A stretch of DNA of 64,000 bases from Leucobacter sp. UCMA 4100 (GTDB lineage: Bacteria; Actinomycetota; Actinomycetes; Actinomycetales; Microbacteriaceae): the NCBI RefSeq assembly GCF_027853335.1, contig NZ_JAFEUS010000002.1:2650514-2714513 (forward strand), read 5' to 3'. Both the position numbers and the translations under genes were made by a program. Shown one piece after another: positions 1 through 64,000 of this stretch. The notes under the pieces were generated by a model. The model had not been told where the DNA came from. It saw only the letters and a program-made list of their open reading frames with translations, and did not search any database. The stretch's first letter is position 1. Every line of letters begins with the position of its first letter.

Positions 1-2
1 TG

Positions 3-623
3 ATCGAAGCCTTCAACGCGGGCGAAGACCTGCACCGTTTCGTCGGCTCTCGCATCTTCGGCGTCGAACCCGCCGACGTGACCTCAGAGATGCGCTCGAA
101 GGTGAAGGCCATGTCGTATGGCCTCGTCTACGGCCTTTCAGCGTTCGGCCTCTCAAAGCAGCTCGGCATCTCTGCCGGCGAGGCCAAGCAGCTCATGCTC
201 GACTACTTCGACCGCTTCGGTGGGGTGCGCGACTACCTCCGCTCGGTCGTCGAGCAGGCCCGCGTCGACCAATACACCGAGACGATCTTCGGCAGGCGTC
301 GTCCCTTCGGCGATCTCGCAAGCCCGAACCGGGTGCTTCGCGAGAACGCGGAGCGTGCGGCGCTCAACGCGCCAATTCAAGGCAGCGCGGCCGACATTAT
401 CAAGCTCGCGATGATCCGCATTGAGCACCGCATGCGCGAGGCGAAGCTCGCCTCGCGCATGCTGCTGCAGATTCATGACGAACTGATGTTCGAGGTGGCA
501 CCTGGCGAGTGGGACGCTCTCGAAGCGATCGTGCTCGCCGAGATGGGTGGCGCCGCCGAGCTGGCCGTGCCGCTCGAGGTGCAGGTGGGTCGCGGCGAGA
601 ACTGGAACTCGGCGGCGCACTAG
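3..623 (+). CDS. polA: DNA polymerase I, C-terminal part (gene starts upstream of the window)
   Basis: The frame is open from base 3 and has no start in the window, so this is the 3' end of polA (about 206 residues). It encodes the end of the family A polymerase domain, which fills gaps in repair and removes Okazaki primers. The O-helix/motif B is visible around bases 90-150 (Arg, Lys, then Tyr-Gly), and motif C (QIHDEL, with the catalytic HDE) is at about bases 468-485. The protein ends 40-50 residues after motif C, as usual for the family. The next gene, rpsA, lies 490 bp downstream on the same strand; polA next to rpsA and coaE is a common actinobacterial order. Confidence 0.97.
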   Translation: MEAFNAGEDLHRFVGSRIFGVEPADVTSEMRSKVKAMSYGLVYGLSAFGLSKQLGISAGEAKQLMLDYFDRFGGVRDYLRSVVEQARVDQYTETIFGRRRPFGDLASPNRVLRENAERAALNAPIQGSAADIIKLAMIRIEHRMREAKLASRMLLQIHDELMFEVAPGEWDALEAIVLAEMGGAAELAVPLEVQVGRGENWNSAAH

Positions 624-637
624 CAGGCCGGTGGCCG

Positions 638-715
638 GCTGCGGTTCGTCGCTCGCTGCCTGCCGGCCGCTCGCTGCCGCTTCGCCGGTCGCTGTCCGCC
701 GGTCGCTGCTCGTGT
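638..715. repeat. degenerate GC-rich short repeats after polA
   Basis: This stretch is built from imperfect copies of a GCCGGTCGCTG-like unit (for example CGCCGGTCGCTG twice near 680-705). It has no convincing coding frame. It could be slipped-strand repeat expansion; I see no function. Confidence 0.45.
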
Positions 716-725
716 TTTTCCCGTT

Positions 726-779
726 TACTTGACGAAAAGCAGGGTGTCGACGCGCAAACACCCTGCTTTTCGTCAAGTA
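726..779. repeat. perfect 22-bp inverted repeat (REP-like palindrome)
   Basis: The left arm (726-747) and right arm (758-779) are exact reverse complements, with a 10-nt loop. The core reads GACGAAAAGCAGGGTGT. There is no T-run after either arm, so it is not a classical intrinsic terminator, although it could still end polA transcripts. Its symmetry and placement in a non-coding gap suggest a dispersed repetitive extragenic palindrome. I did not notice another copy in this window. Confidence 0.7.
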
Positions 780-828
780 GATGCCGGGGCGGGGCGAAAC
801 GAGGGCGAAAGCTCCGCAGCAGCCCAGC

Positions 829-861
829 AACAGCTCCGCAAGAACCCCGCAAGAACCCCGC
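829..861. repeat. three tandem 11-bp units
   Basis: Three adjacent 11-mers: AACAGCTCCGC, then AAGAACCCCGC twice (840-850 and 851-861), followed by a partial fourth. They lie in the non-coding gap between polA and rpsA. The rest of 862-972 shows nothing recognisable. Confidence 0.6.
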
Positions 862-972
862 AACAGCCCAAAAACGGCGGCGGATCGCGCAGCTTTCACC
901 CTGGCCCAAGCAGTAGTTCGCGGTAGCAGGCAGGTGCCCCGCGACACGCCCGGGTGAGAAGGCCCGAGCCGC

Positions 973-1002
973 TTGAAGTTACGCAGAAAACTGCGGTAAG
1001 CT
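973..1002 (+). promoter_or_regulatory. candidate rpsA promoter
   Basis: TTGAAG at 973-978 and TAAGCT at 997-1002 are separated by 18 bp. They sit about 110 bp upstream of the rpsA start, which would leave a roughly 100-nt 5' leader. The -10 match is only moderate. Confidence 0.35.
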
Positions 1003-1112
1003 GAGATGTCACTTTTGTGATGATTTCTGTCCACTGCGCGTGGAATCCAGGGGCCAAACTGCAACGGCTTCTCCATGCGCCCGATTACATACTCATATCG
1101 GAGTTTAATTAC

Positions 1113-2573
1113 ATGAAAAACGAAACGACCGCCAAGGCGCCGAAGCAGGTTGCGATCAACGACATCGGCTCTGCAGAAGACTTTTTGGCCGCGGTCGAAG
1201 AGACGCTGAAGTTCTTCAACGATGGCGACCTCATCGAGGGCACCGTTGTGAAGATCGACCGCGACGAGGTTCTGCTCGACGTTGGTTACAAGACTGAGGG
1301 TGTTATTCCCTCACGCGAACTTTCAATTAAGCATGATGTGAACCCCGACGAGGTCGTTGAAGTTGGCGACACCGTTGAGGCTCTCGTGCTCCAGAAGGAA
1401 GACAAAGAAGGTCGTCTTCTGCTCTCGAAGAAGCGTGCACAGTACGAGCGTGCATGGGGCGACGTCGAGAAGATCAAGGAAGAAGACGGCGTCGTTACCG
1501 GTACCGTCATCGAGGTTGTCAAGGGTGGTCTCATCGTTGACATCGGACTCCGTGGCTTCCTTCCTGCTTCGCTCATCGAGCTGCGCCGCGTTCGCGACCT
1601 GACCCCTTACCTGGGCCAGGAGATCGAGGCAAAGATTCTCGAGCTCGACAAGAACCGCAACAACGTTGTTCTCTCACGCCGCGCTCTGCTCGAGCAGACG
1701 CAGTCAGAGAGCCGCTCAAGCTTCCTCCAGGACCTCACTCCTGGCCAGGTACGCAAGGGTGTCATCTCGTCGATCGTTAACTTCGGTGCGTTCGTCGACC
1801 TCGGTGGCGTTGACGGTCTCGTTCACGTTTCAGAGCTCAGCTGGAAGCACATCGACCACGCTTCAGAGGTCGTCGAGGTTGGCCAGGAAGTCACCGTCGA
1901 GGTGCTCTCGGTCGAGATGGATCGCGAGCGCGTTTCACTCTCGCTCAAGGCAACGCAGGAAGACCCCTGGCAGGTATTCGCCCGCACCCACGCAATCGGC
2001 CAGATTGCACCGGGCAAGGTTACCAAGCTCGTTCCGTTCGGTGCGTTCGTTCGCGTCGCAGACGGCATCGAGGGCCTCGTGCACATCTCAGAGCTCTCGG
2101 GCCAGCACGTTGAGCTCGCCGAGCAGGTTGTCTCGGTCGGCGACGAGTGCTTCGTCAAGATCATCGACATCGACCTCGAGCGCCGCCGCATCTCGCTCAG
2201 CCTCAAGCAGGCTAACGAGGGCGTCGACCCAGAGGGCACCGAGTTCGACCCCGCACTCTACGGCATGACCACCGAGTACGACGAGAACGGCGAGTACAAG
2301 TACCCAGAAGGCTTCGACCCTGAGACGCAGGAGTGGAAAGAAGGCTTCGAGACCGAGCGCGAGAAGTGGGAGCAGGAATACGCTGCCGCACAGTCACGCT
2401 GGGAGGCTCACAAGCTGCAGGTTGCCGAGGCAATCAAGGCAGAGGCAGAGGCCATCGCCAACCCCGCAGAGTCGTCATCATCTTCGGCATCACAGAGCGC
2501 ACCCGCTTCGGCTGGTACCCTCGCCGACGACGAGGCACTCGCTGCACTCAGGTCACAGCTTGAAGGCAAGTAA
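1113..2573 (+). CDS. rpsA: 30S ribosomal protein S1
   Basis: A 486-residue RNA-binding protein of the small ribosomal subunit that helps mRNAs load for initiation. Four S1 (OB-fold) repeats follow one another at roughly residues 35-105, 120-190, 205-280 and 290-365. The third and fourth carry the typical GAFV and GLVH(V/I)SELS signatures. The C-terminal 120 residues are acidic and Ser/Ala-rich. The frame is open further upstream, but ATG 1113 has GGAG at 1100-1103 with 9-nt spacing and gives the usual N-terminus. A strong terminator follows. A four-repeat S1 is normal for actinobacteria, against six repeats in E. coli. Confidence 0.97.
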   Translation: MKNETTAKAPKQVAINDIGSAEDFLAAVEETLKFFNDGDLIEGTVVKIDRDEVLLDVGYKTEGVIPSRELSIKHDVNPDEVVEVGDTVEALVLQKEDKEGRLLLSKKRAQYERAWGDVEKIKEEDGVVTGTVIEVVKGGLIVDIGLRGFLPASLIELRRVRDLTPYLGQEIEAKILELDKNRNNVVLSRRALLEQTQSESRSSFLQDLTPGQVRKGVISSIVNFGAFVDLGGVDGLVHVSELSWKHIDHASEVVEVGQEVTVEVLSVEMDRERVSLSLKATQEDPWQVFARTHAIGQIAPGKVTKLVPFGAFVRVADGIEGLVHISELSGQHVELAEQVVSVGDECFVKIIDIDLERRRISLSLKQANEGVDPEGTEFDPALYGMTTEYDENGEYKYPEGFDPETQEWKEGFETEREKWEQEYAAAQSRWEAHKLQVAEAIKAEAEAIANPAESSSSSASQSAPASAGTLADDEALAALRSQLEGK

Positions 2574-2579
2574 CTCCCG

Positions 2580-3185
2580 CTAGTTACTCCGCGAATTGGC
2601 CCGGTGCGCACGAGCGCGCCGGGCCTTTTTCATACCCCGAATCGCGACCCAGACGAGGGCGATGAGTAGCACGAGCCCGATAAGGGGAGCGATAATGGCC
2701 GCGAGTGAGAGGCCCACGGCACCCGTGTCTTCGGCAACGCTCACGATCGGGGCGGCGGCTCCGGCACTCAGTGTGTTGAGCACGGGCCGTGCGATTGCCT
2801 TGAACAGGTGGGGAAGTAACGCAATGACGATGCCCGCGACCATCGGCCACCAGAACGAGACGTCGCTGAACGCCCCGGGGTCAGCCACCGAAACGGTATC
2901 GCTCGAGAGACCTGCGCTGAACACCATGCCGCCCGATGCGGGGCGCACCACGGTTTGCGCGATATCGTTGACGAAATCGAGCGCGGGCACCTTGTCGACG
3001 ACGACCTCGATGACGAAGAGCACGGCGAGGGCGATGAGTGCCCAATCGCTCGCGATCCACGACCATGTCTCGGGTAAGTCGATGAGCTGGGTGAAGCGCG
3101 CGAGCAGGCCGAGCGCGAGCAGCGGAACGTAAGCGTTGAGGCCAGCGGCAGTGGCGAGCAGGAGTCCGGTGAGCATCGCGATCAT
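2580..3185 (-). CDS. DUF4126 family membrane protein
   Basis: A 201-residue integral membrane protein with about five hydrophobic segments and an Arg/Lys-rich C-terminal tail (after residue 180). The N-terminus has the family-like ATAAGLNAYVPLLALGL pattern, and the middle carries a VVDKVPALD motif. It matches the DUF4126 family, whose function is unknown. The start is ATG 3185 (a second Met is at residue 4). It runs against rpsA, so its last 15 or so codons overlap the rpsA terminator hairpin, and it diverges from coaE by about 50 bp. Confidence 0.82.
   Translation of the reverse strand: MIAMLTGLLLATAAGLNAYVPLLALGLLARFTQLIDLPETWSWIASDWALIALAVLFVIEVVVDKVPALDFVNDIAQTVVRPASGGMVFSAGLSSDTVSVADPGAFSDVSFWWPMVAGIVIALLPHLFKAIARPVLNTLSAGAAAPIVSVAEDTGAVGLSLAAIIAPLIGLVLLIALVWVAIRGMKKARRARAHRANSRSN
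2598..2630 (+). terminator. rpsA intrinsic terminator
   Basis: A 12-bp stem (2598-2609 with 2614-2625, one T-G pair) closes an ACGA tetraloop and is followed by five T. It ends rpsA transcription, yet it lies inside the last codons of the convergent DUF4126 gene. Confidence 0.88.
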
Positions 3186-3238
3186 GTGAACAGTGTATGG
3201 CGCTTTTCGCGGTGACTGGGCGGCGGTATCATCGAGAG

Positions 3239-3886
3239 ATGTTCTTCATCGGTCTCACCGGAGGCATTGCCTCGGGCAAATCAACGATCACGCGGCGGCT
3301 TGCAGAGCTCGGGGCCGTGACGCTCGACGCTGACCAGCTCGCGAGAGTCGTCGTCGAACCAGGAACGCCGGGGCTGCAACAGGTGCGCGAGGCGTTTGGA
3401 GACGGCGTCATCGCGGCCGACGGGAGCCTTGACCGTGCGGCGCTCGGGGCGCTCGTGTTTCGCGACCCCGAACGGCTTGCGGTGCTGAACGGCATCGTGC
3501 ACCCCGCGATTCAGCAGCACGTCGCGGGCGTGATCAGCGAACTTGAGGCCGAGAACCCTGATGGGGTGCTCGTGTATGACATCCCGTTGCTCGTTGAGAG
3601 CGATCATGATTACGTCTGGGATCTCGTGGTCGTCGCCGACGCGCCCGATGAGGCGCGCATCGAGCGCATGGTCGAACTGCGCGGCATGACCGAAGATGAG
3701 GCGAGGGCGCGTATCGCGAACCAGGTCACGAACGAGGCCCGTCGCGCGGTCGCCGACGTCGTGATCGATACCTCAGGAACCGTCGAAGAGACGATTGCCC
3801 AGACCGATGCGTTCTGGCACAAACTCGTGGCGGATCGAGGCCTTCGCGCAGGCAAGAGCGAGCGCGAAGGCGGCAGCGGGGTCTAG
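3239..3886 (+). CDS. coaE: dephospho-CoA kinase
   Basis: Last step of coenzyme A synthesis: ATP-dependent phosphorylation of dephospho-CoA at the 3'-OH. It is 215 residues long, with the P-loop GGIASGKST at residues 8-16, an early DAD motif (residues 33-35) and the DIPLL(V/L)E motif near residue 105. ATG 3239 is chosen over the upstream in-frame start at 3197 because the family begins a few residues before the P-loop. A TATCAT element at 3227-3232 ends 6 nt before the ATG, so the mRNA may be leaderless. The stop overlaps the stop of the convergent VKOR gene at a TCTAGA palindrome. Confidence 0.95.
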   Translation: MFFIGLTGGIASGKSTITRRLAELGAVTLDADQLARVVVEPGTPGLQQVREAFGDGVIAADGSLDRAALGALVFRDPERLAVLNGIVHPAIQQHVAGVISELEAENPDGVLVYDIPLLVESDHDYVWDLVVVADAPDEARIERMVELRGMTEDEARARIANQVTNEARRAVADVVIDTSGTVEETIAQTDAFWHKLVADRGLRAGKSEREGGSGV

Positions 3887-4515
3887 AAAGCGCCGATTCC
3901 GAACTCGGTGAAGAGCCAGTTCAAACGGAACTGGGCGGCGGTTGCAATCGCGATGAAGTTGAGCACGATGATGACCCAGGCCCACTGGGTGAGGGTTGTG
4001 CCAACGTTTCGGAAGCGTTCTGAGCCGCCGAAGAGTCCGCGTGACCAGTTCGTGAAGAGCGAGATCCACCACAATGGAATCATGACGGTCCACACGACCA
4101 TGCACCAGGGGCACAGGGTGCCGAGGTCATAGATGCTCTGGTACTGCAGCCAGCACACGAACACGTAGCCGCCGAGCAGTCCGAGCTGGTAAACGATCCA
4201 GAACCAGCGCTTGAAGGTTGCCCCGGCAAGCAGTGCGACACCGACAATGATCGGTGCAGTGAAAGCGGCGACGCCAATGATGGCGTTCGGGAACCCAAAA
4301 ATGCTGCCCTGCCATGAGGCCATGTTGGGGCCGCAGGTGACGAGCACCGAGATGTCGCAGTTGGGCGAGTAGTCGGGCTCAACGAGGGTTTTGAGGTACT
4401 CGGTGAGCAGCTCAAATGAAGCGAAGAGGCCGATGACGCCAGCAATAATGCTGAACACGCTGTAGGCGGTGCGTCGTGAAGGGGGAAGCTGGGCGGTTTC
4501 GGTTGCCATAGTCAT
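3883..4515 (-). CDS. vitamin K epoxide reductase (VKOR) family membrane protein
   Basis: A membrane thiol oxidoreductase of about 210 residues, expected to pass electrons from a DsbA-like partner to a quinone during disulfide formation at the outer membrane face. It has five hydrophobic segments, a loop cysteine pair (Cys-Asp-Ile ... Thr-Cys, about residues 54-62) and the redox motif CPWC between later helices. ATG 4515 is chosen (ATG 4509 is also possible); the longer open frame to 4608 has no VKOR-like sequence. No DsbA-like partner is visible nearby. It converges with coaE and diverges from rne. Confidence 0.9.
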   Translation of the reverse strand: MTMATETAQLPPSRRTAYSVFSIIAGVIGLFASFELLTEYLKTLVEPDYSPNCDISVLVTCGPNMASWQGSIFGFPNAIIGVAAFTAPIIVGVALLAGATFKRWFWIVYQLGLLGGYVFVCWLQYQSIYDLGTLCPWCMVVWTVMIPLWWISLFTNWSRGLFGGSERFRNVGTTLTQWAWVIIVLNFIAIATAAQFRLNWLFTEFGIGAF

Positions 4516-4561
4516 TATTCTTACGCAAGAAACCTGAAACTTTACAACATGTGTGTTGAGT

Positions 4562-4592
4562 CCGACCACATTCCTGCGCCGCATGGCATAAT
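4562..4592 (+). promoter_or_regulatory. candidate promoter for RNase E gene
   Basis: An extended -10 (TGG then CATAAT, 4584-4592) lies about 170 bp upstream of the rne start, with only a weak -35 (CCGACC or GACCAC near 4562-4569). It implies a long 5' UTR of the kind RNase E genes often use for autoregulation. The remainder of 4593-4745 shows nothing clear. Confidence 0.35.
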
Positions 4593-4762
4593 AGACGCAG
4601 CACAACATGCAGATGTATGTGCGTTAAGTTTTCTCGCTGATCGATGAAGCGAGCGACCGGCACGGTCGAGCAGGGTGAAATCCCAAAGAGTTTTCGCGAG
4701 AACCTTCTCGCAACAAGAGTTCCGTGCAACGTTAAAGCACGGGTATAAGGAGTTCACCAGAA

Positions 4763-7237
4763 ATGGTGCAAGAGACACAATACGAATCAGAGCAGAACGA
4801 ACCCGGGGCAGAGCAGGCCGTGGGCGAGACCCCGGAGGCAGGGTCTCCCGAGACGCAGCCTGAGCCCCAGGACACGAAAGCTGTGGCTTCTGAAGCGCAG
4901 CCCGAGGCCGTGGCTGATTCGGCTGCAGCGCCCGAGTCAGACGAAGCGGCTACAGCGGATCCTCAGGCTTCCGAGGCCCCTGAGGAGCCCTCCGCGGGAG
5001 AAGCCGAGACTCAGCAGGAGCCGGCCGCCGTGAGCGAAGAAACTCCCGAGCCACTCACCCCACTTGAGCAGTTCATGGCGAGTAAAGAGTTGCTCTTTAT
5101 TGCCCCCGATGTGCCACCTATTCAGCCGAGGTCGCGCCGCTCAGAGGCGATCGATCTTGATGAGTTGCTCGACCGGGAAACCCAGTCGAGCGAGAACGAC
5201 GCGACATCGCGCCGCACCCGCAACCGCAGTGGCCGTCGTTCACCGCAGGATTCGCAGCGCGCTGATGAGCAGCCCCAACAGCCACAGCGCCAGGAGCGCA
5301 AGCAGGCCGCACCCGTCTCTGAACCGCAGCGGCTCAAAGGCTCGACCCGGCTTGAAGCGAAGAAGCAGCGCCGCCGCGAGGGGCGCGAGGCAGGCCGCCG
5401 TCGCACCGTCATCACTGAGTCAGAGTTTCAGGCGAGGCGCGAGTCGGTTGACCGCCAGATGATTGTTCGTTCGCTCGACGATCGCATTCAGATTGGTGTG
5501 CTCGAAGACAACGTGCTCGTGGAGCACTATGTTGCGCGCTCGAGCGAGACCTCGCTCATCGGCAACGTCTACCTCGGCAAAGTGCAGAACGTGTTGCCGA
5601 GCATGGAGGCGGCGTTCGTCGACATCGGGCGCGGCCGCAACGCAGTGCTCTACTCGGGCGAGGTTGACTGGTCATCATTTGACGGTGCACAGTCGGCGCG
5701 CAAGATCGAGAATGTGCTGAGCCCCGGTGACAAGGTGCTCGTGCAGGTGACGAAAGATCCGGTTGGTCACAAGGGTGCACGCCTGACGAGCCAGGTCTCA
5801 CTGCCTGGCCGCTTCCTGGTCTACGTTCCTGGCGGTGCCATGAACGGCATTTCGCGCAAGTTGCCCGACACCGAGCGTGCGCGCCTCAAGAAGATCCTCA
5901 AGGAGGTCCTTCCCGACGGCGCTGGCGTCATCGTGCGTACCGCAGCTGAGGGTGCCAGCGAAGACCACCTGACGCTCGATGTGCAGCGACTCACCAAACA
6001 GTGGGAGTCGATTCAGGAGCGCTCGAAGAAGGACAACGCGCCGTCGCTTCTGCACTCAGAATCGGACATGCTCATCAAAATCGTTCGCGATGTCTTCAAC
6101 GAAGACTTCCAGAAGATGATCATCTCGGGCAACGACACGTACGGCGTTATCTCGCGATACCTCGAGCAGGTTGCGCCAGAGCTGTGTGAGCGACTCGAGC
6201 ATTACCAGGACGAGCGCGACATCTTCGATCGCTACCGCATCAGCGAGCAGATCTCGAAAGCGCTCGACCGCAAGGTTTGGCTGCCCTCTGGCGGCTCGCT
6301 CGTGATTGACCGCACCGAAGCCATGACCGTTGTTGACGTGAACACCGGCAAGTTTGTCGGCTCAGGCGGCAACCTCGAAGAGACCGTGACGAAGAACAAC
6401 CTCGAAGCGGCCGAAGAGATCGTGCGCCAGCTGCGTCTGCGCGACATTGGCGGCATTATCGTTGTCGACTTCATTGACATGGTGCTTGAGTCGAACCGTG
6501 ACCTCGTTCTGCGACGCATGGTCGAGTGCCTGAGTCGCGACCGTACGAAGCACCAGGTTGCTGAGGTAACCTCGCTCGGGCTTGTTCAGATGACGCGTAA
6601 GAAGCTTGGTCTCGGCCTGCTCGAGTCATTCAGCGAGCCCTGCGAGATCTGCGCCGGTCGCGGGCTTATCGTGCACCAGGAGCCGGTGCACCGAGAAACC
6701 CAGCACCGCTCGAGCGGTAAGCGGGGCAAGCAGCAGAACCACCAGCAGCAGCAACAACAGCAGCAGCAAAGTCAGCAGCAGTCGCAGCCGCACGCGATTA
6801 GCGACGGCGCGAAGAACATGCTTGCCCAGGTTGCTGCTTCAACAATCGCTCCCTCTGCTGAGGGAGAGCAGGCAGCTGAGGCTCCCGCGACGAAGCCCCG
6901 CAGGGCGCGCGCGAAGTCACAGCAGTCGCAAAAGCGGGCCCAGGCGGCGCAGAAAGCCGAGGCCAGCCAGGGCGAGCAGCAGCCATCAGGCGCCGACCAC
7001 GGCGCACGTAACGAGCAGGCTGCCGACATTGCCGCGGCCGTTCAGCAGGCGTTCACGGCTCCAAAGACCGTCGACAGGGCCGCGGCAGCGGCTCCGAAAG
7101 ATCTGCTCGATTCGGTTCTCAACGCGCTCCCAGACGCGCCTGAGACCGGTGAGAGCCGGCTGTGTTCGCGACGAGCGACGCGCAGGCAGCAGGGCGTCGA
7201 CCCCAAACAGCTCTTTACTGAGCTTGAAGATCAATAA
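4763..7237 (+). CDS. rne: ribonuclease E/G family endoribonuclease
   Basis: The main single-strand-specific endonuclease of RNA decay and rRNA/tRNA processing. It is 824 residues long. An acidic, Glu/Ala/Pro-rich disordered N-terminus (about residues 1-115) leads into a basic linker and then the S1/RNase E catalytic core from about residue 225. The core ends with the Zn-link CEIC at about residue 630. The C-terminal tail is disordered and holds a His-His then nine-Gln run with further Gln repeats (about residues 655-680, bases 6730-6790). The start ATG 4763 has AAGGAG at 4746-4751. This long-tailed architecture is typical of actinobacterial RNase E. It sits upstream of rplU, as in related genomes. 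Confidence 0.95.
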   Translation: MVQETQYESEQNEPGAEQAVGETPEAGSPETQPEPQDTKAVASEAQPEAVADSAAAPESDEAATADPQASEAPEEPSAGEAETQQEPAAVSEETPEPLTPLEQFMASKELLFIAPDVPPIQPRSRRSEAIDLDELLDRETQSSENDATSRRTRNRSGRRSPQDSQRADEQPQQPQRQERKQAAPVSEPQRLKGSTRLEAKKQRRREGREAGRRRTVITESEFQARRESVDRQMIVRSLDDRIQIGVLEDNVLVEHYVARSSETSLIGNVYLGKVQNVLPSMEAAFVDIGRGRNAVLYSGEVDWSSFDGAQSARKIENVLSPGDKVLVQVTKDPVGHKGARLTSQVSLPGRFLVYVPGGAMNGISRKLPDTERARLKKILKEVLPDGAGVIVRTAAEGASEDHLTLDVQRLTKQWESIQERSKKDNAPSLLHSESDMLIKIVRDVFNEDFQKMIISGNDTYGVISRYLEQVAPELCERLEHYQDERDIFDRYRISEQISKALDRKVWLPSGGSLVIDRTEAMTVVDVNTGKFVGSGGNLEETVTKNNLEAAEEIVRQLRLRDIGGIIVVDFIDMVLESNRDLVLRRMVECLSRDRTKHQVAEVTSLGLVQMTRKKLGLGLLESFSEPCEICAGRGLIVHQEPVHRETQHRSSGKRGKQQNHQQQQQQQQQSQQQSQPHAISDGAKNMLAQVAASTIAPSAEGEQAAEAPATKPRRARAKSQQSQKRAQAAQKAEASQGEQQPSGADHGARNEQAADIAAAVQQAFTAPKTVDRAAAAAPKDLLDSVLNALPDAPETGESRLCSRRATRRQQGVDPKQLFTELEDQ

Positions 7238-7263
7238 ATAATTCAGAGAAAACTCCGTGTCAT

Positions 7264-7293
7264 TTGACCGAACCAGCAGTTTTGCCGTAATAT
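7264..7293 (+). promoter_or_regulatory. promoter of the rplU-rpmA operon
   Basis: TTGACC at 7264-7269 and TAATAT at 7288-7293 with an 18-bp spacer; both hexamers match consensus well. The 5' leader to rplU is about 90 nt and includes a small hairpin (GCAACT 7305-7310 with AGTTGC 7318-7323). Confidence 0.7.
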
Positions 7294-7390
7294 TGATTGC
7301 TGGTGCAACTCCGCGTGAGTTGCTTGATGAGCAAGGCCCACCCGTGTGGCTAAAGCTCCAACACGGACAAACCAGAGAAAAGGTACACAA

Positions 7391-7699
7391 GTGGTTTACG
7401 CAGTAGTGCGCGCCGGTGGGCGTCAGGAAAAGGTTGAGGTTGGCTCAGTCATCACCATCAACCGTGTTGCTGGCGACGACAAGGGCAAAGTAGAACTTCC
7501 CGCAGTGCTTCTCGTTGATGGTGACAAGATCACCACCGACGCTGACAAGCTCGCGAAGGTCAAGGTCACCGCCGAGGTTGTTGAAGACCTCCGTGGCCCC
7601 AAGATCATCATCCAGAAGTACAAGAACAAGACCGGCTACAAGGCTCGCCAGGGTCACCGTCAGGAGCTCACGCGCCTGAAGGTTACCGGTATCAAGTAG
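7391..7699 (+). CDS. rplU: 50S ribosomal protein bL21
   Basis: A 102-residue large-subunit protein that binds 23S rRNA with bL20. It has the family start [14 protein letters not shown] and the C-terminal [13 protein letters not shown] pattern. The start is GTG 7391 with an AAAGG Shine-Dalgarno at about 7378-7383. An upstream in-frame start at 7346 would add 15 residues not seen in bL21. rpmA follows after 38 bp with its own strong ribosome binding site. Confidence 0.97.
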
Positions 7700-7737
7700 T
7701 TCGTCTTCATAAACGTTAAGATCTAAGGAGAAAGACC

Positions 7738-7992
7738 ATGGCATCAAAGAAGGGTGTGAGTTCAACTCGCAACGGCCGTGACTCAAATGCTCAGCGCCTT
7801 GGCGTGAAGCGCTACGCTGGCCAGGTTGTTAACGCCGGTGAAATCATCGTTCGCCAGCGTGGAACCCAGTTCCACCCAGGTGCAAACGTTGGCCGTGGCG
7901 GCGACGACACGCTGTTTGCTCTCTCAGCAGGCGAAGTGGAGTTCGGTACCCGCGGTGGGCGTAAGATTGTGAATATCGTCGCAGCTGCGTAA
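7738..7992 (+). CDS. rpmA: 50S ribosomal protein bL27
   Basis: An 84-residue protein near the peptidyl-transferase centre. It begins [16 protein letters not shown] and carries the RLGVKRY and RQRGT motifs. There is no N-terminal pre-sequence of the kind cleaved in Firmicutes. An AAGGAG lies 8 nt before ATG. A terminator hairpin separates it from obg. Confidence 0.97.
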
Positions 7993-8013
7993 TCGATCAT
8001 AACCACGTGAAAG

Positions 8014-8034
8014 GCGAGCTTCGGCTCGCTTTTT
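8014..8034 (+). terminator. UUCG-loop terminator between rpmA and obg
   Basis: GCGAGC (8014-8019) pairs with GCTCGC (8024-8029) around a TTCG tetraloop, then TTTTT (8030-8034). It probably lets ribosomal-protein mRNA end here while a fraction reads on into obg. Confidence 0.85.
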
Positions 8035-8052
8035 GCGTATACAGGAGGAAAA

Positions 8053-9561
8053 ATGGTGTCGTTCGTCGATGAGGCGCCCCTGCACGTACGGGCAGGGCGC
8101 GGAGGTGACGGCTGCGTGTCGGTGCGACGAGAGAAGTTTAAGCCCCTCGCCGGCCCAGATGGAGGCAACGGCGGGCACGGCGGCGACATCGAACTCGTGG
8201 CTGATCCGCAGGTGACGACCCTGCTCGAGTTTCAGCGTAGGCCGCACCGTGCTGCCGACAATGGCGGCTTTGGTATGGGTGATATGAGGGGTGGCGCGAA
8301 CGCCGAGCACCTCGTGATTCCCGTGCCGGTCGGTACCGTCGTGCGCGATAACGATGGCAATGTGCTCGCAGACATGACCGAACCCGACGCGCGGTTTCTC
8401 GCCGCGAAGGGTGGTCTCGGCGGGCTTGGCAACGCGAGTCTCGCGAGCCGTCAGCGTAAAGCTCCCGGCTTTGCCCTGCTCGGAACCTCCGGCGAAGAAC
8501 GCAGCCTGCAGCTTGAGCTGAAGACCATTGCCGATGTGGCGTTCGTGGGCTACCCCTCGGCGGGCAAGTCGAGTCTCATTGCCGCGATGAGCGCCGCGAA
8601 GCCGAAGATTGCCGACTACCCGTTCACAACGTTGCGCCCGAACCTTGGCGTCGTCGAGGCCGAAGAGTTCCGCTTCACCGTCGCTGATGTTCCTGGGCTC
8701 ATCGAGGGCGCCAGCGAGGGCAAGGGGCTCGGTCTCGAATTCTTGAGGCACGTTGAGCGGTGCAGCGCGCTGCTGCACGTGCTCGATTGCGCGACCCTTG
8801 AACCAGGCCGCGATCCGCTGTCAGATCTCGAGGTCATCGAGCGTGAGCTCGAGGCCTACGAGGTGCCTGAGGGTCAGGTGCCACTGCTTGAGCGCCCGCA
8901 AATCGTCGCGCTCAACAAGGTCGACGTTCCTGAGGCGCGCGAGCTCGCAGAGTTCGTGAAACCAGAGCTTGAGGCGCGCGGGTTCACCGTCTTTCTCATA
9001 TCAGCCGCGGCGCACGAGGGGCTTCGTCAGCTCTCGCTCGCGCTCGGCAAGATCGTGACCGACCACCGCCAGCAGGCCATCGCCGAAGCCGAGGCCGCGC
9101 CTCGCATCGTGCTCACCCCGAAGGCTGTGCGCGAGCGCCCCTTCGAGATCTCGATTGAGGGCGGATCGTACGGCAACCTCTACCGCATCACCGGCACGAA
9201 GCCAGAGCGTTGGGTCGAGCAGACTGATTTTGCGAATGACGAGGCCGTGGGCTACCTTTCTGACCGCCTGCAGAAGATCGGGATCGATGACGCGCTCGTG
9301 AAGGCCGGGGCAGAGCCCGGTTCGACCGTTGTCATTGGCCAGGGCGCGGGCATCGTGTTTGACTGGGAGCCAAGCCTCACGAGTGCCGCCGAGGTCATGC
9401 TCGGATCACGTGGTCAGGACGACCGGCTTGATCCGCGTAACAGGCGAACCACTGCAGAGCGTCGCGAGCGCCACCACGCGCGTATGGACGCGAAGCAGGA
9501 GGCACGCGACGAGCTTGAAGAGGAGCGTCGCGCCGGGCTCTGGAGCGAAGACGATGACTAG
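8053..9561 (+). CDS. obg: Obg family GTPase (ribosome assembly)
   Basis: A 502-residue essential GTPase that binds 50S precursors. It has the Gly-rich Obg fold (residues 1-160, with GPDGGNGGHGGD), a G domain with P-loop GYPSAGKSS (about 170), the DVPG switch II and NKVD, and a C-terminal OCT domain (about 350-430) plus a basic tail, the usual actinobacterial length. ATG 8053 has an AGGAGG at 8044-8049. It overlaps proB by 8 bp, so translation is coupled. Confidence 0.97.
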   Translation: MVSFVDEAPLHVRAGRGGDGCVSVRREKFKPLAGPDGGNGGHGGDIELVADPQVTTLLEFQRRPHRAADNGGFGMGDMRGGANAEHLVIPVPVGTVVRDNDGNVLADMTEPDARFLAAKGGLGGLGNASLASRQRKAPGFALLGTSGEERSLQLELKTIADVAFVGYPSAGKSSLIAAMSAAKPKIADYPFTTLRPNLGVVEAEEFRFTVADVPGLIEGASEGKGLGLEFLRHVERCSALLHVLDCATLEPGRDPLSDLEVIERELEAYEVPEGQVPLLERPQIVALNKVDVPEARELAEFVKPELEARGFTVFLISAAAHEGLRQLSLALGKIVTDHRQQAIAEAEAAPRIVLTPKAVRERPFEISIEGGSYGNLYRITGTKPERWVEQTDFANDEAVGYLSDRLQKIGIDDALVKAGAEPGSTVVIGQGAGIVFDWEPSLTSAAEVMLGSRGQDDRLDPRNRRTTAERRERHHARMDAKQEARDELEEERRAGLWSEDDD

Positions 9562-10336
9562 CGTGCAGAAGATTCTCGAGGCACGCAGGATCATCGTGAA
9601 GGTTGGCTCTTCGTCAGTAAGCGGCGAGAAGGCTCACCAGATTCCGCAGCTCGTTGATCTGCTCGTGCAGCTCAAAGCACGAGGTATCGAGGTCGCGCTC
9701 GTTTCGTCGGGCGCGATCTCGACCGGGGTGCCATTCATGCAGCTCGAAGAGCGGCCTGACGACCTCGCGACGCAACAGGCCGCGGCGGCTGTGGGGCAGA
9801 ACGTACTCGTGAACCGCTATCAGCGTGCGCTGAGCGAACACAACGAGATTGCGGGGCAGGTACTGCTCACCGCTCAGGACATTGAGAACCCGACGAGCCG
9901 CGATAACGCTCGCCGTGCCCTTGAGCGCTTGCTCGAACTCGGTGTGATCCCGATCATCAACGAGAATGACACCGTCGCTACGCACGAGATTCGCTTCGGC
10001 GACAACGATCGGCTCGCTGCCCTTGTCTCGCGCATGCTTGAAGCTGACGCACTCATTCTGCTCTCTGACATCGACGCGCTCTACACCGCGCCGCCGACCG
10101 AGATTGGTGCTGAGCGCATCGCCTCGGTGCCTTACGGCGACACCCTTGAGGGCGTCAAGATCGGCGATGCGCAGTCGGGCTGGGGCACTGGCGGAGCCGT
10201 GACCAAGGTCTCGGCCGCGAGGCTGGCAACCGAGAAGGGCGCGACCGTGCTGCTTACCGAGGTGAGCCTGCTCGCGGGCGTGCTCGAGGGAGCCGACGCG
10301 GGAACGTGGTTCGAGGCGGCTGACGCGATCGTCTAG
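9554..10336 (+). CDS. proB: glutamate 5-kinase
   Basis: First step of proline synthesis: ATP-dependent phosphorylation of glutamate. It is 260 residues long and holds only the amino-acid kinase domain, without the C-terminal PUA domain of the 367-residue E. coli enzyme. Visible motifs are VKVGSSSV near the N-terminus, SSGAIS for substrate, and INENDTV and FGDND in the middle. The start ATG 9554 overlaps the obg stop (ATGACTAG). The frame upstream of it is only a shadow of obg. proA follows immediately. Confidence 0.95.
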   Translation: MTSVQKILEARRIIVKVGSSSVSGEKAHQIPQLVDLLVQLKARGIEVALVSSGAISTGVPFMQLEERPDDLATQQAAAAVGQNVLVNRYQRALSEHNEIAGQVLLTAQDIENPTSRDNARRALERLLELGVIPIINENDTVATHEIRFGDNDRLAALVSRMLEADALILLSDIDALYTAPPTEIGAERIASVPYGDTLEGVKIGDAQSGWGTGGAVTKVSAARLATEKGATVLLTEVSLLAGVLEGADAGTWFEAADAIV

Positions 10337-10346
10337 AATGGTGCCC

Positions 10347-11603
10347 ATGGCACTCAGCGACGATTTTTACACCCTGCTCGGCACCACCCGTAAGGCAGCC
10401 CGCGGGCTTGTGACGGTCAACACGCAGCAAAAGAATGCTGCGCTCGAGGCAATTGCCGAGGGGCTCGAAACGTCGGTGCCAGAGATCGTCGAGGCAAACC
10501 AGCGAGATCTGCAGCGTGGAGCCGAGGAAGGCATCGCGGGCGGTCTTCTCGACCGGCTCTTGCTTGACGAGAAGCGCATTATCGCTCTCGCGAGCGCTGT
10601 GCGTGATGTGATCGCGCTCCCAGACCCCGTCGGGCAGATCGTGCGTGGCAACACCCTCGCAAACGGCGTACGCATCAGCGAGGTGCGCGTGCCATTCGGC
10701 GTGGTCGGTGCTATCTACGAGGCACGCCCAAACGTGACGGTCGATATTCTCGCGCTCGCGCTCAAGAGCGGCAATGGAGCGGTGTTGCGTGGCGGGAGCG
10801 CGGCGGCCCAAACGAACCAGGTGCTCGTCGCCGTCATGCAGCGAGCGATTACCGGGGCAGGGCTTCCTGGCGAAGCCTTCCTCAGCATCGACGACTTCGG
10901 CCGTGAAGGCGCGAGCGCGCTCATGAAGGCTCGTGGCTACATCGACGTGCTCATCCCACGCGGTAGCGCCGACCTCATTCAAGCGGTCGTGCGCGAATCA
11001 ACCGTTCCCGTGATCGAGACGGGGTCGGGTGTCGTGCACGTGTACGTTGACGCGAGTGCCGAGGAAGCGATGGCTCTCGACATCGTGCGCAACGCAAAGA
11101 CACATCGACCCAGCGTGTGCAACGCTGCCGAGACGCTGCTCGTGCACGAGTCGGCCGCCGAGCGTTTGCTGCCAGCGCTCCTCGAGATGCTCACCGAAGA
11201 AGGGGTCGAGATCTTGGGTGACGAAACCGCGAGGTCGCAGCACAGCGGCGTGCATGCTGCGAGCAGCGAGACGTGGCGCACCGAGCACCACTCGCTCGCG
11301 ATGGGTGTCAAGGTCGTTTCGAGCATGGACGAGGCGATTGACCACATCGCCGCATACTCGACCCACCACACCGACGCGATCGTGACCTCAGACTTCGCCA
11401 ACGCCGAACGCTTCTTGACCGAGGTTGACTCAGCGGTTGTCATGGTCAACACGTCAACTCGCTTCACCGACGGGGGAGAATTCGGCTTTGGCGCCGAGGT
11501 TGGCATCTCGACCCAGAAGCTCCATGCGCGCGGCCCGATGGGGCTCGCCGATCTGACGAGCACGAAGTGGCTCGTGCGAGGTACAGGGCAAATTCGCCAC
11601 TAA
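10347..11603 (+). CDS. proA: glutamate-5-semialdehyde dehydrogenase (gamma-glutamyl phosphate reductase)
   Basis: Second step of proline synthesis: NADPH reduction of gamma-glutamyl phosphate. The enzyme is 418 residues long with the ALDH-like fold. The catalytic Cys is in the PSVCNAAETLLVH segment (about residue 255), and the conserved GEFGFGAEVGIST segment lies near the end. Start choice: ATG 10347 gives the usual N-terminus; ATG 10338 would add three residues. A TAGAAT hexamer at 10334-10339 overlaps the proB stop and ends 7 nt before ATG 10347, so a leaderless transcript is possible besides read-through from obg-proB. Confidence 0.95.
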   Translation: MALSDDFYTLLGTTRKAARGLVTVNTQQKNAALEAIAEGLETSVPEIVEANQRDLQRGAEEGIAGGLLDRLLLDEKRIIALASAVRDVIALPDPVGQIVRGNTLANGVRISEVRVPFGVVGAIYEARPNVTVDILALALKSGNGAVLRGGSAAAQTNQVLVAVMQRAITGAGLPGEAFLSIDDFGREGASALMKARGYIDVLIPRGSADLIQAVVRESTVPVIETGSGVVHVYVDASAEEAMALDIVRNAKTHRPSVCNAAETLLVHESAAERLLPALLEMLTEEGVEILGDETARSQHSGVHAASSETWRTEHHSLAMGVKVVSSMDEAIDHIAAYSTHHTDAIVTSDFANAERFLTEVDSAVVMVNTSTRFTDGGEFGFGAEVGISTQKLHARGPMGLADLTSTKWLVRGTGQIRH

Positions 11604-11682
11604 CAGTGTCAACACAATCTCTCTGGCTGAAAACGGCTACACTTGGAGAGATAGACCATTTACGTCACGAGGAGAATTTTCG

Positions 11683-11889
11683 ATGTCATTGATCACTTCA
11701 GTCGCCGCTGCCAGCGAGGCTGTTCATGTCGTGAACGAACTTCCGTTCCCCGCACCAGTGTTCGGTGCGATCACGCTCACCATCTTTGTCGTACTCGGGT
11801 TCGTGACCTTCAGCTTCCGTGACGTCGCAAACCGTCACGCAGACAAGGCTGAGGCATACGCGCGTGAGCACGGCTCAGAGACGCACTAA
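11683..11889 (+). CDS. small single-span membrane protein between proA and nadD
   Basis: A 68-residue protein with one hydrophobic segment (about residues 24-47) and a charged, His/Glu-containing C-terminus. A good Shine-Dalgarno (GAGGAG) precedes ATG. I do not recognise a named family. Its constant place next to nadD suggests co-translation, since its 3' end overlaps the chosen nadD start by 26 bp. Confidence 0.8.
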
Positions 11890-12499
11890 TCCCGTCGATG
11901 CAGCCCGCCCGCGCCGAATTGGCGTCATGGGCGGGACATTCGACCCGATTCACCACGGTCACCTCGTCGCGGCAAGTGAAGTTGCAGACAGCTTCAATCT
12001 CGACGAGGTGATTTTCGTGCCCACGGGCGAACCCTGGCAGAAGCTGAGGGTCACCGAGGGCGAGCACCGTTACCTTATGACGGTGATTGCGACCGCGTCG
12101 AACCCGCAATTTCGGGTAAACCGCGTCGATCTTGATCGCATCGGCCCGACCTACACGGTCGATACGCTGCGCGATCTCAAAGCCCTGTACCCGCAGGCAG
12201 AGCTGTTTTTCATCTCGGGGGCCGACGCGATCGCCCAGATTTTCAGCTGGAAAGACGCTGACGAGCTGTGGGACCTCGCGCACTTTATCGGTGTTTCACG
12301 ACCGGGGCACGAGCTTTCTCTGCACGGTATTCCCGAAGAACACGTAAGCTTACTAGAAATACCAGCCTTGGCTATTTCATCAACAGACTGCAGAAGCAGG
12401 GTGCGCTCGGGTAAACCCGTGTGGTACCTCGTTCCTGACGGAGTGGTGCAGTACATAGCCAAGCACGATTTGTATCACAACGGGGAAGGCGACGAATGA
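11864..12499 (+). CDS. nadD: nicotinate-nucleotide adenylyltransferase
   Basis: Converts nicotinate mononucleotide plus ATP to deamido-NAD in NAD synthesis. The nucleotidyltransferase signature [12 protein letters not shown] is at about residues 26-37. The distal [21 protein letters not shown] segment carries the ISST.(I/C)R motif that closes the active site. Start choice: GTG 11864 with a GAGG about 9 nt upstream gives 211 residues; an earlier GTG at 11819 would add 15 unlike residues. It ends in an ATGA overlap with the next gene. Confidence 0.94.
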
Positions 12500-13743
12500 G
12501 TGACAACGCTCCAGAACGGCCGCTCACACGCAGAGAACGCCGTCAGCTCGAGATGGAACAACTCGCGCAAGAAACCGACACCACACTTCCGGTAGACGAG
12601 ACCGAAGAGGCTCAGGCCGCGGTTGAAGAGACCGCTGCCGAGGGGGTCGAGACCCCCGAAATTGAGATCGACGAGTCACTCATCGAGGTTCCCACGGTTG
12701 ATGCCGAGGGTAACCAGCTGTCACGGCGCGAAATGCGGCAGCTGCGCGAAGAGGCTATTGAGGCTCTGCGCCAGGAGAAGCTCGCAGAGCTCGAGCGTGA
12801 ACGCGAGGCCCAGGAGGCTGCCGAGGCTGAAGCCGCTGCCGAAGCGGCAGAAACCGCAGAGGCTGAGGCGGATCCCGTCGCCGAGCCCGAGGTCGAGGAG
12901 CAGCCGGCTGCAGAGCCCGTTGTTGACGACGAGGAGCAAAGCGACTTTGAGGCACATGAGGTGCCCACCGAAGCGCTGACGCTTGAAGATCTTCAGGAGA
13001 TGGCAGAGGGCGACGCTGTCGGGGCTGAGGCTGAGGCTGTCGAGGTAGAAGTCGAGGTCGCTGATGAAGAAGCGCCCGAGGCTGAGCAAGAGATCATTGT
13101 CGAGGAGCCAGCGGAGGCGGCTGCTGAGACGCCCGCGACCACCGCAATGCCAGCGGTTGCTGCCGACGAAGACGGCTACACGTTCCCCGACATTAAGCCG
13201 CTCGAGGTTGACCGGCCGATCTTCGATGATCCATCGCAGCGTTCGGTAACGAATGGAACGGCTACCGGCACCGGCTTTGAAGACATGATCGAGCGCGCGG
13301 TTGCTGATGAAAACGCATCGGTGCACTCGGGTACCTCTTCGCTCATTCTGCCAACGTTGCCCGGCTCTGACGGCATCTCGGGAGCCATCGGCTCAACGGG
13401 TGAGCTCTTTGTTACCGGTTCGATTGAGCTACCGAAGTCGATCGGCGAGACTGGCGGTCACGCGAAGCTCCAAGAGTCGGTAGACGGGGCAGGGACGGCA
13501 GAGACCGACCCAATCGACATGCTCAACCTCTCTGACATTTACGAGACGAACGAGTTTGACTCGGCCCCGGTCTCGGCTAGCAAAGCGGTGAGCGCCCGAT
13601 CGATCGAGAAGACCGGCATCACCGCACCCGAGGTGAAGCACAACAACAAGAAGTCGCTCGTGTACATGAGCATCGGCGGCGGTCTCATTCTCGTGCTCAT
13701 CGGCGGCGGCATCTGGGCCGCTCAGTCGGGACTTTTTGGATAA
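12496..13743 (+). CDS. acidic, tail-anchored protein of unknown function
   Basis: A 415-residue protein. An [15 protein letters not shown] motif opens it, and a second [15 protein letters not shown] copy recurs at about residue 75. Then comes a long Glu/Ala/Val-rich coiled or disordered region (about 100-225), a Ser/Gly-rich part, and a single C-terminal membrane segment (about residues 390-411) with only a few residues after it. I recognise no domain. It lies between nadD and rsfS with an ATGA overlap upstream, so it is co-expressed with them. Confidence 0.85.
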
Positions 13744-13765
13744 TAAGACGGTAAGGAACACTGGT

Positions 13766-14149
13766 TTGGCATTAGCCCCCGCAACACAGCCCATGTTGGA
13801 GATCGCGGCAGAAGCTGCCGACGCGATGGGAGCAGCCGATCCGGTCGCTCTCGACGTGTCAGAGCGCTTCCCGTTTGCCGACGCCTTTCTCATCGTGACG
13901 GGCGAGGTTGAGCGTAACGTTCAGGCGATCGCCGACCGAATCGAAAAAGAGATGAACCTTGGCGGTCACCGCACGAATCGTCGTGAGGGCCGCGAAGGCG
14001 GCAGGTGGATCTTGCTCGACTTCGGCGAGCTTCTCGTACACGTTTTTCACGCCGAAGAGCGCGATTTCTACGAGATCGAACGCCTCTGGCGCGACTGCCC
14101 AACGCTCGATTTACCCACGCCGAGCGTCGGTTTGCCAGAGCGGGCATAA
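13766..14149 (+). CDS. rsfS: ribosome silencing factor RsfS
   Basis: Binds uL14 and blocks subunit joining when nutrients are short. The protein is 127 residues, with the family pattern of an N-terminal helix, a LDVSERFPFADAFLIVTG strand-helix, and WILLDFGELLVHVFHAEERDFYEIERLW near the end. The start is TTG 13766, preceded by AAGGA at 13753-13757 with about 8-nt spacing; the more distal TTG 13736 overlaps the upstream gene. It is last in the nadD operon. Confidence 0.93.
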   Translation: MALAPATQPMLEIAAEAADAMGAADPVALDVSERFPFADAFLIVTGEVERNVQAIADRIEKEMNLGGHRTNRREGREGGRWILLDFGELLVHVFHAEERDFYEIERLWRDCPTLDLPTPSVGLPERA

Positions 14150-14171
14150 GTTCGCTAAGGTAGACGATGTT

Positions 14172-14193
14172 GTCGGGCGAGCATTCGCCCGAC
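14172..14193 (+). terminator. hairpin after rsfS
   Basis: A perfect 9-bp stem (GTCGGGCGA / TCGCCCGAC) with a GCAT loop sits between rsfS and the tRNA gene. The downstream bases are only partly T-rich (TTCGTTC), so termination strength is uncertain; it may instead help release the tRNA 5' end. Confidence 0.5.
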
Positions 14194-14201
14194 TTCGTTC
14201 A

Positions 14202-14277
14202 GGGCCTATGGCGCAGCTGGTAGCGCACCTGCATGGCATGCAGGGGGTCAGGGGTTCGAGTCCCCTTAGGTCCACCA
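14202..14277 (+). tRNA. tRNA-Ala (anticodon GGC), CCA encoded
   Basis: The cloverleaf folds by eye: acceptor GGGCCTA with TAGGTCC, anticodon stem CCTGC/GCAGG with loop ATGGCAT (anticodon GGC), and T-arm AGGGG TTCGAGT CCCCT. The G3-U70 pair, the main alanine identity element, is present. The 3' CCA is encoded at 14275-14277. Confidence 0.96.
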
Positions 14278-14321
14278 CTGAACTCACGACATTCCATTAC
14301 GTTGTTTATGGAAAAACAAAA

Positions 14322-14347
14322 ACTCACCCATAGCGGTGAGTTTTTTT
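14322..14347 (+). terminator. tRNA-Ala terminator
   Basis: ACTCACC (14322-14328) pairs with GGTGAGT (14335-14341), followed by a run of T and preceded by A-rich sequence, giving a clear intrinsic terminator. The following 14350-14499 holds no gene I can support. Confidence 0.88.
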
Positions 14348-14499
14348 ATTTCTCAGTTCGAGCTCTACAGCGATGACTCTGCTCTCTTCGACGCTACGAA
14401 TCCCGACCCTGCTCGACGAGGCGCTCTTTGCCGTGTGTATCATGACAAAGACAGGTGTTGCGTGGAAGCAGCAGGTGCAGATAACGGCTGGAGGCTAGT

Positions 14500-15504
14500 T
14501 TGAAGGTCCTCATCACTGGTGGAGCAGGGTATATCGGTTCAACCATTGCGGCATGTTGCTCAGACAGCGATATCACGCCCGTCATCCTTGACGACTACAG
14601 CAAAGGGCTGAGGGAATTCTCGCAGCCGTATGCGAACTACGAAGGCGACATCGCCGATGTCTCTCTGATCCAGCGCATCGTGTCTGAGCACCCTGACATC
14701 GACGCGGTCATCCACTGTGCAGCGAAGATTGTCGTGCCCGAATCTGTGTCGGTGCCACTCGACTATTACGAGAACAACGTTGCCAAATCGATCACCCTTC
14801 TGCGGGAGCTTTCACGGCTTGGGGTGCGCCGTTTCATCCTGAGTTCGACAGCCTCCATGTATGAAGCCGGCGATGACTATATGGTCGATGAGTCTGGCGC
14901 GGTCGCTCCTCAGGGTCCTTATTCAGCCTCGAAATGGATGTTAGAGCGGGTGCTCCGTGACTTCGCAGCAACCGGGGCGATGAACTCGATTGCGTTGCGT
15001 TACTTTAACCCGATTGGGGCAGACCCGAGTATGCGGAGCGGTCTTCAAGACCCGCAGCCTACCCACGCCCTTGGCAAGATGATCGAGGCGTATCGAAGCG
15101 GTGGTGCCTTCACAGTAACAGGTGTTGATTGGCCGACGCGAGATGGTTCAGCGCTTCGTGACTATGTGCACGTGTGGGATCTCGCACGTGCCCACGTGGC
15201 GGCGCTTCAAAAGTTTGATGAGGTCATCGCTCAGTCTGAGGTGGCCGGGTTCGACGTTATCAATCTCGGCACCGGAACGGGAACGACGGTGTTTGAGCTC
15301 GCCAACGCATTTGGCGACGCGACAGGCAAACCCTTGGAGGTGCAGACAGCTGCCCCTAGGCTTGGTGATGTTGTGGGGTGCGCGACGCTGACGGCGAAGG
15401 CGGCACGACTTCTCGATTGGAACGCCGAGCTGACCATTGCTGACGGGGTAAGGGACTCTCTCGCGTGGGCCGAGAAGCTTCCGGCCGTGCTTCACCGAGA
15501 GTGA
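14500..15504 (+). CDS. galE: UDP-glucose 4-epimerase (GalE-type)
   Basis: Interconverts UDP-glucose and UDP-galactose with bound NAD, feeding cell-wall and exopolysaccharide sugars. It is a 334-residue extended SDR protein with the NAD motif GGAGYIGS at residues 7-14, the catalytic Ser-Thr of SSTASMYE (about 122) and the YSASK Tyr/Lys pair (about 146-150). The RYFNPIGADP segment is typical of GalE. The start is TTG 14500 with GGAGG about 8 nt upstream. It appears to be a single-gene unit; no galT or galK is nearby. Confidence 0.92.
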   Translation: MKVLITGGAGYIGSTIAACCSDSDITPVILDDYSKGLREFSQPYANYEGDIADVSLIQRIVSEHPDIDAVIHCAAKIVVPESVSVPLDYYENNVAKSITLLRELSRLGVRRFILSSTASMYEAGDDYMVDESGAVAPQGPYSASKWMLERVLRDFAATGAMNSIALRYFNPIGADPSMRSGLQDPQPTHALGKMIEAYRSGGAFTVTGVDWPTRDGSALRDYVHVWDLARAHVAALQKFDEVIAQSEVAGFDVINLGTGTGTTVFELANAFGDATGKPLEVQTAAPRLGDVVGCATLTAKAARLLDWNAELTIADGVRDSLAWAEKLPAVLHRE

Positions 15505-15586
15505 AGAGGCGCTCGATGAATGGAGACCGGCTGATGCCGTTAGCCCACTTATAGCGTGAGACCGGGTCACCTGGTTTCGAGAATGA

Positions 15587-15898
15587 TCGGCCTTTAGGTG
15601 CATAACGTTTACAGGACCGCACGTGGTGCTGCCCTCGGAGTTCGACCTGGCGGGGCTCGACACGGGTGCGGTGGCTACTGCGACACTCGCTGCCGCGCAA
15701 TTGCACGCTGCGAGGCATTCGACGGTTCTCGCCCCCGTTGCGATCGACAGTGCCGAAGCGTGTGCAACGTTCGAAGCCGAAAAGCTCTTCACTCCGGTCG
15801 GTTGGGCTCTGCCGTCGCTTTGGGATCCACTTGCTGGTAACTATCGCGCTGCCGATCGGTGGATCAGGTTGCACGCCGCGTGCTGGGAGGGTCGATAG
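15587..15898 (+). pseudogene. fragment of a CaiB/BaiF (family III) CoA-transferase
   Basis: The open frame reads like the N-terminal part of family III CoA-transferases: a GPHVVLPSEFD segment, an ATLAAAQLHAAR helix, then PVGWALPSLWDPLAGNYRAAD and WIRLH. It then runs out of frame and stops. In the +1 frame directly after WIRLH the bases read R-V-L-G-G. A missing stretch corresponding to the family's conserved post-RLH segment plus a frameshift would explain this. There is no start codon with a ribosome site (GTG 15623 is weak). I take it as a decayed remnant; the family assignment is from memory. Confidence 0.6.
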
Positions 15899-15909
15899 GC
15901 GAAGCGTGT

Positions 15910-16458
15910 TCACCGAAGCGATAACAACGTGACCACGGCGATGATAGCGAAGGTCATGAGCGGAAGAATGTTGAGCGCGAGAAGTGCCACGCTTTTCGTT
16001 GTCTTTGTGAACTGAGGAGAACGATAAACAAAGGCAAGGGGGTAAGCGAGCAGCACAATGCAGTACATGCTCAAGGTGGTATTGAGATAGACGTTCTGAA
16101 TGCTGTGAAGGCCGTGCACCCAATAGGGGAGCATCAGGATCCCAGCAAAGATGCTGATTTTTCCGAGAGCGTCGATGGTTACGCCCGATATAAACCAGTC
16201 ACCTGAGCCATTCTGGAGTGTCACTGCTGACACGGTTGCGACGCCTAAGAGTCCGAAAGCGAGTGGCATCACGGCGATGTATGCCTCATCGGTATTGAGC
16301 AGGGGGAGCAGCGGCAAGCCGAAGACGATGAGACACAGCGCTGCCAGGTAGACGACCCCTTTGAGCGCCTCAGCGGTGATCTTCATCAACGTCAAGCGTG
16401 TCATTTGGTCTTCGCTTCGGTACCTCGACCGTGAGAAACGTTTGCTGCGGGTGGCCAC
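15910..16458 (-). CDS. membrane protein of unknown function
   Basis: A 182-residue protein with about five hydrophobic segments after a basic N-terminus. I do not recognise a family. GTG 16458 is taken as the start because an AAAGG lies 9 nt upstream; ATG 16404 (residue 19) is the alternative. Its bases are a little less GC-rich than the housekeeping block, and it lies between a gene remnant and small accessory genes. The 250 bp upstream (16459-16709) shows nothing I can interpret. Confidence 0.65.
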   Translation of the reverse strand: MATRSKRFSRSRYRSEDQMTRLTLMKITAEALKGVVYLAALCLIVFGLPLLPLLNTDEAYIAVMPLAFGLLGVATVSAVTLQNGSGDWFISGVTIDALGKISIFAGILMLPYWVHGLHSIQNVYLNTTLSMYCIVLLAYPLAFVYRSPQFTKTTKSVALLALNILPLMTFAIIAVVTLLSLR

Positions 16459-16709
16459 TGGTTCGTGCCTTTCGTGAGACAGGGGCTACCCGCAATGAAC
16501 ACTTTCAAAGAACCTGCGCGCGATTGAGCCAAGTGTATTCGAAGGACTATGCGGCTTCAAGCGGCGGGGCGCTCGACCGGCCCGTTGCTGAGACGCCGCT
16601 GTTTCGAACAGGGCAATCAGAAGGGCAGTAAGAAAAACGTTGCCAGCAGCTCGCTCCGTGCGATACTGACAGTTGAGAGCATCACCCGCCTGAGTAACGG
16701 AGAATGGCA

Positions 16710-16949
16710 ATGGACGCTAACGTGAACCCCCTTATGTCCGCTGGATATGACGTTGTGTGGATCGCTTTCGTGGCTTGCACGGTCGTCATGATCGCCATTG
16801 CGCTCGTCTCTATCAGGAGAAATCGCCAAAGTCTTACCTCGTGGCAAGCGTTGATCTGGGGCCTAGTCGTGATTTTCGTGCCGATCATCGGGCCAGCTGC
16901 GTGGTTGCTTGCCGGGCGCCCCGCACGTTTGCCTGCAGCCACGGAGTAG
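16710..16949 (+). CDS. small PLDc_N-type membrane protein
   Basis: A 79-residue protein with two membrane segments. The second is followed by the pattern WGLVVIFVPIIGPAAWLLAGRP, which resembles the phospholipase D-nuclease N-terminal (PLDc_N) module often found as a free-standing short protein. ATG 16710 is preferred over ATG 16704 because GGAG at 16699-16702 is 7 nt upstream of it. The role is unknown. Confidence 0.72.
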   Translation: MDANVNPLMSAGYDVVWIAFVACTVVMIAIALVSIRRNRQSLTSWQALIWGLVVIFVPIIGPAAWLLAGRPARLPAATE

Positions 16950-17002
16950 CCGCGCGCTTTCCTGAGCTGCTTGAGTGGTGCAGTGTGTCAACCCTGCAGA
17001 GG

Positions 17003-17038
17003 TTGACAGCATGACTAGTTAGAGATACAATCTAGTTA
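17003..17038 (+). promoter_or_regulatory. leaderless promoter with overlapping PadR-type repeats
   Basis: A perfect TTGACA (17003-17008), a 17-bp spacer and TACAAT (17026-17031) end 6 bp before the ATG of padR at 17038, so transcription should start at or next to the A of ATG. CTAGTTA elements at 17015-17021 and 17032-17038 overlap the spacer and the start point and could be the autoregulatory operator. Confidence 0.75.
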
Positions 17039-17421
17039 TGCAAGAGAAGCGCAACGTTGTCGACGCGCAGTCGCCGGAATGGCCGAGTGACTGGATGCGA
17101 GCGGTTCTTGGCTTACTGACGCTCCAATCGTTGGAGCCGGGACCGTCGTACGGGTACGCCATCATCGCCGATTTAGAAGCCAACGGTATGGGGTCTGTGA
17201 AAGGCGGCACTCTGTACCCGCTCTTGACCCGCTATGAAGCGGCGGGACTCGTGGGCGTTGAGTGGCGGCCAGGAACAACTGGCCCCGGGCGCAAGTACTT
17301 CTCGCTTACCCCTCTCGGGCATAGCGAGCTAGAGCGTATGCGTGCCGATTGGTTGCTCTTCGCTCGCAGCACCAGCGACTATCTCGACAGTACGAAGATG
17401 AGGAAAGAAGGGCGCTCATGA
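17038..17421 (+). CDS. PadR family transcriptional regulator
   Basis: A 127-residue winged-helix regulator with the typical features: LGLLTLQSLEPGPSYGYAI, GGTLYPLLTRYEAAGLV in the recognition helix/wing, and GRKYFSLTPLG before the dimer helix. There is no Shine-Dalgarno; the promoter places the mRNA start at the ATG (leaderless). Its stop overlaps the start of a membrane partner by ATGA. A second PadR/partner pair exists at 25729-27149 on the other strand. Confidence 0.92.
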   Translation: MQEKRNVVDAQSPEWPSDWMRAVLGLLTLQSLEPGPSYGYAIIADLEANGMGSVKGGTLYPLLTRYEAAGLVGVEWRPGTTGPGRKYFSLTPLGHSELERMRADWLLFARSTSDYLDSTKMRKEGRS

Positions 17422-18155
17422 ACGCAACAATGACTGACCAAGACTGGATCGATCTGTTGATTGTCGAGCTGCGCATGCGTCGAGTTCCCGGCCCGGTGAT
17501 CGGCGACGCGGTCGCCAGCGTCTGGGAGTTCATTGCAGACTCGGGGCAGGGCGCTGAAGAGGCCTTTGGGCCGGCGCGTGAATACGCTGCCTCGCTTGAG
17601 CTCCCTACGAAAGGGGCAGGTTACCAAGCGTTGAAAATGCTCTTCTTGCCGGCACTGGGCCTTTTGGCGTTCCTCGCCTTCGCTCTCGCAAGCGGTCCTT
17701 GGTTCGCAGGAAGCCCCGTGTTGCTTTCGGTACCCCAGGCGCTTCTGATGTCTGTTCCTGTGCTGCTGGTCGTGCTCTTTTCGTTCCCGTTCTACGCCCG
17801 TGCAGTGTTTCGAAAACGCTGGCTTCTCGTGGTGCTCGCTCTCGGTATCGCTGTCACGAGTGCAACAGCGAAGCTGTTTGCGCCAACGGCGGAGGCCGAG
17901 GCCTGGCTTGTGCTGTCGCCGCTCGCTATTCTGGTGACCTCCGGTGCGGCAATCGTCATCTTGGCCATCATCGGCACCATTGCGACGCTGCGCGGCGGTA
18001 ATGAAGACGAGGTCGTCGATCCGCTTGAGGTGCAAGATGAGCCGGCGAATGGGCGAGAGAAGAAATCATTTCCGCTCTTCGTCAACTGGATCTTCGTGTT
18101 CTTTGCGATTGGCATCTTCGGTATTTCTTGGATTGCCAGCCTCGCGATGGCGTGA
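17418..18155 (+). CDS. HAAS-domain membrane protein, partner of PadR
   Basis: A 245-residue protein. Residues 1-60 form a soluble helical domain (MTDQDWIDLL, then EEAFGPAREYAASL) resembling the HAAS/DUF1700 signalling module that accompanies PadR regulators. It is followed by about six hydrophobic segments in three pairs and a charged loop near residue 205. ATG 17418 overlaps the padR stop. Such pairs are thought to sense membrane or envelope state; the ligand here is unknown. Confidence 0.75.
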   Translation: MNATMTDQDWIDLLIVELRMRRVPGPVIGDAVASVWEFIADSGQGAEEAFGPAREYAASLELPTKGAGYQALKMLFLPALGLLAFLAFALASGPWFAGSPVLLSVPQALLMSVPVLLVVLFSFPFYARAVFRKRWLLVVLALGIAVTSATAKLFAPTAEAEAWLVLSPLAILVTSGAAIVILAIIGTIATLRGGNEDEVVDPLEVQDEPANGREKKSFPLFVNWIFVFFAIGIFGISWIASLAMA

Positions 18156-18164
18156 GCGTGACCC

Positions 18165-18202
18165 GTGTGAGTGTCACACTTTACCTTCCGGATGGTAAAG
18201 TG
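18165..18202. promoter_or_regulatory. two overlapping palindromes, likely TetR operator
   Basis: CACTTTACC (18177-18185) and GGTAAAGTG (18194-18202) are exact 9-bp arms around a TCCGGA core. Just upstream and overlapping, GTGTGA (18165-18170) and TCACAC (18174-18179) form a second palindrome. The ATG of the TetR gene is only 5 bp downstream. Confidence 0.75.
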
Positions 18203-18207
18203 GAGAG

Positions 18208-18765
18208 ATGACCGCTGATACCCCCGTACGAATCATGCAGGCCGCGAAAGAGATCGTGGCCGAGCACACGAAGCTCGAGGGCGTTGCGCTCTCGCTTGAT
18301 TCGGTTGCGAAACGCGTCGGGCTTACGAAGCCTGGCCTCATGTACTACTTTCCGAACAAGCAAGCCCTGATGGTGGGCCTGGTCGAATTTGCGGCGCAGC
18401 AGTGGCACGACATGCTGCGCGAGCACGCGGGGGCAGAGCCCGCGGAGCTCTCGGTGTTCGCTCGGTATCGGGCCTACGTTGAGGTTGCCACGACGGCTGA
18501 GGTGTCGCGTGCAGACTACTGGATCTTTTCTGACGCGCTCTACCATCCCTCGCTATCAGGGGCGTGGCAAGAGTGGCTTGGTCCTTGGTTCGCGCTTGAG
18601 GGGGCGTCTGAGCATGCACGAGGCCCACTGACCGCGGCCCGGTTCTGCGCTGATGGGGCGTGGATGTCAGAGGCGACAGGCGTCATGCAGGCAGACGACC
18701 TCGGGCCTGTTCGTGCCCACGCGCTCGAACTCATCGAGATCGCCGAGGGGAGGGCTGCTCGATGA
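18208..18765 (+). CDS. TetR family transcriptional regulator of the SMR genes
   Basis: A 185-residue repressor with an N-terminal HTH (about residues 8-55, with SLDSVAKRVGLTKPGLMYYFPNKQALM) and a ligand-binding C-terminal domain. It is the first gene of an operon whose next two genes are SMR transporter subunits, and it overlaps the first by ATGA. The palindrome at the start codon suggests autorepression lifted by an exported cation or drug. Confidence 0.9.
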   Translation: MTADTPVRIMQAAKEIVAEHTKLEGVALSLDSVAKRVGLTKPGLMYYFPNKQALMVGLVEFAAQQWHDMLREHAGAEPAELSVFARYRAYVEVATTAEVSRADYWIFSDALYHPSLSGAWQEWLGPWFALEGASEHARGPLTAARFCADGAWMSEATGVMQADDLGPVRAHALELIEIAEGRAAR

Positions 18766-19121
18766 GGGCCTGGGTGTTGCTCTCGGGATCGATTATTTGC
18801 GAGGTTACCGGCACCCTCGCGCTCCGTGCAACGGTTGAGCACCCCGCCTGGGTCGCGCTCACCGTCGCCGCCTACCTGGCAGCGTTTATGCTTCTCGGCT
18901 TTGCGCTGCGGGCGGGCATGCCGATCGGGGTTGCCTATGGGGTGTGGGGTGCCGTCGGGGTGGCGTTGGTCGCACTTCTTGGAGCGATCATGTTCGACGA
19001 GATGTTGAGCGTTCAAGCGGTCATCGGAATCGCGGTCATCATTGTCGGGGTATTCCTGATTGAGGCCGGGTCGCGGCCAGAGCCAAGCTCAGATGGCGGA
19101 TCGGAGCAGGTGCTGACGTGA
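18762..19121 (+). CDS. SMR family transporter subunit
   Basis: A 119-residue small multidrug resistance protein with four membrane helices. The essential Glu of helix 1 is seen in SGSIICEVTGTLALR (residue 14), and the GVAYGVWGAVGV motif in helix 3. A short hydrophilic tail follows. It partners the next gene, with a 4-bp overlap, as a likely heterodimeric pump of the EbrAB/YkkCD kind. The substrate is unknown. Confidence 0.92.
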   Translation: MRAWVLLSGSIICEVTGTLALRATVEHPAWVALTVAAYLAAFMLLGFALRAGMPIGVAYGVWGAVGVALVALLGAIMFDEMLSVQAVIGIAVIIVGVFLIEAGSRPEPSSDGGSEQVLT

Positions 19122-19432
19122 GCTGGGTCTGGTTAAGTATCGCTATTCTGTGTGAAGTGGTGGCAACGCTGAGCCTCCGCGCTTCGAACGGGTTTCGTCG
19201 CAAGGTCTGGCTCGTGCCGGTGGTGGCGGGGTATGGTCTCGCGTTCACCGCTCTCGGCTTTGCCCTTGCCGCGGGCATGCCAGTCGCCGTCGCTTACGGC
19301 ATCTGGACCGCCGTTGGCATCGCCCTGATCGCGGTTCTCGCCCGAGCGATTTGGCGTGATCCGCTCACCAAGCGAATGCTTGTCGGTATCTGTCTGGTCA
19401 TCGCGGGCGTGATTCTCGTCGAACTCGGATAA
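19118..19432 (+). CDS. SMR family transporter subunit (second of pair)
   Basis: A 104-residue four-helix protein. The helix-1 Glu is in SIAILCEVVATLSLR (residue 13), and AVAYGIWTAVGIALIA is in helix 3. The start is GTG 19118, overlapping the first SMR gene. Pairs of unequal SMR genes usually make an antiparallel heterodimer. Confidence 0.92.
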   Translation: MSWVWLSIAILCEVVATLSLRASNGFRRKVWLVPVVAGYGLAFTALGFALAAGMPVAVAYGIWTAVGIALIAVLARAIWRDPLTKRMLVGICLVIAGVILVELG

Positions 19433-19444
19433 GCCCGTGATTAT

Positions 19445-19463
19445 TGAATCTTTCGCAGATTCA
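19445..19463 (+). terminator. weak hairpin after the SMR pair
   Basis: TGAATCT (19445-19451) pairs with AGATTCA (19457-19463), loop TTCGC. Only a broken T-run follows (TGGTTTTGT), so it is a weak candidate terminator. Confidence 0.4.
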
Positions 19464-19520
19464 TGGTTTTGTGGAGTGGAAGGTCTACGGTAATGACTCG
19501 GGGCGAAGAGGGGGCTCTTG

Positions 19521-19739
19521 ATGAAGTTCACGTCACGCAAAGCGATCATTGGATACTTCGCAGGAGGTGCCGTTTTCGCGGTGTTCTCATTGCTCATGGG
19601 TGCAAACGTTGGGTTCTTCCTGTGTCTCGCGATGCCATTCTTCGCAACGGGTTTTGCCTTGATCGCAAGGCGAAATGAACTCGCAAAGCGAAATGATGCA
19701 GCTCACCCGCGCGACCTGCGCAGCAACCACACGAAATAG
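19521..19739 (+). CDS. small two-span membrane protein
   Basis: A 72-residue protein with two hydrophobic segments (about residues 8-25 and 28-46) and a basic tail. ATG 19521 follows GAGGGGG at about 19509-19515; a TTG directly before it is also possible. No family is recognised. Its 3' end overlaps the end of the convergent permease gene by 37 bp. Confidence 0.5.
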   Translation: MKFTSRKAIIGYFAGGAVFAVFSLLMGANVGFFLCLAMPFFATGFALIARRNELAKRNDAAHPRDLRSNHTK

Positions 19740-21796
19740 GGTGCGCCGACGAGCGCGACCATGAGGCCGGCGGGTAGCTGTGCCGGCGAGATGAGCGTTC
19801 TGCCGAGCGTGTCGGCGACGAGCACGAGCAGCGCGCCCAGCAGCATCGCGACGGGTATCACGCGGGCGTGGCGAGCACCAACGAGGGTGCGCGCGAAGTG
19901 GGGTGCGACGAGTCCCACGAAGCCGACGACGCCGACCGCGACAACCGAGACCGCTGCGAGAACCGCGGCGATGGTGAGCACCCACAGCCGCGTTCGTTCG
20001 AGACGGATCCCGAGAAGTCTCGGGGTGTCGTCGTCGACCGAGAGTAGATCGAGCTCGCGGTGCTGCGAGGCGAAGAAGGGCACCGCGAGGGCGAGCACGG
20101 CAGCGCCGGGCAGCGCATCCCAGAACGACCTGCCGTAGGTTGTGCCCGAGAGCCAGGTGAGAATGCGCGGGGTCTGCCAAGGGTCTGAACTCAGCAGCAT
20201 GAACGTGGTCACGGCGGTCAACGCGAAGCCGCAACCGATGCCAATGAGCACAAAGCGATCGGGAAGAAGGCCGCCGCGCCATGACAGCAGCGTCACGAGG
20301 GCGAAGGTCGCGAGCGCCGCGAGCACGGCCATCACGACGAGGGGCAGTCGCCCTCCGCCCGCAAACCCTGTGGTTACGACGAACACGGCGCCCACGCCGG
20401 CACCTGCCGAGATGCCGAGCAGGCTGGGCTCTGCCAGCGGGTTTCGGGTGGTGCCCTGCACGACGGTTCCGGCGAGGGCCAGTGCAGCGCCGCCCACGAG
20501 TGCCGCCGCCACCCGAGCGGCTCGCTCGTCGAGGGCCCTGCGAACGAGGTCGGGGGCGCTCGACTGCGCCCACAGGGCGAGATCGCCGAGGCGCAACCAC
20601 ACGTTGCCCGCGAGCAGGCCGACAACAATCGCAGCGATGAGCAGCGAGGTGACGATCACGAGAACCGTGACGAAACGGCGATGGGTGCGGATCGACGACG
20701 CACTCGATGCGACGCGTGCCGAACCCGCGTCGCGCAGTCGCATGGCCAAGACAATAATGATGATGCCGCCGATGAACGCGGTGGGAATTCCGGTGGGAAT
20801 CGTGGTGGCGCCCTCTGGTGTGAGCGCGGCCCTCAGGAGCGCATCGGCGAGCAGAATGAGCAGGGCGCCGAGGAATCCAGAAGTGGGAATGAGAAAGGCG
20901 TGTTTGCGCAGTGCCGCGACCCGGTTTGCGAGGAGCCGGGCGAGCACGGGGCCACCGAGGCCGACAAAGCCGATGGGGCCGGCGAGCGTGACTGAGGTAC
21001 TCGTGAGCAGAACGGCGTAGATGACCGCGGTCATGCGGGTTGATCGCACCGAGACCCCGAGCGAGGCGGCGGTATCGTCGCCGAGGCCGAGAGCGTCGAG
21101 CCGGCGGGAGAAGAGGAGGGCGAGGGTGAGCACGACGGCGATGAGCGGTGCCGCGCGAACCGAGGCGTCGATGTTGAGCTGCGCGAGTGAGCCGTTGGCC
21201 CAGGCGAAAAGCCCCTTCGTGCTTTCTTTGAAGAGAATGAGCAGCATGGCGGTGCCTGCGCTCAGCGCCATCGAGATTGCCGAACCCGCGAGAATGAGGC
21301 GGGTGTTTGCCGAGCCTGCCGCACTGCCGGTGAGCCCGAGCACGAGCGCGGCGGCGAGCACCCCGCCGAAGAACGCCACGCCACTCGAGGCCCAGAAGGG
21401 AACCGACACGTTGAAGGCCGCGACCGCGGCTAATGCGAAGTACGAGCCAGAGGTGATGGCGAGGGTGTCGGGCGAGGCGAGAGGGTTTCTCGTCACCGAC
21501 TGCAGGAGCGCGCCAGCGACGCCGAGCGAGAAGCCGACGGCAACGCCGGCGAAGAGGCGGGGGAGTCGTGAGCCGAGAAACACGGCATCGACCGAAACGC
21601 CGCCCACGTGAACCGGCTCGCCGAGGAGCCCTCTGAAGAGGTCGGCCGCGGTGAGACCGGAGGTGCCCTGCGTCAGGTGCCAGAGGCCCACCGCTGCGAT
21701 GATGACGACGAGCCCCGCGAGTAGCGCGAAACCGCCGGCCAAACCCCTGCGTTCAGGAGCCCGGCCGGCAGCGCCGCGGGTAAGGGTTGTTGTCAC
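19703..21796 (-). CDS. double-length FecCD-type iron-siderophore ABC permease
   Basis: A 697-residue inner-membrane permease made of two fused BtuC/FecCD domains (about residues 25-350 and 370-695), like FhuB. Each half has the RLPR-type or ERAARV start, the LAGA(L/V)LQ.(V/T)TRNPLA signature and the GFVGL..PH(F/L)AR or GLGGPVLARLL cytoplasmic loop that contacts the ATPase. It follows the binding protein with a 4-bp overlap and is the last gene of this minus-strand importer operon. Confidence 0.93.
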   Translation of the reverse strand: MTTTLTRGAAGRAPERRGLAGGFALLAGLVVIIAAVGLWHLTQGTSGLTAADLFRGLLGEPVHVGGVSVDAVFLGSRLPRLFAGVAVGFSLGVAGALLQSVTRNPLASPDTLAITSGSYFALAAVAAFNVSVPFWASSGVAFFGGVLAAALVLGLTGSAAGSANTRLILAGSAISMALSAGTAMLLILFKESTKGLFAWANGSLAQLNIDASVRAAPLIAVVLTLALLFSRRLDALGLGDDTAASLGVSVRSTRMTAVIYAVLLTSTSVTLAGPIGFVGLGGPVLARLLANRVAALRKHAFLIPTSGFLGALLILLADALLRAALTPEGATTIPTGIPTAFIGGIIIIVLAMRLRDAGSARVASSASSIRTHRRFVTVLVIVTSLLIAAIVVGLLAGNVWLRLGDLALWAQSSAPDLVRRALDERAARVAAALVGGAALALAGTVVQGTTRNPLAEPSLLGISAGAGVGAVFVVTTGFAGGGRLPLVVMAVLAALATFALVTLLSWRGGLLPDRFVLIGIGCGFALTAVTTFMLLSSDPWQTPRILTWLSGTTYGRSFWDALPGAAVLALAVPFFASQHRELDLLSVDDDTPRLLGIRLERTRLWVLTIAAVLAAVSVVAVGVVGFVGLVAPHFARTLVGARHARVIPVAMLLGALLVLVADTLGRTLISPAQLPAGLMVALVGAPYFVWLLRRSRG

Positions 21797-22851
21797 CTGT
21801 CGGTGATCACGTCGACGAAGGCGTCGATCGCCTGCTCGTTTGAGCGTGGACCGCCGGCTCCCCAGATGCCGGGAGGGAACTCGAAGGCGCGCTCGTCTTT
21901 CACTGCCGGCAGCGACTTCCAGATCGGGCTCTTTTCGAGCTCGAGCACATAGCTGTCGGGGGTTCCGTCATTGGCGAAGATGAGATTCACGTCACCGACG
22001 CCAATGAGGCCCTCGATGTCGGTCTGCGCGAGGCCGTAGGCGGGGTCGACCCCGCCGCTGCCGTAGGAGGCGTCAACTGAGTCGGTCCAGGCCCCGGTGA
22101 GCCCGAGCTCTTCGCCGAGTTCGGTGAACAGGGCGCCCTCGCCATAGGGGCGAATGACGACGTTGCCTGATTCGATCCACCCGTCAAAGAAGACGAAGTC
22201 TGTGGTCGGCAACGAGGCTGTCGAGACCTCGGTCTTCGCCTTCGCGAGGTGATCGTCAAACTCGCCGATGACCTGTTCGGCGCGCTCGGTGCGTCCGGTT
22301 GCCTCGGCGATGAGCGAGAAGACCTTCTTCATGTTCTCGATCTGACCGCTGGTGTCGGTGCCCACGGTCGCGAGAACCGGCACGTCGCCCTTTTCGAGCT
22401 TCTTGAGCAGTTCATCATCGGGGCTGTTGGCCTCGATGATGATGAGGTCGGGATCGGTCGCGTAGATGGCGTCGAGATCTGGCTCGCCGCGCTCGCCGAC
22501 GTTCACGACCGACTCGGGCAGAGACTCGGCGTTGATGTAGGTCGCAAAGCCGTCGATCGAGGCCGCGCCGACCGGGGCAATGCAGAGCGTCAGCAGGTCT
22601 TCGGTTTGCTGCCACTCGAGCACGACGATTCGCTCAGCCGGTTTGTCGAGCTTGATCTCGCGACCGTGGCTGTCGGTCATCGAGACGGGGTCGGTCGAAG
22701 TTTTGGTCGTGTCTGCGGTGCAGCTCTGCGAGATTGCCGCTTTGTCAGCGGTCTCTTCGGCTGCATCAATGTCGGTCGTGCCACACGCTGAGAGCGTGAG
22801 CGCGACGATTCCCGCGACGGTGACGGCGGTAACGCGCCTGGGTGTCTTCAT
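21793..22851 (-). CDS. iron-siderophore ABC transporter substrate-binding lipoprotein
   Basis: A 352-residue class III binding protein. The signal peptide with lipobox LTLSAC ends at about Cys 21, so it is membrane-anchored outside the cell. The Fe/B12 periplasmic-binding fold follows, with RIVVLEWQQTEDLLTL and DPDLIIIEANSPDD segments. ATG 22851 has an AAAGGA Shine-Dalgarno; the longer frame to 22995 is not used. It lies between the ATPase (44 bp upstream) and the permease. Confidence 0.92.
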   Translation of the reverse strand: MKTPRRVTAVTVAGIVALTLSACGTTDIDAAEETADKAAISQSCTADTTKTSTDPVSMTDSHGREIKLDKPAERIVVLEWQQTEDLLTLCIAPVGAASIDGFATYINAESLPESVVNVGERGEPDLDAIYATDPDLIIIEANSPDDELLKKLEKGDVPVLATVGTDTSGQIENMKKVFSLIAEATGRTERAEQVIGEFDDHLAKAKTEVSTASLPTTDFVFFDGWIESGNVVIRPYGEGALFTELGEELGLTGAWTDSVDASYGSGGVDPAYGLAQTDIEGLIGVGDVNLIFANDGTPDSYVLELEKSPIWKSLPAVKDERAFEFPPGIWGAGGPRSNEQAIDAFVDVITDR

Positions 22852-22894
22852 GTGGTGTCCTTTCGAGTGAGAGAAGTGGGTAACGATTGTTGGT

Positions 22895-23683
22895 CTAGCG
22901 CGGCACGCGAGCGGCATGGCGCCTGAGCGGATCAATGCGCAGCCTGCCCGCTCGCTCGTCAACCGTGACCGACACGCGAATCTCGTAGGCCGCAAAAATG
23001 TGCGCCTCGGTCAGCACCTCGAGCGGGGTGCCCTCTGCGACGATACGTCCGGAGTGCAGGAGGACGAGGTCGTCGGCGACGCTCGCCGCGTGGTCGAGGT
23101 CGTGCAGCACGACGCCGACCGCGACACCGTAGTCGTCGGCAAGGTCGCGAATGAGGTCGAGCGTTTCGGTCTGGTAGCGCAGGTCGAGGTGGTTTGTTGG
23201 CTCGTCGAGCAGGACGATGCCGGTCTGCTGCGCGAGGCAGGCGGCGAGCCAGACCCGCTGCAGTTCGCCGCCAGAGAGCTCGCCCGTTGCACGGTCAGCC
23301 ATATCGGTGAGGCCGGTTGCTCGGAGAGCCTCGTCGATGGCGTTGCGGTCTTCAGCTGTGAACCCAGCGAATCGCCTGCGATAGGGGTGTCTGCCAAACG
23401 CGACGACCTCTCGCAGGCTGAGCCCCTGCGGCGCCATGCGTGACTGTGCGAACAGGGTGACCTCTTGCGCGAAAGCGCGGGGAGGCATGGTGTGAATAGG
23501 AGTGGGCTGTTCTTCGTGTTCCCGCTCGAGAACCGTCGTGCCTTCTGCGGGAGTGTGCAGTCGCGCGAGGCTGCGGAGGAGCGTCGACTTGCCCGAGCCG
23601 TTCGGGCCGATGAGCGCGGTGACGCGGCCTGGCCTCAGTGAAACCGAAACGTCATCAATGGCTTTGCGGTCCCGAAAGCTCAT
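22895..23683 (-). CDS. iron-siderophore ABC transporter ATP-binding protein
   Basis: A FecE-type ATPase of 262 residues from ATG 23683: Walker A GPNGSGKST, signature LSGGELQRV, Walker B IVLLDEPTNHLD and the H-loop VVLHDLDHA. Odd point: from ATG 23683 the protein lacks the first beta strand that precedes most ABC domains. The frame continues upstream with AASSLRAEGLT, ideal for that strand, but has no ATG, GTG or TTG before the stop. An AGGAG followed 6 nt later by ATC (23782-23780) would restore 33 residues, so a non-canonical AUC start is possible. Confidence 0.9.
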   Translation of the reverse strand: MSFRDRKAIDDVSVSLRPGRVTALIGPNGSGKSTLLRSLARLHTPAEGTTVLEREHEEQPTPIHTMPPRAFAQEVTLFAQSRMAPQGLSLREVVAFGRHPYRRRFAGFTAEDRNAIDEALRATGLTDMADRATGELSGGELQRVWLAACLAQQTGIVLLDEPTNHLDLRYQTETLDLIRDLADDYGVAVGVVLHDLDHAASVADDLVLLHSGRIVAEGTPLEVLTEAHIFAAYEIRVSVTVDERAGRLRIDPLRRHAARVPR

Positions 23684-23853
23684 GGTGAGTCCCTCGGCGC
23701 GGAGAGAACTCGCTGCGCGCCCGGGGCCACCGTGCGAGGGTGATGGCTCCGCTGACTGGGCAGAAAGAAATGGGGTAGTGATGAGGGGCTCCTGCGCTCA
23801 AAATGTTGGCACGAAACAGGGCCCAATGCATCATGCGTTAAGTCTGATGTGAA

Positions 23854-23872
23854 TTAGGGCAGCCTTGCTTCA
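23854..23872. promoter_or_regulatory. DtxR/IdeR-like iron box upstream of the first importer
   Basis: TTAGGGCAGCCTTGCTTCA matches the 19-bp DtxR/IdeR palindrome TTAGGTTAGGCTAACCTAA at about 13 positions. It lies roughly 70-170 bp upstream of the ATPase gene, between it and the AraC gene end, so iron-dependent repression of the importer is likely. Confidence 0.65.
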
Positions 23873-23912
23873 CCAAGAGTAGCCGCGCTCAAATCAATGC
23901 GCAATCAAGTAA

Positions 23913-24746
23913 TCAGGACAGGGAATGTGGCGAATCAGACACCGTTGAGGTATAGGAGCCAGGGGTCGTACCCAGCACGCGCTTGAACGAGGCGATAAAG
24001 GTGCTCGGCTGAGAGAACCCGAGTTGCTCCGAAGTCTCGTTCACTGAGAGACCCTCGCTGAGGAGTGCAACGGCGTGGTGGATGCGGAGCACCTGGCGCC
24101 ACTGCAGGAAGGAGAGACCCGTGTGTTTACGAAAGAGCCTCGCCACGGTTCGGTCGCTGATGCCCACTTGCTCGGCCCACTCGGCGAGGGAACGGGTATT
24201 CGTCGGGTCTTGCACGAGCGCCTCGACGATGACGGTGATGTGCCCTTCGCCCGGAAGCCTGAGGCTCAGCTGGTGTGGGGAAGGCTCGACAACGTCGAAC
24301 ACGACGGCCTCCGCGCGACACCTCTCGTCGACTGAGAGGCTGGACTGCTCGAGGTGCGTGAGCAGGCTCGCAACCAGGGGAGTGATGCGCACCGCGACCG
24401 GCTCGGCAAAATCGAGCGGCGAGCGGGCTGGCTCGAAGAGGGCATCAATGAGCGAGGCCCCGGCGGTGACGCGACCCGAGTGCACGGTGTGCGCAGGGAT
24501 CCACAGCCCTTGGCCCTCGGGAATCGTGACCACGCGGTCTGGCAGTTTCACGGTCATGGTTCCGTCGCACACCCACACGAGCTCGTGCAGCCGGTGTGCG
24601 TGCGGTTCGAACTCGAGGGGCACCGGAATGAAGGCCCGCTCGACGGCAATGCTGAAGGGGCTCTCGACGCTCGTGGGCGAGTCAATCTCATCGACGATGA
24701 AGGTATGGGGCTCGCGTGCCCATGCCCCGCGGGAGGGTGTCGTCAT
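23913..24746 (-). CDS. AraC family transcriptional regulator
   Basis: A 277-residue protein with an N-terminal cupin sensor (about 25-130, with PHAHRLHELVWV and LWIPAHTVHSG) and a C-terminal double HTH (about 180-265, with SLAEWAEQVGISDRTVARLFRKHTGLSFLQWRQ and SEQLGFSQPSTFIASFKR). ATG 24746 overlaps the stop of the upstream serine hydrolase by ATGA. It ends close to the iron box and importer operon, so it may control iron uptake, but that link is inference. Confidence 0.92.
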   Translation of the reverse strand: MTTPSRGAWAREPHTFIVDEIDSPTSVESPFSIAVERAFIPVPLEFEPHAHRLHELVWVCDGTMTVKLPDRVVTIPEGQGLWIPAHTVHSGRVTAGASLIDALFEPARSPLDFAEPVAVRITPLVASLLTHLEQSSLSVDERCRAEAVVFDVVEPSPHQLSLRLPGEGHITVIVEALVQDPTNTRSLAEWAEQVGISDRTVARLFRKHTGLSFLQWRQVLRIHHAVALLSEGLSVNETSEQLGFSQPSTFIASFKRVLGTTPGSYTSTVSDSPHSLS

Positions 24747-25612
24747 CGGGCGAGCCTGACCGCGCCCACGATGCGCTCGCACATGAGATCTGCGCCCTCG
24801 TGATCGTCGGCCGTAACGGTGACGACCGCGTCGCCGGTGAAGACAACGAGCTGGCCGTAGGCTCCGTGGAGCCGCCACGCCGCTCCCGGGCCATCCCAAC
24901 CCGCGAGCGCGTAGCGCTCATAGCCGCGCGGGCCCTCGCAGACTGTCCAGTTCGAGTGCATCGCCGTGATCCACCTCTCGTCGACAAGGCGAGTGCCCTG
25001 CCACGTGCCACCGTCGCGAATGAGCTGCGCACAGCGCGCAAGCTCATTGAGACTGAGATGCAGCCCGCCTCCCGCGACGACCCAGCCGCCCGGGCAGCGA
25101 TCCCAGTGTGGCTCCTGAATGCCGAGCGGTGCGAAGAGGCGTGAGTTCACCCACGCCGAGACGTCGCCGACTGCCGTTGCGAGGGCCCGCATCGCTGTGT
25201 AAGTGCTCGCGTTCGAGTACTGGAAAGTTCTGCCCTGCGTCGCTCGCGAGAGGAACTCGTGTGCGAGGTCGGGCCAGTCGGTCATGAGGGTTGGCGACCA
25301 CGGTAGGTCGATTCCACTCGTCATCGAGAGCAGGTGCCGTACCGTGACGTGCTCGACGCCCTCACCGAGCGTGACGTTCGGGAAGTACTGTGACACCGGG
25401 CCGTCAATATCGAAGATTCCTTCGTCGGCAGCCATTGCGGCGGCGATAACGCAGACGGCTTTTGCGACCGATTGCACATCGCGGCGCGTGTCGTTGTGCC
25501 ACAGATGCGATGCCGCCTCGTCGCCCACGAGCACGTGTATGCCGATCGCGCGAAAACCGTCGGCCTCTACCGCGTCGATGAGTGTGTCGAGAATGTCTTG
25601 CGCGCGGGCCAT
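24743..25612 (-). CDS. serine hydrolase (beta-lactamase / class C fold)
   Basis: About 289 residues, with the three motifs of the fold: SVAK (catalytic Ser and Lys), YSN in the FQYSNAST segment, and HGAYGQ in place of KTG. Such proteins include esterases, D-aminopeptidases and amide hydrolases rather than true beta-lactamases. There is no signal peptide, so it is probably cytoplasmic. ATG 25612 begins MARAQDILDTL; GTG 25627 is an alternative. It is coupled to the AraC gene by a 4-bp overlap. Confidence 0.85.
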   Translation of the reverse strand: MARAQDILDTLIDAVEADGFRAIGIHVLVGDEAASHLWHNDTRRDVQSVAKAVCVIAAAMAADEGIFDIDGPVSQYFPNVTLGEGVEHVTVRHLLSMTSGIDLPWSPTLMTDWPDLAHEFLSRATQGRTFQYSNASTYTAMRALATAVGDVSAWVNSRLFAPLGIQEPHWDRCPGGWVVAGGGLHLSLNELARCAQLIRDGGTWQGTRLVDERWITAMHSNWTVCEGPRGYERYALAGWDGPGAAWRLHGAYGQLVVFTGDAVVTVTADDHEGADLMCERIVGAVRLAR

Positions 25613-25728
25613 CTCATTATTATGCACGAAGAGCGTTGGAACCCTCTCGAATGTTGTCGACGGCCCAGCCCAGCGATGCGGGGCGATGTGAGCGGCTGGC
25701 GTGAGCTGTAGGTGATTGCGTTGCTCGG

Positions 25729-26808
25729 TTATTCCTGCGTCACAGAGCGTCGCCATGCGGCTAAAGCGTAGAGTGACGTCGCAACGAAAAACAGGCCGTA
25801 CAAGGCCGTATTCCAGGAGAATATTGTTCCCGCTGTGGCGATTGATAGCCAGGTCAGCCCGCCGGCAAGTATCGCGCCTGAGGTCCATCCAAACGCCTCA
25901 GTGCGAGCCTTTCTGCTCGCCTTTAGGCTAAACCGTGCTGCGTAACTCTCTGGCGCGCCAAATTCGTCGTGGAGCGAGCTTTTTGCCTCTCGCGCGTGTG
26001 CTTGTGCTTCGCTCACAATGCTTCGAATCTCAGTTTCGGAGATGTCTTGACGGAGGCGAAGCTGTTCCATTAAGCCTCTGCTCCACTGGTCATCGGGCAA
26101 TGGTGAAGTGTGCTGGTCTTGAAGGCGGCGTCGAGAGGGAGAGGCTAAGAGACGGCTGAAGCGAGACAGCAAAGCGTAGACGGGTATCGGGGCGAGAAGC
26201 CACAGTGTTGAACCGGTGCCGAGCACTACAGTGTTGCTCGCAACCGCGAGGCCACCGAGCGCTACCCCCGCAGCGAGCAGAAAGATTCCCGTTACCGCGA
26301 TCGCCTTCGGGCGAGAGAACTTTCGCAAGGCAAGTAGCCAGATCTGTCGAACCGATATGCTCATCAGGCCGATGGCTAAGGGTAAAAGAACCATCGGTAG
26401 GAAAACCTTGGTTGTCCAGCCATCATCGATGAGTGTGACGAACATGGTGAGCGCCGTCACCCACAGCGCTACCGAGAAGGTTAAGCTCAGGAACGTTGCG
26501 AGGGTGAGTGGTTCGTCTCGGCTGTACGCTTGCACACCTGTCTCGCGCCACCACTGCTGTTGTTCACGCGCCCAGGTGTGTGCGGACCCGAAAAGGTCTT
26601 CTGCGGGTTCGTTGGCGTCCTGTAGCAACGGCACCAGCTGTGTGAGCGCTGTCTCGGCAACTTTAGGGCTGACGTCGTCGAGCAGTAAGCGGGCCTGCGC
26701 CGAACGGGCCCAGTGTTCGTCGGCGTCGGCTCCACGTGCGTCACGGAATGCGGTATTGACCTGGTCGAACTGAGAAGGGTTCGAAGGCTGGGAGTTTTCG
26801 TGAGTCAT
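25729..26808 (-). CDS. HAAS-domain membrane protein with two soluble modules, partner of PadR
   Basis: A 359-residue protein. A HAAS-like helical module (about residues 20-80, with AEDLFGSAHTWAREQ) is followed by about four membrane segments. A second HAAS-like module comes at about 230-295 (with HDEFGAPESYAARFS), then two more segments. The start ATG 26808 overlaps the padR stop. It is a longer, duplicated-module relative of the protein at 17418-18155. Confidence 0.75.
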   Translation of the reverse strand: MTHENSQPSNPSQFDQVNTAFRDARGADADEHWARSAQARLLLDDVSPKVAETALTQLVPLLQDANEPAEDLFGSAHTWAREQQQWWRETGVQAYSRDEPLTLATFLSLTFSVALWVTALTMFVTLIDDGWTTKVFLPMVLLPLAIGLMSISVRQIWLLALRKFSRPKAIAVTGIFLLAAGVALGGLAVASNTVVLGTGSTLWLLAPIPVYALLSRFSRLLASPSRRRLQDQHTSPLPDDQWSRGLMEQLRLRQDISETEIRSIVSEAQAHAREAKSSLHDEFGAPESYAARFSLKASRKARTEAFGWTSGAILAGGLTWLSIATAGTIFSWNTALYGLFFVATSLYALAAWRRSVTQE

Positions 26809-27149
26809 GCTGTGCCTCCTGTGTTGTGCATTGCATCGACAAGAGTGCGCCACGCTTCTCGTTCAGACTGCAGCCGAGCTTTGCCCTTCGGGGTGAGAAC
26901 GTAGTTTCGCTTTCCTGGCCCGTTCTGTCCCTCCTGCCACTCTGTGACAACCGCACCGTCGTGCTCCAGCGCGGCCAAGAGCGGGTACAGGGAGCCCCCT
27001 TTTGGGCGCCCAAACCCCCGTTCACTCACTGCCTGTGCGATGCCGTAGCCGTGAAGTGGGCCAAGCTCGAGACTTGCGAGCACGGCAGTCCCGAGAGCGG
27101 CACGTGACCATGGAGCTGGCCAGCGTTGTTCCTGTTGCGCGTCACTCAT
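26805..27149 (-). CDS. PadR family transcriptional regulator (second copy)
   Basis: A 114-residue winged-helix protein with LASLELGPLHGYGIAQAV, GGSLYPLLAALEHDGAVVTEW and GKRNYVLTPKGK. The domain layout is the same as in the PadR at 17038-17421, with clearly different sequence. It is first in a two-gene unit with its membrane partner (ATGA overlap). A palindromic operator lies just upstream. Confidence 0.92.
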   Translation of the reverse strand: MSDAQQEQRWPAPWSRAALGTAVLASLELGPLHGYGIAQAVSERGFGRPKGGSLYPLLAALEHDGAVVTEWQEGQNGPGKRNYVLTPKGKARLQSEREAWRTLVDAMHNTGGTA

Positions 27150-27152
27150 GTG

Positions 27153-27177
27153 CCTAAGTATTGCATATACCTAGGTA
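27153..27177 (-). promoter_or_regulatory. PadR-type palindrome
   Basis: CCTAAGTAT (27153-27161) and ATACCTAGG (27167-27175) form an inverted repeat with one mismatch, and TACCTAGGTA (27168-27177) is a perfect palindrome. It sits directly upstream of the second padR start and is a likely autoregulatory site. Confidence 0.65.
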
Positions 27178-27222
27178 GTGTTCGCAAGGGGAAGTTTGCG
27201 ATGCCGCCTCGGGAGTGCTTGA

Positions 27223-28269
27223 CTATGCCGTTACCACCGCCTGGAGACGCTGCTGTACGAGGCGGTCGGCGGCCTCGATGGTGGTGATGCCCGAAGCCTG
27301 CGCCTCATCGAACACCTCTGAGAGTGTTTGGCTGATGGCATCGATGCGCTCGATTTTCTCATCGATCGACGCGTCTTCGGCGCCGAGGTAAATCACGCCA
27401 CCAGCGTTCACGAGGTAGTCGGGTGCGTAGAGGATTTCGCGCGCTGCGAGCGCCTCGGCGCCTGAAGGTTCTGCGAGCTGGTTGTTAGCGGGGCCGACGA
27501 CGGCGCGCGTGTTGAGCTCGCTAATGACCTTCGGGGTGAGCATGCCGCCAACACCCGCGGGCATGAACACATCAGCCTCGACGGTGTGCGCGGTCTCGGG
27601 TGAGACCCACTCGGCGCCGAGCTCGTCGGCGAGCGACTTCTTGGCGGTGTTGATGTCTGAGAGTGTGAGGTGCGCACCTTCTGAGGCGAGCTGTGTCGCG
27701 AGTGCCGAGCCGACGTGGCCGAGGCCAACGATCGTGATGCGGAGGCCGCTCGCCGATGTTTCGCCGGTCAGTCGACGCAGCGTCTCTTGCAGCGCGGCAT
27801 GAACGCCACGAGCGGTGTATGCGCCGGGGTCGCCGAGCCCGCCCTGACCAGCAGGCAGGCCGACCACGTGCTTGGTACGCTCTGAGACGCTCGCCATGTC
27901 GGCCGCGGTGGTGCCAACGTCTTCTGCCGTTTTGTAGAGCCCGCCGAGCTTTTCGACGATGTCGCCCAGGTCGAGAAATGCTGCGTGGCGCTCTTCGGGG
28001 CTCAACGTCTGTCCTGGTGCGAGAGCGATAACGGCCTTGCCGCCGCCCGAGCTGAGGCCTGCGAGCGCGTTCTTTGACGTCATGCCCTCTGAGAGGCGCA
28101 GTGCGTCAGCCACGGCCTCGTCACGGCTGTTGTAGCTCCACAGCCTGCAACCACCGAGCGCGGGGCCGAGAGCCGTGCTGTGAAGGGCTACGGCGATGGT
28201 GAGACCCGAGCGGGTACCCGTCGCGACCGTGAGCTGCTCGTGATCGAACGTGGCAAAAACTGACTGCAT
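27223..28269 (-). CDS. Glu/Leu/Phe/Val dehydrogenase family protein (leucine/valine dehydrogenase type)
   Basis: Oxidative deamination of a branched-chain or aromatic amino acid with NAD. It is 348 residues long, with the GGCRLWSY segment and the catalytic Lys of GLSSGGGKAVIA (about residue 78). The Rossmann motif GLGHVGSALA lies at about 185. The length and GGGK motif fit leucine/valine/phenylalanine dehydrogenases better than glutamate dehydrogenase. An Lrp-type regulator is divergent, suggesting control by its substrate. Confidence 0.93.
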   Translation of the reverse strand: MQSVFATFDHEQLTVATGTRSGLTIAVALHSTALGPALGGCRLWSYNSRDEAVADALRLSEGMTSKNALAGLSSGGGKAVIALAPGQTLSPEERHAAFLDLGDIVEKLGGLYKTAEDVGTTAADMASVSERTKHVVGLPAGQGGLGDPGAYTARGVHAALQETLRRLTGETSASGLRITIVGLGHVGSALATQLASEGAHLTLSDINTAKKSLADELGAEWVSPETAHTVEADVFMPAGVGGMLTPKVISELNTRAVVGPANNQLAEPSGAEALAAREILYAPDYLVNAGGVIYLGAEDASIDEKIERIDAISQTLSEVFDEAQASGITTIEAADRLVQQRLQAVVTA

Positions 28270-28358
28270 GGTGACCTATTCCTCTTCGTTGATGGCGGTG
28301 GTGTGCCTACCGACGATCTCAGTACCTTTTTACGTTTTGTGCAAGAGGGTAACTTCTC

Positions 28359-28409
28359 ATTGATCAGAATGATCAATCTCATCGGGTGCATGAGCGCTAT
28401 TCTGATCAG
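28359..28409. promoter_or_regulatory. Lrp/AsnC-type palindromes between divergent genes
   Basis: ATTGATCA (28359-28366) and TGATCAAT (28370-28377) are exact 8-bp arms. A second CTGATCAG palindrome lies at 28402-28409, about 38 bp away centre to centre and 1 bp before the regulator's ATG. Spaced palindromes of this kind suit an octameric Lrp protein. Confidence 0.65.
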
Positions 28410-28410
28410 T

Positions 28411-28863
28411 ATGAGTGAACTTGACGCCACTGATCGGCGTATTCTTTCGGCCCTCGAACATGACCCGAGGGCCACGGTGCAAGCGCTCTCACAGCGCCTG
28501 GGTCTTGCGCGAGGCACAGTGCACGCGCGAATCGAACGGTTGCAGAACGCCGCAACGTTGCGGGCGCACTCGCTACGCATCGACCCGACCGCCCTGGGGT
28601 GGCCGATGCGGGCGAAGATCACGGTCGAGACTGATCAAGAGTTGCTGAACCATATGATCGCCGATCTCGAGCAGATTCCCGAGATTATTGAGTGTCTCGT
28701 GGTCTCAGGCGGCAGTGACCTCGCCCTCGAAGTGGTTGCCCGCGACTCTGACGATATTTACCGCATCACTCAGAAAATACTTGATTGTCGCGGAGTGATT
28801 CGTACCTCAACCTCGATTGTGCTGAGAGAGCTCATCGAGCGCCGCCAGCATCAGCTGCTCTAG
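28411..28863 (+). CDS. Lrp/AsnC family transcriptional regulator
   Basis: A 150-residue protein with an N-terminal HTH (MSELDATDRRILSALEHDPR, then LSQRLGLARGTVHARIERL) and a C-terminal RAM/ligand domain. ATG 28411 gives the standard AsnC N-terminus; the longer frame from 28303 is not needed. It is divergent from the amino acid dehydrogenase, the usual arrangement for a substrate-responsive activator such as BkdR or LdhR. The last 32 bp overlap the end of the convergent HxlR gene. Confidence 0.92.
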   Translation: MSELDATDRRILSALEHDPRATVQALSQRLGLARGTVHARIERLQNAATLRAHSLRIDPTALGWPMRAKITVETDQELLNHMIADLEQIPEIIECLVVSGGSDLALEVVARDSDDIYRITQKILDCRGVIRTSTSIVLRELIERRQHQLL

Positions 28864-29338
28864 TCTCGGCGCTAGCTGATACCAGCGCTCCCGGCCCAGG
28901 TGTCGCCTTGCCCTCGTGAGCCGCGGCGATCGTGTGGCCGCTCTCGCACTGCACAGCGCTTGAGAGCGGTGATCCGCAGCCTCGGTGCGTCACGGTGATC
29001 GCGGGGCCGGCCTCGTCGGCGTAGTACTTGTCGCCCCAGGTGAGCAGCGCGATGATGACGGGAAACAGGTCGCTGCCCTTTGGCGTGAGCTCGTACTCGC
29101 GGCGAGCGCGCATGCCGGGCTCCTGGTATTCGACGGCGCGCAGGATGCCGGCGGCGACGAGCTTGTGCAGGCGGTCGGCGAGTACCGAGTCTGAGACGCC
29201 TAGGTGGTCACGGATGTCGTCGAAGCGATGAATGCCGTTAAACGCCTCGCGCAAGATGAGCAGCGTCCACTTCTCACCAATCATCTCGAGCGCCCGTTTG
29301 ACCGAGCAGTTTGAGGCGTCGTAGTCGAGCCACTGCAT
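28832..29338 (-). CDS. HxlR family transcriptional regulator
   Basis: A 168-residue winged-helix protein. It starts with a CSVKRALEMIGEKWTLLILREAF helix (Cys 11 is the usual redox or electrophile-sensing position), followed by GVSDSVLADRLHKLVAAGIL and the YELTPKG wing. The C-terminal 50 residues are extra and Ala-rich. AAAGGAG precedes ATG. It is divergent from a thioesterase gene over about 115 bp that contains an inverted repeat. Confidence 0.92.
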   Translation of the reverse strand: MQWLDYDASNCSVKRALEMIGEKWTLLILREAFNGIHRFDDIRDHLGVSDSVLADRLHKLVAAGILRAVEYQEPGMRARREYELTPKGSDLFPVIIALLTWGDKYYADEAGPAITVTHRGCGSPLSSAVQCESGHTIAAAHEGKATPGPGALVSASAETRAADAGGAR

Positions 29339-29362
29339 GGTGCTCCTTTGGTTGACACGTGG

Positions 29363-29377
29363 TAGCCGAACTGGCTA
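29363..29377. promoter_or_regulatory. inverted repeat between HxlR and thioesterase genes
   Basis: TAGCC (29363-29367) and GGCTA (29373-29377) with a 5-bp spacer, in the shared promoter region; a related half-site (AGCTAG) lies near 29397. It is a plausible HxlR operator. Confidence 0.45.
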
Positions 29378-29452
29378 ACTTTGATTATACAAGTCAGCTA
29401 GGAATGAAGCCAGCAGTCGCTGGGGAAGCCGGCTTTGAAGCGAAGGATAGCG

Positions 29453-29944
29453 ATGACGCACCGTGAGAAAACTATTACCTGGCAAGACCCCACCGACGCT
29501 CTCGACGCGATGCCTGGCCTTTCTGGCATCGAGTACCTGCGCAAGATGCAGGCGGGCGAGCTTCCCGGGGCGCCGATCGCCGCTCACGCGGCAATGCAGC
29601 TCGCCGAGGTGGGTGAGGGAACGGTGACCTTTGTCAGCGAACCCGATGAGTCGCACTACAACCCGATTGGTGCGGTGCACGGCGGCCTTGTCTGCACGCT
29701 GCTCGACTCGGCCCTCGGCTGCGCTGCCCACACGACGCTGCCCGCTGGGGTCGGCTACACCTCGATCGAGATCAAGATCAACTACCTGCGTCCGGTGACG
29801 AAAGAGAGCGGGCCGCTCATCGTCAACGGCAGGGTGACGAAACCCGGAAGGCGAGTCGCTTTTGCCGAGGGCGAGGTGCTCGATAAGCACGGCAAGGTCG
29901 TTGCGACGGCGTCGAGTAGTCTGCTCATCTTCCCGCTCGGGTGA
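29453..29944 (+). CDS. PaaI-type (hotdog) thioesterase
   Basis: A 163-residue hotdog-fold thioesterase, expected to hydrolyse aryl- or acyl-CoA. The catalytic-loop region NPIGAVHGGLVCTLLDSALG and the SIEIKINYLRPV strand are characteristic. ATG 29453 follows AAGGA by about 7 nt; a TTG at 29435 is too early. It is under probable control of the divergent HxlR regulator. Confidence 0.9.
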   Translation: MTHREKTITWQDPTDALDAMPGLSGIEYLRKMQAGELPGAPIAAHAAMQLAEVGEGTVTFVSEPDESHYNPIGAVHGGLVCTLLDSALGCAAHTTLPAGVGYTSIEIKINYLRPVTKESGPLIVNGRVTKPGRRVAFAEGEVLDKHGKVVATASSSLLIFPLG

Positions 29945-29966
29945 GACAGCAGTACGGCTCCGGCCG

Positions 29967-30566
29967 CTAACGGGTAACCCGCGCGCCGACCTGCTCGGCG
30001 AAGAGCTCGATGGCGCCGAGCGCCTCGGCAACGGTCACGCTGCCGCCCGCCACGATGTGAAGCCCGTAGGCGTCTTCGAGTGCTACGAAGTTCATCGCGA
30101 TGGTGTCGAGTGGCCCGGTGAGTGTAAAGCTGCCGTCGGCAACGCCTTCGCCGAGAATGTCCCGGTAGAGCTTCAGCTGTGCGTCGTAGAGCTTGCGCAC
30201 GAGCTCGTCGTGCAGCTGTGACTTGCCCGCGAGCATGTCGAATTCGTAGAGCAGACGCATGAGTGCATCGTCTGGCCCGTGGGGCAGTCCCGCGTGAATT
30301 GCGACGGTGAGTTTCTCGGTCGCGCTCTGTTTTTCCTGGACGAGTGCCTCGCGCTCGGTGACGACGCGCTCCATGCCGGCGGCGTGCGCCTCGACGAGAA
30401 TCGCCTCGAGGTCTTGGTAGTAGTAGAGCAGGGCGCCGCGGGTGACACCGGCCTGGTTTGCCACGTCGGTGAGCGAGAGTTCACGCAGCCCGTGCTCTGA
30501 GGCTGCGGCGAGCGCCGCGTTCACCACGTCTTGTCTGCGCTGCTGCTGGGTGCTCGGTCGTGCCAT
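29967..30566 (-). CDS. TetR family transcriptional regulator
   Basis: A 199-residue repressor with an N-terminal HTH (about 10-55, SLTDVANQAGVTRGALLYYYQDLEAIL) and a helical ligand domain. It is divergent from the amidohydrolase-permease pair over 155 bp and probably represses it. The C-terminus converges on the thioesterase gene. Confidence 0.92.
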   Translation of the reverse strand: MARPSTQQQRRQDVVNAALAAASEHGLRELSLTDVANQAGVTRGALLYYYQDLEAILVEAHAAGMERVVTEREALVQEKQSATEKLTVAIHAGLPHGPDDALMRLLYEFDMLAGKSQLHDELVRKLYDAQLKLYRDILGEGVADGSFTLTGPLDTIAMNFVALEDAYGLHIVAGGSVTVAEALGAIELFAEQVGARVTR

Positions 30567-30610
30567 GCCAACAGTATCTCACTGCCTGAGGGCAACCTCA
30601 AAAGAGTTTT

Positions 30611-30638
30611 TTGACATCTGAGTAAAATAACTTATTCT
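30611..30638 (+). promoter_or_regulatory. promoter of the amidohydrolase-permease unit
   Basis: TTGACA (30611-30616), a 16-bp spacer, then TATTCT (30633-30638). The palindrome AATAACTTATT (30626-30636) overlaps the -10 and is a candidate operator for the divergent TetR. Confidence 0.5.
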
Positions 30639-30721
30639 TGTGTGAGTACGGTGCCACAAGCGCACCACAGATTTCTCGGTTCGCGGCGAGACCGCGGGCG
30701 ATAACACCAGGAGTGGCGACG

Positions 30722-32443
30722 ATGCTCGATACCTTGTACACCGGCGGCAAGATCCGCACCTTTGATCCCGAACAACCGTGGGCCGAAGCTCTCGGCGTGA
30801 CGGGCGACACGATCACCTACGTGGGGCCGAGCGCCGACGCGCCAGCCGCTCGCCACACGGTGCAGCTTGAGGGCCGCCTCGTGACCCCGGGCGTCGCCGA
30901 CACGCACAACCACCTGCTGCTCGGCTTCGACGACCTCGCGGTGAGCCTCGACCAGGTCGAGAGCCTCGATGTTGTGCGTTCGCGCATCGCCGAGTTCGCT
31001 GAGACGCACCCCGAGCTCGAGTGGATCTGCGCCGAGAACGCGCTCTACTCGGTCGTCGAGGGGCGTAGGCCGAATGCCGACGACCTTGTGGGCGTGACCG
31101 ATAAGCCAGTGTTCATCACGACCTACGACCAGCACTCGGTGTGGCTCAATAGGCCCGCGCTCGCGAAGCTCGGCATTCTCAACGGGGCCGAGATCGCGTG
31201 GGGCAAGCCCGAGCGCGACAGCGTGACGGGCGAGCCCACGGGGTGGATCACCGACTTTTACACGAGCGCCATGACGATCTCGGGGCTCGCAGAGTTGCAG
31301 CGGGATATTCCCATGTACTCGCCAGACCGCCGCTACCGCAAGGTGACGAACAGCCTCGACATGGCCGCTCGCTTCGGCATCACGACGGTCGTTGAGCCGC
31401 AGGTGCCCCTTGCCGAGCTCGACCTCTTCGCGAGGGCGAACGACGAGGGCAAGCTGACCTCGCGCACGATCGCCGCGATCTACCACCCGGTTGGCGCAGA
31501 CGGTGATTTTCGCGCCCGCATCACTGAGGCGATTGCCGAGACCCCGCAGCACGAGCGCTTCAAGCTCGGGCCGGTGAAGCTCTACGCCGACGACGTGATC
31601 GAGCCGCACACCGCGGCGATGCTCGAAGACTACGCCAACCGCCCGGGGCACAGGGGGCACACGAGCCTCGAGCCGACCGAGTTCACGAAGCTTTTCATCG
31701 AGCTTGACCGGCTCGGCTACCTCGTGCACACGCACGCGATTGGCGACTGGGGCACCCGCCTCACGCTCGACTCGATCGAGGCCGCACAGCGCGCGAACGG
31801 CACACGCAGCCGGCACGGCATCGTGCACGTTGAGTGCCTCGCACCCGATGATCTTCCTCGTTTTGCCGAGCTCGGCGTGGTCGCGGCTATGCAGCCACGC
31901 CACGCATCGCCAGACCTCGTTGCGGGTACTTGGATGGAGAACGTTGGTGAGCAGCGCTGGGACAGGGCATGGCGGTACCGCTCGCTCATCGAGTCGGGTG
32001 CCAAGGTGACCTTCTCGAGCGACTGGCAGGTCGGCGAGATGGATCCGCTCGTTGGGGTCTACAGTGCGATGACTCGAGCGCGCCTCGATGGCAGCGACGG
32101 CTGGACCCAGGGCGAGCGGCTCGACCTTGACCGCACCCTGCACGCCTACACGCAGGCTGGCGCCTTCGCGTTTCACCAGGAGAACAAACTCGGCATGCTG
32201 CGGGCCGGCTACCTCGCCGATCTCGTTGTGTGGTCGGGAGACCTCTACGCGATGGAGCCGGCCGAAATTCTGCAGCAGTCTGCCGACCTCACGGTTGTTA
32301 GGGGCGAAGCCATTCACGACAGTCACGGCGAGCAGGGCGGGCCACAAGCCGCCCCGCACGCAGCAAACGCCAGTGACTGGAGCGTGGGCGAGAGCTCGTG
32401 CGGCGACGCCGCGCAGGGCATACCTCACCAGCACAATTCATAG
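30722..32443 (+). CDS. YtcJ-like amidohydrolase
   Basis: A 573-residue metal-dependent hydrolase of the amidohydrolase superfamily. The metal motif DTHNH is at about residues 60-64, VHTHAIGD supplies later His ligands near residue 335, and FSSDW carries the terminal Asp (about 430). ATG 30722 has AGGAG 9 nt upstream; the frame is open earlier without a usable start. The last 40 residues are low complexity. An amino-acid/amine permease follows, so the substrate may be an N-acyl or amide compound taken up by it. Confidence 0.9.
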   Translation: MLDTLYTGGKIRTFDPEQPWAEALGVTGDTITYVGPSADAPAARHTVQLEGRLVTPGVADTHNHLLLGFDDLAVSLDQVESLDVVRSRIAEFAETHPELEWICAENALYSVVEGRRPNADDLVGVTDKPVFITTYDQHSVWLNRPALAKLGILNGAEIAWGKPERDSVTGEPTGWITDFYTSAMTISGLAELQRDIPMYSPDRRYRKVTNSLDMAARFGITTVVEPQVPLAELDLFARANDEGKLTSRTIAAIYHPVGADGDFRARITEAIAETPQHERFKLGPVKLYADDVIEPHTAAMLEDYANRPGHRGHTSLEPTEFTKLFIELDRLGYLVHTHAIGDWGTRLTLDSIEAAQRANGTRSRHGIVHVECLAPDDLPRFAELGVVAAMQPRHASPDLVAGTWMENVGEQRWDRAWRYRSLIESGAKVTFSSDWQVGEMDPLVGVYSAMTRARLDGSDGWTQGERLDLDRTLHAYTQAGAFAFHQENKLGMLRAGYLADLVVWSGDLYAMEPAEILQQSADLTVVRGEAIHDSHGEQGGPQAAPHAANASDWSVGESSCGDAAQGIPHQHNS

Positions 32444-32476
32444 CCGAGAACCTCATACAGAAAGAAGTGATCATCG

Positions 32477-33883
32477 ATGTCAACGTTGCCATCAGCACCC
32501 AGTGCGACGGGCCAGAGCGGCACACCCTCAAATAAAAAGGGGCAGGAGGGGCTGAAGCGCACGCTGAAGCTAAGGCACCTCGTCTTTATCGGCCTGGCGT
32601 ATATGGCCCCGCTCGCGGTATTCGACATGTTCGGTATCGTCGCAGAAGAGACGCGTGGCCATGTGCCGCTCGCGTACCTCGTCGTCATGGTCGCGGTGCT
32701 CTTCACCGCGTACAGTTACTCGAAGATGGTGAAGTTCTTTCCCATCGCGGGCTCGGCCTACACCTACGCCAAAGAGGCGATTAACCCACACGTAGGTTTC
32801 CTCGTGGGGTGGGCGGCAACGCTCGACTACCTGCTTTTGCCCATGATCAACGCGATTCTCTCGGGCATTTACATGGGCGCAATCATGCCCGATGTGCCGT
32901 TCGGGGTGTGGGTCGTCTTGACGATCGCGATCTGTACGGTGCTGAACCTCGTCGGGGTGAAGCTCGCGGCGAGCATGAACATGATTCTCGTGGGCATTCA
33001 GCTCGTGGTGGCGGTCATCTTCGTGGTGCTCACCGTAAAGAACATTATGAGCGGTGCCAACGATGCTGCCTTTACGATTGCGCCGTTCTTCTCGAGCGAT
33101 ATTCAGGTCGTCTCAATTGCAGCCGGTGCCGCGATTCTCGCGCTCTCGTTCCTGGGCTTCGATGCGGTTTCGACCCTCGCCGAAGAGGCAGAGAAGCCGA
33201 CCCGAGATATTCCACGGGCGATCTTCATCATCATCGCGGTCGCGGGCGCCTTCTTCATCACCGTGACCTACGTCATGCAGGTGCTCTTTCCTGATGTGAC
33301 CGAGCTGGGCGACATCGTGGGTGCTTCGCCCGAGATTGCCCAGTACATTGGCGGTGCCGCTTTCCAGGCTATCTTCGTTGGCGGCTACATGATGGCCGTG
33401 CTCGGCTGCGGCATTACGCAGCAGATGAGCGCTGCTCGCCTGCTCTATGCAATGGGCCGCGATGGCGCCCTGCCCAAGAAGGTCTTCAGCTCGATCAACA
33501 AGCGCACGGGCGTTCCCGTGGTCAACGTCATGATCGTTGCCGCGATCGCACTCACCGCGCTGTTCGTCGACCTCGATCAGGCAGCCTCGATGATTAACTT
33601 TGGAGCGTTTATCGCCTTCACCTTCGTGAACCTCTCGGTGATCTTCGTCTTCTTCAAGTTCTTGCAGCGACGAGATCTGAAGAGCGTGCTGCTGTTTGTC
33701 ATCGTGCCCGGCATCGGGGCGGCGATTAACATCGGGCTCTGGGCGAGCCTCGACTCGCTCTCGATGATGATTGGAGGCGGGTGGATCATCGCCGGCTTCA
33801 TCTACCTGCTCGTGAAGACGCGCGGCTTTAAGAACCCGGCTCCTGATCTCACCGGCCCCATCAACATTGGAATGTACGAGTAG
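32477..33883 (+). CDS. APC family amino acid / polyamine permease
   Basis: A 468-residue, 12-helix transporter of the amino acid-polyamine-organocation superfamily. The N-terminus has LVFIGLAYMAPLAVFDMFGI, the unwound helix-1 region, and a SFLGFDAVSTLAEEAEKPTRDIPRAI motif sits in helix 6/loop. It resembles PuuP-like permeases. It is co-transcribed with the amidohydrolase (33-bp gap). Confidence 0.92.
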   Translation: MSTLPSAPSATGQSGTPSNKKGQEGLKRTLKLRHLVFIGLAYMAPLAVFDMFGIVAEETRGHVPLAYLVVMVAVLFTAYSYSKMVKFFPIAGSAYTYAKEAINPHVGFLVGWAATLDYLLLPMINAILSGIYMGAIMPDVPFGVWVVLTIAICTVLNLVGVKLAASMNMILVGIQLVVAVIFVVLTVKNIMSGANDAAFTIAPFFSSDIQVVSIAAGAAILALSFLGFDAVSTLAEEAEKPTRDIPRAIFIIIAVAGAFFITVTYVMQVLFPDVTELGDIVGASPEIAQYIGGAAFQAIFVGGYMMAVLGCGITQQMSAARLLYAMGRDGALPKKVFSSINKRTGVPVVNVMIVAAIALTALFVDLDQAASMINFGAFIAFTFVNLSVIFVFFKFLQRRDLKSVLLFVIVPGIGAAINIGLWASLDSLSMMIGGGWIIAGFIYLLVKTRGFKNPAPDLTGPINIGMYE

Positions 33884-33911
33884 GTGGCCTGAGCTGGCAA
33901 ACAGATCTCGT

Positions 33912-33953
33912 CGAGTGAGGCGGGCGTGAGTGCGTTCACGCCCGCCTCACTCG
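33912..33953. terminator. 18-bp perfect stem between convergent genes
   Basis: Arms 33912-33929 and 33936-33953 pair exactly around a 6-nt loop. There is no T-run on either side, so it is either a factor-assisted bidirectional terminator or a stability hairpin. It overlaps the last codons of the DUF2993 gene. Confidence 0.7.
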
Positions 33954-34696
33954 CATGAGCCCCGCCGCCGCATGTCTGGGTCTGAGATGAGCCGCTCTGC
34001 GAGATTGCCCGTGAGCGTGACGGCGCCGCTCTGCTCAACCTCGATACCGGTGAGGGTGAGCCCCGCGGGGAGAGCATCTGCGACGCACACGGAGCGTTGC
34101 TCGCTCATGGTCGACTGAAGGAAGCTTGCGACGGGGCCTTCCCCCTGCACGACTACGTCGTGGGGAGTGACGAGCACCTCGCCATTGACGGCTTCGAGGT
34201 CGATGGGAGCTTCGTAGGCGATTTCAAAGGCCGGGCTCTGGGGCAGGTCGAAGTGCTCGTCGGTGAGTACTCCGCTCATGACGAGCTGCCCCTCGCGCAT
34301 CTCGCCGTGACTAGCGAGCCCTCGGCTCATGATGCTGACGATACCGTCGAGGTCGTCGGCGTCGGCCGTGAACGTGGCCGTGCCGTCATGCAGCTTGCCG
34401 AACGTGGGCAGGAGCGGCATGCGGCCAACCGTGAGGGTCACCGTCGCGTCGACCTCTGGGGTGAGCGGCACACCAGAGGCGGTCACCGTGACGTCGCTGA
34501 TGCGCCACGCGAGGGCGTTGAGCAGGACTGAGCCGCGCGTCTCAACCGTGACGGTCTCGGCTTTCGGAACGCGAAGGGCGAGTCTTGCGCCCGTTTCGAC
34601 GAGAGAGGGCAAGATCGCACGAAGGCACAGCTCGAGTAACACCCCGAGCACCGCGATCACTCCGAGGGTGATCGCGAGGCGCTGAAGAATCTTCAT
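33947..34696 (-). CDS. LmeA-like (DUF2993) phospholipid-binding protein
   Basis: A 249-residue protein with an N-terminal membrane anchor or signal (about residues 7-30) and a beta-rich extracytoplasmic domain. It fits the DUF2993 family, whose mycobacterial member LmeA supports mannan lipid maturation. The exact role here is unknown. It appears monocistronic and converges with the permease gene. Confidence 0.8.
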   Translation of the reverse strand: MKILQRLAITLGVIAVLGVLLELCLRAILPSLVETGARLALRVPKAETVTVETRGSVLLNALAWRISDVTVTASGVPLTPEVDATVTLTVGRMPLLPTFGKLHDGTATFTADADDLDGIVSIMSRGLASHGEMREGQLVMSGVLTDEHFDLPQSPAFEIAYEAPIDLEAVNGEVLVTPHDVVVQGEGPVASFLQSTMSEQRSVCVADALPAGLTLTGIEVEQSGAVTLTGNLAERLISDPDMRRRGSCE

Positions 34697-34735
34697 AGTT
34701 GTGAGATTAGCCGAGCGGTGGCCCGGGCAACAGAG

Positions 34736-36323
34736 CTATCTCGTGATCCACGTTTCTCGGGAATGGTGCCAGCCCGACCGCCGGTAGGTTCCGGGAGGCA
34801 TGCCGTGCTCTTTACGAAAGACCTTTGAGAGGCCGCTCGGGTGGGCGTAGCCGAGCTTGCGTGCGGTCTCTTCGACGCTCCAGCTGCCCTCAAGGTGCTC
34901 GCGAGCAAGCGTCATGCGTAGCCCCACTCGCCAGTCTGAGAAGTGCTGGCCCGTGCGCAGGGCGAACGCGGTTCCGAGCACCCCGGCTTCAACCCCGAGC
35001 TCATCAGACCACGCTGCGAGCGTGCGGTCGTCACCGGGGCTGTGATGCGTATGGGCGATGATGCGGTCGACCGCCCGCTGGGTGGGGCTGTTGTGGCTTG
35101 GCCTTGACCGCCTCGTCTTGCGTACCTCGTCGGAGAAAAGCCTCGCGATGAGTGAATGGCGGTGGTGCTGTGGGGCGAGCCTCGTGTAGTTCGCGACGAC
35201 CGTGCGCAGGAGCGCCGACTCGCTTAAGGGGGCAACACGCAGCGTCGCGCCCGGCTCGATATCGGAGCACTGGCCGGCGGGCAGTGAGCCAAGGGGGAGT
35301 ACGACGGCGCCCGGTTCGAGCTCAAGCGTGTTCGCGATGCCCGCCGGTAGCCACGTGGCCCAGCCCTCGCAGAGCCGTTGTTCGCGGCCGCCAATGGTGA
35401 CGCGGGCCCCGCCGCGGTACGCCCAAACGATGACGTGAAAGGGGTTGATTCGGCTCCACGTCGACAAGCCCTCGGTCGGTGCCGGGGGTTGGTGCTCTCC
35501 GGGAGCGGGGAGCGTCACACTCGGCGTTCGCGGCTGAGCGACCGCATCGATGCGGGAACGGTAGGTGCTCGGGAGCATGCCAGTGCGTGCAGTGAATGCC
35601 TTCGTGAAGCCCGCGAGTGTTGCGAAGCCGACCCTCGTCGCAGCGTCTTTGACGAGGAGCCCCTCGTGCATGAGCTGGGCGGCAACGCTCACGCGCGTTG
35701 CCGTATGCCACTGGCCGAGTGCTAGTCCTGTTTCGTCGGTGAACTGTTGCTGGAGTGCGCGGGCCGAAAGGTGTGCGAGCGAGGCGAGCGAGTGTACGTC
35801 GCCCTCATGCTGAGGGTGCTCGATGAGGTGGTTGGCGACAAGACGGGCTTCGGGTGAGAAGGGGAGCTTGGGCGAGCTCACCGCGGCCGCTGCGGTTCGT
35901 GGGTGCGGTTTCGGGGGGGGGGGGGGGGGGGCGCATGGCTCTGAGCGCCTCGAAGAGGGTGTTCGTGTGGGCGGGACCTCGCAGGTAGCCAAGGCTCAGG
36001 GCAAATTGATGCAACAGCGCCGTGTGCCATTCGGTGCCCAGGGTGATGGTCAACGTGTGGGCGAAGGGTGTCGGCCCCTGCGACTCCGGGGTGAAGGCGA
36101 TGGGGATGACGGTGCTTTCGGGCGCGGGGTGAATCGAGTAGGGAACTCCCGGCGGAATAAGCAGCACGGTGTCGGCGGTGAGGGGGTGCCGCTCAGTTCC
36201 CGTGCGAACGATCGCGGTGCCCGAGTGCACCCAGATGGCGGCGGTGTCGTGTTCGTTGATGAAGGTTCTCGGTTCGGTCCAATGGGCATTGATATCGGGT
36301 GCCCATGGGGTCGTCGTGTGCAA
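34736..36323 (-). CDS. tandem cupin-AraC regulator interrupted by a G19 run (probable phase-variable gene)
   Basis: Read through, the gene encodes a cupin-like sensor (residues 1-130), a proline run, an AraC HTH unit (about 150-245), a second cupin-like region (about 275-370, with INPFHVIVWAYRGGARVTIGG) and a second AraC HTH unit (about 420-520). The start is TTG 36323 with GGAGG about 8 nt upstream. As given, 19 C on the coding strand put the two halves one base out of frame, and the upstream frame stops at 35805. With 18 C the frame runs unbroken for about 528 codons. It is divergent from the siderophore operon, sharing its iron box. A tandem double AraC is unusual. A sequencing error in the run cannot be excluded. 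Confidence 0.85.
35913..35931. repeat. homopolymer of 19 G inside the AraC-type gene
   Basis: Nineteen consecutive G on the plus strand encode Pro codons on the minus strand between the sensor and first HTH. Frame arithmetic shows that 18 or 21 G join the two frames while 19 G does not. Runs this long are prone to slipped-strand changes. Confidence 0.95.
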
Positions 36324-36382
36324 GCCTCGCCCTCCGTTGGTTCGCAGGGTACGTCTCGTGCACCCGGGATAACTGATCTGCT

Positions 36383-36401
36383 TTGGGTAAGGCTAGCCTA
36401 A
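36383..36401. promoter_or_regulatory. DtxR/IdeR iron box upstream of the siderophore operon
   Basis: TTGGGTAAGGCTAGCCTAA matches the 19-bp consensus TTAGGTTAGGCTAACCTAA at 16 positions. It lies in the 140-bp divergent gap between the tandem AraC gene (start 36323) and the siderophore-interacting protein gene, so both could be iron-repressed. Confidence 0.85.
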
Positions 36402-36465
36402 CTCGGTGGGTTGCCGCTTGGCAGCTCTGGAGCCGTCGCAGCGTGTTGCAGGAAGTGGGGAACGG

Positions 36466-37299
36466 GTGTCTCAAACGGGTCGGCGAGTGAGCCTGATCGA
36501 TGTCGTGGTGCGCGAGCTCGAGGTCGTGCGGGTGAGTGACGTGAGCCCCGCAATGAAGCGCGTGACCCTCGCTGGCGAGGCGTTGTGCACAGAAGCGTTC
36601 CCGCCGTTTGTCTCAACGGGTTTCGACGACGACGTTCGGATGCTCTTTCCGTATCCGGGCGAGGCCTTGCCGGTCTTACCTGAGATCGACGAGAGCGGGC
36701 GAGTGCAGTTCGCTCCAGGGCGGAGGCCAATTGCCAGGGCATACACGGTGCGCAGGCACGATGCCGACGCCGGTGAGATCGATCTCGACGTTGTGTTGCA
36801 CGGCGACGACGGGGTGGCCTCGCAGTGGGCTCAGGCGGCCCGGCCGGGCTCACCGATGCACATCGTTGGCCCAGGGCAGACGAAAAGCCTGCCCGAAAGC
36901 CCTGACTGGTGGCTCGTGTACGGCGATGACACGGCACTTCCCGCGATCGCGAGATTGCTTGAAGAGCTTCCAGCCAGCGCGCGTGGCCTCGCGGTCATCT
37001 CGGTCGCAGAGCATGCGCACCGCATCGAGCTCACGCATCCCGCTGCCGTGAGCGTGCACTGGATAGACCGGGCCGAGCACACCGCTGAACACGGCTCATT
37101 ACCCGTCCCAAGCGACCTCTTGCGTGTCGCTGAGTGGCCTGAAGGCGAGCCCTTCGTGTGGCTCGCGGGTGAACAGTCTGAGGTGCAGGGTCTCAGAAGG
37201 TTTCTGCACCACGTGCACGGAGTGCCGAAAACCGACATTGACTTTACCGGCTACTGGAAACACCACCGGCACGATACCGATGCCGCAAACGAAAGGTAA
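36466..37299 (+). CDS. siderophore-interacting protein (FAD-dependent ferric reductase)
   Basis: A 277-residue ViuB/SIP-family flavoprotein that releases iron from imported ferric siderophores by reduction in the cytoplasm. It has the ferredoxin-reductase FAD motif RAYTVRRHD (about 90-98), DLDVVLHGD..GVASQWA, and WLAGEQSEVQGLRRFL near the C-terminus. GTG 36466 (VSQTGRR) is chosen for its GGAAG/TGGGG site; GTG 36406 is the longer option. It is the first gene of the iron operon and 3 bp before the binding protein. Confidence 0.92.
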   Translation: MSQTGRRVSLIDVVVRELEVVRVSDVSPAMKRVTLAGEALCTEAFPPFVSTGFDDDVRMLFPYPGEALPVLPEIDESGRVQFAPGRRPIARAYTVRRHDADAGEIDLDVVLHGDDGVASQWAQAARPGSPMHIVGPGQTKSLPESPDWWLVYGDDTALPAIARLLEELPASARGLAVISVAEHAHRIELTHPAAVSVHWIDRAEHTAEHGSLPVPSDLLRVAEWPEGEPFVWLAGEQSEVQGLRRFLHHVHGVPKTDIDFTGYWKHHRHDTDAANER

Positions 37300-37302
37300 T
37301 CA

Positions 37303-38367
37303 TTGAACACCACATCCACACGGTTCTTCGGGTCGGTCGGCCTCGCGCTGAGCCTCACCCTCCTCATGAGCGGTTGCGCGAAGAACGCTGACTCCGACGC
37401 CGAGGCCTCAACGAACAGCGGCCAGAGCGCTGAGTCATTCCTGCCGGCTGCTGAAGGCAAGACCGAATACCCGCTCACGCTCGAAACGCCGTACGGCGAG
37501 ACAGTGCTTGAAGAGCGCCCAGAGCGAGTGGCTGCGATCGTGCCAAACGCGATCGACACCGAACTGCTCCTCTCGCTTGGCGTCACGCCGGTTCTGAGCT
37601 CAAACTTTGTGAGTGAGGGAGGCTACCTTGCCGAGCACGGAGCTGAAGAACTCACGACCTACGAGTACATGATGGGCGAAGATATCCCCATCGAGGCGAT
37701 CGCAGCGAGCGAACCCGACCTCATCATCGCGGTGGGTTGGGTGCCGGGCTTCGGCGACCTGGGCGACTCCTACGACCAGCTCGCAAGTATCGCTCCCGTT
37801 GCTGCGAGCCCGGCCTCAGACCAGCGCATGATCCGCTGGCAAGACTCGATTGAGATCATTGGTGAGGCGCTCGACCTGAGTGATACCGCGCACTCGGTCA
37901 TCGAGCAGCACGACGAGCACTTCACCGAGATTCGTGAAGCGCACCCAGAGTTCGCTGGAAAAACCGCAACCTGGGCCATTTACTACGGCCCCGCCAACGG
38001 GCTGCAGTACTTCTCGCAGGAAGGCTCGGCGCCCGAGGGCTTCCTCACCGACCTGGGCTTTGAGAAGAATCCCGAGGCCGCGTCATTTAGCGGCGATACG
38101 ACCGTGAGTGACGAACTCGTCGGCAAGATTGACGCCGACGTGCTCCTGCTCGGTCAGAGTGCTGCGGCAAGTGATGCCGAACTCGATGCGCTCACGGGGC
38201 GCGACCTCTTCCAGAACCTTGGGGCGGTCACCTCTGGTCGCTTTATTCAGCTGCCTCCCAAAACCGAAGATGGTGGCGATCTGCTCTGGGCCATCACGAG
38301 CGGTGGGCCAATCGGCAATGCCTGGGCCGCTGACCACCTCGTGCCCTTGCTCGCCGACACCTTGTAA
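37303..38367 (+). CDS. iron-siderophore ABC transporter substrate-binding lipoprotein
   Basis: A 354-residue lipoprotein: signal peptide with lipobox LMSGC (Cys about 25), then the two-lobed class III binding fold with RVAAIVPNAIDTELLLSLGVTPV and EPDLIIAVGW segments. The start is TTG 37303 after AAAGG. It captures the ferric siderophore outside the membrane and delivers it to the FecCD permeases downstream. A strong hairpin follows it. Confidence 0.94.
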   Translation: MNTTSTRFFGSVGLALSLTLLMSGCAKNADSDAEASTNSGQSAESFLPAAEGKTEYPLTLETPYGETVLEERPERVAAIVPNAIDTELLLSLGVTPVLSSNFVSEGGYLAEHGAEELTTYEYMMGEDIPIEAIAASEPDLIIAVGWVPGFGDLGDSYDQLASIAPVAASPASDQRMIRWQDSIEIIGEALDLSDTAHSVIEQHDEHFTEIREAHPEFAGKTATWAIYYGPANGLQYFSQEGSAPEGFLTDLGFEKNPEAASFSGDTTVSDELVGKIDADVLLLGQSAAASDAELDALTGRDLFQNLGAVTSGRFIQLPPKTEDGGDLLWAITSGGPIGNAWAADHLVPLLADTL

Positions 38368-38387
38368 GCCAGCAAGAGTTCCATGAC

Positions 38388-38437
38388 CCGTTCTTGGTGG
38401 GCGCCGCCGCTTCGGTGCCGCCGCCCACCAAGAACGG
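38388..38437 (+). terminator. strong intercistronic hairpin after the binding-protein gene
   Basis: A 16-bp perfect stem (38388-38403 with 38422-38437) with a GC-rich loop region and no T-run. The placement between binding protein and permease suggests partial termination or 3'-end protection that keeps binding protein in excess over membrane parts. Confidence 0.7.
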
Positions 38438-38465
38438 TTGCCCGAACGCCAGATAAGGAGAACCC

Positions 38466-39557
38466 GTGACCGCACTCGGTCAAGCGAGCACCCCACCGCG
38501 CGGAATGCCTGAAGGCTCACAAGCCGTGAGGGCTGACGAACACGGGAGCACCCGCCGCACGGTCGCGGCTCGTCGCGCCCTCGGGGCGGTCGTGCTGCTC
38601 GCCCTGCTCATACTCGGCATTGCGTTGAGCCTGAGCGTCGGGGCCAACCCGCTCAGCCTCAGTGACGTCTGGCGGAGCATCGTGAGCCCCGATGGCTCTG
38701 AGACCTCGTCGATCGTGTGGGGTCTGCGTGTGCCGAGAACCCTGGTAGCGATTGTTGCTGGTGCCGCCTTTGGTGTTGCCGGTGCGCTTATTCAGGCGAT
38801 GACGAGAAACCCCCTCGCCGATCCAGGCATTCTCGGTGTGAACGCGGGCGCGGGCTTCGCCGTCGTGCTCGGGGTCGGGTTTTTCGGGGTAGCCGACATC
38901 ATGGGCTATGTCTGGTGCGCGATGATCGGGGCCGTTGTCGCCACCGTTCTTGTCTACCTCGTGGGGGCTGCTGGCTCTTCGTCGCCCTCGCCGGTGACGC
39001 TCGTGCTCGCGGGCATTGCCCTCACCGCTGTCTTGATGGCGTTCACGACGTTTCTCACGCTCATTGATGAGCAGACCTTTCAATCGTTTCGTCGCTGGGG
39101 GCTGGGGTCGGTTGCTCGGACCACGGTCACAGAGACGCTCACCGTCGTGCCCTTCATTGCTCTCGGGATCTTGATTGCCCTCATGATCGCGACATCGCTG
39201 AACGCGGTTGCCCTCGGCGATGACCAAGCCGTGGCTCTCGGGGCAAACGTGATGCGCACTCGGGTGCTTGGCATCGTCGCGGTGACACTGCTCGCGGGTG
39301 CCGGGACGGCACTTACGGGAGGCATCGCGTTCATCGGTCTTGCGGTGCCGCACCTCGTGCGCTGGTTCACCGGTCCTGATCAGCGGTGGATCATCGTCTA
39401 CACAGCGCTCGCCGCGGGTGTGCTCGTTCTCGCCGCAGACGTGCTCGGAAGGGTCATCGTGAGGCCCGGAGAGATGGAGGCTGGCGTCTTGACCGCACTC
39501 GTTGGTGCCCCAGTGCTCATCGCGCTCGTGCGCCGGAAGAAAGCGAGCGGTCTATGA
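38466..39557 (+). CDS. FecCD-type iron-siderophore ABC permease
   Basis: A 363-residue permease with about nine or ten helices. It carries the family motifs LRVPRTLVAIVAGAAFGVAGALIQ, MTRNPLADPGILGVNAGAG and GGIAFIGLAVPHLVRW (the ATPase-contact loop). GTG 38466 has AAGGAG about 8 nt upstream. It forms a heterodimer with the next gene, which overlaps by ATGA. Confidence 0.95.
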   Translation: MTALGQASTPPRGMPEGSQAVRADEHGSTRRTVAARRALGAVVLLALLILGIALSLSVGANPLSLSDVWRSIVSPDGSETSSIVWGLRVPRTLVAIVAGAAFGVAGALIQAMTRNPLADPGILGVNAGAGFAVVLGVGFFGVADIMGYVWCAMIGAVVATVLVYLVGAAGSSSPSPVTLVLAGIALTAVLMAFTTFLTLIDEQTFQSFRRWGLGSVARTTVTETLTVVPFIALGILIALMIATSLNAVALGDDQAVALGANVMRTRVLGIVAVTLLAGAGTALTGGIAFIGLAVPHLVRWFTGPDQRWIIVYTALAAGVLVLAADVLGRVIVRPGEMEAGVLTALVGAPVLIALVRRKKASGL

Positions 39558-40630
39558 ACGCGGGTCTTGAAACGCAGCCTCCGGTTCGCTTCGGGTATCG
39601 GGCTGTTACGGTACGCCGTGGCTCGGTCGCACTGCGTATGGGGACGAGAACCATGGTCGTGTGCACGGTGCTCACACTGCTCGCCGTCATCATGGCGTTT
39701 CTCTCGCTCGGCTTTGGCGACTATCCGCTGAGCCCCGGGCAGGTGTTTGAGGCACTCGGCGGAGGAGGTGAGAGCTTTCACCGCATGGTCGTCACAGAAT
39801 GGCGGCTTCCCGTCGCGATCGCAAGCGTGCTCTGCGGCGCACTGCTCGCAACCGGGGGAGCGGTGTTTCAATCGCTCACGAAAAACCCGCTGGGTTCACC
39901 CGACGTCATCGGGTTTGACGCAGGTTCATATACCGCCGTCGTTCTCGTGGTGCTCATTGCGGGCAAGAATAACTACTGGTCGGTGGCGCTCGCCGCAATG
40001 GTTGGCGGGCTTCTCACCGCGCTGATCGTGTATGCGCTGTCATATCGCGGCGGCACCCAGAGCTTTCGCCTCATTATCGTGGGCATCGGGGTTTCAGCAA
40101 TGCTCGGCTCGATCAACTCGTACCTCATCACGAGGGCCGATATTGAAGACGCAATGAGCGTCGGGTTCTGGAATGCAGGATCGCTGGGCCGAATCAGCTG
40201 GCAGGCGCTCGTCCCGGCACTGCTGCTCGCCTGCGGGTTGCTTGTGGCGCTCGCCGCACTCGCCCCAGCCCTCAGACAGCTTGAACTGGGTGATGACACG
40301 GCGGTCTCGCAGGGAGTGCGCGCGGTGACCGCGAAGCCGCTCCTGCTCGTCTTGGGTGTTGCTGCCACGGCGATTGTGACGGCCGCGGCAGGCCCGATTC
40401 CCTTCATCGCACTCTCTGCGCCGCAGCTCGCGAAACGACTCACGAAGAGCGCGGGGGTAACGCTCGGAGCCTCGGCGTGCATGGGTGCCGCGTTACTCGC
40501 GGCGGCACAACTGCTCGCGCTCACGAGCGCACACTTCTTTCGCACGGTGCCCGTTGGCCTCATCACCGTGTGCCTTGGCGGCCTCTATCTCATGTGGCTG
40601 CTCATTCGAGAGACAAGGAAGCACTCATGA
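39554..40630 (+). CDS. FecCD-type iron-siderophore ABC permease (second subunit)
   Basis: A 358-residue permease with WRLPVAIASVLCGALLATGGAVFQ, LTKNPLGSPDVIGFDAGS and AGPIPFIALSAPQLAKRL. ATG 39554 overlaps the first permease; the longer open frame upstream is a shadow. Its final bases overlap the ATPase start. Confidence 0.95.
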   Translation: MNAGLETQPPVRFGYRAVTVRRGSVALRMGTRTMVVCTVLTLLAVIMAFLSLGFGDYPLSPGQVFEALGGGGESFHRMVVTEWRLPVAIASVLCGALLATGGAVFQSLTKNPLGSPDVIGFDAGSYTAVVLVVLIAGKNNYWSVALAAMVGGLLTALIVYALSYRGGTQSFRLIIVGIGVSAMLGSINSYLITRADIEDAMSVGFWNAGSLGRISWQALVPALLLACGLLVALAALAPALRQLELGDDTAVSQGVRAVTAKPLLLVLGVAATAIVTAAAGPIPFIALSAPQLAKRLTKSAGVTLGASACMGAALLAAAQLLALTSAHFFRTVPVGLITVCLGGLYLMWLLIRETRKHS

Positions 40631-41568
40631 CGAACGCGCAGGTAACCCGCGCAACCTCAGAAACGGCGGGCGCACAGACCTCGCGACTGCGCGCAGAAGA
40701 CGTGAGCATCGGCTACGAGCGGACACTCATTAGTGAGAACCTGTCGGTGGCGATTCCCGACAACTCGTTCACCGTCATCGTCGGGCCAAACGGTTGCGGT
40801 AAGTCAACGCTCCTGCGCGCACTCGCGAGGCTCATCAAGCCGAGCCACGGCGAGGTGCTGCTCGACGGCAAGCCGCTGAGGCGTTACGCGCCAAAAGAGG
40901 CTGCCAAGAAGCTGGGGCTCTTGCCACAGAACCAGGTCACCCCAGACGGCATCCGCGTCGCTGATCTTGTCTCTCGCGGTCGTTTCGCTCACCAGGGGCT
41001 CGTGCGGCAGTGGTCGAGCGCCGACGAGGCGGCGGTGCGGGACGCGATGCGAATGACGGGCGTGACCGAGCTCTCGGAGCGCTTCGTTGCAGAGCTGTCG
41101 GGCGGTCAGCGCCAACGGGTTTCGATCGCGATGGCACTGGCCCAGCAAACCGACATCTTGCTGCTCGACGAGCCGACCACCTTTCTCGACCTCACTCACC
41201 AGATCGAGGTGCTCGAGCTGTGCACTGACCTGCATGAGCAGGGGCACACGCTCGTCGCGGTGCTACACGATCTCAACCAGGCTGCCCGGTATGCGACACA
41301 CCTCATCGTTATGCATGAGGGCCGCATCGTTGCTGAAGGCCCGCCTGATGAGGTCTTAACGGTTGACCTCGTCGAGCGGGTGTTTCGGGTTCGCTGCCTC
41401 ATCACTGACGATCCCGCCGTGGGCACCCCGCAGGTCGTTCCGCTCGGCCGCGAGCGGGGCCGTGCTCGGGCCCGCGAGCGGGGTTGTGAAGGCGGCGGCA
41501 CAGGCCAGCGGCCAAGCGAGCAACCGCTCAACACCGAACGCACCGAACCCGAGGGGGCACTGCAATGA
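40627..41568 (+). CDS. iron-siderophore ABC transporter ATP-binding protein
   Basis: A 313-residue FepC-type ATPase: Walker A GPNGCGKST (about 54-62), signature LSGGQRQRVS, Walker B ILLLDEPTTFLD and H-loop VLHDLNQ. The final 45 residues are an Arg/Glu-rich tail beyond the normal end of the family. It energises the two permeases just upstream. A 4-bp overlap links it to the next gene. Confidence 0.95.
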   Translation: MTNAQVTRATSETAGAQTSRLRAEDVSIGYERTLISENLSVAIPDNSFTVIVGPNGCGKSTLLRALARLIKPSHGEVLLDGKPLRRYAPKEAAKKLGLLPQNQVTPDGIRVADLVSRGRFAHQGLVRQWSSADEAAVRDAMRMTGVTELSERFVAELSGGQRQRVSIAMALAQQTDILLLDEPTTFLDLTHQIEVLELCTDLHEQGHTLVAVLHDLNQAARYATHLIVMHEGRIVAEGPPDEVLTVDLVERVFRVRCLITDDPAVGTPQVVPLGRERGRARARERGCEGGGTGQRPSEQPLNTERTEPEGALQ

Positions 41569-43280
41569 CACGACACCGAACCGCAAACGGCGCCAGAGCG
41601 GAGCGAGGCATGATCGCGAGTGCACTGCGGCCGAGCCGGGCAGGGCTCGCGAGCGCGGTGCTCTGCGCGTCGCTCTCCGGTCTCCTCTCGCTCGCCGCGC
41701 TCTGGGGACTCATTGATGTGATCGTTCAGCCAAGCGTGCGGCAGGTGGTCGTGGTCGGGGCGCTGTGGGTTGCGACGGCTGTGAGCGCCTCGCTCTCGAG
41801 CTGGCTCGCGCACAATGCCGAGGCTCAGTTCTCGGCCCGGCTGAGCGAATCGGTGGTGGCTCACCTCATGCGGTTGCCTGAGAGTACCGTCGCGCGCTAC
41901 AGTGGCAACGACCTGCGCAGGCTCGTGACCGACAACATCACGGCTCTGCACCACATGGTCGCGCACCTGCCAGCAGAGATTGCCGCTCTCGTGGTCGTGC
42001 CGGCGGCTTCGATCGTGACGCTAGTCACGGTTGCCGGCCCGCTCTCCTTGCTTGCGCTGATTCCAGGGCTCATCGCCTCGGGGTACTACCTGTGGGTCGT
42101 GCCTCGCACCTCGGCAAAGCACGGAGCCGAGAGCATGCGGGTCATGGGCGACATCGTCACGGCGGTCGATGATTACACGCGCGGCATCGCCACCTGCAGG
42201 CTCTACAGTGCAGAGGCCGGTGCTCGCGCCGACTACGAACGCGAGAGCAGGGCTTTTACCAGTGGCATGGTGACGTGGATCAAACGGGTCGCGACCCTCG
42301 GCAGCGTTGCGGTGGCAGCGATGCAGGCCGCAGTGACCTATGCGGTGGCGTACCTCGTGGGCTACGGGAACAGTGTTGAGGTGCTGTCGGTGCTGCTCAT
42401 GTTCAGCCTCGCGGTCGTCACACCCGCGCTCAGGCTTGGCCACGGCCTCGACTACGTTCGTGCGGGGCGCATAGCCGCCGGTGAGCTCAAAGCCTTTGCG
42501 GCGGAGGCCGAGACGCGAGGCCCAACGATGATGCAAAGCGGGATCGATGTGGGTTCTCCTGGTGCTCGTCCCGTAGACGCGGTGATTTCACTCGACCGGG
42601 TCTCGCTCCAGGCAGAGCAGCGTGTGCTCTGGCGCGACCTCAGCCACGACTTTCGCCCTGCAACGATGACGGCCATTCGTGGCGTCTCAGGAACGGGCAA
42701 AACGACGCTTCTTCGCTGCATGGCGGGTCACGAAGATCCAACGAGCGGCAACGTCGTGCTGCACGGCGACCCGGGAGAGACGGCGGGCGAGCGCCCGCTT
42801 CACGAGCGGGTAATGCTCATTATGCAGGGCTCCGACGTACTCGCGGGCACCGTGCGCGAAAACCTCGCAGTGGCCGCGCCCGCTGCGAGCGATGCTTCGA
42901 TGCTCGAAGCCCTCGACCGAGCCCAGCTCACGGTTGCGCTCGATGCCGACGCCGCAGTGCTCTCAGGAGGCGAGAAACAACGGCTTGGTCTCGCGAGGGT
43001 GTTTGTGGGCGACGCGCGGGTGGTGCTGTGCGATGAACCGACAAGCGCGCTCGACCAAGATACGGCGCAGCGGGTCATGCGAGAGCTCCTCATCGAGTGT
43101 GAGCGAGCCGAGATCGCACTCATCGTCGTCACTCACGATGACGAAGTCGCAGGCTTGGCGCACGAGACCCTGGTGCTCGGAGAAAGCACGGGGGAGCGCA
43201 GCGGAGACAATCACCAGGAAGAACAGTGCGCGCGCACAGAGCGCGTAGCGGCACCAGAAGGAGCACAGGATGCGCGGTAA
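41565..43280 (+). CDS. ABC half-transporter (IrtA/YbtP-like), permease plus ATPase
   Basis: A 571-residue protein with six membrane helices (about 20-310) and an ABC domain (Walker A GVSGTGKTT about 373, signature LSGGEKQRL about 466, Walker B VVLCDEPTSALD). It pairs with the next half-transporter. Exporter-fold pairs of this type next to siderophore genes act as importers in mycobacteria (IrtAB) and Yersinia (YbtPQ). Here the reductase (SIP) is a separate gene rather than fused as in IrtA. Export of an emptied siderophore is the alternative. Confidence 0.88.
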   Translation: MTRHRTANGARAERGMIASALRPSRAGLASAVLCASLSGLLSLAALWGLIDVIVQPSVRQVVVVGALWVATAVSASLSSWLAHNAEAQFSARLSESVVAHLMRLPESTVARYSGNDLRRLVTDNITALHHMVAHLPAEIAALVVVPAASIVTLVTVAGPLSLLALIPGLIASGYYLWVVPRTSAKHGAESMRVMGDIVTAVDDYTRGIATCRLYSAEAGARADYERESRAFTSGMVTWIKRVATLGSVAVAAMQAAVTYAVAYLVGYGNSVEVLSVLLMFSLAVVTPALRLGHGLDYVRAGRIAAGELKAFAAEAETRGPTMMQSGIDVGSPGARPVDAVISLDRVSLQAEQRVLWRDLSHDFRPATMTAIRGVSGTGKTTLLRCMAGHEDPTSGNVVLHGDPGETAGERPLHERVMLIMQGSDVLAGTVRENLAVAAPAASDASMLEALDRAQLTVALDADAAVLSGGEKQRLGLARVFVGDARVVLCDEPTSALDQDTAQRVMRELLIECERAEIALIVVTHDDEVAGLAHETLVLGESTGERSGDNHQEEQCARTERVAAPEGAQDAR

Positions 43281-44892
43281 GACACGCAAAAGATTGGCCG
43301 TCATCGCACTCGGGTGGGTGGTCGTCGCCGTTAGTGAGGCTGCGGCCTATATCGTTCTCGCGCTCAGCATCGTTTCTGGAAAGGGGCCTGGGGCGGTTGC
43401 CGTGGCGAGCCTCGTTGCGCTCGGAGTGACGGTGCTGGTGCAGCGGTCGGGGTACCTCACTGGCGCCAAGCTCGCCGGCGATCTTTTTGAGAAGCTCGGC
43501 GGGGCACTCGCGGAAACGAGGCTTTCGTGGTTTACCGAGCGCAACAGGTCGCTCGTGACGGGCGTCGCGTCGAGAGTTATTCCCTCGATGATGAGCGTTC
43601 CAGCGCACACGCTGCAAACCTTTATCGTTGCTCCGCTCGTTCCGCTGCTGCTCGTTGGAGGGATGGCGTTCGTTGTGCGGCCATCGGCGGCGCTTTGGGT
43701 TGGCGTGGGTCTCGGTGTCGCTCTTTGCGCACAGTATGTGGCACAGCGTTCACTCGCTCGGGCCGACCAAGGGCGAGCAGCCTGCGACGAAGCGGTTGCC
43801 GTGGGCGCCACCGAACTGCTTGAGCACCGAGAGCTCCTTCGCGCGATGGCTGGCCCAGAGCGCGCGAGTGAGCGGCTGCGTGCCGCGCAGCGTGACCAGC
43901 AGCAGCTCCTTCGACGCATCAACCGCGCCTCGGCGCTCGCTACCGGGGCAGCGAGCGCCGCAACGGTAGCACCGCTTGCCGCTGCAATGCTCACCCTGGT
44001 CTGGGGCCCCGGCAGCAGCCCCGCCGAGGCGCTCGCTCTCGTGCTCCTCACGATGCGAGCCGCGGCTCCCCTCGAAACGCTCGTCACCGCGGGGCTGTCA
44101 CTGCGTGACCTGCAAAACTCGCTCAGACAGTTCCGTGAGGTCACCGGTGCTCCCGTGCTACCAGAGGCTGAACAGCCACGCACACCCCAGTCGGCTGAAC
44201 TCGGCATCTCGGTGCGGTCGCACCGAGGCGTGCTCGGTCCGCTCGACGAGACGATTGCTGCGGGGGAGCGCGTCGTTATTTCAGGCCCCACCGGCAGTGG
44301 GAAAAGCACACTGCTCGGCCTTCTCATGCGCTTTGAAGACCCTGATGAAGGGGCGATCACCCTCGGCGGGGTGCCGCTCACCGAACTGCGCTACTCAGAA
44401 CTCGCCAACCGCGTCGCCTACGTCGCGCAAGACCCCGTCATCTTTTCGACGAGTCTTGCCGACAACATTCGCCTCGGCGATCCGCTCGCCAGCGACGATG
44501 ACGTCTTGCGCGTGGCGCGTCTCGCAGCGCTTGAGGGGGTGCTCGGGCGTGATCCGCAGGGAATTCATCAGCGGGTCGGGCATCGTGGCAGCACCCTCTC
44601 GGGAGGAGAAAAGCAGCGTGTTGCGATTGCGCGGGCGCTGCTCAAGAACGCCCCCGTTCTGGTGCTCGACGAAGCAACCTCGGCGCTTGACGCGGCGACT
44701 GAACAGCGCGTCGTGAACGCTCTCAGTAAACATCCAGAGACGACAATGCTGATTGTGGCCCACGGTGATGTTCAGGTATGGCGCCCCACAAGAGGGATAC
44801 CATTAGAGTTTGGTCGTGAGATCGCAGAAACGGCTACTCCCCTGACGAATGGGGGTAGCGCTTCGCTAGGGGCGAGCCGCGTGCAGCACTAA
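43270..44892 (+). CDS. ABC half-transporter (IrtB/YbtQ-like), permease plus ATPase
   Basis: A 540-residue protein: six-helix domain (about 8-290), then an ABC domain with Walker A GPTGSGKST (about 338), the Q-loop YVAQDPVIF, signature LSGGEKQRV (about 442) and Walker B VLVLDEATSALD. It overlaps the partner gene by 11 bp. The C-terminal 30 residues after the H-loop (VAHGD) are low complexity. It is the last gene of the iron operon. Confidence 0.88.
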   Translation: MRGKTRKRLAVIALGWVVVAVSEAAAYIVLALSIVSGKGPGAVAVASLVALGVTVLVQRSGYLTGAKLAGDLFEKLGGALAETRLSWFTERNRSLVTGVASRVIPSMMSVPAHTLQTFIVAPLVPLLLVGGMAFVVRPSAALWVGVGLGVALCAQYVAQRSLARADQGRAACDEAVAVGATELLEHRELLRAMAGPERASERLRAAQRDQQQLLRRINRASALATGAASAATVAPLAAAMLTLVWGPGSSPAEALALVLLTMRAAAPLETLVTAGLSLRDLQNSLRQFREVTGAPVLPEAEQPRTPQSAELGISVRSHRGVLGPLDETIAAGERVVISGPTGSGKSTLLGLLMRFEDPDEGAITLGGVPLTELRYSELANRVAYVAQDPVIFSTSLADNIRLGDPLASDDDVLRVARLAALEGVLGRDPQGIHQRVGHRGSTLSGGEKQRVAIARALLKNAPVLVLDEATSALDAATEQRVVNALSKHPETTMLIVAHGDVQVWRPTRGIPLEFGREIAETATPLTNGGSASLGASRVQH

Positions 44893-44997
44893 CGTCAGCT
44901 CCCGGAACACTTGTAGCGGTATCAACGACAGTGGCGCGGTGAAATTGTATGTTCTCACCAGGCGCATATACTCGATGATGCTAGGAAAAGGGGTGCG

Positions 44998-47737
44998 ATG
45001 CGTAACGTTTGGCGAGTTTTTACTCGCGACTTCAAGAGAGTCGCACGCGTACCCAAAGCGTGGATCATTATTGTTGGCGTAATTGTGACTCCGTCGCTCT
45101 ACGCCTGGTTCAATATCGCCGCGTTTTGGGATCCATACTCAAACACTGAAAATATCGCCGTCGCCGTGGTGAACCTCGATGAGGGGGGCAACCTCGGAGG
45201 CGACGGGTGACATCAATATTGGCGAAGAGCTTGAGACACAGCTCCGCGATAACGATGATCTCGGGTGGCAGTTTCTCGGTGAAAAAGAGGCCCTAGAGTC
45301 GGTGCGCAAGGGCGACACATACGCCGCGATCATCATTCCGGCCGAGTTCAGCGAAGACTTCGCGGGGCTGGCCGATGGCAAGATCGAACGCCCGACGCTT
45401 CAGTACTACGTCAACGAAAAAGAAAACGCGATCGCCCCCAAGATCACCGACGTCGGCGCATCAACGCTCGACGCCCAGGTGAATAGCGCGTTTATCTCTG
45501 AGGTTGCCAAAGCCGTCACCGAGGCGCTCAAGGGTGCTGGCGAAGACCTCACCGACAAGCTCACGAGCTCGCAGCAGGGCACAAGCGACGCGCTTCGCGA
45601 AACGGCCGACAAGGTCGATGAGACGCGCGAACGCATCGCCTCGCTGCAGGGCACGATGGACGGTTTCTCTGGCAAGATCGCCACGGCCCAGCGCACGATC
45701 GATTCGATCGATGCGACGCTTGGCGACCTGAAGAGCGCCGTTGCCCAAATCCAGACGCTCTCGGTCGAACTGCAGAGCGAGGTCGTGAAGTTCACCGACA
45801 CGGTGCTGAACGCCTACGTGACCGCAACGGGCCGTATTGCCGACGCGTCGTCGAAGGTGAACGATACGGTCGTGAAGCTCACGACGAGCGTGCATCAGGC
45901 AAACGGCGAGGTCACGACCGCGATCGACACCGTCGAAGCAAGCGTGGCGGCCCATGGAGCGGTGCTCCGCGACCTGCAGAGCATGCTCGAAGACGCCGAC
46001 CCGGCCTCAGACCTCGCCGACAAGCTTTCGAAGGCGATTGCTTCGGTCGAGGCGAGTAACGCAGCGCATCAAGACATGCTGAAGAGCCTGAAGAGTTTGA
46101 ACGGTGACCTCGATTCAACGATGGCCGCGACACAGGCGACGGCCGATTCGTTGAACGACGCCGTGCAACAGGCAGCCTCATCGTCGGCAAAGACCCGCGA
46201 TAGTCTCGCGCAGGTGGTGCCAGACTTGAACCGTGCAATCTCACTGCTGGGTTCGAGCGCCGAGGCCTTCTCAGCCACGATCGACGGCCAGCGCACGCAG
46301 CTCGTGCAGGTCTCGAATTTGCTCGACAACTTCGAGACGCAGCTGGGCGGCACGAATGATGCCCTCGCAGCGCTCGACAAGAACCTTGCGGCGACCCAGA
46401 AAAGCCTCGAGACGATTCGCACTGATGTGCTCGCACTCAGCAGCGCCGACACCTGGAACAAGCTGCAAACCCTCACGGGGCTGAATGCCGAGCGCATCGC
46501 GCACTTCATGGCGTCGCCAGTCGAGGTCAACGAGCACGTCCTCTTTCCCGTCGAAGCATACGGCGACGCTATGGCGCCGCTCTTCATGAACCTCTCGTTG
46601 TGGATCGGGGCCTTCGTGCTCATGGTTATTTTCAGGCTTGAGGTTGACCGCGATGAGGTGGGCGATATTACCGTGCGCGAAGCGTACGTTGGCCGCTGGC
46701 TGTTCCTCGCCGTGCTGAGCGTTCTGCAGGCGGTGCTCCTGTGCGTCGGCACGCTCATGCTCGGGGTGCAAACGGTGAACCCTGTCGTGTTCATTACAAC
46801 GGGTGTGCTTATTGGCCTCGCCTACTTCAGCATCATCTACGCCCTCTCGGTGTCGTTTGGCTACGTGGGCAAGGGTCTCTGCATCATTCTCGTGATCATG
46901 CAGATTCCTGGCGCGGCGGGTCTCTACCCGATTGAGATGATGCCCGAGTTCTTCAAGATGTTGAACCCGTATCTGCCGTTCACCTATGGCATCGATGCGA
47001 TTCGTGAAACCGTGAGCGGTTTCTACGGCGGCGAGTACTGGCGCTGCATGGGCATTCTCGCGATCTTCTTCGCGCTTGCTGGGGTGCTCGGGCTTGTCTT
47101 GCGTCAGTACCTCGGCCACTTCACCCTCTTCTTCAACCGCAATATCGCTGCGACGCACCTGCTCGTGAGCGAAGACGTACAGGTAGTCGGCAGCCGCTAC
47201 CGCTTCGGGCGGGTGATTCAGGCCCTCTCGAACCAAGAAGGCTACCGACGAGAGGTTGTTCCCAAAGCTCTCAACTTCTTGCGACGCTACCCAATGATTG
47301 TGCGCGTGGTCATTAGCGCTGGTATCGCGATTCTCGTGCTGCTCGGCTTTGCTGCGTGGCTAAACCCCGACAACGCAGCGACCTACCTTGGCCTCTGGGT
47401 TGGCGTGTGCCTGTTCATTATCGCGAGCCTCATCATTCTCGAGTACCTCAGACAGGCGCTTCGCTCGGCGAGCGAGCTTGGCGACATGAGTGAGGCAGAG
47501 CTTCGTGAGAAACTCATCCTCTCGGCTCCTATGGGAGCAGGGTGGGGCGGCACGCTGCCAGATGCTGAACCGACCGCAACGGCGGTGTTGCCGAAGCAAG
47601 ATATCGCAGAGACCACCGTCGCCGATGAAGCTTACCCAGACGGGCTTGCAGTACTTGAAGCGATGCTCGAACGTGAGCATGAGCGAGTAGAACGTGAGCG
47701 TGAGCACGACGATCATGACCGGGGTGAGCGAGAATGA
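44998..47737 (+). pseudogene. YhgE/Pip-type membrane protein, frame broken by one extra G
   Basis: Residues 1-60 (one membrane helix, then VNLDEG) are in one frame (ATG 44998, stop at 45210). The remaining 850 residues are in the next frame. Removing one G from the run GGGGGG at 45182-45187 joins them as NLDEGATSEATGDINIGEE, giving a continuous protein of about 912 residues. The repaired product has one N-terminal helix, a large extracellular coiled-coil/helical region (about 60-470) and five or six C-terminal helices, as in YhgE/Pip (phage infection protein) and EsaA-like proteins. The cause may be mutation or sequencing error. Confidence 0.85.
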
Positions 47738-49917
47738 AAAATATCGCACAGGTTTTTCTGCAAGATATGCGACGTGTTTCGCAGAACATGACGGCCATGA
47801 TCGTCGTGTTCGGCCTCATCGTCATTCCCTCGCTCTTCACCTGGTTCAACGTGATTGCGAGCTGGAACCCGTTCGAGAACACGAAGGGGCTCACGGTCGC
47901 CGTTGCGAACTCTGACGAGGGGCACGAGAGCGAGCTCTTTCCGTTGCGCATCAATGTGGGTGAGCAGGTGCTCTCAGCGCTGCGTGCCAACGATGACCTC
48001 GACTGGGTGGTAACCACCGAGGAAGAGGCTATTGAGGGCACGCAGACCGGCGAGTACTACGCCGCGATCGTGATGCCGAAAGACTTCAGCACGCGCATGC
48101 TTTCGTTCTATGCCCACGGCAGCGAGCGAACCGAGATCGAGTACTACACGAACGAGAAGAAGAACGCGCTCGCGCCGAAGATCACCGAGCAGGGGGCTGG
48201 AACGGTCTCGCGACAAATCAACGAGGCCTTTACGAAGACCCTCAACGAGGTCGGACTCACCGTCATCAACTCGCTCTCGTCGTACATCGACGACGCCGAC
48301 ACGCAAATTGCCCTGTCGAAAATGCAGGCCCACGTGGGTGAAATCTCGGCGCAACTCAAAGCCGGGGCAGAGACCGCGCAGATGTTCAGCACCCTCATTG
48401 GTGCAAGCACATCGCTCGTGACGAGTGCTTCAGACATTGCCGAGGCCGCCGGCTCGTCGTTGCGTGAGGTTGCCGATGCCTCAGGCACCGCGGTGCAGGG
48501 CGCAAACGAACTCAAGAACACGGTTGACGTGGCGCTCTCGGCGCTGGGTCAGGCCTTTAGCTCGAGCGCCGAGAGCTACGGGGCGGTCGCCGACAAGCTC
48601 AATACGCTGTACGGCGCCGCCGATCAGCAGGCTGGCAGCCTCGCATCAACGACGACCGCGGCAGCGAAGAGCATCGACACGCACATCGCGAACTTTAGGT
48701 CGGTGCGCAACGAACTCGTGAACACCGTTGGGCCGATCTTGCCGCCCGAGAGCAAGCCTGGCTTTGACGCGGTCGTCAAGAGTATGGACCGTGCGATTGA
48801 TCGGCAGCAGGCGGCGAGCGACCGCTTGCACGCTGCTGCGAAGAGCATCACTGACTCGCGGGCCTCACAGCAGCAGACGAAGCAGGACATTCTTGCCCTT
48901 GTGAATGAGGCGAAGGGCGCTGTGCAAGACGCGGCAGACGCCTACTCGAAGAGTCTCGAACCCAAGCTTCAGCAGCTCGCTGCAACCCTCACCGATGTGA
49001 AGGCGGGTGTCTCAAGCGTTGGCGCCGACCTTTCAAGCCTCACCAACGGACTCTCTGGCGCTGGCTCGCTCGTCGAAGCGCTCACGAGCGCCGAAGAGAC
49101 GACGGCCGAGGCGGCTGACGATCTCACCGAGGTAGCCGAGCGCTTCGACAAGCTCTCGAAAGCTCTCGAGAAGAGTCTCGACTCTGGTGACCTCACGGCT
49201 ATTTCAGACGTCATAGGCGCGAACCCAGAAATGCTCGCTGCCGTGCTCTCAGAACCGGCAAGCTTCAACCGCATTCCGGTGTTCGAGGTTTCGAGCTTTG
49301 GTACGGCGATGGCTCCGCTCTACACGGTGCTCGCACTATGGGTCGGTGCGTTGCTCGCCGCCGTATCGATTCGCGTCGGGGTTTCGCGCCACGGCATGGA
49401 GCTCGAAACGCCGCTGACGCCAACGCAAACGTACATTGGCCGCTACGGCATCTTTGCACTCGTCGGCCTCTTCCAGAGCACCGTCCTGTGCCTTGGTCTC
49501 ATGCTCTTTGTGCAGGTGCAGCCAGCCCATCCGTTCTTACTCGTCTTTGCCGGCTGGGTGATCTCAACGGTCTTCACCATGCTCATTTACACGCTCGTTG
49601 TCGCCTTCGGCAACGCCGGCAAGGCGATCGCGGTGCTCTTGCTCGTGATTCAGATCTCGAGTTCAGGCGGCGCATACCCGCTGCAGCTGCTCCCTCAGTG
49701 GTTCCAGAACATCAGCCCATTCCTGCCGGCAACCCACGCGGTGAGTGCGCTGCGCTCGGCGCTCGCTGGCACCTATCAGGGCGATTTCTGGATCTCGATC
49801 GGTTCGCTCGCGCTCTTCCTCGTGCCCACGCTCTTGCTCGGGCTCGTACTGCGCAGGCCGCTCATGAAGGGCAACCAGAAGCTCATCGAGGCGATCGAGT
49901 CGACCAGGCTTATGTAG
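47734..49917 (+). CDS. YhgE/Pip-type membrane protein
   Basis: A 727-residue intact relative of the previous gene: N-terminal helix (about 20-40) with IPSLFTWFNVIASWNPF, then a long helical extracellular part rich in Ala, Ser and Lys, then about five C-terminal helices with SSSGGAYPLQLLPQWFQNISPFLPATHAV. The family includes a Lactococcus phage-infection protein and Gram-positive type VII secretion-related proteins, but most members have no proven function. ATGA overlap with the previous gene implies they act together. Confidence 0.88.
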   Translation: MKNIAQVFLQDMRRVSQNMTAMIVVFGLIVIPSLFTWFNVIASWNPFENTKGLTVAVANSDEGHESELFPLRINVGEQVLSALRANDDLDWVVTTEEEAIEGTQTGEYYAAIVMPKDFSTRMLSFYAHGSERTEIEYYTNEKKNALAPKITEQGAGTVSRQINEAFTKTLNEVGLTVINSLSSYIDDADTQIALSKMQAHVGEISAQLKAGAETAQMFSTLIGASTSLVTSASDIAEAAGSSLREVADASGTAVQGANELKNTVDVALSALGQAFSSSAESYGAVADKLNTLYGAADQQAGSLASTTTAAAKSIDTHIANFRSVRNELVNTVGPILPPESKPGFDAVVKSMDRAIDRQQAASDRLHAAAKSITDSRASQQQTKQDILALVNEAKGAVQDAADAYSKSLEPKLQQLAATLTDVKAGVSSVGADLSSLTNGLSGAGSLVEALTSAEETTAEAADDLTEVAERFDKLSKALEKSLDSGDLTAISDVIGANPEMLAAVLSEPASFNRIPVFEVSSFGTAMAPLYTVLALWVGALLAAVSIRVGVSRHGMELETPLTPTQTYIGRYGIFALVGLFQSTVLCLGLMLFVQVQPAHPFLLVFAGWVISTVFTMLIYTLVVAFGNAGKAIAVLLLVIQISSSGGAYPLQLLPQWFQNISPFLPATHAVSALRSALAGTYQGDFWISIGSLALFLVPTLLLGLVLRRPLMKGNQKLIEAIESTRLM

Positions 49918-50671
49918 TGGGCTTGCCGACTCGCGAGAGCAGTTGGTCGACCACGACGTACACGTAGCCGAAGCCAATGAGCGCGACGCTGAGGGCAATG
50001 ATCCACAGCGCAACGCCGCCGACGCCGAGTTCGGCGACGTTCATGAACGGGTATGGGTAGGTCTGGCCGGGGTTGAACTCGACCCCGGCTGCCCCCGCAG
50101 TAAAGGCAAAAACGAGGTACGCATAAGGAATGAGCGCCCAGAGGGGCGGCTCGATCCAGCGAAACGATCCCTTCGGCACGAAGAGTAGCCAGTCAACGAT
50201 CACGAGGCACGGGGTGATGATGTGCACGAGGTTGTCGGTGAGTGAGAAAACCTCGTAGTCGCCTGCCTGCTCGAAGGTCGTGGGAACGAGCACGACGAGA
50301 TAAATGAGCATCGTCACTGTGATGGCCATCATGATAGCCCCGCTCACGCGAGCTGAGGGCGTCGAGGTGCCGTGTGCTCCAGAAGTGGCGAGGTCGCGAA
50401 GGGTCACGACGATGAGGGCTGCGACCCACAGTAGGCACAGGATGTTGCTCTGCACCGTGAAAAAGAGCAGGCTGTCCCACGAGGGTGATCCGCTGAAAAG
50501 CCCGGTGATGCGCGCGATACCCATCGCGATCGCGATAATCGCCCCGGCCCGGTACGCGAGGGCGAGCCAACGGTGAGCGATTGCTCCACGCTCGACGAAC
50601 CTTCCTGAGGTTTCGGCTGCCCTGGTGGGCAAGTGGTGAGCGGTGGCCTGAGTCTCGTTTCGCTGCGTCAC
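49910..50671 (-). CDS. Pr6Pr family membrane protein
   Basis: About 253 residues with six membrane helices. Conserved features include FFTVQSNILC, DNLVHIITPCLVIVDWLLF and an NPGQTYPYPFMN loop, which fit the Pr6Pr (FAR-17a/AIG1-like) membrane family. GTG 50671 is preferred because GAGGGG lies 7 nt upstream; ATG 50677 and GTG 50686 are also in frame. It ends convergently with the Pip gene. Function unknown. Confidence 0.8.
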   Translation of the reverse strand: MTQRNETQATAHHLPTRAAETSGRFVERGAIAHRWLALAYRAGAIIAIAMGIARITGLFSGSPSWDSLLFFTVQSNILCLLWVAALIVVTLRDLATSGAHGTSTPSARVSGAIMMAITVTMLIYLVVLVPTTFEQAGDYEVFSLTDNLVHIITPCLVIVDWLLFVPKGSFRWIEPPLWALIPYAYLVFAFTAGAAGVEFNPGQTYPYPFMNVAELGVGGVALWIIALSVALIGFGYVYVVVDQLLSRVGKPTT

Positions 50672-50704
50672 GTGCATACCCCTCACTGTATCGCGTTGCT
50701 GCGC

Positions 50705-52102
50705 TTACTCTGCGCTCGTGAGGTCCCTCAGCGCGGCGCCGAGCTCGCGAACGCCCTCGGCGATTTGCGCTGGTGTTGCCGCGCCGAACGAGAGCCGTAT
50801 GAATGGTGCCGGGGGTTCGTTCACGAAGAAATGTCTGCCGTCGCCCACGAGGAGTCCAGCGCGATACGCGGCATCGGTGAGCTGCGAGGTGTTGGTGCCG
50901 CTCGGCAATTTCGCCCAGAGGTGCAAACCGCCAGTGGGTCTCGTGGTGACCGTGGCCTCGGGAAGCGAAGTCTCGAGGCTTGCGAGCAGTGCATTGCGTC
51001 GTTCGGTGAGCGCGGTGCGCAAGCGCCCCAGGTGTCTCGGCCAGGCTTGCGAGGTGAGCAGTGCCACACCGATCTCTTGGGTGAGGGGAGAGACGCACAG
51101 GTCGTCGGCGGTGCGCGATGCTCGAAGACGCTCGCCAGCGGGCCCGCGTGCGATGATCGCTCCGAGCCGCAGGCCTGGCGAAGCGGGTTTTGAAAAGGTC
51201 GTCACCGTGACGACATGGCCGTGCGGATCGTCGCCAAAGAGTGGCGGCGGAGGCTGCTGCGCGAACGCAAGATGTCTCGCCCAGTCGTCTTCGATGATGA
51301 ACGCGCCGTGTGCTGCAGCGAGCTCGATGACGGCTGCCCGACGCGATGGGCTGAGCACGGCTCCGGTTGGGTTCGCGAAGCTTGGCTGGAGATAGATGAT
51401 GCGGGCCTTGGTGCGCTCGAGTTCTCCCGCGAGTCGCTCGACGATGATCCCGTCGGCGTCGGCCGGAACAGACGCGATCGAGAGCCCTGCGCTCTGGGCT
51501 GCGAGAATTGCGCCGGGGTAGCTGGGGCTCTCGGTAATGACCGTTGCGCCGGGTTCGGCGAGGGTGCGCATCGCGAACACGAGTCCCTGTTGGCCGCCAG
51601 AGACGACGAGCACATCGGCGGGGTCGGCTCGATACTCTGCTGCGATGACGCGGCGGAGTTCTGGCGAGCCCGCAGGGGCCGTCATGCTCCAGGAGCGAGG
51701 GTTCCTTGCGGCTCTTGAGGTGATGCGTTGCAGGTCTTCTTGCGGGAGGATATCGCCCGAAAGGTAGCCCCACGAGAGGGGTAGATGCTCGCCCGAACCG
51801 TAGCTGCCGAGCCGGCTTGCCCGGTCGGCATCGACACGCGCTGGCCCGAGCGTTTGTGACTGCCAGGAGTAGTCGGGCTCACTCGTGCGTTTGGGGCCTG
51901 ACGCGAAGGTGCCACGGCCCGGCTCAGTGCGCACGAGCCCGTGGGCCGCGAGCCGCGCGAGCGCGTCAGAAACCGTCGCCGCACTTGCCTGAAACCGCTT
52001 TGAGAGTTCGCGCACTCCGGGAAGTCTCTCACCAGTGCGCATACGAGCGACCTCATAGGCGAGAGTCGCGGCGATTGCGTCTGCTCTGTTATCGTGGATC
52101 AT
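50705..52102 (-). CDS. MocR-type regulator (GntR HTH fused to aminotransferase fold)
   Basis: A 465-residue protein. Residues 1-75 form a GntR winged helix (LPGVRELSKRFQASAATVSDALARLAAHGLV), and the rest is a fold-type I aminotransferase domain with the PLP Lys in TFSKPASPGLRLG (about 305) and ANPTGAVLSPSRR. Such proteins usually sense PLP or an amino compound. Note that the residue after the Lys differs from many enzymes, consistent with a regulatory role. It is divergent from a GNAT gene, its likely target. Confidence 0.92.
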   Translation of the reverse strand: MIHDNRADAIAATLAYEVARMRTGERLPGVRELSKRFQASAATVSDALARLAAHGLVRTEPGRGTFASGPKRTSEPDYSWQSQTLGPARVDADRASRLGSYGSGEHLPLSWGYLSGDILPQEDLQRITSRAARNPRSWSMTAPAGSPELRRVIAAEYRADPADVLVVSGGQQGLVFAMRTLAEPGATVITESPSYPGAILAAQSAGLSIASVPADADGIIVERLAGELERTKARIIYLQPSFANPTGAVLSPSRRAAVIELAAAHGAFIIEDDWARHLAFAQQPPPPLFGDDPHGHVVTVTTFSKPASPGLRLGAIIARGPAGERLRASRTADDLCVSPLTQEIGVALLTSQAWPRHLGRLRTALTERRNALLASLETSLPEATVTTRPTGGLHLWAKLPSGTNTSQLTDAAYRAGLLVGDGRHFFVNEPPAPFIRLSFGAATPAQIAEGVRELGAALRDLTSAE

Positions 52103-52117
52103 GAAGCTATTAGATAA

Positions 52118-52147
52118 CGTTACTCTCAATTTTGCAAGAGCGTTACT
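52118..52147. promoter_or_regulatory. direct repeat in MocR/GNAT intergenic region
   Basis: CGTTACT occurs at 52118-52124 and again at 52141-52147, a 23-bp offset (about two helical turns). MocR proteins typically bind direct repeats spaced this way. Confidence 0.55.
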
Positions 52148-52259
52148 GGGTGCTCTTCGGTGAGGGAGTGTGTTCAGGGCCGTGCCCCGCCATCGCTCGG
52201 CGCACTGGCGCGTCGCCCGAGAGGCGAGCACAATTGAACGTACCCACAGAAAGAAACCC

Positions 52260-52727
52260 ATGACTGAACAGAACACCCTCACCGTACGCCCACTCGAAAT
52301 GGCCGACGAAGCCCGCTGGCGTGAACTCTTTCGCGCATACCGCGAGTTCTACGAGCTCGAACCCTCGGAAGCCGTCGTCTCGACCGCTTGGGGGTGGATG
52401 ATGGACCCGACGCACGAGTGCAAGGCGCTCGTCGCCGAGCAGCAGGGAACACTCCTTGGCATCGCGCACCATCGCCGAGTCTCATCGCCCTATACGGCGA
52501 CCACGAGCATCTTCCTTGACGACCTCTTCACCGACCCTGCCGCGCGTGGTCGCGGTGTCGGGCGCGCACTCATCGAACGGCTCCAGGCCATGGCCGCAGC
52601 CGAGGGGCGTTCGGGAGTCGAGTGGGTCACCGCCGACGACAACCTCCAGGCCCAGGCCCTCTACAACACGCTCGCGACGCGGGCGAGGTGGGTGACCTAC
52701 GAGGCTGATCCGCTGCCATCGGCATAA
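52260..52727 (+). CDS. GNAT family N-acetyltransferase
   Basis: A 155-residue acetyl-CoA-dependent transferase. The acetyl-CoA loop RGRGVGRALIERL is at about residues 98-110, with the TADDN..AQALYNTLA segment near the end. ATG 52260 is chosen; the earlier frame start is not supported. It is divergent from the MocR regulator. The acceptor is unknown. Confidence 0.88.
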   Translation: MTEQNTLTVRPLEMADEARWRELFRAYREFYELEPSEAVVSTAWGWMMDPTHECKALVAEQQGTLLGIAHHRRVSSPYTATTSIFLDDLFTDPAARGRGVGRALIERLQAMAAAEGRSGVEWVTADDNLQAQALYNTLATRARWVTYEADPLPSA

Positions 52728-52734
52728 CCTGAGA

Positions 52735-52773
52735 CGCGCGGTTGCTCGCAGAACGTTCGCCGGCAACCGCGCG
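52735..52773. terminator. bidirectional hairpin between GNAT and csoR
   Basis: CGCGCGGTTGC (52735-52745) pairs exactly with GCAACCGCGCG (52763-52773), loop of 17 nt. There is no strong T-run. It sits between convergent gene ends. Confidence 0.6.
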
Positions 52774-52778
52774 ACAAG

Positions 52779-53090
52779 TTACGACTTCACGAGCCGCGCG
52801 ATGGCGTCAGAGGCCTCTTTGAGCTTTGCCTCGGCTTCGGGGCCGCCCTGTTTCGCGGCGTCGACGACGCAGTGGCCGAGGTGGTCACTGAGCAGGCCCA
52901 AGGCGACGTTTTCGAGGGCCGAGGTGATCGCGCTGATTTGCGTGAGAATGTCGATACAGTAGGCCTCTTCATCGACCATGCGGTGCACGCCGCGTGCCTG
53001 CCCCTCGATGCGCTTGAGGCGCGCGAGGTAGCGGTCTTTATCGCTGATGTAGCCGTGGTGTGCGTGCTCGTGCTGAGGTTCGGCGGTCAT
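52779..53090 (-). CDS. csoR: CsoR-type copper-sensing repressor
   Basis: A 103-residue all-helical metalloregulator. It has the CsoR Cu(I) ligand set: Cys in EEAYCID (about 45), then His and Cys in the HLGHC segment (about 70 and 74). It begins with a His-rich stretch before KDRYLARLKRIEGQARG. It overlaps the copB-type ATPase gene by 4 bp, so it is expressed with it, and CsoR boxes lie upstream of both divergent copper units. Confidence 0.93.
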   Translation of the reverse strand: MTAEPQHEHAHHGYISDKDRYLARLKRIEGQARGVHRMVDEEAYCIDILTQISAITSALENVALGLLSDHLGHCVVDAAKQGGPEAEAKLKEASDAIARLVKS

Positions 53091-55249
53091 GATGCGGCTC
53101 CTGATCGTGCTGGGGTAGGTGGCGGGCTCTGAATGGCAGGGCCTTCGAGAATGCGGGCGATGCTCTGTTCTGGTGCGAGGTCGAGGCGCCGCAGCAACTG
53201 CGCATTGGCGGCGACCACAATTGTAGACGCTGACATGAGTATTGCGCCGACGCTCATCGGCAACACGAAGCCGATGGGAGCGAGCACGCCCGCAGCGAGT
53301 GGGACCGAGAGAAGGTTATACCCTGCCGCCCACCAGAGGTTCTGCGTCATCTTTCGGTACGTCGCGCGCGAGAGCTCGATGATCGACAGTATTGATCGCG
53401 GGTCAGATGAGGCGAGGATCACGCCAGCCGATCCAATGGCCACGTCGGTTCCCGCGCCAATCGCGATGCCAACGTCGGCCTGCGCGAGAGCCGGGGCATC
53501 GTTCACGCCGTCGCCGACCATGGCGACCCGACGCCCCTCGGCTTGGAGCTCGGCGACCTTCGCGGCCTTGTCTTCGGGGCGCACGCCTGCGTAGACCCGG
53601 TCGACACCGAGTGCTTCGGCGACGGTCTCGGCGATCGCCTGAGCGTCGCCCGTGATCATGACGACCTGCACGCCTGAACGGTGCAGTGCTCTGACCGTAT
53701 CGAATGACTCTGGCCTGATCTCGTCGGCGAGCCGAAGGGCTCCAATGACGGCCCCGTCTTCTAGTACATGCAGAATGATCGCGCCCTCCGCTCGCCACTC
53801 GTCAGCGACGGGTAGCTCGCTCGCCGAGTGTTGCTCGAGCAGGTAGGGGCCTCCGACCTCGATCGTGGCTGCGCCGACCCGCGCGCGAACTCCGACGGCG
53901 GGCGACGACGAGAAGTTGCTCGCGCCGCTCACGCTGAGCCCCTTCGCTTCGGCTGCGCCGACGATGGCTCGAGCTAAGGGGTGCTCGCTACGGTGTTCTG
54001 CCGCCGCGGCGAGCTCGAGCACGCGTTGCTCAGTGAAACCGCGGGCGGGTTCGACGGCGGTGACGGTTGGCTCGCCCTTCGTGAGCGTTCCGGTCTTGTC
54101 GAAGAGCACGGTGTCGACCTGGCGCATCGACTCGAGCGCGAGGCGATCTTTCACGAGCACCCCGGCGCGAGCCGCGCGTTCGGTTGCGATCGAGACGACG
54201 AGTGGAATCGCGAGGCCGAGCGCGTGAGGGCAGGCAATGACGAGCACCGTGATGGTGCGCACCACGGCTGCGTCGGGCAACCCAACGAGGGACCAGGCGA
54301 CCGCCGTGATAACCGCAGCACCGAGCGCGAACCAGAAGAGCCAGCCAGCAGCGGTGTCGGCAATGCGTTGGGCACGAGAAGACGAGGCCTGGGCGCTGGC
54401 AACGAGTTGCTGAATTCCCGCGAGCGCCGTGTCGTCGCCCGTCGCGGTCACCTCGACCCGAAGCCCCGAGTCGGTCGCGATTGTTCCCGCGACAACGTGC
54501 TGGCCGGCATCGCGGCGCACCGTCTGCGACTCGCCCGTGATCATCGACTCGTCCATGCTCGCAGAGCCATCAACGATGCGGCCGTCGGCTGGCACGGCTG
54601 CTCCTGGGCGCACCACAACCGTGTCGCCGACAGAGAGGTCGGTCGGCGAGACCGTGATGATCTGGTCGCCCACGATCTTTTCGGCCTCGTCGGGCAGTAG
54701 GGCCGCAAGTGAATCGAGTGCAGAGGTGGTTTGGGCGAGCGAGCGCATCTCGATCCAGTGCCCGAGCAGCATAATGACGACGAGCAGGGCGAGTTCCCAC
54801 CAGAAGTCGAGCTCGTGGCTCAAGAGGTCGAGGCTTGCGCCCCATGATGAGAGAAACGCGACGGTGATGGCGAGGCTGATGAGGAGCATCATGCCTGGTT
54901 TGCGGTCTCGCAGCTCTCCTGCGGCGCCCCTCAGGAATGGCCAACCGCCAAGGGCGTACATGAGGGTGCCGATGATTGGCGAGACCCATGCAACCCAGGA
55001 CGCAGAGGGGAGCGTATAGCCGAGCAGGCTCGCAAACATGGCGTTGTAGCTCACGACGGGAACGGCCAGTACGAGCATGACCCAGAAGAGTCGTCTGAAC
55101 TGGCCGGCGTGGTCGGCGTGGCCGCCATGGCCATCGTGATCGCTGTGGTTTGCGTGCGGATCGAGCCCGGCTGGCGCTTCGTGGCCATGGTGATCACCCA
55201 TCGCTGCCGGATGGGCCTCGGGATCGTGATGATGGTGATTGCTCTGCAT
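53087..55249 (-). CDS. copB: CopB-type heavy-metal P-type ATPase
   Basis: A 720-residue P1B ATPase with a His/Asp-rich N-terminus (about residues 1-50, many His clusters) instead of an HMA domain. It has eight membrane helices, the CPH motif in VLVIACPHALG (the CopB class), the phosphorylation motif DKTGTLTKG, TGES in the A domain and [15 protein letters not shown] 55249 follows a short leader; the frame to 55372 runs through the operator and is not used. It likely exports copper and is first in a unit with csoR. Confidence 0.94.
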   Translation of the reverse strand: MQSNHHHHDPEAHPAAMGDHHGHEAPAGLDPHANHSDHDGHGGHADHAGQFRRLFWVMLVLAVPVVSYNAMFASLLGYTLPSASWVAWVSPIIGTLMYALGGWPFLRGAAGELRDRKPGMMLLISLAITVAFLSSWGASLDLLSHELDFWWELALLVVIMLLGHWIEMRSLAQTTSALDSLAALLPDEAEKIVGDQIITVSPTDLSVGDTVVVRPGAAVPADGRIVDGSASMDESMITGESQTVRRDAGQHVVAGTIATDSGLRVEVTATGDDTALAGIQQLVASAQASSSRAQRIADTAAGWLFWFALGAAVITAVAWSLVGLPDAAVVRTITVLVIACPHALGLAIPLVVSIATERAARAGVLVKDRLALESMRQVDTVLFDKTGTLTKGEPTVTAVEPARGFTEQRVLELAAAAEHRSEHPLARAIVGAAEAKGLSVSGASNFSSSPAVGVRARVGAATIEVGGPYLLEQHSASELPVADEWRAEGAIILHVLEDGAVIGALRLADEIRPESFDTVRALHRSGVQVVMITGDAQAIAETVAEALGVDRVYAGVRPEDKAAKVAELQAEGRRVAMVGDGVNDAPALAQADVGIAIGAGTDVAIGSAGVILASSDPRSILSIIELSRATYRKMTQNLWWAAGYNLLSVPLAAGVLAPIGFVLPMSVGAILMSASTIVVAANAQLLRRLDLAPEQSIARILEGPAIQSPPPTPARSGAAS

Positions 55250-55258
55250 GTGTTCACC

Positions 55259-55279
55259 ATATACCCCCGCGGGGTATAT
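55259..55279 (-). promoter_or_regulatory. CsoR-type operator 1
   Basis: ATATACCCC (55259-55267) and GGGGTATAT (55271-55279) are exact arms with a CGC spacer. It lies 10 bp upstream of the copB-type ATPase start. Confidence 0.88.
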
Positions 55280-55363
55280 TTCTAGGGTGGGGTGTGAATG
55301 TCTTTGGCGGTCGGCACGGGGCAGTGCTGTGAAGCGCATTGTGTGAAATTGCCATTGACGGGA

Positions 55364-55380
55364 ATACCCCAAATGGGTAT
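55364..55380 (+). promoter_or_regulatory. CsoR-type operator 2
   Basis: ATACCC (55364-55369) and GGGTAT (55375-55380) with a 5-bp spacer; the middle copy of three boxes in the divergent copper promoter region. Confidence 0.7.
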
Positions 55381-55396
55381 ATCGTTACAGGTGAAC

Positions 55397-55413
55397 ATAC
55401 CCCCTCGGGGTAT
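55397..55413 (+). promoter_or_regulatory. CsoR-type operator 3
   Basis: ATACCCC (55397-55403) and GGGGTAT (55407-55413) with a CTC spacer, 21 bp before the copZ start. Confidence 0.86.
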
Positions 55414-55433
55414 CTGATGAGAGGATAAAGACT

Positions 55434-55643
55434 ATGACAACGACCGAGTACACCGTCACCGGAATGACCTGTGGACACTGCGAGATGTCGGTTCGCGAAG
55501 AGGTCTCAGAGATCGCAGGCGTTGAGAGCGTGCAGGTAAGCCATACCGACGGCAAGCTGATTGTGAACGCAACGACTGATGTGAGTGATGATCAGGTCTT
55601 TGCCGCCGTCACCGAAGCCGGATACTCGGCTGTGAGGGCCTAA
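55434..55643 (+). CDS. copZ: CopZ-type copper chaperone
   Basis: A 69-residue HMA-domain protein with the metal-binding motif GMTCGHC at residues 10-16 and the ferredoxin-like fold pattern. It carries Cu(I) to the ATPase. GAGG lies about 9 nt before ATG. Its stop shares one base with the next small gene (TAATG). Confidence 0.95.
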   Translation: MTTTEYTVTGMTCGHCEMSVREEVSEIAGVESVQVSHTDGKLIVNATTDVSDDQVFAAVTEAGYSAVRA

Positions 55644-55798
55644 TGCGAGCCGGCACGAAGCTCGCCTTTTACGGGGCGGGGCTCATCGTCGCCTTCGCGG
55701 CCGCATACGGGCTCGCGGGCGTGCTCGTGCCTGACTCGGTGGTTCATGACTGGAACGAGCGGGCTGCAACCACCGAACACCACGGCGAACATCACTAA
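55643..55798 (+). CDS. 51-residue His-rich single-span membrane protein of the copper operon
   Basis: The reading frame begins MRAGTKLAFYGAGLIV, has one hydrophobic segment (about residues 6-30) and ends EHHGEHH. It starts on the TAATG junction with copZ, so it is translated by coupling. Too short for most gene callers. The His-rich end on one face of the membrane suggests metal capture near CopA; this is inference. Confidence 0.78.
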   Translation: MRAGTKLAFYGAGLIVAFAAAYGLAGVLVPDSVVHDWNERAATTEHHGEHH

Positions 55799-55863
55799 CA
55801 CCACCCACGGTATGCCCCAGCGCTGACGTTAGGCAGCGACGCAGGGGTTGAGAGGAAGACATC

Positions 55864-58131
55864 ATGACCGCACCGGCAGAGGCCGCAGGCGTCACCGGTT
55901 TCGAGCTTGAGATCGGTGGCATGACGTGCGCATCGTGCGCAAATCGCATCGAGCGTAAACTCAACAAGCTCGATGGCGTTGAAGCCACTGTGAACTATGC
56001 GACCGAGAAAGCACGGGTCACGGTTCCGGCGGGTTATGACCCGGGGCTGCTCGTTGCCGAGGTTGAAAAAACAGGCTATACCGCGGCGCTTCCCAAGCCC
56101 CCGAAGGCGCCAGGTGCGAGCTCGGCTGATGACGGCGAGACAGCCGACGACCGCGAGCTCATCGCGCTGAGGCACCGGTTGATTGGGTCGGTCTGGCTCA
56201 CGGTTCCCGTCATCGCGATGGCCATGGTTCCCGCTCTGCAGTTCACGTATTGGCAGTGGGCATCACTCGCACTCGCTGCTCCCGTCATCGTGTGGGCTGC
56301 TTGGCCGTTTCACAAGGCCGCCTGGGTCAACCTCAAGCACGGCACCGCGACCATGGACACGCTCATCTCTATGGGAACGAGCGCCGCATTTCTTTGGTCT
56401 CTCTACGCGCTCTTCTTCGGCACTGCGGGCGAGCCCGGGCTGACGCACGCCTTCGAGTTCACGATCGCGCCCTCCGACGGGGCATCGAATATCTACCTCG
56501 AGGTTGGTGCTGGCGTCACCATGTTCATTCTCGCGGGCCGCTATTTCGAAAAACGCTCGAAACGTCAGGCCGGGGCAGCGTTACGCGCCCTGCTCGAGTT
56601 GGGGGCGAAAGAGGTGGCGGTGATCCGCAACGGGGCAGAAGTGCTCATTGCGACCGCCGAGCTACAGGTCGGCGACGAGTTCGTCGTGCGGCCGGGCGAG
56701 AAGATTGCAACCGATGGTCTCGTTGTTTCGGGAAGCTCGGCCGTTGACGAGTCGATGCTCACGGGTGAATCAGTGCCCGTCGAAGTTGTCGAGGGCGACG
56801 CCGTCACTGGTGCCACCGTGAACGCAGGGGGCCGTCTCATCGTGCGCGCCACGCGTGTGGGAGAAGACACCCAGCTCGCGCAGATGGCGAAGCTCGTCGA
56901 AGACGCACAAACGGGCAAGGCAGAGGTGCAACGCCTTGCCGACCGTATCTCGGGCATTTTCGTGCCCATCGTCATCATGGTCGCGGTCGTCACCCTCGGC
57001 GCGTGGCTCGGGGCAGGTTTTCCCGTCTCAGCCGCCTTCACTGCGGCGGTCGCGGTGCTCGTCATTGCGTGCCCCTGTGCTCTCGGCCTCGCGACACCCA
57101 CTGCGCTGCTCGTGGGTACCGGACGCGGCGCACAGATGGGCATTCTCATCAAGGGGCCCGAGGTGCTCGAGTCGACTCGCAAGGTTGACACCATTGTGCT
57201 CGACAAGACCGGCACCGTGACGACGGGCAAAATGTCGCTCGTCGACGTCATCACCGAGCCCGGCACCGAGCGTTCGCAGCTCTTGCAGCTCGCGGGAGCG
57301 ATTGAAAACGCCTCAGAACACCCGATCGCGCAGGCCATTGCCACAGCGGCGACGGCCGAGGTTGGTGCGTTGCCCACGCCCGAAGATTTTGCGAACATCG
57401 TCGGGAAGGGCGTGCAGGGTGTCGTCTCAGGACACTCGATTGTTGTTGGCCGCGAAACGCTGCTCGCAGACTGGGCACAACACCTCACCCCCGAGGTCGC
57501 GGCAGCGAAAGCAAAGGCCGAGAGCGAGGGAAAGACCGCGGTCGCGGTTGGCTGGGATGGCGAGGCGCGAGGCGTGCTCGTGGTTGCCGACACGGTCAAG
57601 CCAACGAGTGCGGCCGCGATCGCAAAACTCCGCGAGATCGGTCTCACCCCGATGCTGCTTACGGGCGACAACGAGGCTGTCGCACGTCACATCGCTCACG
57701 AGGTGGGCATCGACGAGGTAATCGCTGAGGTATTGCCAAGCGAAAAGGTCGACGTTGTGACGCGGCTGCAGTCAGAGGGCAAGATCGTGGCGATGGTGGG
57801 CGACGGCGTGAACGACGCCCCGGCTCTCGCTCAGGCCGATCTTGGCCTTGCGATGGGGACCGGAACCGACGTCGCGATCGAGGCCTCTGACATCACCCTC
57901 GTGAGGGGCGACCTCATGGGGGCCGTCGATGCGATTCGGCTCTCACGTAAAACGCTCAGCACCATCAAGACGAACCTGTTCTGGGCCTTCGCCTACAACA
58001 CCGCAGCGATTCCTGTCGCCGCGCTCGGCATGCTGAACCCCATGCTCGCCGGTGCCGCGATGGCCTTCTCCAGCGTGTTCGTCGTTGGCAACAGCCTGCG
58101 GTTGCGCGGTTTCAAGAGCGTTACTCCCTAA
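55864..58131 (+). CDS. copA: copper-exporting P-type ATPase CopA
   Basis: A 755-residue Cu(I) P1B ATPase with one N-terminal HMA domain ([12 protein letters not shown], about 18-29) and eight helices. The CPC motif is in [24 protein letters not shown], the HP dipeptide in SEHPIAQA and [12 protein letters not shown] are all present. GAGG lies upstream of ATG 55864. It is third in the copZ operon and converges with the anthranilate synthase gene (11-bp overlap). Confidence 0.97.
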
Positions 58132-60016
58132 GCGCGCTGTGCACGAGCCGCCCGAGGCTCTCGATCCCGTCTCGCGAGAGGATCGACTCAAGGTGCCCCT
58201 GCACCGAGGCAAAGCCAGGACCCCGCAACGCGTGCACATCGCCGGTTGCGGGGTCGCTCGCGACCTCGGGCCCGCCGAGCGGTACTCCGCCCGCCGCGAT
58301 GCGTGCCGTAAACGTGTTGTAAAAACCGATTGTCGCGGGCTTCCCGAAAAGATCTACCGTGAGCTGCACGCCCTGCCTCGGCTCGGGGAGTCGAGCGAGT
58401 GCAAAGCCGTTGAGGTGCGCAAGAATCTGGTGGCTGAGGCACACTGCAAGTAGCGGCAGCCCGGCCTCGACGCGAGCCGCGATGATTGCGTGCATGCGGG
58501 CGATGCGGGGGTCGGTCACGTCGAGCGGATCGCCGGGCCCAGGGCCCGCAACCACGAGGTCGGCTCCAAGCGATCCGGTGCTCACGTCGCTCCACGGGAC
58601 GACGGTTACCGTGAAGCCGAGGTGGCGTAGTTGGTGTGCGAGCATGGTCGTGAAACGATCTTCGGCGTCGACCACCACGGCGGTCATGCCCACGTATGGT
58701 GCGTTTGGGGCGACGCTCTGCGGGTTGAGCCAGAACGGGGTGAGTCGCTCGTTGCGGGCGTGCAGCAGCGCTTGCTCGTCAGCGGTGCTGAGGCGTGGCT
58801 CGTGATCGTCATGTGCTTGGCCGTGGTGCTCGGGCGTGCCAGCGGCACGGCGACCGGCATCGCCGAGCACCCCGAGCGCCCGCAAGACCCCTGCGGCCTT
58901 GCCGTGTGTCTCGCTCACCTCGCCAGCTGGATCAGAGTGTCGCACGAGCGTTGCCCCGACCGGTACCCGAACCGTGCCGTCAGCGAAGTACGCGGTTCGA
59001 ATGAGAATGGGGGCGTCAAGGTCGTGCCCGCTCCCACCTGCCGCGGGCGTGAACAGCGCGGCGATTCCCGAATAGTAGCCTCGGGGGCGTGCCTCGTGCT
59101 TGGCGATGATTGAGCACGCGTTTTGCATCGGTGAGCCGGTCACGGTCGGGGCGAACATGGTGGCGCGAACGATGTCTCGCGGATCGAGTGAACTCGTGCC
59201 CCGCAGTCGGTACTCGGTATGGGTGAGCTGCGACATGCGTTTGAGTGAGGGGCCCGTTACCTGGCCGCCAGACGAGCACACCTCAGCCATCATCTTGAGC
59301 TCTTCATCGACGACCATGAAAAGTTCTTCGGTCTCTTTCGTGTTGTCGAGAAAAGCGGTGAGCGCTTGTGCCGTGGGGCCAGAGGTGCCGTGCCTCAGGG
59401 TTCCCGAGATGGGGTTCATTGTCACCGTTCCGTCGTGCACGGTCACATGAGCCTCGGGGCTCGCGCCAACGGCCAAGAGATCGGGGGTGACGATCATGAA
59501 GGTCCAGTACGCGCCGCGTTCCTGGGTGATGAGCGACGCGAAAGCGTTGCGAGCGGCCGCGAAATCGCCACCCTTTACCGTGCCGACGTAGTCGCGGCGT
59601 ATGACGAAGTTCGCGCCTTGGCCGCTACCGATCTCGTCGGTGATGACCCGGCGAACCGTCTCGGCGTATTGCTCGTCGCTCTGATCGAAGGCGCCGCCCT
59701 CGATGGTCGTTGGGGTTTCCGTCTGTGCGTGGGCATCAAGAAATGCTTGTGTGGTGACGGTGCTGCGGTCGGTGACGACGAGGCAGCGCAGCGGAGCGCC
59801 GTCGTCGATGCACTCGAAGCCACGTTCTGTCACCTGGCGGTATGGCACGAGGCTGAGGACCTCTTGTGGGCGGCCATCGGCGGTGTTGAGTGGAATCTCT
59901 GCGATGGTCGCCACGTCTTCAAGCGTTCCCTGGAGCACCTCGATGGAGCCTGGCGTACGGCTGAGAAGCGCATACGAGTGTTGCTGGGCGAGCAGTTCGG
60001 TGAGCGTAAGGGCCAT
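58121..60016 (-). CDS. fused chorismate-binding / glutamine amidotransferase enzyme (TrpEG or PhzE type)
   Basis: A 631-residue protein. The chorismate-binding domain (about 1-400, with [10 protein letters not shown] and the LTHTEY motif) is fused to a class I glutamine amidotransferase (about 430-630: [10 protein letters not shown], nucleophile Cys in LAVCLSHQ, His/Glu in VQGHLES). Sequence style is of the PhzE/fused anthranilate synthase group. The upstream tryptophan attenuator argues for anthranilate synthesis in the Trp pathway, as with the trpEG fusions I recall from Streptomyces; aminodeoxyisochorismate synthesis for phenazine-like compounds is the alternative, but no other such genes are near. 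ATG 60016. Confidence 0.9.
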
Positions 60017-60060
60017 GATGTTCTCTCTCTTGGCGAAGAGACGGCCCATGCTCTGGCGCA

Positions 60061-60089
60061 AAGAAAAAGACCGTCTCGTGCGACGGTCT
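60061..60089 (-). terminator. attenuator terminator in the trpEG leader
   Basis: On the minus strand AGACCGTC and GACGGTCT (60089-60068) form an 8-bp stem with loop GCACGA, followed by TTTTT and TTT after one C. It lies 45-70 nt before the structural gene, after the leader peptide. Confidence 0.85.
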
Positions 60090-60113
60090 GTGAAGGGTTT
60101 GCAAACACACCGC

Positions 60114-60149
60114 CTAGAAGGCGGGCCACCAGAAACGGATTGCAAACAT
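60114..60149 (-). CDS. trpL: tryptophan leader peptide (MFAIRFWWPAF)
   Basis: An 11-codon minus-strand frame with two adjacent Trp codons, ending in TAG inside a hairpin. Segments: 1 = CCGCC (60124-60120), 2 = GGCGGT (60114-60109), 3 = ACCGTC and 4 = GACGGT in the terminator. 1:2 pairs, 2:3 pairs (one G-U) and 3:4 is the terminator, so ribosome stalling at the Trp codons would favour 2:3 and read-through. There is no clear Shine-Dalgarno; TACGAT ending 7 nt before the ATG could be a -10 for a leaderless start. A TTG seven codons upstream is in frame. Confidence 0.78.
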   Translation of the reverse strand: MFAIRFWWPAF

Positions 60150-60258
60150 AGCGGTAATCGTAGCAGGCAAAACCCCGGCAGCGCGAGCCCTCAGAAGGGC
60201 TTGCGAACATTTTTTGCGACCAAACAGGCGAGTAAACAAATGTTCAGGTTCTGTTAAG

Positions 60259-60272
60259 CGACCAAACGGTCG
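60259..60272 (+). promoter_or_regulatory. inverted repeat upstream of the DHA2 exporter
   Basis: CGACC (60259-60263) and GGTCG (60268-60272) with an AAAC spacer, ending 20 bp before the GTG start. It is a likely operator for the TetR gene that follows the exporter. A related half-site GCGACCAAAC occurs at 60216-60225. Confidence 0.6.
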
Positions 60273-60292
60273 GTTCAGGGTAGGCTAATCGG

Positions 60293-61840
60293 GTGAGTTC
60301 AGACATTCGTAAGCATGCGGGCCCCCGCGAGTGGGGCGCCCTCGTCGTATTAACCCTCGCGGTCGGGCTGATCGCCATTGACGGCACCGTACTCGGCCTC
60401 GCCGTACCAGCGCTCTCGGCCGACCTGAAACCGACGGCAACCCAGATCCTGTGGATCGGCGACATCTATTCCTTTGTGATAGCCGGTCTGCTCGTGACGA
60501 TGGGCAATGTGGCCGACCTCATCGGCCGCAAACGACTGCTGCTCATCGGCAGTGTTGGCTTCGGCCTCGCCTCGGTGCTCGCCGCATACTCGCAAAGCGC
60601 AGAGATGCTTATCGCCGCGCGCGTGCTGCTCGGCGTGAGCGGCGCGACGCTCATGCCATCGACGCTCTCGCTGATCCGCAATATTTTTACCGTGCCAAAG
60701 GAACGCACCCGAGCTATCGCGGTGTGGTCAGTTGGCGCGACCGCTGGCTCGGCGCTCGGGCCGCTCGTCGGCGGTGCGCTGCTCGAACACTTCTGGTGGG
60801 GTTCGGTGTTTCTCATCAACGTGCCGGTCATGCTCGTGCTCGTGATCTTTGGTGCGTGGCTGCTGCCCGAGTCGAAGAACCCGAACGCACAGCCGCTCGA
60901 CTTCATCTCTTCGCTGCTCTCGATCGTCGCGATCGTGCCCATCATCTATGTGATGAAGCAGCTCTTTGGCAAGGGCCTCAGCCCCGTGCTCGTGCCGCTC
61001 CTGCTCATCGGGCTGCTCGCCGGCTGGGCCTTCGTGCGCAGGCAGAAGCGGCTCCCGGTGCCGCTCGTCGACATCACGCTCTTTAAGATTCCCGCGTTCT
61101 CGGGCGCGATCTTCTCGAACATGATCGCGATCTTCGCCTTCAGCGGGCTGCTCTTCTTCTTCTCGCAGTACCTGCAGCTCGTGCGCGGCTTCTCGCCACT
61201 ACAGGCAGGGCTGGCCGAGCTGCCGCTGACGATCGCCGCGATCACCGTCGTCTTTCTCATCGGGTTCTTCATGCGCACGCTGGGGCTTGGCCGCTCGATC
61301 GCGGTCGGGCTGTGGCTCGGCGGCATCGGGCTCTTTGCCCTGGCTGTTGCCGAAGGCCTCAGCGACTACGTGTGGATGGCGGCCGTGCTCGTCGTCATTG
61401 GCCTCGGCGTCGGCGTCGCCTCGACGCTCTCGACCGATGCGGTGGTGGGCTCGGTGCCGCGTGAGCGTGCGGGTGCGGCCTCATCGGTCTCTGAAACCGC
61501 CTTCGAACTTGGCGTGGCGCTCGGCATCGCGGTGCTCGGCTCGCTCCAAACGGTCTTCTACCGTGCCCACCTTGCAGTGCCTGAAGGGACCCCGAAGGGT
61601 GCTGCTGATGCGCTGAACGAGTCGCTCGCGACCGCTGACGGCGTACTGCACGGTCAGGGCGGCGGGGCAGAGGCACTGCTTGAAATGGCGCGCGCCGCGT
61701 TCACCGACGCCATGCAGTTCACCTCGGTCATTGCCGGAGTGATCACCCTCGTAGCCGGCTTTATCGCCTGGAAGCTCATTCCGTCGTCGGTCGATGACAT
61801 CACGGGCCCCATCGAGGTCGTCAGCGAGGAGGAACGGTGA
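60293..61840 (+). CDS. DHA2 family (EmrB/QacA-type) drug:H+ antiporter
   Basis: A 515-residue, 14-helix MFS exporter. Family motifs include a first-helix DGTVLGLAVPAL, the loop 2-3 motif GNVADLIGRKRLLL, and motif C in helix 5 (GATAGSALGPLVGG). GTG 60293. It resembles QacA-like exporters of cationic drugs and dyes. The TetR gene behind it overlaps by GTGA. Confidence 0.94.
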   Translation: MSSDIRKHAGPREWGALVVLTLAVGLIAIDGTVLGLAVPALSADLKPTATQILWIGDIYSFVIAGLLVTMGNVADLIGRKRLLLIGSVGFGLASVLAAYSQSAEMLIAARVLLGVSGATLMPSTLSLIRNIFTVPKERTRAIAVWSVGATAGSALGPLVGGALLEHFWWGSVFLINVPVMLVLVIFGAWLLPESKNPNAQPLDFISSLLSIVAIVPIIYVMKQLFGKGLSPVLVPLLLIGLLAGWAFVRRQKRLPVPLVDITLFKIPAFSGAIFSNMIAIFAFSGLLFFFSQYLQLVRGFSPLQAGLAELPLTIAAITVVFLIGFFMRTLGLGRSIAVGLWLGGIGLFALAVAEGLSDYVWMAAVLVVIGLGVGVASTLSTDAVVGSVPRERAGAASSVSETAFELGVALGIAVLGSLQTVFYRAHLAVPEGTPKGAADALNESLATADGVLHGQGGGAEALLEMARAAFTDAMQFTSVIAGVITLVAGFIAWKLIPSSVDDITGPIEVVSEEER

Positions 61841-62433
61841 GCCAGGTCAACCAGGTCAGGGACGCCGAGCGCACAAAGCGCCACATCCTCGACAGCACCG
61901 TACGGCTCCTCTCGGCCGAGGGTACGGGGGTCACGCTCGCGCGCATCGCGCAAGACGCGGGCGTCTCGAAGGGGGGCCTGCTGCACCACTTCGAGAACCG
62001 CGATCATCTGCTCTACGCGGCGCTCATCGACGCGAACGAGCGCTTTCGTGAAGAGGTCATGCAGTTCGTCGATCTCTCAGAAAACGTTCCAGGCAAGGTG
62101 TTGCGCGCCTACGTGCGGGCCCTCTGTGGCGGCAGCGAGTTCGTGATGCGTGCGTTCTCGAGCTCTGGCTTGTGGACCCAACTGCAGAGCTACGCGGGCG
62201 CCAAAGAGATCTTTCAGAGCGACTCGGTGCAGTGGGAGACCGATCTTGCTGCCGACGGTCTCGACGACGACGTCATTCTCATCGTTCGCCTCGCAGCAGA
62301 GGGCGCGGTGGGGGCTTGGCTCGTTGAATCAACCTTCAGCGACGATCACCTCGTGCGGGCAAGGGATCGGCTGGTTGAACTGACCTTGCCTGATGGCGAC
62401 CAGCCCGCGAGCTTGAGAACGCCCGGTAATTAG
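61837..62433 (+). CDS. TetR family regulator of the DHA2 exporter
   Basis: A 198-residue repressor with an HTH at about residues 12-58 (VTLARIAQDAGVSKGGLLHHFENRDHLL) and a helical effector domain. The GTG start overlaps the exporter stop. It probably binds the repeat at 60259-60272 and is induced by exporter substrates. Confidence 0.92.
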   Translation: MSQVNQVRDAERTKRHILDSTVRLLSAEGTGVTLARIAQDAGVSKGGLLHHFENRDHLLYAALIDANERFREEVMQFVDLSENVPGKVLRAYVRALCGGSEFVMRAFSSSGLWTQLQSYAGAKEIFQSDSVQWETDLAADGLDDDVILIVRLAAEGAVGAWLVESTFSDDHLVRARDRLVELTLPDGDQPASLRTPGN

Positions 62434-62951
62434 GCGCCGCGGTGCTCGATGCGCAGTGAGACCTGCTCGCGCAGGTAACGGTCGAAGGGCACGAGACTTG
62501 CTCCCACCATGCGCGGGTTCCAGCGAATCATGAGCGTATCGCCCTCGGTGCTCAGAAGCGATCCGCCTGCCAAAGGCTCGCCGGGCTCAAGCGTGATCGG
62601 CTCCGAATCGAAATAGATCACTTCGCCCGGCGTGAAGCCGCTCTCTGAAGCGACGCGCGTGAGCTCGCGGCGTCGCTCGCGCTCGGCTGAGACGTGGCCG
62701 GGGTAGCCGGGGGCAACCGCACGCGTCGTCTCGCCGATAGTCATGAGCGACTGTTCAGGGGTCAGCAAAAGAACACCCAGCGGCCAGGCCCACGCGACGT
62801 CTTCAAAACGTGCTTTCTGGGTGAGCAGCAACCGCTTTCTTGGCGCGACGTACTGGGCGACGCGAACGGTTGGCAAATCGGCCTCGGTGAGCGCTTCAAC
62901 GGCCCAGGCGAGTGACGCCTGGGCCGCAGCGCAGTGTTCTTCGGTGAGCAA
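62430..62951 (-). CDS. conserved-looking protein of unknown function downstream of glnA
   Basis: A 173-residue soluble protein with no motif I recognise. It is moderately hydrophobic with beta-type segments (RLLLTQKARFEDVAWAWPLGVLLLTPEQ). The start is TTG 62951, 5 bp after the glnA stop and behind a GGGG-containing site, so it may be expressed with glnA. The stop overlaps that of the convergent TetR gene by 4 bp. Confidence 0.6.
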   Translation of the reverse strand: MLTEEHCAAAQASLAWAVEALTEADLPTVRVAQYVAPRKRLLLTQKARFEDVAWAWPLGVLLLTPEQSLMTIGETTRAVAPGYPGHVSAERERRRELTRVASESGFTPGEVIYFDSEPITLEPGEPLAGGSLLSTEGDTLMIRWNPRMVGASLVPFDRYLREQVSLRIEHRGA

Positions 62952-62955
62952 CTGG

Positions 62956-64000
62956 TTATACCCCGTAGTACAGATCGAACTCGTAGGGATGCGGGCGTAG
63001 CGACATGGGCTCGAGTTCGAGCGTGCGCTTCATCTCGACCCAGCTCTCGATGAGCGCGGGGGTAAATACCTCGCCACGCGTCAAGAACTCGTGATCGGCC
63101 TCGAGGCAGGTGAGGGCCTCTTCGAGATTTGCCGGGAGCATGCGAATATCGCGCGCCTCCTCGGCGCTCAGCGAGTACAGGTCTTTGTCGACCGGGGCAG
63201 GCGGCTCGATGCGGTTTTCAATGCCGTCGATGCCGGCCATGAGCTGTGCGGCGAACGCGAGGTAGGGGTTGCCCGAGGCGTCCGGCGCGCGAAATTCGAT
63301 GCGCTTAGCCTTGGGGTTTGAGCCCGTGATAGGAACGCGGATCGCTGCCGAGCGGTTACCCTCTGAATACACGAGGTTAATGGGGGCTTCGAAGCCCTTC
63401 ACGAGTCGACGGTAGCTGTTCGTCGTCGGATTCGTGAAGGCGAGCAAAGCGGGAGCGTGGTGCAGAATGCCGCCAACGAACCAGCGTGCCGTGTCAGAGA
63501 GCCTTGCGTACCCCTCGGCGTCGTAGAAGAGCGGCTCACCGCCCTTCCAGAGGGACATGTGCGTGTGCATGCCCGAACCGTTGTCGCCGAAGACTGGCTT
63601 TGGCATGAAGGTTGCCGTTTTGCCGTGTTGGTCGGCGGTGTTCTTGACGATGTACTTGAACTTCTGCATGTCATCGGCTGCCTGCACGAGGGTGCCGAAG
63701 CGATAGTTGATCTCGGCCTGCCCGGGCGCACCAACCTCGTGGTGCGCGCGTTCGACCGTCATGCCCGCCTCGATGAGGTGCAGCGAGATCGCGTCGCGCA
63801 GGTCGGCCTGCTTGTCCTGTGGTGAGACGGGGAAGTAGCCGCCCTTTTCGTTGATCGTGTGGGCCAGGTTGTGGCCGTCACGGGTCGCGCCCGAGTTCCA
63901 GTAGGCCTCGTTTGAGTCGATCTCGACGAGCGAGCGGCGAGGAGTTACCTCGTGGCGTACGTGATCGAAGATGTAAAACTCGGCCTCGGCGCCGAAAAAT
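62956..64000 (-). CDS. glnA: type I glutamine synthetase, C-terminal part (start lies beyond the window)
   Basis: The frame is open to the window edge and covers about 347 residues of the enzyme that makes glutamine from glutamate, ammonia and ATP. Visible are the metal-binding [11 protein letters not shown] and [11 protein letters not shown], the [12 protein letters not shown]/metal segment and the NRSAAIRVP flap region. The adenylylation-loop Tyr is at DKDLYSLS, suggesting GlnE-type control. It ends LYYGV, the usual C-terminus. The 5' part is missing from the window. Confidence 0.96.

Follow-up and report, generated by a model that had tools for sequence, protein, structure and literature searches.

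A regulator gene with a probably slippage-prone C run, out of frame as assembled, beside a siderophore-uptake operon in Leucobacter sp. UCMA 4100

The window analysed here, a 64-kb stretch of the Leucobacter sp. UCMA 4100 genome, contains what is probably a slippage-prone and presently frame-broken gene for a regulator of siderophore uptake. That the run evolved as a hedge is possible, but the findings do not support it. The favoured reading, to which a probability of about 60% is given, is that of one tandem AraC-family gene with a probable role in uptake control, into which a slippery C run was introduced in this lineage, and of a mixture of ON and OFF cells that would be incidental.

Results

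One AraC-family gene divided by a homopolymeric run

At positions 35913-35931 of the window, 19 consecutive Gs are found on the forward strand, corresponding to C19 on the coding strand (Table 1). The next-longest run of G or C anywhere in the 64 kb comprises six nucleotides, and matches to G10 averaged 0.05 in 100 dinucleotide shuffles of the window; a length of 19 is far above the chance expectation. The length of the run sets the reading frame. With 18 Cs the run encodes six prolines and the frame is kept, while with 19 Cs translation stops at 35805, and removal of a single C fuses the two frames into a protein of 528 amino acids, the difference between 18 and 19 lying at the limit of what any assembly can resolve. 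The sequence-only reading had placed the run and both frames exactly here, with about 528 continuous codons at 18 G and a stop at 35805 at 19 G, all of which was reproduced. Besides the run, the assembled 528 codons contain neither a stop codon nor a frameshift. A good Shine-Dalgarno sequence was not found before the in-frame start codons past the run (nearest GTG at 35881, ATG at 35671), and restart of translation downstream of it was therefore rejected; unless the RNA polymerase or the ribosome slips, a DNA-binding product should be missing at 19 C.

Table 1. Coordinates of the regulator gene, the intergenic region and the uptake operon in the window
Feature	Position	Strand	Remarks
HTH2 (Pfam HTH_AraC)	34781..34903	-	residues 364-404 of the 418-aa frame
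Downstream frame	34736..35911	-	HTH1, second cupin-like domain, HTH2; same gene
HTH1 (Pfam HTH_18)	35552..35788	-	residues 69-147 of the 418-aa frame
Upstream frame as assembled	35805..36323	-	TTG start, cupin sensor, frameshifted tail, stop at 35805; 172 aa
C19 run (G19 on +)	35913..35931	-	linker between first cupin and first HTH; net 13-nt insertion compared to sister species
Cupin 1 (Pfam AraC_binding)	36114..36254	-	residues 24-70 of the 172-aa frame
GGAGGG ribosome-binding-like site	36330..36335	-	before TTG 36323; conserved in sister species
DtxR/IdeR-like iron box TTGGGTAAGGCTAGCCTAA	36383..36401	+	16/19 to TTAGGTTAGSCTAACCTAA; predicted, divergent intergenic region
Siderophore-interacting FAD-binding reductase (SIP)	36406..37299	+	true start may lie further in
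FecB-like siderophore-binding lipoprotein	37303..38367	+	
FecCD-type permease 1	38466..39557	+	
FecCD-type permease 2	39551..40630	+	listed ORF start 39386
FecE-type ABC ATPase	40627..41568	+	listed ORF start 40477
ABC half-transporter, membrane + ATPase domains	41565..43280	+	half-exporter-like
ABC half-transporter, membrane + ATPase domains	43270..44892	+	half-exporter-like

Pfam matches were obtained for an N-terminal sensor in the first half (AraC_binding, 8.9e-7) and for AraC-type HTH domains in the downstream frame (HTH_18, 1.8e-35, in two stretches; HTH_AraC, 1.3e-9). In the window protein itself, the second sensor domain did not match any Pfam family; a second cupin-like domain was matched in the orthologue of a sister species (AraC_binding_2, 4.7e-6) and in homologues (Cupin_2), and Pfam matches of the orthologue and of two homologues back the order cupin-HTH-cupin-HTH. 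A 652-codon paralogue encoded in the same genome, of whose cupins only the second reached a Pfam match, shares the tandem layout, and among 400 Microbacteriaceae genomes that were sampled, several encode long homologues covering both modules. The layout, which had earlier seemed unusual, is thus not unique. The frames flanking the run are two parts of a single AraC-family gene with the order cupin-HTH-cupin-HTH.

The sister species Leucobacter chinensis (strain NC76-1), the sole genome of the same genus in the set of relatives, the source species itself being represented by one genome, carries the orthologue as a single intact open frame of 552 codons, 80% identical to the joined protein over residues 3-528. 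This bears out the claim of one gene divided by the run, and two separate genes were rejected. The L. chinensis orthologue is devoid of the run and reads GCGGCCCACGAAG at the site. On the nucleotide level, GCG GCCCACGAAGCCGCAC in L. chinensis corresponds to GCG C19 GAAACCGCAC in the window, a net insertion of 13 nt, which puts the window copy out of frame and from which the loss of one base restores it. RPTKPHPRT of the L. chinensis protein is opposed to RPPPPPPKPHPRT in the window, i.e. RPTKPHPRT has changed to RPPPPPP-KPHPRT with one extra base. The TTG start codon, like the GGAGGG upstream of it, is conserved in L. chinensis. In the only orthologue found, the gene thus proved intact and the run absent. 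Conservation of the tract, a supportive though not strictly required sign of selection, is thus lacking in L. chinensis. Conservation among homologues was likewise rejected, as none of the homologous tandem genes contains a G/C run of at least 8 nt; a single such run was detected in their vicinity, a C10 more than 3 kb away from the gene (L045).

In the comparison with L. chinensis, dN/dS was 0.24 for the part preceding the run and 0.15 for the part that follows it (first cupin 0.24, HTH1 0.11, cupin 2 0.27, HTH2 0.05), and the complete neighbouring genes, partial or diverged ABC genes excepted, showed values of 0.06-0.16. These ratios indicate that both halves of the gene are under purifying selection apart from the run. 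A recent, reversible or erroneous frameshift would fit them better than an old pseudogene, a pairwise estimate being unable to date the frameshift.

Repair genes and expected stability of the run

The genome encodes NucS (2.1e-44), while no match to the MutS domain MutS_V was detected in it; the control was positive in 11 genomes. In Mycobacterium smegmatis, indels of 1-2 nt escape repair by NucS (PMC11551767). Taken together, this makes slippage at C19 very likely, in line with the earlier assertion that a run of this length is hypermutable. Intragenic tracts of only G10-G12 in Bifidobacterium breve are of mixed length even when derived from a single colony, and the reference sequence has G11 at a tract for which G12 is found in the majority of cells (PMC9187656). 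By analogy, a 19-nt run is very unlikely to be uniform in this strain.

Linkage to siderophore uptake

The divergently oriented operon next to the regulator gene encodes uptake proteins (SIP, FecB, FecC, FecD, a FecE-type ATPase and two ABC half-exporter-like proteins) and not siderophore synthesis. The former description as a siderophore operon therefore holds for uptake and had to be corrected for synthesis genes, which are not part of it. A predicted DtxR/IdeR-like iron box lies between the regulator gene and the operon. It is the best match in the window to the consensus, taken from a study of Corynebacterium glutamicum (PMC1382209), and 20 mononucleotide shuffles reached at most 15/19. 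In L. chinensis, the gene order around the regulator is the same and an iron-box-like site (15/19) is located at the same place. Tandem homologues divergent from FecCD genes were also found at L120 and L121 and at L044 and L045, the latter two representing the paralogue. The linkage to siderophore importer genes is thus conserved both by synteny in L. chinensis and among homologues, and the same tandem regulators stand beside Fec-type importers in other genomes, as expected from the proposed connection to siderophore uptake. Since the paralogue adjoins a Fec operon of its own, it is probably not redundant. From its position, the regulator probably controls the divergent uptake operon, either as activator or as repressor.

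Long G/C runs in the genome and in the family

Only four runs of at least 11 nt (C15, C20, C18 and the G19 described here) were found in the whole genome, of which the first three are intergenic; a genome-wide contingency system was rejected on these grounds. The site of C18 in L. chinensis is ordinary C-rich sequence without a run. Downstream of C18, a segment (L011:5200-5270) has about 12 matches in the sister genome (74-86% over approximately 65 nt) and represents a dispersed intergenic repeat. C20 (L010:5343-5362) is located between the end of a gene for an Lrp-type regulator and a gene for an IS30-type transposase, and its flank gave no match in the sister species.

Runs of at least 12 nt are present in 31 of 59 genomes, the window's own genome counted. 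With one low-GC genome (G006) set aside, 48 runs with lengths of 12-45 nt were collected, of which a loose test left at most 10 as possibly intragenic. The coding-potential score trained on the window was unsuited to G006; a GC-position test and reading by eye were used instead. Among the runs read by eye, coherent proteins were recognized only at the window locus and at two others. One of these (L073:1555-1566, genome G035) is an in-frame G12 on the coding strand, encoding Gly4 within the motif RYP-GGGG-NFVSGYDW of an arabinofuranosidase-like protein, possibly a further expansion of a run in a conserved gene; two glycines are presumably to be expected there. The other (L097:1556-1570, genome G031) is an in-frame G15 on the coding strand, encoding Gly5 in a probably secreted protein. 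Two assembly artefacts, a G547 in the middle of a contig (L074:1517-2063) and a C57 at a contig end (L064:1-57), may serve as a warning for homopolymer surveys. The family-wide picture argues for long G/C runs arising haphazardly in Microbacteriaceae and for the window run having fallen into a tolerant linker by chance, selection being possible.

The 1.4-Mb genome G006, which also belongs to the Microbacteriaceae, harbors 19 tracts of G13-14. About ten of them form the spacer between TTGATT or TTGACT and a -10-like motif upstream of genes for signal-peptide-bearing or surface-type proteins (among them L047, L049, L055, L056, L058, L059 and L060) and are candidate phase-variable promoters. One tract-bearing pair encodes SpaA-type pilins (SpaA/GramPos). 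In addition, a G13 breaks the gene of an N6/N4 DNA methylase near its start, out of frame (L054:1407-3001; DPPF motif; PF01555, 2.3e-43), making it a candidate phase-variable methylase that would control a phasevarion. With this contingency-locus pattern, G006 appears to be a better candidate than the window for phase variation in Microbacteriaceae, and the statement that phase variation is unusual in this family is, in view of the promoter-spacer tracts and the methylase tract, probably wrong.

Discussion

The course of events that we consider most plausible would have begun with the substitutions CGG to CGC and ACG to CCG, which probably joined adjacent Cs into a short run by the simplest path; slippage would then have lengthened this run to about 19. 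It came to lie in the first interdomain linker, a tolerant position. At 19 C the protein would end after the first cupin and lose both HTHs (OFF), whereas 18, 15 or 21 Cs would give a full-length protein with a linker of Pro5 to Pro7 (ON). One-base slips that are left unrepaired, given that MutS was not detected and NucS is the enzyme present, should lead to a population in which ON cells and OFF cells coexist in shifting proportions, presumably as a by-product and not by selection.

A selected contingency locus, with the run maintained for the hedge on siderophore uptake that a randomly switching regulator would give the population, would suit the position of the run inside the regulator of a costly and exploitable trait, the linker that makes every third length functional and the otherwise intact gene, and has precedents in the poly-C of gonococcal FetA for iron uptake and in the T-tract beside the AraC-family gene spy1337 (Spy1337) of Streptococcus pyogenes for a regulator. 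It is nevertheless unlikely, as the sister species has no run at this site, the three other long runs of the genome look haphazard (C18 being missing in the sister species as well), and about half of the relatives carry such runs, few of them possibly within genes. The haphazard occurrence across the family argues against selection for switching and leaves the earlier proposal of an evolved hedge unsupported; a selected ON/OFF slippage switch of the tandem regulator, by which a clonal population of the Leucobacter group would be divided into cells that use siderophores and cells that do not, is unlikely. An error in the assembled length, with a true tract of 18 C (or 15 or 21) and an ON gene in nearly all cells, has to be considered since a run of 19 nt is of unreliable length on any platform, as the B. 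breve reference and the artefactual runs in related assemblies illustrate, and would agree with purifying selection on both halves. The assembly, however, consists of two contigs, and the run is situated in the interior of one of them, where its flanks are unique and the neighbouring genes intact; even a consensus of 18 would hardly be stable, so that we regard a mere error as quite unlikely.

Loss of the regulator by a recently fixed frameshift is improbable. Both HTHs are indeed lost as assembled and a paralogue of the same layout is encoded elsewhere, but a second lesion is absent from the 528 codons, HTH2 has a dN/dS of 0.05, and the paralogue, with a Fec operon of its own next to it, is probably not redundant. 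Proline codons of the type CCC-C are known to slip in the +1 direction, and the long run with 19 C would need exactly a +1 shift, in which one C is skipped. RNA polymerase slippage or such ribosomal slippage could thus provide full-length protein at any length and act as a damper instead of a switch; yet no specific stimulator came to notice and C runs usually support slippage at low efficiency, which renders this bypass highly improbable.

If the run varies in cells, the regulator would expose the whole siderophore-uptake operon to switching that is random and heritable, and this in an actinobacterium without indel-correcting mismatch repair. Were a selected switch true after all, it would mean phase variation of an iron-uptake regulator in an environmental actinobacterium. 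It would also be a warning for annotation, in which a gene of this kind would be entered either as a pseudogene or as two separate genes. By the family survey, long G/C runs appear to arise often in Microbacteriaceae and to lie mostly outside of genes, a baseline for claims of phase variation, with the candidate tracts of G006 as an example of how a convincing slippage system in the family looks.

By analogy, the locus would be a slippage switch of a known kind, for which the pilus genes bbr_0113 and bbr_1889 of B. breve UCC2003 are a close precedent (PMC9187656). There, too, an intragenic G/C run in an actinobacterium causes one gene to be annotated as two ORFs, which are fused when one base is lost or gained. 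These tracts, however, are located in pilus genes, recur in several Bifidobacterium species, and their variation and in-vivo enrichment were measured, whereas the window tract lies in a regulator gene, has no counterpart in the sister species and is known here from the sequence of one assembly. Cutibacterium (Propionibacterium) acnes and Gardnerella, Actinobacteria as well, possess many variable G/C tracts, partly intergenic and partly frame-breaking, and their variation was seen across strains or colonies (PMC4746626, PMC11287997), in contrast to the single assembly of the window. Slippage-controlled siderophore uptake and an iron-repressed AraC-like regulator are both found in gonococci with FetA and its activator MpeR, where the poly-C run is situated in the promoter of the transporter gene and MpeR itself is not described as slippage-controlled (PMC5320596, PMC9519893). 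RipA of C. glutamicum, likewise an AraC-family regulator of an actinobacterium and part of the DtxR iron network (PMC1382209), represses iron-using proteins, while the window protein is a tandem cupin-HTH protein encoded beside a siderophore importer, the two being likened by class.
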